Of a stretch of 34,145 bases of DNA, positions 1-34,145 are shown piece after piece (positions within the stretch are counted from its first letter, which is position 1; every line of letters starts with the position of its first letter). This stretch comes from a virus, in IMG/VR virus record IMGVR_UViG_3300027801_001100, positions 1 to 34,145 of that record. One strand, written 5' to 3'. The notes beneath the pieces are model-generated. The model was not told the origin of the DNA and made no database searches. It was given only the letters and a program-made list of their open reading frames with translations. The translations under genes were made by a program, and so were the position numbers.

Positions 1-30
1 GTGTGGGTGTTGGGGGGGGGTGTGGGGGGG
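1..30. other. G-rich low-complexity sequence at the left edge
   Basis: The first 30 bases are nearly all G and T, with G runs of 9 and 8. Nothing else in the window resembles this. It may be a true genome end, but a contig-edge sequencing or assembly artefact is more likely. No gene reads through it. Confidence 0.6.
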
Positions 31-63
31 GATGATGCCACTTCAAAGAAAAGGATATTTAGG

Positions 64-717
64 CTAAACGCCCGTATAGCCCTTATAATTAAGGATGCTT
101 AAGCCCTTGTCTATATGCGCTCTGAGATCTGATAGGGGTAGGCCTGATTCGATACACATTGTCATGCGATGTAACTCCGACTGAGTAGAGACACTCATTA
201 ATAAACTAGTTACTATCTCCTTATTACTTTGAATTGATTGTTTAACTTCTAATGGTTTGTTAACAGTATGCAATGCATTGATATGATTAACTTTCTTTTT
301 TAAATACTCGGCGGATATTTCCCGGTTATTGTACGGTTCGACCGGGGCGTTTGCTATTCGGCCAGCATCTTCATTACTTAGGTTATTATCGTAAATGATT
401 CGCCGGGTAGCGCCTTTAATCTGCGGATAATGGCCGCTTACTTTCTTTACAATGCCTAGGCGCTCTAATCTTTTTACCTGACGCGACACGGCCGGAGTAC
501 TTATTCCGATATCATTCGCTATTCTTTTCAAGCTTACATGTGAGAACCCGGCTTTATTACAATAACTACTTAATACAATTAACACTTTATAACTGGCCTT
601 TGTCATGTTCACATTAATAACACTCAATGGAATAACGCTAAATTTGCGCTGATCCGGGGCCTTTACCTTTTCTTTTATCCTGGGCCTTTTTGGTAGTATG
701 TATAAGTTATCATTCAT
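64..717 (-). CDS. Winged-helix DNA-binding protein, possible replication initiator or regulator
   Basis: This is a protein of about 217 residues. The N-terminal third has a winged-helix pattern: a helix around MTKASYKVLIVLSSYC, then a segment typical of MarR and phage O-like or Rep proteins (SLKRIANDIGISTPAVSRQVKRL), followed by a basic wing. The C-terminal half is not recognisable. The gene is divergent from the rightward block, as expected for a regulator or replication initiator at a control region. I chose ATG at 717; an in-frame GTG at 735 would add six residues, and neither start has a clear ribosome binding site. The stretch is rich in GGCC like its neighbours up to 2.4 kb. DNA binding is well supported, the role is inference. 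Confidence 0.7.
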   Translation of the reverse strand: MNDNLYILPKRPRIKEKVKAPDQRKFSVIPLSVINVNMTKASYKVLIVLSSYCNKAGFSHVSLKRIANDIGISTPAVSRQVKRLERLGIVKKVSGHYPQIKGATRRIIYDNNLSNEDAGRIANAPVEPYNNREISAEYLKKKVNHINALHTVNKPLEVKQSIQSNKEIVTSLLMSVSTQSELHRMTMCIESGLPLSDLRAHIDKGLSILNYKGYTGV

Positions 718-852
718 ATGCTTACATAATAACACTTTTTAAGGCCATACAAGGCCCGCCACGCTGTTTTTTTGTCTTCTCCCTGGCCCTAGTATTACTA
801 ATATTAACCATTCTATAGGCCTTTAAATTAATTCTACTTGCTACCTGGTAAC

Positions 853-881
853 TTGTCTTTTAGATATATAACAGATATAAT
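853..881 (+). promoter_or_regulatory. Candidate sigma70-type promoter for the rightward block
   Basis: A -35 box TTGTCT (853-858), a 17-base spacer and a perfect -10 box TATAAT (876-881) lie about 60 bases before the first rightward gene at 942. The gap from 718 to 941 has no gene and also holds two copies of GGCCCGCC (near 752 and 893) that could be binding sites. Confidence 0.5.
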
Positions 882-919
882 CTAGATATGCATGGCCCGC
901 CGTGCGTGTTATCTTAAAC

Positions 920-931
920 AACTATATAAGG
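920..931 (+). repeat. AACTATATAAGG box, copy 1
   Basis: First of three identical 12-mers, each just before a start codon in the rightward block (others at 1144-1155 and 2444-2455). It ends in AAGGA, which serves as ribosome binding site for the ATG at 942. Copies 1 and 2 also share TAAGATCATG at the start codon. Confidence 0.7.
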
Positions 932-941
932 AACTAAGATC

Positions 942-1136
942 ATGGATACAATAACACTTAATAAACTCAAGCAAGCCGGGGAATATTACTTTAAATTAAA
1001 GGCAGATTCTAAAGCCGTTTATATTATCAATCATTACAATCATTGCGATAAAACGTATTCCGTAAGCAATTGCGAGAATATGAAAGAGCGTTTTATTAAA
1101 GCCACTAAGCCGGTATTTATTGGCTTTACTTACTAA
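942..1136 (+). CDS. Small conserved-type phage protein, unknown function
   Basis: This 64-residue protein starts at ATG 942 behind the AACTATATAAGGA box. It is basic and rich in Tyr, with Cys residues near 35 and 44. The ending (KPVFIGFTY) resembles that of small phage and plasmid proteins of unknown function. It is the first gene of the rightward block, 60 bases after a good promoter. No domain is recognised. First genes of early phage operons often encode small host-directed or regulatory proteins, but that is only a positional guess. Confidence 0.7.
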   Translation: MDTITLNKLKQAGEYYFKLKADSKAVYIINHYNHCDKTYSVSNCENMKERFIKATKPVFIGFTY

Positions 1137-1143
1137 TCTTAAT

Positions 1144-1155
1144 AACTATATAAGG
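1144..1155 (+). repeat. AACTATATAAGG box, copy 2
   Basis: Second copy of the 12-mer, in the context AATAACTATATAAGGA and 10 bases before ATG 1166. It supplies the ribosome binding site of the small membrane protein gene. Confidence 0.7.
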
Positions 1156-1165
1156 ATATAAGATC

Positions 1166-1324
1166 ATGAATTTATTCGAAGTTACATTTTTAATACTAGT
1201 TTTATTAGTTACTTGCGCCGCGTCTGTTGTCTGTACTATGGCCGGTTATCCTATTGTTGGCCTTTGTGTCCTGGCCGCTTTAATTATTTCAATTCTCTTT
1301 CTAGTATACCAGGGGGTTATTTAA
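1166..1324 (+). CDS. Small two-segment membrane protein
   Basis: This short gene encodes 52 residues, starting MNLFEVTFLILVLL. Two hydrophobic segments (about residues 5-24 and 28-48) are separated by a short polar turn near MAGYP, giving a hairpin membrane topology. Support comes from the preceding AACTATATAAGGA box with an ATCATG start context identical to that of the upstream gene, and from a one-base stop/start overlap (TAATG) with the next gene. The function is unknown. Superinfection exclusion or an inner-membrane host modulator would fit the size and early position, but nothing proves either. Confidence 0.65.
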   Translation: MNLFEVTFLILVLLVTCAASVVCTMAGYPIVGLCVLAALIISILFLVYQGVI

Positions 1325-1659
1325 TGGCGCACCCTAAAAAGTTTAATTTATATATAGATCCGGGCCACGCATGGTTGCGCGTTCCATTATCAGAATTGCA
1401 TCGGTTAAATAGACGCGGCCCAAGTAACCAGTTATCTTTATTACAACAAATAAGCTCTTATTCTTTTATTAATAATGAATGGGTATACCTTGAAGAAGAT
1501 CAAGACGCGGCCCTATATTTGGAACGATTAAAAGAAGATGGCTTTGATCCTTTCAATGAATGGGGATGCGTTAACGAAATAATCAGCGATAACCCGTCAC
1601 AAATTAGAAATTATAAGCATTTTGATTATATTAGTATTATTTCCGGGGGGGCTGTTTAA
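1324..1659 (+). CDS. Hypothetical protein
   Basis: A 111-residue protein starting MAHPKKFNLYIDPGHAWLRV. The frame is open further upstream (to 1213), but ATG 1324 overlaps the previous stop by one base and has AGGGGG nine bases before it, so it is the better start. The DPGHAWLRV segment followed by acidic residues (EEDQDAALYLERL) resembles small phage proteins of unknown function seen in plasmids and tailed phages. No catalytic motif is recognised. It overlaps the next gene by one base, so the two are probably translated together. Confidence 0.7.
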   Translation: MAHPKKFNLYIDPGHAWLRVPLSELHRLNRRGPSNQLSLLQQISSYSFINNEWVYLEEDQDAALYLERLKEDGFDPFNEWGCVNEIISDNPSQIRNYKHFDYISIISGGAV

Positions 1660-2381
1660 TGAAAAACTCAATTATATATAATGGCCCATCTTTAATAGAC
1701 GGCTCGCCCATTGTAGTTATCGCCCTGGTAAAATCTAGCAATAAGAAAACCGGGAATATGGTTCAAACTTATATTATCCGGGCCGATATGGATCCGTTAA
1801 CCGCTTCAAAGCATGGCCACGACTACGCTATATGCGGTAAATGTGATCATAGGGGCCTAGCAGATCCGGACGGGCCAGGGAAGCAAGCAATTAAAAGATC
1901 ATGCTATGTAACGCTATTTCATGGCCCTTTGCAAGTATATAAAAGCTTTAAAAAGGGTAATTATGAGATAGCCGGGGATATTCCGGCCCTTGCATCCGGG
2001 CGCATGGTTCGCCTAGGTACTTACGGGGATCCGGCCGCGGTTCCGTCTCATATATGGGATGCGCTTTTAAAGGATAGCGTGGGCCATACGGGTTATACGC
2101 ATCAAAATAATGTACCCGGGGCGGATGTACGGCCCGATTTAACAATGATTAGCGCGGATAACTTACAAGACGCTAAAATAGCTTGGCAAAGCAAGCGCCG
2201 AACTTTTCGCATTATTACGGCCGTTAGTGATAAAGCAGAAAATGAGATCCTTTGTCCAGCATCCGAGGAAGCCGGGCGCAAAGCTCAATGTAATGAATGC
2301 AAGTTATGCATGGGATCACATACAACCGCGCCTAGCATTGCAATAGTGGCCCACGGGAACGGCGCAGCTTACATTAATTAG
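1659..2381 (+). CDS. Cysteine-cluster protein of unknown function (possible metal-binding C terminus)
   Basis: A 240-residue protein. The body contains CGKCDHRG (about residue 59) and a run of Gly/Pro-rich segments. The C-terminal third has a metal-site pattern: CPAS near 200, then C..C..C (CNECKLC) about a dozen residues later, ending in GMGSHTT-like sequence. CPAS-EAG-C-C-C arrangements occur in phage and plasmid proteins of unknown function and could bind zinc or an iron-sulfur cluster. It starts one base inside the preceding gene, behind a G run. Codons are GC-rich with many GGCC sites, unlike the genes after 3.1 kb. Confidence 0.7.
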   Translation: MKNSIIYNGPSLIDGSPIVVIALVKSSNKKTGNMVQTYIIRADMDPLTASKHGHDYAICGKCDHRGLADPDGPGKQAIKRSCYVTLFHGPLQVYKSFKKGNYEIAGDIPALASGRMVRLGTYGDPAAVPSHIWDALLKDSVGHTGYTHQNNVPGADVRPDLTMISADNLQDAKIAWQSKRRTFRIITAVSDKAENEILCPASEEAGRKAQCNECKLCMGSHTTAPSIAIVAHGNGAAYIN

Positions 2382-2396
2382 TGTTAACTCATAACG

Positions 2397-2414
2397 GCTC
2401 TTTAAAGGGCTTTT
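2397..2414 (+). terminator. Weak rho-independent terminator candidate
   Basis: A near-palindrome (GCTCTTT/AAAGGGC, 2397-2410) is followed by TTTT, just after the Cys-cluster gene. The stem has a G-U pair and the T run is short, so termination would be partial. Confidence 0.35.
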
Positions 2415-2443
2415 ATGGGGTTGTCATTAGATAATCATTTAAT

Positions 2444-2455
2444 AACTATATAAGG
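2444..2455 (+). repeat. AACTATATAAGG box, copy 3
   Basis: Third copy of the 12-mer, again in the context AATAACTATATAAGG, 12 bases before the serine recombinase start at 2468. A TTGTCA hexamer lies at 2421-2426, so a promoter here is also possible. Confidence 0.65.
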
Positions 2456-2467
2456 GTTAAATATGAT

Positions 2468-3184
2468 ATGGAATATATAACATACTTGCGTGTCTCAACG
2501 GACGCGCAAAAACAGAGCGGCCTCGGCATTGAGGCCCAAAGAAATTTAGTTATGTCGCATATAAAGCAGCATGACGGAAAACTATGCGCGGAGTTTATCG
2601 ACTACGAGAGTGGACGGAAAACTTCGCAAATTGCACGACCTAATCTTCACGCAGCTTTGCAGCTAGTAAAATCAACGCCTGGGTGTAAGCTTTTATTGGC
2701 CAAAACCGATAGGATAGCAAGGGATTTACATTTTATCTCTGGACTTTTAAAGAATAATGTCCCTTTAATTGTTGCAGGCCACGAGCAGATGTCTAAGCTT
2801 GAATGGCATATGCACGCAATGATTGCAGAGCATGAAGCCGATATGATCTCAACTCGAACTAAGCAAGCCCTGGCAGAAGCTAAGAAAAGAGGGGTTTTAC
2901 TTGGAGCGCCGCGAGATCAAATAAAAGGCATTAGCGCTATGGGTGGCGAGTCTATGCACCTAAAGGCCTTAAAACATCGTAAAACTATATCGCCTCTTGT
3001 ACTTCAATGTATGAATGATAAAAGTCTACGAAGGGATAAGGTCCCAACTCGCCCAGATCTAGATAAGATAGCGGAACGCCTTAACAATCTTGGTATTAAA
3101 ACGGTTAACGGCGGTATATTTAAAACACAAGCAGTTAGAAGTATTATTGAAAAGGAGAATTTGTACAATGGCTTCAAAAAATAA
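2468..3184 (+). CDS. Serine recombinase (resolvase/invertase family)
   Basis: A 238-residue site-specific recombinase. The N terminus has the family signature YLRVSTDAQ with Arg8 and the nucleophile Ser10. DRIARD (81-86) supplies further active-site arginines, and EHEADMISTRTKQALAEAKKRG... (from 121) matches the E helix and the linker to the DNA-binding part. The C-terminal segment (about 185-238) looks like a short helix-turn-helix recombinase domain. It is much shorter than large serine integrases, so resolution, inversion or a minimal integrase are all possible. It uses ATG 2468; the ATG at 2463 runs into a stop. The 3' end overlaps the exonuclease by 17 bases. Confidence 0.92.
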   Translation: MEYITYLRVSTDAQKQSGLGIEAQRNLVMSHIKQHDGKLCAEFIDYESGRKTSQIARPNLHAALQLVKSTPGCKLLLAKTDRIARDLHFISGLLKNNVPLIVAGHEQMSKLEWHMHAMIAEHEADMISTRTKQALAEAKKRGVLLGAPRDQIKGISAMGGESMHLKALKHRKTISPLVLQCMNDKSLRRDKVPTRPDLDKIAERLNNLGIKTVNGGIFKTQAVRSIIEKENLYNGFKK

Positions 3185-4136
3185 GCAAGTAGCAGAAGGA
3201 AAACTAACATCAGATGAGATCATGACCGGGAGTACATCGTCAGCAGTTATGGGCGTTAACCCTTGGTCGACCCCTAATGATGCATTACAAACAGCGTTTG
3301 ATTCAGTACTTGGAAAGCCTAGAAAGAAACTAACTTTTGAAGCTTTGCATTGGGGAACTCAATTTGAGGTTGATATTGTTGAGGAAGCTTTAAAAAGATT
3401 GAATTTAAAAGATTACAAAACTTCTTTTGACAAGGGCTTTACTCATAAAGATGTTCCTATGGCCGTAAGTTTAGATGCAACAGCAGCAGGAAATGGTGAA
3501 ACTATTATCAGCGATTATGATAAGGGAATTGTTTGCTATTCGGAAAACATTAAACTAGAAGGTCCTGGAATTATTGAAGCCAAACTAACTTCGCATGAAG
3601 CTGAGATGGAACTTCCACTTTATCGAGGTAGGATTCAACTACAAATGGCCATGGAAATAATGGGTTGTAACTGGGGAGCTGTTGCCGTTTTACATCGAGG
3701 TATTAAAATGATTACTCATGTTTTTGAAAAAGATGAGGAACTTATTAATGATATTAAAATATCCGCCATTGATTTTGATCGTAGAGTTCAGAAGTTTAGA
3801 GAAAATGAAGAGACTGAATGGTATGATTTTACAACGGCTAGATCAGCTTCAAAAGTATTTGACCAGGCCAGTGAAGATACTGTAGACTTGTCTGACATGG
3901 AAAACGATATCCAAACTATTCAAGAAAGCCGTGATGATATTAAGGACTTAGAACAAACTATTGATGTAACTAGCGCCAGAGTTATGGCTCGTATGGGTGA
4001 TTCTAAATACGGGAATGCTGGTCGTTTTAAAGTAGTTTGGGGTGAGATTAATTACAGAGCCATGCCAGAAAAACTAGTTCCAGCAAAAGAAGCTAGGACT
4101 ATTCGTGTAACTAAACTAAGGATAAAAGATGCCTAA
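3168..4136 (+). CDS. YqaJ-type (lambda-exonuclease-like) viral recombinase nuclease
   Basis: A 322-residue PD-(D/E)XK exonuclease that would resect double-stranded ends to give single strands for annealing. Motifs in order: the nucleotide/DNA-binding segment GSTSSAVMGVNPWSTP (21-36), GTQFE (63-67), the catalytic Asp in SLDAT (D103), the E-x-K pair in IIEAKLT (E137, K139) and QLQMAMEIMG (157-166). The frame is open further upstream to 3090, but ATG 3168 has AAAGGAG ten bases before it and begins the conserved domain. It overlaps the recombinase by 17 bases and the next gene by 8. Together with the ERF protein downstream it forms a phage exonuclease/annealase pair. Confidence 0.93.
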   Translation: MASKNKQVAEGKLTSDEIMTGSTSSAVMGVNPWSTPNDALQTAFDSVLGKPRKKLTFEALHWGTQFEVDIVEEALKRLNLKDYKTSFDKGFTHKDVPMAVSLDATAAGNGETIISDYDKGIVCYSENIKLEGPGIIEAKLTSHEAEMELPLYRGRIQLQMAMEIMGCNWGAVAVLHRGIKMITHVFEKDEELINDIKISAIDFDRRVQKFRENEETEWYDFTTARSASKVFDQASEDTVDLSDMENDIQTIQESRDDIKDLEQTIDVTSARVMARMGDSKYGNAGRFKVVWGEINYRAMPEKLVPAKEARTIRVTKLRIKDA

Positions 4137-4359
4137 ATCTGATTACGATTCAAAAGATATACAAGATTGGGTAGCAGTTTTACAAGGCCATTGCGTGCCT
4201 AATGCAGACCCTGAAAACCGGAAATTTGCTTCAGCAGTAAGAAAAGGAATGCTAAGTTTATATCCAAAAACTAAAAGGTTAAGGTCGCGATTATATGATT
4301 TTAAACTGCATGGACCAATTGATGAATTTAATAAATTACATAAAGGAGATAAAAAATGA
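4129..4359 (+). CDS. Hypothetical basic protein in the recombination cassette
   Basis: A 76-residue basic protein (MPKSDYDSKDIQDWVAVLQG...) with many Lys/Arg residues in the C-terminal half. It has AAGGAT as ribosome binding site inside the preceding gene and overlaps that gene by 8 bases, so translation is likely coupled. It lies between exonuclease and annealing protein, which suggests a DNA-metabolism accessory role, but no domain is recognised. Confidence 0.7.
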   Translation: MPKSDYDSKDIQDWVAVLQGHCVPNADPENRKFASAVRKGMLSLYPKTKRLRSRLYDFKLHGPIDEFNKLHKGDKK

Positions 4360-4502
4360 CTGAAGATGTTATGTGGTATATACCTGAAAATACTTTACAG
4401 GCGCATACTTACCAAATGCGACAACAGCAGGAAAAAGCAACAAAAACTATTAATAATTATTTAGGAGATACAGATGGAACAGATAACTTCGGGGATTGCT
4501 AA
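4356..4502 (+). CDS. Short hypothetical protein overlapping erf
   Basis: A 48-residue gene starting MTEDVMWYIPENTLQ, with a Gln/Lys-rich middle (MRQQQEKATK). It is supported by a strong ribosome binding site AAGGAG (4343-4348) seven bases before the ATG and an ATGA overlap with the previous stop. It overlaps the erf start by 29 bases. Function unknown. Confidence 0.65.
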   Translation: MTEDVMWYIPENTLQAHTYQMRQQQEKATKTINNYLGDTDGTDNFGDC

Positions 4503-4959
4503 AGCATTCGTAGCAGCACAAAAAGACTTTGAGAAAACTGGGTTAGATGCTAAAAACCCACATTTTAGAAATGATTATGCCAGTCTTGCTGCATGTATTG
4601 GCGCAGTTAAAGATGCATTAAACGCAAATGGCGTGGCTCTTGTACAAAAAACTCATGAGTGTGATAACGGGGTAAGAATAGAAACTATATTCTTGCATGA
4701 GTCTGGTGAAACTATGTCTGGAGGCATACTATATTTACCTGCTGAAGCACCAACTCCGCAAAAATATGGATCGGCCCTCACCTATTGCCGTAGATATTCT
4801 CTTTTAGCTGCTTGTGGTATTCCGCCAGAGTCGGCACTAGATGATGATGGGGAAGCAGTAGATGCTCCTATGAGACAGAGGCAAGGAAACAAAACACCAA
4901 TGCCTGTTCTTAATTCAAAAGCACCGGTACTGCAGCCAACAAAAAAAGCTGGAGCCTGA
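4474..4959 (+). CDS. erf: ERF-superfamily single-strand annealing protein
   Basis: A 161-residue annealing protein that pairs complementary single strands during phage recombination, working with the upstream exonuclease. Diagnostic features are NPHFRNDYASL (28-38), the ERF signature GSALTYCRRYSLLAACGI (99-116) and an acidic DDDGE (123-127). It is shorter than typical Erf (around 200 residues), and the C-terminal tail stops abruptly after a Lys-Lys pair encoded by seven consecutive A. An open -1 frame continues from that exact point for another 82 codons without its own ATG, so the full-length product may be a frameshift fusion of about 240 residues. Confidence 0.9.
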   Translation: MEQITSGIAKAFVAAQKDFEKTGLDAKNPHFRNDYASLAACIGAVKDALNANGVALVQKTHECDNGVRIETIFLHESGETMSGGILYLPAEAPTPQKYGSALTYCRRYSLLAACGIPPESALDDDGEAVDAPMRQRQGNKTPMPVLNSKAPVLQPTKKAGA

Positions 4960-4970
4960 GTCTGCCAGGC
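4941..4970 (+). promoter_or_regulatory. Probable -1 ribosomal frameshift signal in erf
   Basis: The slippery heptamer A AAA AAA (4941-4947) is in the correct register with the erf frame (ACA AAA AAA GCT). Six bases later a hairpin begins: GCCTG (4954-4958), a seven-base loop, then CAGGC (4966-4970). Slippage by -1 enters the open frame that ends at 5195. The hairpin is short. A homopolymer indel in the sequence is the main alternative. Confidence 0.5.
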
Positions 4971-5195
4971 AAAGAAACTATAGAAATAGCAGATGAATAC
5001 AAGTTTGTTGAAGCTTATGTTAAGGTAATTAAAAAGATTACTTCAGCTGAAGTTGCTAACCAAGAAAAACTAACAAAGTCAGACATGCTTTACAAGGCTA
5101 ATGCTGATTGTATTAAAAGGTTGCAAATCTCTGATAAGTTAGTAATTAAAACCTTAATGAATGATGTCTTTAGACACTACAAAGTAGAGGATTAA
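4947..5195 (+). CDS. C-terminal extension of Erf by frameshift, or separate gene with a non-ATG start
   Basis: This open frame of 82 codons is in the -1 register relative to erf and directly follows the A7 run. It has no ATG until 5085. The translation (from GKETIEIADEYKFVEAYVKV to the end HYKVED) has protein-like composition: charged, helical, Lys-rich, similar in codon use to its neighbours. The next gene starts 3 bases after its stop, so it fills the gap between erf and 5198 exactly. Readings: frameshift extension of Erf (favoured), sequencing indel in the A run, or an independent gene starting at CTG 4962 behind GGAG. No domain is recognised. Confidence 0.5.
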   Translation, partial: SWSLSLPGKETIEIADEYKFVEAYVKVIKKITSAEVANQEKLTKSDMLYKANADCIKRLQISDKLVIKTLMNDVFRHYKVED

Positions 5196-5197
5196 TT

Positions 5198-5467
5198 ATG
5201 AGTGATCTTAATTTAGACCCATCTTTAAGTAATGATGTCAATCCTCTTTTAGATATTGAATATGTTCCTTTATTGCAGTCGATATTACATCAAGCAGTAC
5301 ATGATGCAATTAAGTTAAAGCTTACTAATCCTCACAAATTAGATGCTACAAAATGGCTGTGTGATGAAGATGATAATATGTTACAGTTATGTTTAACTTC
5401 TGTTAATATGAACTATGAAAGTATGTTAAAAAAGGTAGCAAAGCAAGGATGGAACATCAATTTATAG
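5198..5467 (+). CDS. Hypothetical acidic protein
   Basis: An 89-residue acidic protein (MSDLNLDPSLSNDVNPLLDIEY...) with AGAGGA just before the start. It is predicted mostly helical and has no recognised domain. It starts 3 bases after the previous frame and is overlapped at its end by the next gene. It belongs to the rightward DNA-metabolism block. Confidence 0.65.
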   Translation: MSDLNLDPSLSNDVNPLLDIEYVPLLQSILHQAVHDAIKLKLTNPHKLDATKWLCDEDDNMLQLCLTSVNMNYESMLKKVAKQGWNINL

Positions 5468-5619
5468 TAGTAGATGAGTATGGCGATAGCCTTCGTGCTT
5501 TTCCTGACAAGGAAAGTGCGGAGGTTTTTGTTAAATTAAGACCAGGTTGTTGTATTGAAAGAATTCCAGAGCTTTCACAAGAGGAATTTACTGATATATA
5601 CGGTGAGCCTCCTTTCTAG
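5449..5619 (+). CDS. Short hypothetical protein, last rightward gene
   Basis: A 56-residue gene starting MEHQFIVVDEYGDSLRAF and ending GEPPF. It has AAGGA immediately before the start and overlaps the previous gene by 19 bases. The acidic, compact sequence is typical of small phage proteins, but no family is recognised. It is the last gene of the rightward block and faces the leftward genes across a gap of 88 bases. Confidence 0.6.
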   Translation: MEHQFIVVDEYGDSLRAFPDKESAEVFVKLRPGCCIERIPELSQEEFTDIYGEPPF

Positions 5620-5707
5620 CTTTACAGTAAAACTATCTTATTTATTTGGTACTATCCCTTCAACTAACTAGAAAAAATGCAGTGGTGAGCCTTGTACGAG
5701 GTCGTTT

Positions 5708-5941
5708 TTAGTGTAATGACTTAGGTTTTGGTTCAACTAGATATAAATCGGCTCCATCACAATGAATGATCAAATAATCACTTTCATCCTCGGAAAAACA
5801 AATCTTAATCATAGATTGATGATTATCTTCTAGCAATTCTACATTCCAAATCTTGCGGCCAACAATCTTATCTAAAGTCTCAGCTTGTTTTCCGTCTGCT
5901 TCAGAAGTAAATTCTATATCTAAGCTATCTTCTTGATCCAT
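5708..5941 (-). CDS. Hypothetical acidic protein, last gene of the leftward block
   Basis: A 77-residue acidic protein starting MDQEDSLDIEFTSEADGK. The frame is open to 6004, but that start would overlap the preceding gene by 85 bases. ATG 5941 has GGAAAGGA upstream and overlaps by only 22 bases. Alternating hydrophobic and acidic residues suggest a small beta-rich fold. Function unknown. It is co-transcribed with the metallophosphoesterase. Confidence 0.65.
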   Translation of the reverse strand: MDQEDSLDIEFTSEADGKQAETLDKIVGRKIWNVELLEDNHQSMIKICFSEDESDYLIIHCDGADLYLVEPKPKSLH

Positions 5942-6627
5942 TCCCCATCCTTTCCAAATACCATTGGCATTAATTTCGGTTGCCCATGTATAATCATTCC
6001 GCATCCTACAATAAATCGAGATTTGAAATTTCGAGCATAATCAAACGCAAGAGATGATTGCGAAGTTAAACATCCTACTTGCATTCCCCAAACTAACTGA
6101 TCTGGATTACTAAAATATCCAATAGAAAACTTAGAATGATAATGGCCCTGAACAACATGCATACCCATCTGCATACTAAGTTGTAATATATTGGCGCTCA
6201 TTCCATGTGTAAAGAAGCAGCGTGAGCCATCAGATAAAGTAATAACAATATCATCTACCCATTCCCATTTTTTAGACACACCTAAGTATTCATTATAAGA
6301 TTTTAAGTAATCAGTTGGTAGTCCATACTTTAATGCTCTTCTATAAACAAGCGATGAATGATTAGAATGTACTAAGGTCATCTTTGGAAAAATCTTTTCT
6401 AACTCTTTGATATAAACTCTAGACATTTTTAGCTCATCTCCGGCCGAAGGTAGGTCCGGGTTACTATCGTGCATACTGATAGCGTGTTGATCTAACTCAT
6501 CACCAATATTAATAACTAAGTCTGGTTTGTATTTTTCTTTGAGGGCTTTTAAAAAATCAAAAGAAGATCTATGATGAAACGGAATATGAAGATCACTAAT
6601 AACGAGAACTCTACTATAATTTTTCAT
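5920..6627 (-). CDS. Calcineurin-like metallophosphoesterase
   Basis: A 235-residue metal-dependent phosphoesterase. The family motifs are in order: D-x-H (D12, H14 in SDLHIP), GDxxD (G42 D43 D46), N-H (N89 H90, with Ser replacing the usual following Asp), His141 in FTHG, and GHYH (161-164). Substrates of phage members include nucleotides, RNA ends or DNA ends, and this sequence does not discriminate. It lies beyond the terminator that follows pqqA, so its expression depends on readthrough or on a promoter in the 38 bases before it, where I see only a weak TATAGT. ATG 6627 has AGGT upstream. Confidence 0.85.
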   Translation of the reverse strand: MKNYSRVLVISDLHIPFHHRSSFDFLKALKEKYKPDLVINIGDELDQHAISMHDSNPDLPSAGDELKMSRVYIKELEKIFPKMTLVHSNHSSLVYRRALKYGLPTDYLKSYNEYLGVSKKWEWVDDIVITLSDGSRCFFTHGMSANILQLSMQMGMHVVQGHYHSKFSIGYFSNPDQLVWGMQVGCLTSQSSLAFDYARNFKSRFIVGCGMIIHGQPKLMPMVFGKDGEWIKKIA

Positions 6628-6665
6628 ACATTACCTATCTATTAAATCATATATGTACTATAGCA

Positions 6666-6690
6666 TAAAAAAAGGGGCCGAAACCCCTTA
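6666..6690 (-). terminator. Rho-independent terminator after pqqA (UUCG loop)
   Basis: On the minus strand a stem AAGGGGU/GCCCCUU closes a UUCG tetraloop and is followed at once by seven T (6666-6672). It begins six bases after the pqqA stop. This is the strongest terminator on the minus strand of the window. Confidence 0.85.
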
Positions 6691-6695
6691 GAAAA

Positions 6696-6767
6696 TTACT
6701 TGTTCATAACGTACATTGTTACTTCAAAACCAAAACGCATTTCTGTTGCTGCTGGTGTTGTCCACAT
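6696..6767 (-). CDS. pqqA: PqqA-like precursor peptide for pyrroloquinoline quinone (PQQ)
   Basis: This 23-residue gene begins MWTTPA and contains RFGFEVTMY at positions 11-19. In PQQ producers, PqqE with chaperone PqqD crosslinks Glu and Tyr of PqqA in an E-x-x-x-Y motif, and that pair becomes the cofactor. Here Glu15 and Tyr19 sit at the positions known from 23-residue enterobacterial PqqA, together with the Met-Trp start, Pro5-Ala6, Arg11, Gly13, Val16-Thr17 and a basic C terminus. AGGAG lies eight bases before the ATG and a terminator starts six bases after the stop. The gene follows a small zinc-ribbon gene. No pqqB, C, D, E or F is present in the window, so the host would have to supply them. 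The family call is firm; use by the phage is inference. Confidence 0.92.
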   Translation of the reverse strand: MWTTPAATEMRFGFEVTMYVMNK

Positions 6768-6827
6768 AATATTTTCTCCTTTCAAGCGATATATTACTAT
6801 AATAACAAGGCTAGTATATAAAGAAAA

Positions 6828-6989
6828 TCATGAGTTATTTGCTTCTTTTGTTCCATTAAGATAAATGTTTAGTTTACATTCAGGACATTCCATTTTAGAC
6901 ATAATAAGATAACCAGAATCATTGTTAAGTGTTCCTATGCTATTCTCATTTTTATTAGTCATTTTTATGTTACATTTAGGACAATTCAT
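6828..6989 (-). CDS. Small zinc-ribbon protein
   Basis: A 53-residue gene with two CPxC knuckles: CPKC at 3-6 and CPEC at 35-38, separated by a polar linker (TNKNENSIGT). This is the pattern of a compact zinc ribbon. It overlaps the preceding stop (TAATG), so translation is probably coupled to the membrane protein upstream. It is the last gene before pqqA, 44 bases from the pqqA ribosome binding site. The function is unknown. Nucleic-acid or protein binding is the usual role of such folds. Confidence 0.75.
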   Translation of the reverse strand: MNCPKCNIKMTNKNENSIGTLNNDSGYLIMSKMECPECKLNIYLNGTKEANNS

Positions 6990-7336
6990 TAATTAAAAAC
7001 CTTATCTAAAAATTTAGTTACTTTGTGTTCAATTGCTGGCAATAACCTCATTCCTGAATAACCTATAAAGAACGCTAATAACGGAGCAAGTGTTACATGA
7101 AGATTAAATTGATGTAGTAATGGTGGTATAAATAATTCAACAGAAATTACAGCTATAACTAAAGATAAAAATAAATCTTTTCTAGCTTGGTGACGTTCTA
7201 CTGCCCATTTAATATGACCACCAGAAGTACCTTTTCTTGATTTAACTTTTTTTGTATTATAATTGCATAAGCCACCAATAATAGATGTAATTACACAAGT
7301 TACTTTAGCGCCAAAAGCTAAGATTAAATATTCCAT
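6989..7336 (-). CDS. Multi-pass membrane protein, holin candidate
   Basis: A 115-residue membrane protein: hydrophobic segments at about 3-24 (including IIGGLC), 56-75 (LFLSLVIAVISVELFIPP) and 80-98, with a basic loop between the first two (KKVKSRKGTSGG) and a charged C terminus. Size and topology suit a phage holin, which would release the lysozyme, but no holin family is recognised by sequence. It lies two bases after the previous membrane protein and overlaps the next gene by one base. Confidence 0.65.
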   Translation of the reverse strand: MEYLILAFGAKVTCVITSIIGGLCNYNTKKVKSRKGTSGGHIKWAVERHQARKDLFLSLVIAVISVELFIPPLLHQFNLHVTLAPLLAFFIGYSGMRLLPAIEHKVTKFLDKVFN

Positions 7337-7337
7337 T

Positions 7338-7763
7338 TTAATTAGATTTGGCTAATTGACCACCAAAATAGAACTCAATAATAATTGTAGCCCATTGGAA
7401 TATTTCATCAAACTTATAAAGACCTGTAACTGTTTCAAGAGTAGTTCCTCCTCCAAACTGAATTAATCCAAGTAAATTTACGCCTTCATATGCTACAGGA
7501 ATAATTGTTTCTATACCAAATATACCGGCTAATGGGTATATAGCAACCAAAGCTAATATAACTACAATAAGAAACCTTCTGTTCCAAGCCGCCATAGGGG
7601 ATTCTTTGTTTGATTGATCTCTTGCACTATCTATCTGTTTAGATTTAGCAGACAACGCTTGCAGCATAAGCTTCTGCTCATCATGAGATTGTTTAGATTT
7701 AATGGCCATTAACTTGGCAAAAAATCCTAATGCAATTGGAATTAGATGTGTGAGGATACCCAT
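7338..7763 (-). CDS. Membrane protein resembling three-segment phage holins
   Basis: A 141-residue protein. An N-terminal hydrophobic stretch (about 3-20) is followed by a charged helical region (KSKQSHDEQKLMLQALSAK). Then NRRFLIVVILALVAIYPLAGIFG begins a strong membrane segment (about 61-84), and a last hydrophobic stretch ends in the short tail FYFGGQLAKSN. This NRRF-membrane-FYFG layout is seen in marine phage and gene-transfer-agent proteins described as three-segment holins. AAGGAG precedes the start, and the gene overlaps the upstream gene by 22 bases. Holin function is inferred. Confidence 0.65.
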   Translation of the reverse strand: MGILTHLIPIALGFFAKLMAIKSKQSHDEQKLMLQALSAKSKQIDSARDQSNKESPMAAWNRRFLIVVILALVAIYPLAGIFGIETIIPVAYEGVNLLGLIQFGGGTTLETVTGLYKFDEIFQWATIIIEFYFGGQLAKSN

Positions 7764-7930
7764 TTAGTAACAGTCTCCTTCCCATCTTTCAATTTTGTAA
7801 GGACAGCTTTGGGATTGATCCCAATCTTCCTGGCCCACCAATGAATCATCGGAATTGTCAGCATCATCCACACCCCTAATGCCGTCAACACCATTATCAG
7901 AATTGCTATTCCTAATAGTATCTCGATCAT
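7742..7930 (-). CDS. Small single-pass membrane protein
   Basis: A 62-residue protein starting MIEILLGIAILIMVLTALGV, with a hydrophobic N-terminal half, a WW pair near 31 and a basic C-terminal helix. GAGGGG lies about ten bases before ATG 7930. The overlapping frame from 7949 is less protein-like. It belongs to a cluster of tiny membrane proteins and could modulate lysis, but no evidence assigns a role. Confidence 0.6.
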   Translation of the reverse strand: MIEILLGIAILIMVLTALGVWMMLTIPMIHWWARKIGINPKAVLTKLKDGKETVTKWVSSHI

Positions 7931-8044
7931 AATGTAAACCCCTCTTCATTCTTTATATCCATTTAAAAAAAATAACAAGCTATTAATAAAACACAAGGTG
8001 TTACTGGGAAAACTGTTAAAAAAATTACAACAGAAAAAATTTGT

Positions 8045-8383
8045 TTATGCATACTTTGACATAGCAAGACATAATAATCCTGCACCTATGCCTGTAACGA
8101 TTGCTTCTGTAGATGCTCCACCAAATCCTGAATGGTGTGACATCATATCAGCAATTGCTGTAAAGAATCCTATAGCTCCTGCCATAGCAAACTTATTATT
8201 TGACCAATCTTTGTTACCATAAATTACAACAATTACAGTAGCTACAGATGCAATTAATCCTACCTGTAACGCTTTACCCCAATGACCTAGAGTCATAGCT
8301 AGTAAGTTTCCTTGTGTCATCATTACCATGCACGAAGTAGTAGACTCTGAAAGTCTTTTTAATAAAATGCTTATGTTATTCAT
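8045..8383 (-). CDS. Multi-pass membrane protein, possible holin
   Basis: A 112-residue protein with a soluble N terminus and hydrophobic segments at about 37-56 (ALQVGLIASVATVIVVIYG), 66-80 and 93-110. Topology and size resemble phage holins with three membrane segments, though the family is not recognised. GGAG precedes the start and the ATG overlaps the previous stop. The 114-base gap that follows (7931-8044) holds A/T runs and no gene that I can support. Confidence 0.65.
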   Translation of the reverse strand: MNNISILLKRLSESTTSCMVMMTQGNLLAMTLGHWGKALQVGLIASVATVIVVIYGNKDWSNNKFAMAGAIGFFTAIADMMSHHSGFGGASTEAIVTGIGAGLLCLAMSKYA

Positions 8384-8466
8384 TAGTTACTCCATCCATA
8401 AATTAAAGCTAAAATAATTGGTGTAATAGGTAGTGCTGCTAATACAGCTAAGTTAAAAGCATACAT
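8383..8466 (-). CDS. Tiny membrane peptide, possibly the second half of an interrupted gene
   Basis: A 27-residue frame starting MYAFNLAVLAALPITPIILA and ending GWSN. The same frame stays open for about 30 codons upstream without an ATG and reads like a membrane protein (PLDNSLYIISVVV). The adjacent frame contributes a hydrophobic N-terminal segment that ends 18 bases later. Either two coupled tiny peptides or one two-segment protein split by a frameshift is possible. No ribosome binding site is visible before 8466. Confidence 0.4.
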   Translation of the reverse strand: MYAFNLAVLAALPITPIILALIYGWSN

Positions 8467-8525
8467 ACAACATACAACAACACTAATAATGTAAAGGCTA
8501 TTATCAAGTGGTAAAACTCTTTCAT
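8448..8525 (-). CDS. Tiny membrane peptide
   Basis: A 25-residue frame starting MKEFYHLIIAFTLLVLLYVV, almost wholly hydrophobic after a charged start. The ATGA overlap with the upstream stop suggests coupled translation. It overlaps the 27-residue frame downstream by 19 bases. See the neighbouring entry for the split-gene alternative. Confidence 0.4.
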   Translation of the reverse strand: MKEFYHLIIAFTLLVLLYVVCMLLT

Positions 8526-8683
8526 AACTTCCAGCCCTGAGAAGCAGCCCAAAGATAAACTAATGCAGCAAGTAGAAAAGCAAATAATCCTTTAAGAGAT
8601 AACTTTCCAAACTCAATAAACTTACTATCAAGCCACTCTTGTAGTCCTTCTTTTATGGCTTGCTTTTGATCTTCTTGATTCAT
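8522..8683 (-). CDS. Small tail-anchored membrane protein
   Basis: A 53-residue gene: a charged N-terminal helix (MNQEDQKQAIKEGLQEWLD) followed by one membrane segment (about 30-47, LKGLFAFLLAALVYLWAA) and a short Trp-Lys end. The start overlaps the preceding stop (TAATG), and its own stop overlaps the next start (ATGA). The amphipathic helix plus single segment could be an antiholin or pinholin-like protein, but no family is recognised. Confidence 0.6.
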   Translation of the reverse strand: MNQEDQKQAIKEGLQEWLDSKFIEFGKLSLKGLFAFLLAALVYLWAASQGWKL

Positions 8684-8889
8684 TATTCCTCTTTTATTAA
8701 ATCTATATATAATTTATCAGCGAAAGCTTTTTTACCTACATTAAGTTGATCTAAATTAAATAATAACTGTTTAGTCTTTCTTTCTAAATCGCCTATGTGT
8801 TGAAGTAGGATTGTTTGTGATTCGTTTAAATCTTCTACAAAGTATTCTTTTTCGTGTAATTCAAATGGTGTTTTTTTGGTTTTTGCCAT
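8683..8889 (-). CDS. DUF6447-like small coiled-coil phage protein
   Basis: A 68-residue protein starting MAKTKKTPFELHEKEY. The central heptad-like helix (LNESQTILLQHIGDLERKTKQLL) and the LNVGKKAF ending resemble small coiled-coil proteins (DUF6447 type) that recur near tail-fibre genes of marine podo- and myoviruses. It has GGAG before ATG 8889 and directly follows the fibre-region genes. The function of the family is unknown; a structural or assembly role is a guess from position. Confidence 0.65.
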   Translation of the reverse strand: MAKTKKTPFELHEKEYFVEDLNESQTILLQHIGDLERKTKQLLFNLDQLNVGKKAFADKLYIDLIKEE

Positions 8890-8921
8890 TTTTAATTCTC
8901 CTTAAAGTTAATGTTTATTAT

Positions 8922-9275
8922 TTATACTTCTACTACTTCTTCTACATAAGATAAAGTTTCTTCATCCCAAAGGTATACTTTTCCATCTATAGGATAAGGT
9001 ACTGGGTTCTCCCATAAATAAGTAGTTTCATTTAATACCCATGATGGATAAGGAGCAGGAGCATAAAATACATCCTTAGTCGCATCATATGTATATCCTA
9101 TACCTGCATAGTTTCCTCTCAGAGGAGTTCCTTCAGGATTTTGATTCCCATGTGTACTAGATGATGTTTCTATCCATGCTCCAGGACTTGAATCAACAAA
9201 GGTTTCAAAAAACTCTTGTTCCGCGACAATAACATTAATAACTTTTTTATCTAAAACTTTTGCAAAATATGACAT
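8922..9275 (-). CDS. Conserved marine-phage protein next to the tail fibre
   Basis: A 117-residue protein starting MSYFAKVLDKKVINVIVAEQ. The frame is open to 9389, but ATG 9275 lies just after the fibre stop, has AGGA upstream and begins the recognisable sequence. Landmarks typical of this widespread marine-phage protein are an N-terminal VIVAEQEFFETF, a THGNQNPEG segment, LRGNYAGIGYTYD, and SWVLNE followed by LWENP. It is usually encoded near tail fibres and may be a fibre-associated or adhesin accessory protein. Function is not established. Confidence 0.75.
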   Translation of the reverse strand: MSYFAKVLDKKVINVIVAEQEFFETFVDSSPGAWIETSSSTHGNQNPEGTPLRGNYAGIGYTYDATKDVFYAPAPYPSWVLNETTYLWENPVPYPIDGKVYLWDEETLSYVEEVVEV

Positions 9276-9279
9276 AATT

Positions 9280-12200
9280 TTATCCTGTGTAGGTTCCTGA
9301 CCCTGTAAATGTAAGAATTGTATTTGCTCCAGATGTTGAAACTGAAACAGAGCCTGAAGAAGTTCCTGAATATGAAGCCGTAGGGACACTTAATATAACA
9401 ACTCCTGTACCACCTGGCTGACTATTATTCCCATTATCATCTGATGTACTTACAGAACCTTGACCACCACCACCTAGATTAGCTGCACTTCCCCCGCCAA
9501 GACCATTAGCACCTAAAGCAGCAGCAGCATTATTTGAACCTTTACCACCTCCTCCACCACCACCACGAGCTACTGATGAACCAGTAATTGAAGAAGCTAA
9601 ACCAGCTCCACCCGCAGCACCATAGTATTGGTCTGGGGAATTTACACTTAATCCTACTCCAGATTTACCCCCGCCACCACCTGCACCACCTTTATTAGTT
9701 GCAGAAGCATTACCTCCAGCGTTACCTTGTCCTGATGTTCCTGTTCCTGGTGTAGCAGTACCTGAATTTTTATATGAAGAACCACCGCCAGAACCACCAT
9801 TTCCACCATCGGAAGGTGAGTCATAAGAACCACCACCACCACCGCCAATAACTGTAGTTGTTCCTGTAAATGTAGTATTTCCTCCAGCTCCTCCACGAGC
9901 ATTTGTACCTGCTACTGCTCCACCTGCACCAATAGCTGCTGTGTAAGTAGTACCTGATGTAATAGTCATTGTACTTTCTATATAACCACCAGCGCCTCCA
10001 CCACCACCACCATAAACAGCTTGCCATCCACCGCCACCGCCGCCACCAGCTATTGTTAAATAAGTACCTGTGTAAGGTGGAACGAAAGGTTCATATGTTG
10101 AAGCCTTGTCCATGTTTGGAATCCACCCTTTAGTTGCACCTGAATAAACAATATCAACTGTGCCCCCAGCATCACTATAGTGTACTGCTAATGCATCAGT
10201 TGCACCTTGATAATTTAATCCATTAGAGTCTAGGATTACTTTATTACTAGCCCATGTTCTAGCATAATCTGTAAAGATAATTTGGTCGCCCACAGAGGCT
10301 GAACTTGGTAATGTGATTGTACATATATTAGATGTTGTATTTATCCAGTAACCTCTTCCAGCTACTGCTGTTAAAGTTGCTGCTGTTACGATAGATGATT
10401 GCCATGCAATACCAGACTCTACTGTTGTAAATGTTGGAGGAGCTCCAGCACCTGCTGATGTCAGTAATTGACCTGCAGAACCAGTTGCTACTTTAGCTGG
10501 ATTACCTGATGCATCATAAGTAATTAACTCACCATCTGTACCTGGAGCCATTTTAGCTAGGTCTATTGCATCATCAGCTATCTTTGCTCTAGTTACATTT
10601 AGGTCAGCTATCTTTGCTGTTGTTACATTTGAATTTAATATCTTATCAGTTATTACTTTATCGTTTCCAATAGTAAGAGCTGTTGCTCCTGTTACATCAC
10701 CTGTATGTGTAGCATTAGTTACCTTAGCAGTATTAGCTGTAATTGCACTTGCTTGTCCACCAGTGATTCCTGTCTTTGCTGTATTAGCTGTGATAGCCGA
10801 ATTAATTGAGTTAGCTAATTTGTCAGTAGTAATTGCATCATCTGCAATTTTAGCTGTAGCAATAGATCCTGTAGCTAGAGCTGATATAACATCAGCGCTT
10901 AATAAAGTTACTGAACCTGTTCTACCATTAAAAGCAGCTACAGATCCAGAGGCATCAAAAGCTGCTACTACCCAAGCAGAACCATTATAAATTTTTAATT
11001 GTTTAGGGCTTGCATCTGTATCATAAAATAATGATCCTGTAGTAATTGTACCGCCTGGGTCTGAAGCTGAAGCTCCTCTATATAAATCGGCGAAACTATT
11101 AACTCCAGCTACATTAGCTGCAACTGTAGCTATATTAGTTACATTAGCAGAAGTTCCTAGTAATCCCATTGCTGTTACATTAGCAGAAGTTCCTAGTACG
11201 TTCATGTCTGTTACAACATCAGATGTACCTAAAACATTCATATCTGTTACAACATCACTTGTTCCTAGTATTGCCATGTCTGCAACAATTGCATCTGTTG
11301 CCAAAATAGCCATGTCTGCAACAACTGTATCAGAGCCAAGGATAGCCATATCTGCTACGATAGCATCTGTACCAAGGATAGCCATATCAGCTACAATTGC
11401 GTCAGTAGCTAGAATAGCCATGTCTGCAACTGCTGCGGATGTACCTAATCTACCAATCTCAGTAGCCTTACCTGCTACTACACCAATGTCTGTTGCATCT
11501 GCTGCTACAGCAGTAATAGCTGTTTGCTCTGAAGATGTAGGTTTGATTGCTAACCAAGCATCTCCTGCTGTCCAGACAAAAATCTGATTACTTGTTGTAT
11601 TAAAATATAAAGCACCTGTAAGTAATGCTGTTCCACCAGGGCCTGTTGATGGAATAGAACCATCTGCATAAGCACCTAAATATTTTTTATCAAAGTCAAG
11701 TTTTGTAGCTGCGGCTGCTGTAGCAGAAGTTGCGGCTGCATTTTTACTTACTACGGCTGCTGCTGCTGCTGTGTCTGCCCCTGCCTTTGCTGTATCTGCT
11801 CCAGCCTTTGCTGTGTCTGCCCCTGCTTTAGCTGTGTCTGCGCCAGCTTTTGCTGTTTCCGCTGCACTTTTAGCTACAACCGCTGCATCCCTTGCTGCCT
11901 CTGCCGCTGTAGCACTAGAGGTGGCTGAAGCTGCATCTACAACTAAAGACCATTTAGCTGCATCTGCATTGGTTGTTAATGGTTGAGATCCAGATGATGT
12001 ATGTGCAGTAATAGCAATAAAAATATTATTTGTTGATGTATCTTTAACTATATCTTGTAATACATAAGCTGTACTTGCAGCCCAGTTCCCCTTATAAGTA
12101 CCTACACTATTTGTAGCTGCTGGATTACCACTGGCATCAAAGGTTAAGTATTTGTTTGCACGCACTGTATTGAATGGCAATTCCATATTAACAGTAGTAG

Positions 12201-12606
12201 GGTCTGTATTTGGCGCGCGTAATGATCGATTAGATTGTTCTAGATTTTGTTGGGTAAAGATAGTAAGGCTATCAAATTCATCATTAAGTGTTGTAGCAAA
12301 TAATGGTCCACCTGTTGTAAAGTCGGTAGTCCTTTGTATTGTTCTGTCGCCAATTAAAGTAATTCGATCATCGGAATCTGGTGTACCTGGAACTCTTGCG
12401 CTACCGCCTACAACTATCGTAACATTACCTGTGCCAGCAGCTCCAATAGATACAGTATAATCTGTAGTCAGAGTTAATTCTATGTTATTATAATAAACAG
12501 CAATGTCTGTATTTACTAGTATGTTAAAGGCGTAAGCATACGGGCCTGTTCCTGCCGAGCCAGTATAGACTACCCTTCTTGTTTGTGATGAAATGTCAAT
12601 TGTCAT
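9280..12606 (-). CDS. Tail fibre with T7-type N terminus and glycine-rich tip
   Basis: A 1108-residue receptor-binding fibre. Residues 1 to about 150 match the T7 gp17-type attachment domain (YTGSAGTGPYAYAFNIL near the start, LNDEFDSLTIFTQQNLEQ near 130). An Ala-rich coiled stretch follows with four AKAGADT repeats. Next come nine 12-residue repeats of the VADMAIL type and repeated ITANTAK segments. From about 850 to 1075 the sequence is dominated by Gly runs (GGGGGG, GGAGG), as in glycine-rich phage tips thought to form polyglycine-II helices. A beta-rich end closes with FTGSGTYTG. It follows the internal virion proteins, as in T7. Confidence 0.93.
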   Translation of the reverse strand: MTIDISSQTRRVVYTGSAGTGPYAYAFNILVNTDIAVYYNNIELTLTTDYTVSIGAAGTGNVTIVVGGSARVPGTPDSDDRITLIGDRTIQRTTDFTTGGPLFATTLNDEFDSLTIFTQQNLEQSNRSLRAPNTDPTTVNMELPFNTVRANKYLTFDASGNPAATNSVGTYKGNWAASTAYVLQDIVKDTSTNNIFIAITAHTSSGSQPLTTNADAAKWSLVVDAASATSSATAAEAARDAAVVAKSAAETAKAGADTAKAGADTAKAGADTAKAGADTAAAAAVVSKNAAATSATAAAATKLDFDKKYLGAYADGSIPSTGPGGTALLTGALYFNTTSNQIFVWTAGDAWLAIKPTSSEQTAITAVAADATDIGVVAGKATEIGRLGTSAAVADMAILATDAIVADMAILGTDAIVADMAILGSDTVVADMAILATDAIVADMAILGTSDVVTDMNVLGTSDVVTDMNVLGTSANVTAMGLLGTSANVTNIATVAANVAGVNSFADLYRGASASDPGGTITTGSLFYDTDASPKQLKIYNGSAWVVAAFDASGSVAAFNGRTGSVTLLSADVISALATGSIATAKIADDAITTDKLANSINSAITANTAKTGITGGQASAITANTAKVTNATHTGDVTGATALTIGNDKVITDKILNSNVTTAKIADLNVTRAKIADDAIDLAKMAPGTDGELITYDASGNPAKVATGSAGQLLTSAGAGAPPTFTTVESGIAWQSSIVTAATLTAVAGRGYWINTTSNICTITLPSSASVGDQIIFTDYARTWASNKVILDSNGLNYQGATDALAVHYSDAGGTVDIVYSGATKGWIPNMDKASTYEPFVPPYTGTYLTIAGGGGGGGWQAVYGGGGGGAGGYIESTMTITSGTTYTAAIGAGGAVAGTNARGGAGGNTTFTGTTTVIGGGGGGSYDSPSDGGNGGSGGGSSYKNSGTATPGTGTSGQGNAGGNASATNKGGAGGGGGKSGVGLSVNSPDQYYGAAGGAGLASSITGSSVARGGGGGGGKGSNNAAAALGANGLGGGSAANLGGGGQGSVSTSDDNGNNSQPGGTGVVILSVPTASYSGTSSGSVSVSTSGANTILTFTGSGTYTG
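11122..11445 (-). repeat. Nine 12-residue (36-base) tandem repeats in the fibre shaft
   Basis: Nine consecutive units of 12 codons read like GTDAIVADMAIL. The last four diverge to GTSDVVTDMNVL and GTSANVTAMGLL. The graded divergence suggests expansion by duplication. Such repeats set shaft length. Confidence 0.8.
11770..11853 (-). repeat. Four AKAGADT (21-base) tandem repeats in the fibre
   Basis: Four identical seven-residue units (AKAGADT) are encoded by near-identical 21-base copies that differ mainly at third positions. They lie in an Ala-rich coiled-coil stretch. Confidence 0.8.
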
Positions 12607-12654
12607 AGTTTATCCTCGGTTTATATTAGCATATTTTGATGTATTTTAATAGTC

Positions 12655-15189
12655 TTAATTGAATGGATTATCCCCAGGACTATCATCCCCAGGCCTCCAC
12701 CAATATTCTTTTCCTTCTTTCGTATCTCTTTTAATTGTTCTTTGTAGCTGTTTGTTATAAGCAGGATCATTCCATAATAATACTTTTTCCCATACCAATC
12801 TTCTTAACATAAGGTTAATCATCCAATTCCCTTGGTAAGGAGTGTTTGCAATAACCTCTTTTAAAATTCTAGTTCTTGCTGCTGCTGGTTTTCCATCTAT
12901 TAAACCTTCATATGCTGATCCAAAAATTGCATATGATAGCTGGTCTAAAGAACCTATAACTGGCCCTGATGTATATCCAGATAACCCTTGACGGTAATCT
13001 CCTAGTCCAACAGCTATGTCAAATAAAGGACCAAAACCACCAGACCTTACTATAGAATTTCCCCAAAACCTCCAGCCCTCATCATCTAATGACATTTTTC
13101 TTGGGACAGTATCAATTGGCTTCCGGCCTTTAGTAATCTCCATAAGCTGCAATCCAAGAGCGCCACCCATCATCATAAATATAACAGTGTCTGCAATTGC
13201 CTTTAATTTTGCAAAAGGAGTTCCTAACTCTCCAGCTTCTTGCCATGCACGCTCCAAATGATTATGATAAAAAGCCATAGGCCAAGATTTAAACATAGCA
13301 AATGATCTTGTAATTTCTCCAGGGATTGTTCCTGCTCTAGTTAGCCCTGCTAAACTAGCACGCTCTCTGTAATTAACTGTAGGTACTCCAACTTCAACTT
13401 CACCAAAAATCATCCGCATATATTTGTCTGCTGCTTCTCTAGCTTGACCAGGCTTTGCTTTTATTTGAGCAATGTCTTCTCCTCGAAGATAAGTAACATC
13501 TTTGCCAGCGTAATTTCTTTTATAAGATTTAGCTTTTCTTATTAGATTCCATTCTTCTGGTTGTATGTCATATCTTTTTAAAGCAACTTTCATTTGAGCT
13601 GATAATTGGTCAAAGGTTTTTGCTTGAACATCTGCCCATCCACTCATTAAAAACATGCCAGACATGTTACGGCCTGATGCAGTAATATGGGTCAACCCAT
13701 TTAATCTTAAAGATGAATCCACAACAAACTGAAAAAACGGAGAAGCATTGTCTTCATGCATAAACCTTGCTAAAGCAGCTGAAGCTCCATCCATCATATG
13801 ATCATTCATTAACCCTAACTCAGCAGCAACTTGCTCTCTCTCTCCTGGGTTAAGTTTAAATAATTCTTTAGCATAATTGTTAATAGCTTTCATTTGACTC
13901 ATGCCATTATACTTGGCCATTTTTTTCACAGTCATAGCATCAGTAGGCGCTGCAATTAGAGTTGTTGAAGACAGTCTTGTAGCCATAATTAAAGCATTAA
14001 CATTACGCATAACCTTACTAATCTTAGGGTTTACTGATTCTGGTAAGCCTTTATGTAATTCCCACATATCTCCAAATTTTTGAGCAGCTTTAACTGCGTC
14101 TACAAGATTTGTAGATTTACCAGTTCCTTTATCAGCTTCATCAGCTATTTCTCTTATTCTTGTCTGTAAAAATTTTACGGTTGATTCTGGGTTAGGACCT
14201 AATATTTGCATAGAAGATATGTCTTTAGACATCATAGTTAAGTGATTGTGCATGATGTCATATATATTGGAGTCACTAAATTCTTTTTGGTATGCTGTCC
14301 AACCAGCCCCATCTTTAAATCTAATAACTTTTTGTTCCTGGTATCTTTTAGCTATTGATTTGTTTTGGCTAAATGTTTCAGCACTAAGGCTATTTAATTT
14401 ATTACGGCCTTCAGTAGTTATACTTTTAAAAACACTATCTAGCACAGCGTCTAACTCTTCATCATTAAGTGGAAGTCCTGTTTTGCTATTAACCATAGCT
14501 TCGCGATCAAGTAATGGTTTTAATGTTTTATACCAATTATCGTAACCAGCCGCAATAATCTTTCCTGGGTGGTGATGTTGTGGTAAGTACGCTCCTTTCC
14601 TAGCGCTAGGAATAGCGCCACCTGCTTTGTTAAACAATAATCTAGCATGTTCTGAAGAATCAATATAAGCTCTAGCCATATCAGCAGCTTTAATATTTTT
14701 TGTACTTCCTGGCTCGTAGATTTCTTTTACAACCAATTGAATCATGTCGTGCTTTTCTTGCTGGCCTGGCATAAACTTTCTTGTAGTAGCATTTCCTTGT
14801 CTAGTTCCTGACAAACCACTCTTTCTAAATGTATCATAGAATTTGTCTAAAGGCGCTTTAATTTGGCTTAGTATAGCTTTTTGTTGTTGAGATAAATTTT
14901 TATTACCAATATCTATTAATGCTCGATCTGGGTATTTAGCCTTACTTAAAAAATCGTTTAACTTAATCTTTGCTAACATCGTTTGTAATTTAATGCGCTT
15001 GTTTTGTAATATATTTCCTTCCATAATAACTAAAGTGTCTTTAGAAATTGTATCAATAGAAGTCCCTATGTCATCAATTAATTTTCCTGTCTCGTCAAAG
15101 TATTGATTAAATAAATCTAAAGTTTCATCCGAAAATGCTTTGCTAATTTCATCGCCAGCATTGGTAAGACATGTTCTTATATCACTCAT
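12655..15189 (-). CDS. Large internal virion protein (T7 gp16-like position)
   Basis: An 844-residue protein directly before the fibre gene, where T7 encodes gp16, which is ejected and spans the cell envelope. The N-terminal part is helical and charged (MSDIRTCLTNAGDEISKAF). The central part has Met-rich amphipathic helices (NALIMATRLSSTTLIAAPTD near 400), and a hydrophobic segment VIFMMMGGALGLQL lies near 650-680. The C terminus is basic and ends in DSPGDNPFN. No lysozyme or transglycosylase motif is obvious. Its start overlaps the preceding stop by one base, so it may be the second half of a longer ancestral protein. Confidence 0.75.
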   Translation of the reverse strand: MSDIRTCLTNAGDEISKAFSDETLDLFNQYFDETGKLIDDIGTSIDTISKDTLVIMEGNILQNKRIKLQTMLAKIKLNDFLSKAKYPDRALIDIGNKNLSQQQKAILSQIKAPLDKFYDTFRKSGLSGTRQGNATTRKFMPGQQEKHDMIQLVVKEIYEPGSTKNIKAADMARAYIDSSEHARLLFNKAGGAIPSARKGAYLPQHHHPGKIIAAGYDNWYKTLKPLLDREAMVNSKTGLPLNDEELDAVLDSVFKSITTEGRNKLNSLSAETFSQNKSIAKRYQEQKVIRFKDGAGWTAYQKEFSDSNIYDIMHNHLTMMSKDISSMQILGPNPESTVKFLQTRIREIADEADKGTGKSTNLVDAVKAAQKFGDMWELHKGLPESVNPKISKVMRNVNALIMATRLSSTTLIAAPTDAMTVKKMAKYNGMSQMKAINNYAKELFKLNPGEREQVAAELGLMNDHMMDGASAALARFMHEDNASPFFQFVVDSSLRLNGLTHITASGRNMSGMFLMSGWADVQAKTFDQLSAQMKVALKRYDIQPEEWNLIRKAKSYKRNYAGKDVTYLRGEDIAQIKAKPGQAREAADKYMRMIFGEVEVGVPTVNYRERASLAGLTRAGTIPGEITRSFAMFKSWPMAFYHNHLERAWQEAGELGTPFAKLKAIADTVIFMMMGGALGLQLMEITKGRKPIDTVPRKMSLDDEGWRFWGNSIVRSGGFGPLFDIAVGLGDYRQGLSGYTSGPVIGSLDQLSYAIFGSAYEGLIDGKPAAARTRILKEVIANTPYQGNWMINLMLRRLVWEKVLLWNDPAYNKQLQRTIKRDTKEGKEYWWRPGDDSPGDNPFN

Positions 15190-17492
15190 TATGATTTCCT
15201 ACATGCAGCAATAAAATCAAGTTCTGCTTTGTTCTCAGCAGCTAAATTATCTAATGCTTGTTTTAAAGATATGGGTTTGTCAAATTCATCAACTTCAATC
15301 ATTCGCCCAGCTAACTTAGGATCAAGGTCAGCTCTACCTGCAAGAATGTCTGTTGTTGTTTTAATGTCTAAGTCAATTTGTTTAGATATCATTCCCTCAC
15401 TATAAGCTATGAGGTCTTTATTTCTGACCTTAAACTCTTCTGAGACGCGATTAATTTGCGCTGTAACATCGCTTTTAGCGATTTGACCATCGTGGAAGAG
15501 GCGATCGAAACGGCCTTCTCCAACTGAAGTTCTGATGTCGTTGGCAGCTGCATTGATTGCATTTCTTGAGTTTCCGTCATTACTGAGGGCTTTGGCTGCT
15601 CTTGTAATCTTGTCGTAGATTTCGCCATTTTTGTTTCCATTTTCCCTGATGAGTTGTATTGTTTTTTCATTGTTTTCCCTAGTTGCGATGTCTTGTTTTT
15701 TCTTTGACTTTTTAAGAGATATATTCTCTTTTCGTAAAAGATTTAACACACCATCTATTATTGAACTTCTTTCTGTTTCTAAAAATAACGATTGTACTTT
15801 TTCTTCAGCTAGGCTCATGTCGTAATTCTTTAAAGACTTATCTTTTATAGCAGCATCTATAAAATCTTCAGCATCAACATCACTAACTTTGCCTTTTAAA
15901 ATTTTATCCATCATGGCTATTTGTTCTAAAGGGTCTTTAATCTTATCCCCTATCAAAGCTCCAATATCTTCAGAGATAATTTCTCTGTCTATTGCTACTA
16001 TAGGCCTTGGCCCCAATGCTAATATTTTTTTGCTATGCTGTATCAAAGGGTCCATTATCTCTAAAGAACGCACCATCTCAGGGTATTTAAGTAAGAAATC
16101 CATGTCAGACTTTTGAATAGTGCCATCATAATAATTTCTAACTCGACCAGCTATTTCTGCCATTTCCCTAGTAAAACCCTCTGTTTCTTTTAATACAACG
16201 CCGTACATTTTCTTTTGACCAGATCTAGCAGCAGCCTCTACTCTTTTGTTGCCATCCATAATAATTCTTGCCCCGGAAGCATCTTCAAAGATAAGTATCT
16301 GCCCTTGCATTATCTCATCAACTTCAGCAGGATCTCCTTTAACAACTTTCTTTTTAGTTAGATCTTTAACATTTAACTCATCTACACCTGATTGTTTTTC
16401 TAGCGTATATATATCATCTATTTCTACTTGAACTGTTTGTGATCTTATTCCATCAGGATCATTTCTAAGCACAGCTCCAAGAGTTTGCTTTACTTTATTG
16501 TTATGCTGAAAATTGCCTACATCATCTTTTATGTAATTCTCTTTGTCTGTAATCTCATCAACAGATTCTTTATTCTCTAATTGATTTAATTCTTTATTCT
16601 CAGGAAACTTTGTGCCATCTAAATCTTCAGCAGCTTCTTTAAATAACTTAACAGCTTCTAATTCTTCTTTAGAGGTTAACGCTCTTCCTACTTTGTTAGA
16701 CACTGCTCTTAAAAAAGATCTTACAGGAAAGTGTGTAATAGTTACTATTCCCGCTGTAGCCCCTGCAATAATTCCAGAATCCCTTAAAAACTCTTTTTTT
16801 GTATAAGGACTTCCAGTAACTTTTTCAGTCCAGGCGGTAACACTTGGATAATCAATAGTTTCTACACCCACATTAATAGCAATAGCTTGTCCAATTTTTG
16901 TAATTAACTTGGCCTTTCCTGAAATTCCAATAGCTAAAGAAGCTATATCAGTAGGGTCGGTAAAGAAAGCAGTCATACTTCCAGAAAATTCTCCAAAAGC
17001 TCCAGCACCAGATTGCTTATATGTTTTATCAGCAAGCTCTTGTTGGTAGCCTAATGACTTGTCAATTCCCATATTAGTTACAGTGTCATAGAAATTTTGT
17101 ATTCCTCCTGATGTATCAAAGCCTAAGTTTTCAAATTTAGCAGCTATATCTGAATTTTCTTGAGATGTTTCAAAAATTGTAGTTAAATATTGTGGGATCT
17201 TAGCTCCAGACACAGCATCATAATTTACATTTTGAGGAATAACCTCACCACTAGGAGTTGTTTCTCCTAGAAACATCATATATTCAGCGTCATCCATTCC
17301 AAAGTCAGTCTTAATTATTTCTTCAAGAGGCTCAATTACTTCCTTTATCATGTCGCCCTTACTGCCAGAATTTTGTAGCGATCTGGTAGCGTCATAAGAA
17401 ACAGCAAAACTTTCTACCAATCCTGTGTATTCTCCAGGCTCAACTGAGGGCGCTATTAAATCTCTTGTTAAATCACTTTTAGTTAATAACAT
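15189..17492 (-). CDS. Internal virion protein with a ParB/sulfiredoxin-like domain
   Basis: A 767-residue protein. The N-terminal 300 residues include hydrophobic helices around 170-260 (ASLAIGISGKAKLITKIG, IIAGATAGIVTI). A ParB-like domain follows at about 360-430, with box-II-like MDGNKRVEAAARSG centred on D413-R417 and a preceding ILIFEDASG strand. The C-terminal half is charged coiled coil (many Lys/Glu). ParB-like modules occur in the large polyvalent proteins that some phages inject with their DNA. Its position among internal virion proteins supports ejection into the host; enzymatic activity is unproven. Confidence 0.7.
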   Translation of the reverse strand: MLLTKSDLTRDLIAPSVEPGEYTGLVESFAVSYDATRSLQNSGSKGDMIKEVIEPLEEIIKTDFGMDDAEYMMFLGETTPSGEVIPQNVNYDAVSGAKIPQYLTTIFETSQENSDIAAKFENLGFDTSGGIQNFYDTVTNMGIDKSLGYQQELADKTYKQSGAGAFGEFSGSMTAFFTDPTDIASLAIGISGKAKLITKIGQAIAINVGVETIDYPSVTAWTEKVTGSPYTKKEFLRDSGIIAGATAGIVTITHFPVRSFLRAVSNKVGRALTSKEELEAVKLFKEAAEDLDGTKFPENKELNQLENKESVDEITDKENYIKDDVGNFQHNNKVKQTLGAVLRNDPDGIRSQTVQVEIDDIYTLEKQSGVDELNVKDLTKKKVVKGDPAEVDEIMQGQILIFEDASGARIIMDGNKRVEAAARSGQKKMYGVVLKETEGFTREMAEIAGRVRNYYDGTIQKSDMDFLLKYPEMVRSLEIMDPLIQHSKKILALGPRPIVAIDREIISEDIGALIGDKIKDPLEQIAMMDKILKGKVSDVDAEDFIDAAIKDKSLKNYDMSLAEEKVQSLFLETERSSIIDGVLNLLRKENISLKKSKKKQDIATRENNEKTIQLIRENGNKNGEIYDKITRAAKALSNDGNSRNAINAAANDIRTSVGEGRFDRLFHDGQIAKSDVTAQINRVSEEFKVRNKDLIAYSEGMISKQIDLDIKTTTDILAGRADLDPKLAGRMIEVDEFDKPISLKQALDNLAAENKAELDFIAACRKS

Positions 17493-19999
17493 TAATTTCC
17501 CTTACCCTTAATAAAATTAAGTAAGTCTTTAGGTGCATTCACAGGATCATAATCCCAAATTTTACTACCTAAACTTACATCTTCCGGGTTAACTTTGGGA
17601 TCCATGTTTATAGTATTTGAGCCTACACCAAGAGAATCAATGTCTTCTTTAGGGAATAAATAGTCAAAAGGAGTATCAAAATCTACGGGGATTACTGTTT
17701 GTGTTCCAAGTATTCCATTTACCATTTGATTATCACGCCATTGTTTTAGATTAAACAGATCAACCATGATAGGTTCTCCATCTGTATTTAAAAAAGGCCG
17801 TCCATCTTTTTGTAATTCATAGCCTTCAGATGTATAAACTACAGATGCTTCTTGTAAATCTAAAATGTTGTAAGGTTTTATTTCACCAGTATTAGTTCTT
17901 CCTAATACAGATGAGCCTGTTTCATCTATCATTGGTTTATCTTTTCCATCAACATCTTTAATTATAAGTGTTGCTGGGTTAGTAATAGAGTCAGAAAAAG
18001 CCATATAAGTTGAATCACCTAAAATGTCTGGAGCTTCATCAGTTGGAATAGTGTTAGGAATTATAACTATTTCTCCATTTATTTCAGCGACTCCTCCCAT
18101 TCTTAGCCCGGTTACATTATCTCTCACTCCTCCTGTTACAGCCCATAAAGATTTTAGCATTTCATCGGTATCAATTATTGTGCCATCTTTATCTACTTCA
18201 TAAGGATGCCCTCCTGCTACATAATGAGCTGCTGCTGCCTCTCTAATTCTTAATGAATCTTCTGGGTTTCTAGACAAATTCCTAGAAAAATTATCTATAG
18301 TTGGGTTTTGAGTTAGTTTACTTTCTGAAACTTTTGTCTTTGTTGCTTCTAGGATTGAAGCTCCTTTATTAGTTCTAACTGCTACCTCCGCACTTCTCAA
18401 ATCTGTAGATAAAAGAAGTCCGTTATTTGCAAAGATAAGATCTGATGGTGCAATCTGCCTAAAGACATCTCCAGCTTTATCACCAAACTGAGCAATAATT
18501 GATTGAGCAAGTTCTATTCTTGTTTTGCTAGTTAGTGCATCTGGAGATGTTAACTGTTCTGTTATAGCGCTAACCTGAGTACTACTTAACATTGATTCAG
18601 TTTTATTAGCAGCATTATTTATTGTATTTATTTGATCTTCAAACTGACTTATGGTTAAGCTTTGAGTTTCTTCATCATAAACAATAGAACCAGGAACGCC
18701 TTTAGTTCTTTTTAACTCAAACGCAACAGGATCTTGTTTAAATGCTGATTCAGAGTTTTTTACATACTCTCCCATTGCATCAACTAAAGCCTGAGGGACC
18801 GTTGGATCATTCTTCATAATATTGTAGTCTCTTTTTAAGGCAGCAATATCAGAGCCTTTAGAATACTTAACTACCATTTGTGCGGCAGCTAACTTAGCTA
18901 TTTTAGCTTCTGCTTCTAATTTTCTATTTCCACTAAGCTTATCTTTCTCTATTGTTAATTTAAGAATATCATCAGCCAAGGCAGTAGGTTCTTCATTGTT
19001 AAGTAATTCATCTCCTATCTTTTTAGAGCTAGCTGTTATTTCTGTTAACTTCTTAGACTCTCTCTCGTCTTTGTATTTAAAATTAGATTTAACTAAAGCT
19101 TGTAAGTCTTTTTTCTGGTTAGGAAGCATTGTTTTCCATACACCAGAATATGCTCCAAGGTTATCAGACTTCATAGCTTCATAAGCTTCTTCAGAAGACG
19201 CATATGTTTCAACTAGTTTGTCAGACATATGCTCATACAATGCTGTTGAAAACTCAGATAAGACAGAATTTTTTAAAGTAGTTTCATTGGATGCGCCTGT
19301 AAATAAGTTTTGAGCAGTTTGCACATCTTGATAAAACTTAACCATTAATAGCTCTGGAGAAATGTCAGAATCTAAGTCTGTTTGCCATTGCCTTACTAAA
19401 CCTTTATAAGTTTCATTTCCTATAAGGTCTTGTCTTTTTTGCTCGCTAGTTCTTAATGTTCCTAATGACTTTCTATAATAAGACCCACCATTAGTGATCA
19501 TTGCAGCATAGAATTTATTAGCAACTTCTGGGTCAATCTTAGATAACACATCTCTGTAAGCTCCAATTGGGGCTTCTAAAGCATTTTGTATCTCATCTGC
19601 GTCTGTTAATATTCCATCCTGGACTTTAGCGTATACACTTTCAAAGTGTTTAAGAGATTGGTTAGTTAATTCAGCAGAACCTTGTTGTGCATACAATTTA
19701 GTTACAGCGTCATTCCAAACCATTCCTCCATTGACTGCTTGCTCAATAGGATTAATCCCACTTACTTTAGCTTCTTCTAGTTGCTCGATTGATAATGGAT
19801 TAGCAACTGTATATTCTGCTGCTTGCTTTTTAACGCCGCGCTCGCCTTCTTCATACGCAAATTTCTGTATAGTATCCAGGCCTTCTGATATACTTCTTTC
19901 CATGTTAATAGCTTCACCAAACTGAGGTGTGCTAAGAACTGATGCTGGTTTTATGCCAGACTCTTGTCTATCAGGGCTATACAGTGGTATTTTAGCCAT
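17492..19999 (-). CDS. Internal virion protein (T7 gp15-like position)
   Basis: An 835-residue, mostly helical, acidic protein starting MAKIPLYSPDRQESGIKP. It lacks signal peptide, membrane segments and catalytic motifs that I can see. Length and place (after the gp14-like gene, before the two largest internal proteins) match T7 gp15 and its relatives, which form part of the ejected core. It contains coiled-coil-like stretches in the first 450 residues. The start overlaps nothing, and the stop overlaps the next start (TAATG at 17492). Confidence 0.7.
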   Translation of the reverse strand: MAKIPLYSPDRQESGIKPASVLSTPQFGEAINMERSISEGLDTIQKFAYEEGERGVKKQAAEYTVANPLSIEQLEEAKVSGINPIEQAVNGGMVWNDAVTKLYAQQGSAELTNQSLKHFESVYAKVQDGILTDADEIQNALEAPIGAYRDVLSKIDPEVANKFYAAMITNGGSYYRKSLGTLRTSEQKRQDLIGNETYKGLVRQWQTDLDSDISPELLMVKFYQDVQTAQNLFTGASNETTLKNSVLSEFSTALYEHMSDKLVETYASSEEAYEAMKSDNLGAYSGVWKTMLPNQKKDLQALVKSNFKYKDERESKKLTEITASSKKIGDELLNNEEPTALADDILKLTIEKDKLSGNRKLEAEAKIAKLAAAQMVVKYSKGSDIAALKRDYNIMKNDPTVPQALVDAMGEYVKNSESAFKQDPVAFELKRTKGVPGSIVYDEETQSLTISQFEDQINTINNAANKTESMLSSTQVSAITEQLTSPDALTSKTRIELAQSIIAQFGDKAGDVFRQIAPSDLIFANNGLLLSTDLRSAEVAVRTNKGASILEATKTKVSESKLTQNPTIDNFSRNLSRNPEDSLRIREAAAAHYVAGGHPYEVDKDGTIIDTDEMLKSLWAVTGGVRDNVTGLRMGGVAEINGEIVIIPNTIPTDEAPDILGDSTYMAFSDSITNPATLIIKDVDGKDKPMIDETGSSVLGRTNTGEIKPYNILDLQEASVVYTSEGYELQKDGRPFLNTDGEPIMVDLFNLKQWRDNQMVNGILGTQTVIPVDFDTPFDYLFPKEDIDSLGVGSNTINMDPKVNPEDVSLGSKIWDYDPVNAPKDLLNFIKGKGN

Positions 20000-20560
20000 T
20001 TACGCTGATCCTTTCCAATATGCAGTAGAGCCATAAGATGGCGTTCCTGACCCTGGCATACCGTATGAACTACTACCACCGCCACCGCCACCGCCACCGC
20101 TACCGCCAGTTTTAAGTGCAGAGGCACTTATAGCCGTTGAAGTTAGTTTAGTAAAAGCGTCAAATCTAGATGATCTTTTTGCAAAATCTCCTGCTTCAAG
20201 GAACATCATGTTTTGAACTTCTCCAAAACTTATACTTTCTTTTGCTGCTAAGTCTGTCATTCTTAAATCTTTACCAGCTTGCTTATTATTTATTTGCTGC
20301 ATTAATTTAGCTGATCCAGAAAATCCGTCAACACCACCAGCAAAGCCTCGTGCTACAGCGGTAGAGTTTGTTGCTTGCAATTTACGCATAACATTATTCC
20401 CTTCAATCATAGCGTTTGCAGCTTCTCTTTGAGCATTAGCTCTAGCTTGTGCTGCCTTAACCTCGTACTCAGATTGCTTTGCATCTCCGGCTCTCATAGT
20501 TGACATTGCACTCATTGCCCCGCTGGCAATTGTTGCTATCATCATTACTTCTGGTCCCAT
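20000..20560 (-). CDS. Internal virion protein, T7 gp14-like
   Basis: A 186-residue protein. An N-terminal hydrophobic, Met/Ala-rich stretch (MMIATIASGAMSAMSTM) is followed by a long Ala/Arg-rich helix (YEVKAAQARANAQREAANAM) and a Gly/Ser-rich tail with eight consecutive Gly near 156. Length, helix pattern and place just after the tail-nozzle gene fit the T7 gp14 core-protein group, which is ejected to the outer membrane. Sequence similarity is modest, so the assignment rests largely on context. Confidence 0.75.
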   Translation of the reverse strand: MGPEVMMIATIASGAMSAMSTMRAGDAKQSEYEVKAAQARANAQREAANAMIEGNNVMRKLQATNSTAVARGFAGGVDGFSGSAKLMQQINNKQAGKDLRMTDLAAKESISFGEVQNMMFLEAGDFAKRSSRFDAFTKLTSTAISASALKTGGSGGGGGGGGSSSYGMPGSGTPSYGSTAYWKGSA

Positions 20561-20562
20561 AC

Positions 20563-22512
20563 CTACCTCCCTTGATAAACCGAAACTTTATATTCTAAAC
20601 CTAGTAAAGTAAGCTTTAACGGCGCGCTTTGAGTTACCGTTATTTGCCCATCTGTACTATACCCAAGTATACCATGTAGCGTCTTTGTCCCAGTAAATTC
20701 AGGGACAGAAGAATCTAACGCACCTGAACCTAAACTCCTAATAGGAATTAGATTTCCATTGATAACTATATTTTGTGTCTTATACAATAAAGCATTTACT
20801 TCTATTACTCTTTTTCTAAAAGCAATCCTTGTTCCTGCTTGTGCTTTTACATTTAAAGGCATTGTTTTAATTTCAACAGCGACAGGAAGTCCACACTCAG
20901 AACTAGAAGCTGGTGGGCTTGTAAATGTTATTGACCCTCCTGCTGGAACTGTTTGGTCTAATTCAACATAGCCATCAGAGATGCAGTTAACTGTAGCGCC
21001 TACTAAATGAGCCATATTAGCTGTTGTAGATGTTGTCCCCGCAACTGCACAATCTGTTAAGAAATTATTATCAAATATCTCAACATAATATTTAGTTACT
21101 CCGCCATCATCTCTTGTAGTTACTACATATATATCTGTAATATCCACACCAACATCTTTAAATAACCCTTGTGTTGTAAACTCAGATGGCGCAATAACAT
21201 CTTGCGCTCTTAGTAAAGAAAAAGCAGTTATACTTCCATCGTCTTCATTTGTAATAAGTAATAAGTCATTTTCATCCGTTGCTACGGCTCGTCTAATATC
21301 CATTCTTTTTGGAGTCTTTAATAAATGGCCTGCTAACAATGATATTTTTGAAGTTAAATAAGTAAGTTGAGTATCTGAATAAGCAATTTCAGACAAAGCT
21401 TTTCCTTGCCTTTGAACAAATAATGTTCCTGACTCTAATTGCTTTACTCGCAATCCTTCTTTACATCCATTTCTAGATGTAGTTGATAAAAAGAACCCTG
21501 ACGGAGTAATCGGACTCAGACCTTCTTGTGGCACATAAAACTCACCACCTGTTGTAAAACATTGAAGGTCTTGTCCTGATATTATGTCGACAATAGCATT
21601 AAATGTATTAGTGTCTAAAGTAGCTTCTACAGCGTCATCATCAAGGCCTTCAACTCCTTCAAAATCAAAGTACAGTCCAACCTTAGATCCCCATATAGTA
21701 GATGGTCGTGTCTTAGATCCTCCAAAGAATAATCTTCCTTGATGGAATGTAACAGATCTAGGCCACCCTTTAGAACCTGACCACACATCTTCATACCCTG
21801 TTTCCAAATCCCAATTACCATTTGCTATTGCAGAAGTGTCAAAAAATGGAAACTCAGTAACAACATTAATTGTCGTTGTTGTTAAAAATTCAACAATCTT
21901 TGCTCTTCCTTGAGGACTAGCATTTATATACTGCCCTACATTTCCAGAACTAAAAACAGCACTACTTGCTGTTAAAGTTATTTTACCAGAGACATCGCTT
22001 GGAGTAAGAGTTCCAGCTGGATTGCTAACACTTAAAGTAAATGCATGATTGGGAATTGATTTAAAAGCTATTGTAGATACAGTCCAAGAAGTATCACTGT
22101 TTCGAACAATTTTTCTAGGAGCCATATCTTCATGAACTACAATTAATGTATCCGCAGATTGTGTCCAGCATAAATTATCTAAATAAGCGCTAACAATTCC
22201 AGTTGAAGATTTAGTGTGTACAAGTACTTTGTTTTTGTAAACATACATTGTGTCATTAGTAAAACACAACATATAACTGTCATTAACTGAAAATTCGAAA
22301 GGAATAAGTCTAACGCCATTTGCTGGAGTTCCAGCTAATTCATTTATAAATTTAGTTCCAGGTCTACGAGTAACTCCACCTTGTGGTTGGCATATAACAT
22401 TTTTTGCTGTCTCTAAAGCGTTATCATATGCTTTAAGCTCAACTCTAGCTCTAACTAAAGGATCAAGTTCTCCAGTAGTAAAATTAGTTTGAATCTCTAC
22501 AAAACGAGCCAT
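20563..22512 (-). CDS. Tail tubular protein B / tail nozzle (T7 gp12-like)
   Basis: A 649-residue beta-rich protein that forms the tail nozzle. The N terminus is diagnostic: FVEIQTNFTTGELDPLVRARVELKAYDNAL, then KNVICQPQGGVTRRPGTKFI, as in podovirus nozzle proteins. SVTFHQGRLFFGGSKTRPSTIWGSK near 250-275 is another conserved feature. It starts one base inside the tail tube A gene and lies before the internal virion proteins, the T7 order. Confidence 0.92.
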   Translation of the reverse strand: MARFVEIQTNFTTGELDPLVRARVELKAYDNALETAKNVICQPQGGVTRRPGTKFINELAGTPANGVRLIPFEFSVNDSYMLCFTNDTMYVYKNKVLVHTKSSTGIVSAYLDNLCWTQSADTLIVVHEDMAPRKIVRNSDTSWTVSTIAFKSIPNHAFTLSVSNPAGTLTPSDVSGKITLTASSAVFSSGNVGQYINASPQGRAKIVEFLTTTTINVVTEFPFFDTSAIANGNWDLETGYEDVWSGSKGWPRSVTFHQGRLFFGGSKTRPSTIWGSKVGLYFDFEGVEGLDDDAVEATLDTNTFNAIVDIISGQDLQCFTTGGEFYVPQEGLSPITPSGFFLSTTSRNGCKEGLRVKQLESGTLFVQRQGKALSEIAYSDTQLTYLTSKISLLAGHLLKTPKRMDIRRAVATDENDLLLITNEDDGSITAFSLLRAQDVIAPSEFTTQGLFKDVGVDITDIYVVTTRDDGGVTKYYVEIFDNNFLTDCAVAGTTSTTANMAHLVGATVNCISDGYVELDQTVPAGGSITFTSPPASSSECGLPVAVEIKTMPLNVKAQAGTRIAFRKRVIEVNALLYKTQNIVINGNLIPIRSLGSGALDSSVPEFTGTKTLHGILGYSTDGQITVTQSAPLKLTLLGLEYKVSVYQGR

Positions 22513-23126
22513 TAATTTCTCACACTAATTAAAGAGAAGTCTTGTATTGCATTTGTTGGCTGTCCTTGCCCGTCTATATTCATAGCTTGACGCATATACC
22601 CTCCCCTGCCATTTTCTCCTGGAGTGCCTTGCGCTACTGTACGCCAATAATCTGTTTTTTCTAATTGATCTGTAATAGGCATAGCTAAATGCCATGCTAA
22701 TTGATATTTCATATTCTGTACAAAATAATGAGGCATTTCATATTCTTCAACCCCATACTGATAATCAACATAAACTTCTTCGTAATTACTTAATAACTTT
22801 CCACCTACTAATTTATATTGTCTTTGTGGTACTGCCCCTGTCTGACTGCTGTTAAACAACGCTCTTGGTGTTCCTAGCATATCAGAAGGTAATGCATATT
22901 CGTATTTGTATTCTGTTGTTGGTGTTGTAATAAGCCTTGCTAACTGAACTTTTTTAAATGAAAAAGACCAAGGATAGCTTGCTATTGTTTTATTTCTAAT
23001 ATCCGGATATAAACTGTTGCAAATGTTTGCTTCATCTGTTCCTTCTGTAAAGGATGATATTGGGTTAGCTCCAAGCATTAATAATGCGTCAGAACAAATT
23101 GATAAGGATGTATCTCCAGAAGCCAT
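22512..23126 (-). CDS. Tail tubular protein A (T7 gp11-like gatekeeper)
   Basis: A 204-residue adaptor between portal and nozzle. The start MASGDTSLSICSDALLMLGANPISSF and the pattern of four helices followed by SYPWSFSFKKVQLARL (about 50-66) are characteristic of the family. GGAG lies seven bases before the ATG. A strong hairpin at 23150-23173 separates it from the capsid genes upstream. Confidence 0.92.
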   Translation of the reverse strand: MASGDTSLSICSDALLMLGANPISSFTEGTDEANICNSLYPDIRNKTIASYPWSFSFKKVQLARLITTPTTEYKYEYALPSDMLGTPRALFNSSQTGAVPQRQYKLVGGKLLSNYEEVYVDYQYGVEEYEMPHYFVQNMKYQLAWHLAMPITDQLEKTDYWRTVAQGTPGENGRGGYMRQAMNIDGQGQPTNAIQDFSLISVRN

Positions 23127-23149
23127 TTACTTTCTCCAAATGTGCAAAT

Positions 23150-23173
23150 AGGTGAGGGCCGAAACCCCCACCT
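23150..23173 (-). terminator. UUCG-loop hairpin between capsid and tail genes
   Basis: On the minus strand a ten-pair stem (AGGUGGGGGU/GCCCUCACCU with G-U wobbles) closes a UUCG loop. Its core GGGUUUCGGCCC matches the terminator after pqqA. There is no T run after it, so it is either a leaky terminator or a stability or processing hairpin. It occupies the place of the T7 late terminator, between capsid and tail tube A. Confidence 0.6.
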
Positions 23174-23191
23174 TCTGCGTTACTGCTATTA

Positions 23192-23461
23192 CTAAGCTAC
23201 AGAAATATCTGTACCTGCTGAAACATCTACCACGCCAGATGCATTAGTTAATACAACATGCATACTCGCTGAGACTGTTGAATCAGTTTTGTAATAAAAG
23301 ATTAAATCACCTATGTTTAATACAGATGATGCGCTGTTAAAGTAACCAGATGCAGCTATTGCTGATTTTGCCTCTGTTCCTTTATAAGTCCACATTCCAG
23401 GACTTTTGCCAGCTTTAGATTGTGCGCCTGCTGGCGACAAATTTTCTTGTGCGTAAGCCAT
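23192..23461 (-). CDS. Putative capsid decoration or head-associated protein
   Basis: An 89-residue protein starting MAYAQENLSPAGAQSKAGKSPGMW. The flexible N terminus is followed by a beta-rich region (SSVLNIGDLIFYYKTD, ASMHVVLTNASGVVDVS). It lies 20 bases after the capsid gene with a good ribosome binding site (AGGAGAAAATAG). Size, composition and position fit a decoration protein, but no family is recognised with certainty. Confidence 0.6.
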   Translation of the reverse strand: MAYAQENLSPAGAQSKAGKSPGMWTYKGTEAKSAIAASGYFNSASSVLNIGDLIFYYKTDSTVSASMHVVLTNASGVVDVSAGTDISVA

Positions 23462-23481
23462 TCTATTTTCTCCTAGTTAAA

Positions 23482-24306
23482 TTATTCTACTGCTAAAACT
23501 TCAACAATGCCTTCACTGTCAATACCGACAGAACAAGCAGATAACATAGCATTCACAAGGAATGATGTTTTTTCTGGAACATAGTTGATTTCTGTTTTAG
23601 GGCCAATGCCTTCTGCATAACCGATAGCATCTTTATGGAATGCAATACAACCACGATGGCTAGAAGAATTAATTGGTAAACCACCTTCTGCACGATCACC
23701 AATTGTATGGAACTGGAAACCTAAGAAAGTATCAAGCTCACCAGATACTAATGCACGAACTGTATTAAAGTCAGCAGAAGTTACTGATGTTTCAGATAAT
23801 AGATGAGCTAGATTATTTGCATGAATAACCATGTGTCGGTCTTGTGGTGGTACATTCTTTGTATCTAATGTTTTTTTAGCATCACGAAGTTTAGCAACTG
23901 TTAAGTTTGCTGAGCCATGGGCAATAGTAGAACCTTTGCCTGCTATAAGTGCATCAAGAATAAGTTGATCTTGTCTACGACCAATAGCGTTCGCTACTAC
24001 TTGAACTAACTCTGATCTTTCTTCAAAATTAACTTTTTGTTGCATAAAAATGTCTGAATATTCCGCAGCATTCCAATCTTCCATAGTTGCAGTAACTTGT
24101 GAAAAATCAGTATTTAATGGTACAACGTCTGTTTGTGGAACGCGTAATGTTGCTACGCCTTTACCTACTTTTGGAAATTTTACTGTATTGCCTTCAACGC
24201 CTCGTCTTTGTCTAGTTGCACCTACCATTACTGCTTTACCTTGGTAAGCCTGTTTAACTTCAGCATCAAAGAGTGTTACAAAAGCTGGGGATAGTCCTAA
24301 GCTCAT
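23482..24306 (-). CDS. Major capsid protein
   Basis: A 274-residue major head protein, shorter than T7 gp10 (about 345). The pattern fits the T7/marine podovirus HK97-fold capsid group: an N-terminal FVTLFDAEVKQAYQGKAVM, RRGVEGNTVKFPKVGKG (35-50), a long helix ERSELVQVVANAIGRRQDQLILDAL (about 96-120), and VPPQDRHMVIHAN. It is preceded by the scaffold gene and a 186-base leader with a promoter candidate and hairpins, as expected for the most highly expressed late gene. AAGGAG lies seven bases before the ATG. Confidence 0.93.
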   Translation of the reverse strand: MSLGLSPAFVTLFDAEVKQAYQGKAVMVGATRQRRGVEGNTVKFPKVGKGVATLRVPQTDVVPLNTDFSQVTATMEDWNAAEYSDIFMQQKVNFEERSELVQVVANAIGRRQDQLILDALIAGKGSTIAHGSANLTVAKLRDAKKTLDTKNVPPQDRHMVIHANNLAHLLSETSVTSADFNTVRALVSGELDTFLGFQFHTIGDRAEGGLPINSSSHRGCIAFHKDAIGYAEGIGPKTEINYVPEKTSFLVNAMLSACSVGIDSEGIVEVLAVE

Positions 24307-24454
24307 GTTGTTCTCCTTAGAAATTAATAATAAATAAATTAATCGCTTTGGTATGCCAGTAAACTGGGCCTGTGCTTGCTATTTACGATAGCCATGCGAC
24401 AAGATTACTTGTATTAAAGGGTTGCTTAAATTAATAGCAATAAGCCTTACCTTG

Positions 24455-24483
24455 AATATAGCACAGATAAGGCTTTAGAGCAA
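24455..24483 (-). promoter_or_regulatory. Candidate promoter before the capsid gene
   Basis: On the minus strand TTGCTC (-35), a 17-base spacer and TATATT (-10) lie in the 186-base leader (24307-24492) of the capsid gene. The leader also holds inverted repeats AGCCTTA/TAAGGCT and GCTAT/ATAGC. The boxes are imperfect. Confidence 0.35.
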
Positions 24484-24492
24484 TACTAAATA

Positions 24493-25308
24493 TTATCCAG
24501 TAAAGTTTTGGGCAAATGCCTTTTCTACTTTAGCTCGATAAACAGGATCGGTTTGATACTTTGCATCTCCAACCATAGCGTACAATTCTTCTTTTGATGG
24601 CGCGCCATCTACAGGAGTAGTGTCAATAGGTAAAGCTCCTTCATAAGATGATCTAAGCTTTTCTAAAGCAGAGATTCCTTTAGCAGTGCCTCCCATAACT
24701 TTAAATTCTTCAAAGTCATCTTTTCCCCAAATTCCTTTTTGGACAAGACTTGTTCCCCATTTAGCCATGCTATTTACTCTAACTTCAGCATTAGGACCTA
24801 AAGCTTTTCTTTCTTGCTCAATATTAATTCTTTCTTCTTCTGCTGAGCTTTGATTCATGCCAACTACTTCTCCAACTAATGTATCTAATGCAGCTTGGCT
24901 TATTTGATTTTCTTTAGCCCAAGACATTACATGTGATCTAACTGGGTCATCTTCTGGAGTTTCACCAAAAGCAGCTGCATCATAAACTCCATCCTTTGGA
25001 GCTTTGTGCTTCCCTTGTGATATTTGTTTTCTAAGATCAGACCATGATTTTGCCATAGCTTCATAATCTGCTTCAGAATCATCGCCTTTCCAAAAATTTT
25101 CAGGCAACCAATCAGGTTTTTCTCCCTCGTTTTTTCCTGCTTTTTCTTGTTTAACAGTCTCAGGATCACGATGATCTATTTCTGTTTCTTTTGGATCTGT
25201 ATTGACTTCCTCTTCTGGTGTTGCACTGTCGAGTAGGCCAGTTGCTTCTTGAGTTTCTTGAGTTTCTTGAGAATCCTCAGTCGTACTAGGCTCGATTACT
25301 TCGTCCAT
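24493..25308 (-). CDS. Capsid scaffolding protein
   Basis: A 271-residue protein with the usual scaffold features: very acidic N terminus (many Glu/Asp/Thr, TEDSQETQETQE), a KPDWLPENFWKG motif near 65-76 common to podovirus scaffolds, then a helical body (WSDLRKQISQGKHKAP). It sits directly before the capsid gene and one base overlaps the small gene upstream. It would shape the prohead and leave it before DNA packaging. Confidence 0.88.
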   Translation of the reverse strand: MDEVIEPSTTEDSQETQETQEATGLLDSATPEEEVNTDPKETEIDHRDPETVKQEKAGKNEGEKPDWLPENFWKGDDSEADYEAMAKSWSDLRKQISQGKHKAPKDGVYDAAAFGETPEDDPVRSHVMSWAKENQISQAALDTLVGEVVGMNQSSAEEERINIEQERKALGPNAEVRVNSMAKWGTSLVQKGIWGKDDFEEFKVMGGTAKGISALEKLRSSYEGALPIDTTPVDGAPSKEELYAMVGDAKYQTDPVYRAKVEKAFAQNFTG

Positions 25309-25571
25309 TATAGTTTCCTTGCTCTAATTATCCTTGCTTCTAAATCCCTAATGATTGAATTTTGTCCTTCTCTGTAAAATGCATAACTAGGGTCGCTTCC
25401 CGGCAAGGCAACGGGTTGCTCTAAAATATTTTGTCTTAACCATTCTAGAAGCTCTGTGCCGTCTTTTCCTTTAAAAACTCTTAACACTAATCTGTCTGTA
25501 TCGTTTTTCTTTTGATTTACATCTGCTATATCAAGTGGCAGTTGTTGTTCTAGATCTTCCCATCCAGCCAT
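25308..25571 (-). CDS. Bbp19-like small head-region protein
   Basis: An 87-residue protein between portal and scaffold. The C-terminal half (PSYAFYREGQNSIIRDLEARI) resembles the Bbp19-type small phage protein, where a Tyr-x-x-Gly-Gln-x-x-x-hydrophobic helix is conserved. It starts with MAGWEDLEQQLPL. Function in the family is unknown; an accessory role in head assembly is inferred from position. It ends one base into the scaffold start. Confidence 0.65.
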   Translation of the reverse strand: MAGWEDLEQQLPLDIADVNQKKNDTDRLVLRVFKGKDGTELLEWLRQNILEQPVALPGSDPSYAFYREGQNSIIRDLEARIIRARKL

Positions 25572-25573
25572 AA

Positions 25574-27160
25574 TTATCCTTGTTGGGCTTGATTCATAGC
25601 AGCTTCAGCCATTGCTGGAACAGCCTCAGGAGCTTCTTGAGCTACTTGTTGTGCCATTTCCATTGCTTGCTGTTGCGCCATTAATCTTTCCAATTCAGTT
25701 GTTAAAATAACTTGTGGTACGCCTAATTGCTCTGCAATAAAGTCCATCATCTTAGTAACTTTTAAAGTTGACATAGCTTCTGGTCCAGCTCCTTGTGCAA
25801 TCTGAGCATATTGCAGTACCTTCTCAACTTCTTCCATAGCCTGTGCTTGTGCTAATGGAGCTGCTGCTGCAATTTTAATTTCTAATCCATTTACTTTTAA
25901 AGGTAAATTAATTAATCCTTTTGAATCCATTACTGCTAAAATCTTTTGTACTAAAGGAATCATTGTTTCATTAATCAATCTACCAAAAGCTGAACCTAAG
26001 TTTTGTGATAACTCTTTCATTCTTTCAACAACTTCTGTTGCAGACCTTGCAGACATATTATCAGGTGGCAAGCTTTCGTCAAGCAAGATTCTTTTAATAT
26101 TCTTTCTTAGATCGTCCATAATAATTTGAGATACATTAAAATCTCCAGATCTTGGTAGCGGCCTTAATGATTCCCCTTGAGGACCACCGTTACGAGCTAC
26201 AGGAATAATAGCGCCTGGCATAATTTGTACTGTGTTAGGATTAAGAACGCCATCATCAGCTGCGGTATAAACTCCAGAAATAGCTAAAGAAGCATTTTTT
26301 AAAACTAATTCTAATGTTTTGTTTAATGTTTTTATATCTGGCATAGCTGTTATTAAAGGACCTCTACCATATATTTCACCTGCAACTTTAGAGTACCTAG
26401 ATACAATCCAAGGGCTTGTGTCCATGCGTCTATAAACAAGTTCTGTTTTAGAAGCTTTGTCTATGACATGATAGCAATAGTCTCCACGCTTTTGATCTTG
26501 AACTGTAGCTTCAATTAAATCTAATTCTTCTGTTGGCTTTTCGTCTATTTTTCTTTGCATTTCTTGTGGAATTTTTATATCAGGCCATTGTCTTTTTAAC
26601 ACTTCGCCTTTAATACGCATACGCCTATAAACATTATCAACTTGTCCGTCTGCACCCTCTTCAAATGCAACTAAGTATTGTGGAACTGGTACAAAGTTAA
26701 TAGGGTTTGTTTCATCTCCTGGCTGAACCATCATAACTGCTGTTCCAACAGATAGGTCTAATAAAAACTCACCAATAGCCACATCAAAGTTTGATTGTTT
26801 TAATGTATCAAACATTCTGTCTGAATAAACATCAAGAGCAGCTTGTGCTTCTTGTTTGCGATCTGAAGGAATATCAGACCCTGGTTCAAGTCGACACCAC
26901 TTTCTTTGTGGAGGAAATATTCCTGATTGCATTCTATTAGCAAATCGTTGAGTAGAAGCAATAGCAGTTGAGTCAAAGACTCGATTCATTTTTTTTTGCC
27001 CTGAAACTCCTCCGTCATAATAACCATCATATAAATTTCGTTGTGGCAAAGCAAACTCATACGCTTCTTCATATAAAGATCTAAAGTTTTCTTTTTTTGT
27101 AAGCGCTTTTTCGTGTCTGCTTATTACATCTTTTGCCGTTAACCTCATCATTGCTACCAT
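25574..27160 (-). CDS. Portal (head-to-tail connector) protein
   Basis: A 528-residue portal subunit forming the ring through which DNA enters and leaves. Family landmarks: LYEEAYEFALPQRN (29-42), VFDSTAIASTQRFANRMQSGIFPP (about 61-84), KWCRLEPG, SRYSKVAGEIYGRGPLITAMPDIKTLNK near 240-265, and SARSATEVVERMKE (about 370-385). The Gln/Ala-rich C-terminal helix resembles T7-like portals. Alternative in-frame starts (Met4, Met5) exist. It is encoded between the lysis gene and the scaffold. Confidence 0.93.
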   Translation of the reverse strand: MVAMMRLTAKDVISRHEKALTKKENFRSLYEEAYEFALPQRNLYDGYYDGGVSGQKKMNRVFDSTAIASTQRFANRMQSGIFPPQRKWCRLEPGSDIPSDRKQEAQAALDVYSDRMFDTLKQSNFDVAIGEFLLDLSVGTAVMMVQPGDETNPINFVPVPQYLVAFEEGADGQVDNVYRRMRIKGEVLKRQWPDIKIPQEMQRKIDEKPTEELDLIEATVQDQKRGDYCYHVIDKASKTELVYRRMDTSPWIVSRYSKVAGEIYGRGPLITAMPDIKTLNKTLELVLKNASLAISGVYTAADDGVLNPNTVQIMPGAIIPVARNGGPQGESLRPLPRSGDFNVSQIIMDDLRKNIKRILLDESLPPDNMSARSATEVVERMKELSQNLGSAFGRLINETMIPLVQKILAVMDSKGLINLPLKVNGLEIKIAAAAPLAQAQAMEEVEKVLQYAQIAQGAGPEAMSTLKVTKMMDFIAEQLGVPQVILTTELERLMAQQQAMEMAQQVAQEAPEAVPAMAEAAMNQAQQG

Positions 27161-27169
27161 AATTTTCCC

Positions 27170-27424
27170 TTAAAATTTATATGTAAGACCTATTCCTTTA
27201 TTTGTAACTGATTTAGCATGGCCCCAATCTCCATCAGCATAATACCCTGCTGCGTTTATAGTAAGATCTAATCGATCAGTAACAGGAACTCTTATTTCTG
27301 CCCGGCCTCCAACAGAAGAAGTTCCTTGTTTATTCTTGCCACCACCGCCTTCTATTTTGACATACCTCTGCACCATCTCTGTTATTTGAGCATAAGATAA
27401 AGCTGTGTCTAAATCATTTTCCAT
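27170..27424 (-). CDS. Small beta-strand protein with an outer-membrane-protein-like C terminus
   Basis: An 84-residue protein. After a helical N-terminal third (ALSYAQITEMVQRYVKIE) comes GGGGKNKQG, then alternating hydrophobic/polar strands (GGRAEIRVPVTDRLDLTINAAGYY) and a C-terminal strand GIGLTYKF that ends in Phe like bacterial outer-membrane beta-barrels. There is no signal peptide. It overlaps the lysozyme stop by 11 bases, so it is co-translated with it. It could act in lysis or be a structural protein; neither is shown. Confidence 0.6.
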   Translation of the reverse strand: MENDLDTALSYAQITEMVQRYVKIEGGGGKNKQGTSSVGGRAEIRVPVTDRLDLTINAAGYYADGDWGHAKSVTNKGIGLTYKF

Positions 27425-28094
27425 ATTGACTGTATTCTTTAACCATAGATTTTAATTTTCCATAACCTTTTTTTGCGTTTTTTTCTAACTGGGTTAAACT
27501 AAAAGCACTTTCTTCAACATACTTTATTCCATTAACTTCACCCTTAAATTTTCTAATTGCAAGTTCAAAATCAGCCACTCTATTCTTAGTTTGAATTTTC
27601 CAGCCAGTAGATGCGCTCATGAAGGCTGGCATGTATGGATTTTCCATTCTTCCTGGATTATTAAAATTAATATTAGCAATAGTGCTGTCATAATTTCCTG
27701 ACTTTAAAGCTGCCCATGCTCCTTTAAATCCACCTAAACTTCCATCTGCATTTTTTGTACGCCACTCTGTTCCTAATTGAAAGTTAACACTAGCTAAAGC
27801 ATATATAAATGATTCTGTTGGCGTATGTTTCATTTCTGATCCTTGCTGCCTAGCCGCAGCTATTGCTTTTCTTGTGTCGTTTACAAGCCATTGATCAACA
27901 ACTTCTATGGGAATTGGTGTTCCACGAGGATATGCTGTTATTTCGTCTTTGCTAAGTAGATGGCCATAACCTCCTGTCAAATAACCTTGTGGCTTTATTT
28001 TGTCTTCATAAGAAATATGTTCATTTTTTACATTAAACTCAGTACCTTCTCTTTTTTTTATGTGTGCTAAAAATTCTTGTTCGTTAGTTGCCAT
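27414..28094 (-). CDS. Lysozyme-like endolysin (GH24 type)
   Basis: A 226-residue peptidoglycan hydrolase. The N terminus follows the T4/P21 lysozyme plan: catalytic Glu16 in KKREG, then a Y-x-D stretch (SYEDKI), and TGGYGH (40-45) in place of the usual TIGYGH. WRTKNADGSLGGFKGAWAAL lies in the middle, and the tail is Lys-rich. No signal peptide or membrane anchor is seen, so it would need a holin, and several candidates lie at 7.0-8.4 kb. Being amid head genes, it may also be virion-associated. Confidence 0.85.
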   Translation of the reverse strand: MATNEQEFLAHIKKREGTEFNVKNEHISYEDKIKPQGYLTGGYGHLLSKDEITAYPRGTPIPIEVVDQWLVNDTRKAIAAARQQGSEMKHTPTESFIYALASVNFQLGTEWRTKNADGSLGGFKGAWAALKSGNYDSTIANINFNNPGRMENPYMPAFMSASTGWKIQTKNRVADFELAIRKFKGEVNGIKYVEESAFSLTQLEKNAKKGYGKLKSMVKEYSQYGK

Positions 28095-28663
28095 TAACCT
28101 AATTTACCTTTGTTAACGCCTAAACCAATTTGGCCTAACATTTCATTACCAAGTCCTAACCCTGTTACTCCAAGCTTTCTTCTGTCTTGAATTGCTGTTG
28201 CAATCAAACCACCAGAAACTCCTTTAGTAGTTTTCCCTTTAGATTTTTTTTCTGCTGCTGCAATTGATTTTGCACGAGTTGATGCTTGTTTGCTAGATTT
28301 TGAAATATCTTTTAATTCAGCATTAGTTAAACCTCTTTGTTCAGTATAATTTGTTGTTTTAGTTACTGGGTCAAAAGAAGCCGGATTTATATAACCAGCA
28401 GAATTTTTACTTATCATTGACCCAAATTGACTTGCTTGATAAGTGTTTGGCTGCCCGTACATATTAAATCCTTGCGGGTAAGTAGTTTCTGTTCTAGTTT
28501 TTTTCTCAGTCACACCGTCTTTAATTTGTCGATCTAACTGTTGATTCCACCACTCTTCTGACTTAAACATGTCTCCAGATAGTTTTCTTAATTCTTCTTG
28601 AAGCTGTTTCCCTGGAGCAACTAAACCTCTTGCTTTTGCCATACCAAAATCTAATGCCGCCAT
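28094..28663 (-). CDS. Hypothetical basic protein in the head module
   Basis: A 189-residue basic protein, Lys/Ser-rich, with a Gln/Gly/Tyr-rich middle (NMYGQPNTYQASQFGSM) and a Gly-rich end (VTGLGLGNEMLGQIGLGVNKG). No domain is recognised. It overlaps the lysozyme start by one base. Position and composition suggest a minor virion or assembly protein. Confidence 0.65.
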   Translation of the reverse strand: MAALDFGMAKARGLVAPGKQLQEELRKLSGDMFKSEEWWNQQLDRQIKDGVTEKKTRTETTYPQGFNMYGQPNTYQASQFGSMISKNSAGYINPASFDPVTKTTNYTEQRGLTNAELKDISKSSKQASTRAKSIAAAEKKSKGKTTKGVSGGLIATAIQDRRKLGVTGLGLGNEMLGQIGLGVNKGKLG

Positions 28664-28664
28664 G

Positions 28665-28913
28665 TTAAGCGCTTCCTAAAGTATCTTCTTCATCATCAAT
28701 GCCTGTTTCTGCAAGTAGCCTGCTGTCTGAAAGTAAAGAACGTTTTCCGCCATAACGAGAAGCTCTTTTCTTAGCCATTTTTTGCTCACTTAAAGTTCTT
28801 CTGTCATCTTGTGCTTCTTTTGTTACTCGCTCAGTTTCTTTTCTATTTCTTTCTATTTCAGCAAGTGCTGCTGTATTGTCTGGTGCTTTTGGTCCACTAA
28901 GAATGCCGCCCAT
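28665..28913 (-). CDS. Small conserved head-module protein
   Basis: An 82-residue protein: MGGILSGPKAP, a charged helix (EIERNRKETERVTKEAQDD), then KKRASRYGGKRSLLSDSR and a C-terminal DTLGSA. A MGG start with an RYGGxRSLL and LG ending is typical of small phage proteins between terminase and portal that are probably virion components. Function unknown. It overlaps the GNAT-like gene by 17 bases. Confidence 0.7.
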   Translation of the reverse strand: MGGILSGPKAPDNTAALAEIERNRKETERVTKEAQDDRRTLSEQKMAKKRASRYGGKRSLLSDSRLLAETGIDDEEDTLGSA

Positions 28914-29415
28914 CTATAATTCTCCTCATCATAAAAGTATCTTTTTTGTCAGCACTGTGTTGCTTCATTAAACCTTCAGAAATGAAACCTAAATATTTAG
29001 CCCAAGCTACAGCACGTTTATCTTCAGATACTACTGTAATTTGTAATCTATGTAAAGAAAATAATATCTCTACGATATCAAAGAATGTAAAAGCGCCTTT
29101 AGTCATAGCTATTGGATATCGTCTAGCTTTCTCATCGAATACAGCCCACGCTTCACCAACCCCAGACCAAAGTATACAACAACCAAAAATAGCGATAGGA
29201 TTATTATTATGTAGCGCAGTAATAGTCGGGCCAGTAGTAGACTGGTAATTAACACCTTGTTTTCTATTTTGTTGCGATAGTAATGAAACCCCATGAATGT
29301 CTAGCCCTTTAAATAGTTCAATATGGTCAGGATGATAATTTTCATAACTAACCCCCTTAACTTTAGGCATATACTTATCTAAATCTTTTTGCTCAATCAA
29401 AAACATCAAAGTCAC
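28897..29415 (-). CDS. GNAT-fold phage protein (T7 gp13-like group)
   Basis: A 172-residue protein with an acetyltransferase-like layout: strands GPTITALHNNNPIAIFGCCI and EAWAVFDEKA, a helix, then ITVVSEDKRAVAWAKYLGFISEGLMKQH (about 127-155), the usual closing strand and helix. Podoviruses often encode such a protein near the terminase or as a virion-assembly protein (T7 gp13 relatives). The acetyl-CoA loop is not clearly conserved, so it may not be an enzyme. It overlaps terminase by 23 bases. Confidence 0.7.
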   Translation of the reverse strand: MTLMFLIEQKDLDKYMPKVKGVSYENYHPDHIELFKGLDIHGVSLLSQQNRKQGVNYQSTTGPTITALHNNNPIAIFGCCILWSGVGEAWAVFDEKARRYPIAMTKGAFTFFDIVEILFSLHRLQITVVSEDKRAVAWAKYLGFISEGLMKQHSADKKDTFMMRRIIDGRHS

Positions 29416-30949
29416 TTTTTGCTAATGTTTGGGCTATAATTGAACTTGCTGCTAGATGATTTTTAGTCATACGCTTATGTTCACCCCCTCCTAGCATTAA
29501 ATATCCAAAGGCATCACCAATATGTGAGTGTTCATTTTTATTAGGACTGTCTTTAAATCTTTCATGTCCAGCGCCTACAGCAACTCGTTTAAAATGGTAT
29601 CCGCCTGCTAATGATTTTCTTAATCGTTTGCAGCTTGTATGAATAATTAATCCTGGCTTTCCTACAATTAATCTTTGCATTGGCGCTGCTGCGCCTTCCC
29701 TTCTAACTTTAAAGTTATTAGATGCAGTTGGTTGCGCTCGAAGTCCTAATGTTCTTAAATAGTCAAATGCTGTTACTTCATAGATAGCATCTCTTTGCAT
29801 ACCCGCAGGATCACCCCACACCAAAACATGTGACTTAGGATACTTAGCATTTATCTCGCCTAACAATTGCTGTCCAAATCTTTCAAGCCCCATGTCTTCA
29901 GTTACAATTTCATGTAAGACTACCCAGCGACCATTAGATAACTTTTGACCAATAGCGGCTGCTGGCGTTAAACCAAAATCTAGCCCTATATGTATTGGTA
30001 AAGATGGATCATATTCTACTTCAGCAGAACTCATTAAGTTGTCATCGTATTCAGGCCAGACAGGTCTTCCTTCTTGCACATAAGTATACTTACCTTCAGC
30101 ATAGCAACGAATCCAATCTAAGTTTTTTCCGCCAAGCATTTGTTGGTAATACCCCGGAGGAAGATTTTTTATATTTTCAGCTGCTTTATTTATTGTCCAC
30201 CATCGCCCTGAGGCAAATATACAATCGTTTGCTTCTGGATTGTCTGGAAGTTTGTCAATAGGAACCTCGGTAACTCCACCTGGCTGCTTGAAAAAGTCCC
30301 ATCCGTATTTCCCAGTAATAGGTTCTTTTTCTGCAAGTCTATGCCAATAGTGGTCATCATCCATGGGGTTGGTGTCCATCCAGACTCCATGCCATGTAGG
30401 GCCGCCGTCACGCTGAGTAGGATAACGACCCACCCGATGAGTAAGACCATCGATAACTGCCTTAGGAAGTTCTCTAGCTTCATTGACCCATGCTCCCGTT
30501 AATTCAAGTGATAAAAGTTTTCTTACATCTTTAGGCTGATCTAATGCTAAAAATATAACTTCACAATCTATTCCAGCTGCATCACCTCTAGAAGGAAGTC
30601 TAATATGGTGTGTAATAGGTGGCGTGTATAACATTGGGCCAAAAGTATTTTCTGGAAATAATTCTTGCCATGTCTTAATTGTGGTAGTCTTAAGTTCGGG
30701 ATAAGAATTTCTTACGATGACAAAACGGGTATAGCGAATGCCATCCTGAGGGGAGGGCTTTTGCCTAACGGCACGCATCATAACTTCAGCTGCACACGCA
30801 TAAGACTTGCCCGACCCCACTGGCCCCATTAAACCTCTAACAAATTTGTTACTTCGTAAAAACTCATAGACTTTAGGAGAGGTACTAAAATCTAAATCAA
30901 TCCCAGGACCATGTAACGACTTTGTACTCCGGACTTTTTTATTGCTCAT
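29393..30949 (-). CDS. terL: Terminase large subunit
   Basis: A 518-residue DNA-packaging motor. The ATPase domain has Walker A GPVGSGKS (42-49), Walker B-like LTGAWVNEARE (150-160) with catalytic Glu, and a coupling segment MDTNP (191-195). The nuclease domain opens with IGLDFGLTPAAAIGQ (Asp324), then VLVWGDPAG, and ends with HIGDAFGYLML. It is preceded by the small subunit with two small genes between, and followed by head genes. The N terminus overlaps the coiled-coil gene by 11 bases. Confidence 0.95.
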   Translation of the reverse strand: MSNKKVRSTKSLHGPGIDLDFSTSPKVYEFLRSNKFVRGLMGPVGSGKSYACAAEVMMRAVRQKPSPQDGIRYTRFVIVRNSYPELKTTTIKTWQELFPENTFGPMLYTPPITHHIRLPSRGDAAGIDCEVIFLALDQPKDVRKLLSLELTGAWVNEARELPKAVIDGLTHRVGRYPTQRDGGPTWHGVWMDTNPMDDDHYWHRLAEKEPITGKYGWDFFKQPGGVTEVPIDKLPDNPEANDCIFASGRWWTINKAAENIKNLPPGYYQQMLGGKNLDWIRCYAEGKYTYVQEGRPVWPEYDDNLMSSAEVEYDPSLPIHIGLDFGLTPAAAIGQKLSNGRWVVLHEIVTEDMGLERFGQQLLGEINAKYPKSHVLVWGDPAGMQRDAIYEVTAFDYLRTLGLRAQPTASNNFKVRREGAAAPMQRLIVGKPGLIIHTSCKRLRKSLAGGYHFKRVAVGAGHERFKDSPNKNEHSHIGDAFGYLMLGGGEHKRMTKNHLAASSIIAQTLAKSDFDVFD

Positions 30950-31100
30950 CGTCTATATCACGGACTTGCATGGTTACAATTGATTTTAATTTTTGGTTTT
31001 CTGCGTACAAAGCATCTACAATTTTTAATATGCGATCGTTGTGTTGCCTGTGTATTGCAAACTCTTCTCGCAAGTTTTCAATTTCAATCTTAAACTCCAT
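30939..31100 (-). CDS. Short coiled-coil protein before terminase
   Basis: A 53-residue gene starting MEFKIEIENLREEFAIHRQ. It reads as a single charged helix with heptad spacing and ends DIDDEQ. It overlaps the DUF3310 gene by 11 bases at its start and terminase by 11 at its end, so all three are tightly coupled. Function unknown. Confidence 0.65.
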   Translation of the reverse strand: MEFKIEIENLREEFAIHRQHNDRILKIVDALYAENQKLKSIVTMQVRDIDDEQ

Positions 31101-31350
31101 GCTCTTTTCTCCATTGTTTCCAAAGTTGTAAAGTATGTATTGCTTTATCTATATCTTCATCTCCGTTACCTTTTAAATCTACTCTTGTGACATATTTAAT
31201 TACTGTGTGTTGCATTGCATTTAAGTTGTTAGCCATAGAAAATTGCATTGGCTGTATTTTCATTTTGGTGTAATGGTTTCCACCTACCTGACAGTCAAAT
31301 GACATACTCTTAAAATCCTTATAAGAAATTTTTGGTTTATTCATTTTCAA
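31090..31350 (-). CDS. DUF3310 family protein
   Basis: An 86-residue protein. VGGNHYTKMKIQPMQFSMAN (22-41) followed by VIKYVTRVDLKGNGDEDIDKAIHTL (50-74) is the DUF3310 signature found in many phages and in T7 gp1.7-like proteins, some linked to nucleotide kinase activity. The isolated domain here has no catalytic assignment. It overlaps the small terminase gene by 14 bases. Confidence 0.85.
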   Translation of the reverse strand: MKMNKPKISYKDFKSMSFDCQVGGNHYTKMKIQPMQFSMANNLNAMQHTVIKYVTRVDLKGNGDEDIDKAIHTLQLWKQWRKEHGV

Positions 31351-31750
31351 TTACCTTTGGCGCTTTAATATTAATTCCAATCACACTTGGTTTATCAGAC
31401 TCTTCTGGATTATCTAACAGGCCTGATGCTTTCGCAAGCAGTCTTAATGTTTGAACTTTGTCCCAGAACTCTAAAGTTATCATACCATCTTTATCTATTT
31501 TAATAGACTTAATGCTTTGTAACGCATGCTCTGGAATATCTTTACTTGCTTTTACTTTAACATTTCCTTGATCATCCCAAGTCATTACATCAGTTATTTT
31601 AGTGTTTGCCATACATAAAAGGCTGTACGCGACAGCCTCTCTGTTTGCAGCAATAGTCGTGCTTCGCTCTAAGTTTTTTTGTAAACTTTTAACTCCACCG
31701 TATCCCGCTAGTGACGGGATTGGTTTGCTTTTATTTTTAGCTTCACTCAT
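31337..31750 (-). CDS. terS: Terminase small subunit
   Basis: A 137-residue DNA-recognition subunit. Recognisable features are ITDVMTWDDQGNVKVKAS (52-69), IKSIKIDKDGMITLEFWDKVQTL (78-100) and KASGLL, the beta hairpin plus helix pattern common to this terminase group. The N-terminal third would carry the DNA-binding helices. It begins directly after the SSB-like gene stop and lies upstream of the large subunit with two small genes between. Confidence 0.82.
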   Translation of the reverse strand: MSEAKNKSKPIPSLAGYGGVKSLQKNLERSTTIAANREAVAYSLLCMANTKITDVMTWDDQGNVKVKASKDIPEHALQSIKSIKIDKDGMITLEFWDKVQTLRLLAKASGLLDNPEESDKPSVIGINIKAPKVIENE

Positions 31751-32053
31751 TTAAAAGGGCATATCGTCTTCAAGTTCTGCGATGTTTTCCACAGGTGGAC
31801 TCGCCGGCTTACTATTTTGTACTGGTGCGGATGCCCCGGCACCGGAATTCTCTCCAACAATAGGACCGTATTTAAATTTAAGCCATCTCTTGCCAGTAGC
31901 TTGTGCAGTGTTTTCATAGATATTAATGTATCTGATAACTCCGTCTGGACCAAGAATCTGCCCTTGAAAGTCGGCGTGCCAGTCTTCTGTCTTTTCTTGC
32001 AAGAAAGCTTTACCTTCATTTTCCTTTAGTTCTAATTTATTTACTTGTGCCAT
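31751..32053 (-). CDS. SSB-like single-stranded DNA-binding protein
   Basis: A 100-residue protein. The N-terminal two-thirds alternate strands (WHADFQGQILGPDGVIRYINIYEN, KRWLKFKYGPIV), as in a small OB-like or DUF736-like fold. A disordered Pro/Ala/Ser linker follows, and the last residues ELEDDMPF copy the acidic, Phe-ending tip by which SSB recruits partner proteins. This tip is the main evidence for the call. It starts with MAQVNKLELKENEG and sits near RusA in the DNA-metabolism part of the leftward block. Confidence 0.7.
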   Translation of the reverse strand: MAQVNKLELKENEGKAFLQEKTEDWHADFQGQILGPDGVIRYINIYENTAQATGKRWLKFKYGPIVGENSGAGASAPVQNSKPASPPVENIAELEDDMPF

Positions 32054-32068
32054 GTGTGTCTCCTATAG

Positions 32069-32266
32069 TTAATTAGCTACTTCTGATAAATCTATTTTAT
32101 TCAACTTCCTTAATTCTTCCTCTTCTTTAAAAAAATCACTTAATACATCCGCAAGATCTTGAAAGTTTTGTGCAACCAAGAACTGCTTTTTTACTCTTAT
32201 AACAAAACCATTGTCTACTTCCTGTAAATGAAGAACAGGATTGTCTGTGTGGTCAAATAGCCCCAT
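32069..32266 (-). CDS. Hypothetical acidic protein
   Basis: A 65-residue protein starting MGLFDHTDNPVLHLQEVDNG. The frame is open to 32302, but ATG 32266 has AGGAGA eight bases upstream. A short beta region is followed by an acidic helix (LADVLSDFFKEEEELRKL). It lies between the RusA and SSB-like genes. Function unknown. Confidence 0.65.
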   Translation of the reverse strand: MGLFDHTDNPVLHLQEVDNGFVIRVKKQFLVAQNFQDLADVLSDFFKEEEELRKLNKIDLSEVAN

Positions 32267-32276
32267 GTTATTTCTC

Positions 32277-32636
32277 CTAATATATTGGTGGTTTATACTC
32301 ACATAAATTTATAACAGCCTTACCGTTCTTTACTGCTTCTCCTCTGGCAATTTCTATATAATCTATTTGACTATCATCATTATACATGCCAGCCTTCATG
32401 AGCGCATCTAATATAGCCTTTAAAGTATTATCAAGATCAAATTTTCTTTTTGACCTAGGATGAATAACTACACTAATAGCTAAACGCTTCTCTTCAAAAG
32501 ACTTTGCTTTACTTTGCTTTACAATCAGAATAACTTCTTGTGTAAACAAAATACCCGCTTTACTAATAAACCTTCTTTTCCCATTGGCACGCCAATAAGT
32601 ATTAACGCTTGGTGGGTAAGGAAGAGTTAGCTTCAT
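32277..32636 (-). CDS. rusA: RusA-type Holliday junction resolvase
   Basis: A 119-residue endonuclease that cuts four-way DNA junctions, clearing recombination intermediates before packaging. The start LPYPPSVNTYWR (5-16) and the acidic active-site region FDLDNTLKAILDAL (66-79, with Asp67, Asp69, Asp77) followed by YNDDSQID (Asp87, Asp88) are classic. Length matches the family. It starts four bases inside the ribbon-helix-helix gene (ATGA), so translation is coupled. It fits functionally with the exonuclease and annealing protein at 3-5 kb. Confidence 0.93.
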   Translation of the reverse strand: MKLTLPYPPSVNTYWRANGKRRFISKAGILFTQEVILIVKQSKAKSFEEKRLAISVVIHPRSKRKFDLDNTLKAILDALMKAGMYNDDSQIDYIEIARGEAVKNGKAVINLCEYKPPIY

Positions 32637-32794
32637 AAAGTATTTAGCCTTGTGTTAATGTCTTTAGTCAAATAAGATTTAATTGCCTCATTGATTAGAC
32701 TGGCTTTAGTTTTTTCTTCAGACTTAGCTGCTTTATTTAGCAGCTGAACACTCTGAGGAGTTAACCTTACTAAAAAAGGTTTTAAATCGCTCAC
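32633..32794 (-). CDS. Ribbon-helix-helix DNA-binding protein
   Basis: A 53-residue gene with GTG start at 32794 (GTGA overlap with the previous stop). FLVRLTPQSVQLLNKAA gives the DNA-contacting strand and first helix, and KASLINEAIKSYL the second, the Arc/CopG plan. It would act as a dimeric regulator. Place among early-type genes of the leftward block suggests control of that block or of the divergent promoters near 33.8 kb; the operator is not shown. Confidence 0.7.
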   Translation of the reverse strand: MSDLKPFLVRLTPQSVQLLNKAAKSEEKTKASLINEAIKSYLTKDINTRLNTL

Positions 32795-33066
32795 GAAGCG
32801 TCCGCTACTAAAGGAGGTAATTCTGCAACATCTACTGGCGCTATTTCAAGTAGTGGGATTCCGTCTGGAATTAAAGCTGCCCAAACCTCTTCTGTCAATG
32901 GAGGAAGCTCTGCTGCTTGTACAGGAAGTATAATTGGTAAGATTGCACTTTCTTCTATCGCAGCTAACTCAGCTTGTTGCTTTACTTGAGAGGTATTATA
33001 AATTAATGCAGCAAACACACCTACAACTACTAATACGCCTATTTTATTAACTTGTTTCTTATTCAT
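32791..33066 (-). CDS. Membrane-anchored Pro-rich protein
   Basis: A 91-residue protein with a basic N terminus (MNKKQVNK), one membrane segment (about 9-24, IGVLVVVGVFAALIYN), and an acidic periplasmic-type tail with two AELPPL copies (52-57 and 81-86). AAGGAG precedes the ATG. The anchor plus Pro-rich tail resembles spanin-like or envelope-spanning proteins, yet the position away from the lysis genes argues for a different role. Confidence 0.6.
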   Translation of the reverse strand: MNKKQVNKIGVLVVVGVFAALIYNTSQVKQQAELAAIEESAILPIILPVQAAELPPLTEEVWAALIPDGIPLLEIAPVDVAELPPLVADAS

Positions 33067-33076
33067 GTAGTTCTCC

Positions 33077-33319
33077 TTATTTGTATTTAATGTATGGTTT
33101 TTTATTCTTCTTACCCGGTGTTTCTTTACCTTTCTTTTTCATTTCTCTTTCCTCCTTCATAAATTGAGCCAAAGCATGGAGTGATCCTTCTTTTTGCGGC
33201 CCGTTAATAAAACCCTTCGTCATTTTCCAATAGCCATCTTTCCTGGTCCATTTGTATTCTAAGTTTTTGCCATTGTTAAATTCATTGCAAATCATTGTAT
33301 AAAATTCTTTTAATGTCAT
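33077..33319 (-). CDS. Hypothetical basic protein
   Basis: An 80-residue protein starting MTLKEFYTMICNEFNNGKN. ATG 33319 overlaps the previous stop (ATGA), which favours it over the in-frame upstream start at 33358. Aromatic residues cluster in WTRKDGYWKMTKGF, and the C-terminal 25 residues are almost all Lys/Gly/Pro (KKKGKETPGKKNKK), which suggests nucleic-acid contact. No family recognised. Confidence 0.65.
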   Translation of the reverse strand: MTLKEFYTMICNEFNNGKNLEYKWTRKDGYWKMTKGFINGPQKEGSLHALAQFMKEEREMKKKGKETPGKKNKKPYIKYK

Positions 33320-33585
33320 TTTGTAAAGCTTCTTGTATCTACCCCAACAAAACCACAACTCTGACCTTCTCTAATTGTATCAAAATCAAATTGACTAGGT
33401 GGCGTATGGCTGCTTGGTATATTACTGTATTCTTTTAACAAACAACTCGCCGCCTTATGTTCTGAACAATGTTCTTTAAAATAAATCATAGCTGTAGGGC
33501 AGTCATTAAAGTATCCTACAAACTGAAGATCATTATAATTTCCTGACAAGCTGACAGTCAGTATAAAGATTCCTTCTGCTAGCAT
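33316..33585 (-). CDS. Small protein with hydrophobic N terminus and Cys residues
   Basis: An 89-residue protein starting MLAEGIFILTVSLSG, with four later Cys (in NDCP, EHCS, SCLL and SCGF). ATG 33585 has GGGG nine bases upstream; the open frame extends to 33630 but overlaps the preceding gene. The hydrophobic start could be an export signal, and the Cys could then form disulfides. Function unknown. Confidence 0.6.
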   Translation of the reverse strand: MLAEGIFILTVSLSGNYNDLQFVGYFNDCPTAMIYFKEHCSEHKAASCLLKEYSNIPSSHTPPSQFDFDTIREGQSCGFVGVDTRSFTK

Positions 33586-33586
33586 A

Positions 33587-33772
33587 TTAATAACCCCAAT
33601 AAGATTCAGTGTCTTTACAGTCACATGCATCTGGTGGATTATGACAACTCATACATCTTTTAGTTAAACCCATCTTAATCTTTTCATCATCTTCAGCTAC
33701 AATTTCATCTTCCCATTCTTGTTTTAATTTATGAACCGATACAAAATTACTATGTTCAATCATATTCGCCAT
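33587..33772 (-). CDS. Small Cys-rich protein, first leftward gene
   Basis: A 61-residue protein with an acidic middle (EWEDEIVAEDDEKIK) and a C-terminal CMSCHNPPDACDCKD cluster that could bind zinc. AGGAGA lies just before ATG 33772. It is the first gene behind the strong promoter at 33802-33829, the position of an early or regulatory phage protein. Function unknown. Confidence 0.7.
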   Translation of the reverse strand: MANMIEHSNFVSVHKLKQEWEDEIVAEDDEKIKMGLTKRCMSCHNPPDACDCKDTESYWGY

Positions 33773-33801
33773 GATATCTCCTAAAGTAATGTTACTTGTT
33801 T

Positions 33802-33829
33802 AGTATATCTGATAGATACATGCTGTCAA
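33802..33829 (-). promoter_or_regulatory. Strong sigma70-type promoter for the leftward block
   Basis: On the minus strand TTGACA (perfect -35, 33824-33829), a 16-base spacer and TATACT (-10, 33802-33807) lie 30 bases before the first leftward gene. It is the best sigma70 promoter I see in the window. Confidence 0.75.
33806..33818. promoter_or_regulatory. Operator-like palindrome inside the leftward promoter
   Basis: TATCT-GAT-AGATA is a perfect inverted repeat that touches the -10 box and fills most of the spacer. A repressor bound here would block the promoter. The binder is unknown; the winged-helix or ribbon-helix-helix proteins are candidates. Confidence 0.45.
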
Positions 33830-33834
33830 CCTAC

Positions 33835-33863
33835 TTGCATTATAAATAATAGAAGAGTATACT
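33835..33863 (+). promoter_or_regulatory. Divergent sigma70-type promoter
   Basis: TTGCAT (-35, 33835-33840), a 17-base spacer and TATACT (-10, 33858-33863) face right, back to back with the leftward promoter (-35 boxes 5 bases apart). It points into a stretch that ends in a terminator. Confidence 0.6.
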
Positions 33864-33869
33864 TTTTAT

Positions 33870-34114
33870 ACGGGGCCATAACCCAGCCCACCGGCGGTAG
33901 AGCATGACCAATGGTATAAACAAATCGAATCGGGGGCATCTTCTAATCGGGGTGCAGTCCTCTGAGTATGTAATTAGACACTACATATAGATACGATAAA
34001 CGAGAATGCTCAACACTTTATGTGTTTTTCCTGTTTTCTTAACGGGTGGGACTCTAATAGTCTTTAGAAACATGACAAGTTTACAGGTTGACCCTCCTGG
34101 TTAAACCTTTTTTT
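33870..34114 (+). ncRNA. Candidate short transcript between promoter and terminator
   Basis: About 245 bases lie between a good rightward promoter and a strong rightward terminator, with no convincing gene. The first 120 bases are GC-richer than nearby DNA and hold local pairings (GGG/CCC near 33872-33884, ACC/GGT near 33908) and a repeated AATCGGGG. Segments near 33896-33930 faintly recall tRNA D- and T-arm sequences, but no cloverleaf forms. Two tiny frames exist, 33904-33990 (28 codons, starts MTNGINKSNRG) and 34006-34104 (32 codons, overlapping the terminator), both with weak ribosome sites. A small RNA, leader peptide or packaging region are all possible. Confidence 0.4.
34085..34114 (+). 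terminator. Rho-independent terminator near the right end
   Basis: The stem AGGTT-GACC/TGGTT-A-AACCT (one bulged A, loop CTCC or CTCCT) is followed by seven T. This is a good terminator for rightward transcription. The remaining bases to 34145 hold only an A/T run and no gene. Confidence 0.75.
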
Positions 34115-34145
34115 ATATAAAAAAGTAACAGCAGCACGCTAATTC

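Follow-up and report, generated by a model that had tools for sequence, protein, structure and literature searches.

The pqqA locus and the phage that carries it

The window analysed here is the whole 34,145-nucleotide stretch of IMG/VR virus record IMGVR_UViG_3300027801_001100. Its minus strand holds, at positions 6696–6767 (stop included), a gene of 23 codons whose product, MWTTPAATEMRFGFEVTMYVMNK, carries the reacting residues Glu15 and Tyr19 as the E-x3-Y motif near the C-terminus that the PqqA family requires. The original prediction had read this ORF as pqqA, encoding the precursor peptide of the redox cofactor PQQ, and had suggested a profile search against the PqqA family. Coordinates and identity were both borne out, the peptide passing two curated models, Pfam PF08042 (40.3 bits, E=3e-10, full profile 1–19, cut-off 21.1) and the NCBIfam equivalog TIGR02107 (38.8 bits, E=5.6e-10, positions 1–21 of 21, cut-off 20). 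A chance ORF was ruled out by these models and by a six-frame search, since the latter, run over the whole 34-kb record, gave this ORF as the sole PqqA match (E=1.1e-10).

In regard to expression signals, a Shine-Dalgarno (SD) sequence, AAGGAG, is located on the same strand at 6776–6781, 8 bases ahead of the ATG, its AGGAG part at 6776–6780 being the strong ribosome binding site that had been foreseen. The gene's own terminator, likewise foreseen, was found immediately 3′ of pqqA on the minus strand (6672–6689), an intrinsic terminator of 7 pairs with a 4-base loop and a T tract, folding at −11.6 kcal/mol, for which 0.1 occurrences are expected in the shuffled region. No convincing promoter belonging to pqqA itself was detected in the window, where 3 promoter-like sites were found and 3.9 expected, and the gene may be transcribed from the upstream genes running in the same direction. 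Neither a structured RNA nor a tRNA was found at the locus.

Downstream of pqqA, a metallophosphoesterase is encoded on the minus strand at 5920–6627, as predicted, its identity being confirmed by phrog_221 (200 bits). Upstream, the minus-strand ORF of 53 amino acids at 6828–6989 had been described as a zinc ribbon, a label made plausible by its two CxxC pairs, although the Pfam zinc-ribbon matches stay below every cut-off. The record also encodes a head-tail connector, tail proteins and a terminase large subunit (TerL; 29393–30949, minus strand, phrog_2). TerL is 91.3% identical over 517 residues, and the metallophosphoesterase 83% identical, to the counterparts in phage MEP301 (MW452941, PMC8024684), an isolate on OM43 strain FZCC2181. 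By these identities the window, a marine virus, is a relative of this OM43 phage, and its host is therefore most likely an OM43-type member of the Methylophilaceae. The metallophosphoesterase is common to several pelagiphages, none of which appeared in the PqqA search results. As regards the status of pqqA as an auxiliary metabolic gene, it lies in a phage genome together with terminase, connector and tail genes, and host contamination was ruled out by its presence in nine isolate records and by phage hallmark genes.

Occurrence of pqqA in methylophage isolates

A tblastn search of the 23-residue peptide against 50,697 phage records (E up to 10) matched twelve of them. Nine are methylophage isolates, namely P19250A, MEP301, Venkman, MEP401, MEP402 and four near-identical Melnitz records, so that every methylophage isolate record found in the phage collection carries pqqA; this count does not extend to further methylophages of the taxonomy that are absent from the results, such as HIM624-A, available as a partial genome only, and MEP431–434. 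Because MEP401 and MEP402 are close relatives and the Melnitz records are near-identical, the nine amount to five distinct phages, and since Venkman and P19250A are related, these fall into four unrelated groups. The PqqA of P19250A equals the window peptide letter for letter (100%). MEP301 encodes a pqqA of its own as well (MWTSPKATEMRFGFEVTMYVMNK), which, unlike that of the window, has erf on one side and a hypothetical gene on the other. A podovirus from spring water, ctXG6705, makes up the tenth record. The last two of the twelve records belong to one mislabelled Acinetobacter contig. Named Acinetobacter phage MD-2021a, it was rejected as a pqqABCDE phage, being a bacterial contig by its look; the record CAKLQF020000010 resembles a bacterial chromosome, with polyphosphate kinase and a full pqq operon (pqqABCDE). 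In the copies fetched, complete pqqA ORFs are present in P19250A, MEP301, Venkman, MEP402, one Melnitz record and ctXG6705, the start codon of Melnitz being an ATG just ahead of the matched part.

The expectation that standard gene calling would miss so short a gene proved right, as pqqA is annotated as such in none of the nine isolate records. In P19250A, MEP301, Venkman, MEP401 and MEP402 no annotation covers it, and in Melnitz and ctXG6705 an opposite-strand ORF is annotated in its place. The hypothetical proteins annotated in MZ577095–MZ577098 (Melnitz) and MW202481 are antisense to pqqA, the gene callers having picked the wrong strand. PQQ is unmentioned in the papers on MEP301, MEP401/402 and Venkman, and in the Melnitz paper it occurs only as a medium supplement. 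A contig of Loclat_bin-07551, binned into a bacterial MAG, is homologous to the methylophage P19250A over 600 bases around pqqA, and for this reason it is probably a phage contig.

Metagenomic spread and mobility of viral pqqA

In IMG/VR, a degenerate DNA pattern for GFEVTMY gave at least 120 matches, and among the matches listed all 120 are PqqA genes in full, the stop following four or five residues past the Tyr. One exact 21-mer accounts for 7 of the 120 GFEVTMY matches listed and, searched on its own, has at least 120 matches in IMG/VR. Viral pqqA is thus probably present on well over a thousand IMG/VR contigs; provided that the matches listed are representative, the number may be put roughly at about 2,000 or more.

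The flanks of 126 viral pqqA loci represent at least 35 genomic contexts, and this, together with the different gene gaps occupied among TerL relatives, ruled out a single ancestral locus in one phage lineage. Contigs related to the window by TerL carry pqqA in 8 of 35 cases, the remainder being mostly short fragments, and in 6 of 7 cases when at least 32 kb long. Absence from close relatives, named with the original prediction as a possible refutation, was thus for the most part not seen, but the location of pqqA is not constant. In the TerL relatives it adjoins erf, with either a small ORF or the gene next to the phosphoesterase on the other side of pqqA, arrangements that differ from the window, and one relative of 34,993 bases (G003) contains neither pqqA nor any PqqA-like motif. 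Owing to this absence and to the variable position, viral pqqA is, as judged from these genomes, mobile cargo that lacks a fixed locus.

Divergent viral PqqA versions adjoin terminase and portal genes of other phage types, which makes phage hosts beyond Methylophilaceae possible. Several loci (L011/L020, L025/L031, L032, L035, L082 and L086) hold viral PqqA unlike that of Methylophilaceae and point to phages of other PQQ-making hosts.

The host PQQ pathway and the proposed function of phage pqqA

None of pqqB, pqqC, pqqD and pqqE was found near pqqA in the viral loci, and no PqqE over the cut-off was found in 28 full viral records, isolates included, or in the window record. A phage PQQ operon was accordingly rejected as an explanation, the 28 records yielding one weak radical-SAM match, below the cut-off. 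Linkage to pqqBCDE, absent here, is common for PqqA yet does not define it. The original prediction, in which the phage encodes no other pqq gene and would rely on host enzymes, agrees with these results and with the gene content of the host family. Among 121 Methylophilaceae genomes searched, pqqA was present in all (1–12 copies, median 4) and PqqE over the cut-off in 117, so that the family to which the window's host most likely belongs has both the homologue and the pathway. Twelve dispersed pqqA copies per genome were counted in LSUCC0135 and in Methylotenera mobilis 13, all twelve of LSUCC0135 sharing one profile score.

The window peptide resembles Methylophilaceae PqqA in length, leader, E-x3-Y core and C-terminus, and is letter for letter the commonest such peptide in these genomes (53 of 130 matches). 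It differs from them in that its gene is placed on a phage genome, away from any pqqBCDE, but host copies are often off-operon too; at least 100 kb separate each pqqA copy of LSUCC0665 from pqqBCDE, and OM43 host copies are also unlinked. Many pqqA copies alongside a single pqqBCDE have been described in Methylophilaceae (PMC4109929). As the hosts carry 1–12 copies, the phage gene adds to one whose dosage the host itself has multiplied, the enzymes staying few.

Most pqqA phages have no PQQ dehydrogenase of their own, but some pair pqqA with a methanol dehydrogenase. One viral contig of 72 kb combines pqqA with genes for a formate dehydrogenase alpha subunit and for an XoxF-type methanol dehydrogenase, which scores 608 bits against TIGR03075 and shares 88% identity with XoxF of OM43 strain LSUCC0665. 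Ribonucleotide reductase, an ATP-dependent DNA ligase and several functionally uncharacterised phage families are encoded there too. A scan with this XoxF found five viral contigs with XoxF, three of which also hold pqqA, and the two that do not are short (11 and 18 kb). In locus L483 (1372–1642), a phage xoxF is followed by a terminator and then, about 200 bases behind, by pqqA with its own terminator, the peptide having a variant core, FEITAYIMNR. Another locus, within positions 30001–50000 of IMGVR_UViG_3300025120_009955, has xoxF at 3989–5863 and, directly after it, the formate dehydrogenase alpha subunit at 5943–8783, about 6 kb before pqqA. Its XoxF is also 88% identical to OM43 XoxF, and the two genes may form a phage module that oxidises methanol and formate.

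We consider it likely, on this genomic evidence, that phage pqqA is a functional gene of the host's type with an auxiliary role, supplying substrate so that PQQ for methanol dehydrogenase is sustained. The 23-residue PqqA would be made in infection from a small gene with a strong ribosome binding site and its own terminator. Host PqqD would bind it, host PqqE would cross-link Glu15 to Tyr19, host peptidases would trim the product, and host PqqB and PqqC would finish it to PQQ. Since one PqqA peptide is consumed per PQQ made, the phage would provide the consumable substrate and leave the catalysts to the host. With this PQQ, the periplasmic XoxF-type methanol dehydrogenase would stay active, and the infected methylotroph could still draw energy and formaldehyde carbon from methanol oxidation. 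When host transcripts decay under the phage, PqqA would run out first, with PqqB–E persisting, and encoding the substrate alone could therefore be the cheapest hold on the PQQ supply. In published work, the PqqA leader is bound by PqqD, which presents the reacting Glu and Tyr to PqqE (PMC10906245), and PqqE joins the two residues (PMC10906245, PMC7936290). PQQ also rose in Gluconobacter when extra pqqA was provided (as cited in PMC7936290). On the other hand, three observations count against supply as the function. Hosts hold up to 12 pqqA copies, and the gain from one more is not obvious unless host transcripts are shut off; the long TerL relative G003 has no pqqA; and the window copy has no convincing promoter.

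It is also conceivable, although improbable, that the peptide is made and modified but serves another use, such as a different PQQ enzyme, a part played by PQQ in redox or stress responses, or signalling by the peptide. The rarity of phage-borne PQQ dehydrogenases would fit such a use. Against it, the hosts of the isolates are methylotrophs, and both the pairing of xoxF with pqqA in phages and the 88% identity between a phage XoxF and the one in an OM43 genome point to methanol oxidation.

Selection and expression signals on viral pqqA

In 104 distinct viral pqqA coding sequences, pS was 0.57 and pN/pS 0.18, or 0.30 outside the search pattern. Because repeated capture from hosts could import host constraint, pN/pS within phages was taken from phage pairs whose flanks are homologous and in register. 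Counted beyond the search pattern, it amounted to 0.15 for phage pairs homologous on both flanks and to 0.22 for 81 independent phage pairs. Low values in such pairs mean that constraint at the protein level is acting in the phages themselves, and the comparison of synonymous and non-synonymous changes, put forward with the original prediction as a possible refutation, instead gave strong constraint within phage lineages (pN/pS about 0.15–0.22).

Scans requiring the EMRFGF context returned zero viral PqqA matches with Glu15 or Tyr19 replaced. For Glu15 they covered codons starting with A, C or T, and GNY, leaving some Ala, Gly and Val codons at this position uncovered; for Tyr19 they covered codons starting with A, C or G, and TB. 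Even in L483, where the residues between Glu and Tyr are altered (FEITAY), both Glu and Tyr are kept. This bears on the possibility, originally given equal standing, that the peptide acts as a decoy or brake, saturating PqqD/PqqE and thereby lowering PQQ or diverting SAM and slowing host respiration. Phages without other pqq genes could act in this manner, as abundant PqqA would occupy PqqD, and by sequence a substrate and a competitor are alike. Yet a decoy has no need of the reacting Glu and Tyr, the phage peptide is by sequence a perfect host substrate, and a methanol dehydrogenase beside pqqA in some phages fits a gain of function. With the two residues intact and this pairing observed, a decoy is less likely than had been proposed, and we regard it as very unlikely.

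Among the matches listed, an SD was present in 119 of 119 viral pqqA copies (7.6% in shuffles), an exact TATAAT upstream in 40 of 117 (12 expected) and a terminator-like structure downstream in 44 of 119 (1 expected). Given these frequencies, many viral copies look like small autonomous cassettes. That pqqA is neutral or transient cargo, a short gene in many host copies often picked up by recombination and with no phage role, would be in line with the 1–12 copies in hosts, with the homology of some phage copies to host loci, terminator side included, and with the varying position among relatives, but it has very little probability in view of the strong purifying selection between phages whose homologous, in-register flanks indicate inheritance within phages, the SD kept in every copy listed, and the presence of pqqA in all methylophage isolate records found, whose genomes are small.

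Discussion

A pqqA gene of this kind has been reported before. It was found alongside methanol dehydrogenase in VP_266, a phage population of Lake Baikal whose pqqA was assigned to a Methylophilaceae phage and proposed to aid methanol oxidation (Coutinho et al. 2020, PMC7678222), and pqqA has been listed among viral phosphorus-cycle genes in reservoir sediment (PMC13188868). According to the former paper, all of these genes are missing from P19250A, a statement that has to be corrected, as P19250A encodes pqqA. No description of pqqA in OM43 or LD28 phage isolates was found in the literature searched. As far as this literature extends, the breadth of occurrence, the lone gene in small phages, the constraint within phages and the correction for P19250A are new.

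Methanol oxidisers of the Methylophilaceae (OM43, LD28) abound in lakes and in the coastal sea. Since pqqA is present in every checkable virus isolated on these bacteria, the results suggest that viruses of these methanol-eating bacteria routinely top up the methanol-burning machinery of the host. We lean slightly towards the broader proposition that PqqA supply is near-universal in phages of the aerobic, methylotrophic Methylophilaceae, gained repeatedly by unrelated families and missed by gene callers; methylophages would then be taking over the provision of the PQQ precursor, with xoxF added in some large phages. If it is true that Methylophilaceae phages generally encode PqqA, its supply would be a limiting step in infected cells. 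Furthermore, the 72-base gene could serve as a host marker, linking phage contigs of unknown origin to hosts that make PQQ and are probably methylotrophs, and its history illustrates that genes of this size are missed by phage genome annotation.

In comparison with known systems, VP_266 shares with the window a phage-encoded pqqA and the attribution to a Methylophilaceae phage. It differs in being T4-like and in having methanol dehydrogenase, the window being by contrast a small phage of the MEP301 type in which pqqA stands alone. A further parallel could be drawn with cyanophage psbA/psbD, by which the phage replaces a consumable part of host energy metabolism and the host supplies the rest. 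Phage pqqA may be likened to these genes, with the difference that psbA/psbD encode a catalytic subunit and pqqA a 23-residue cofactor precursor.
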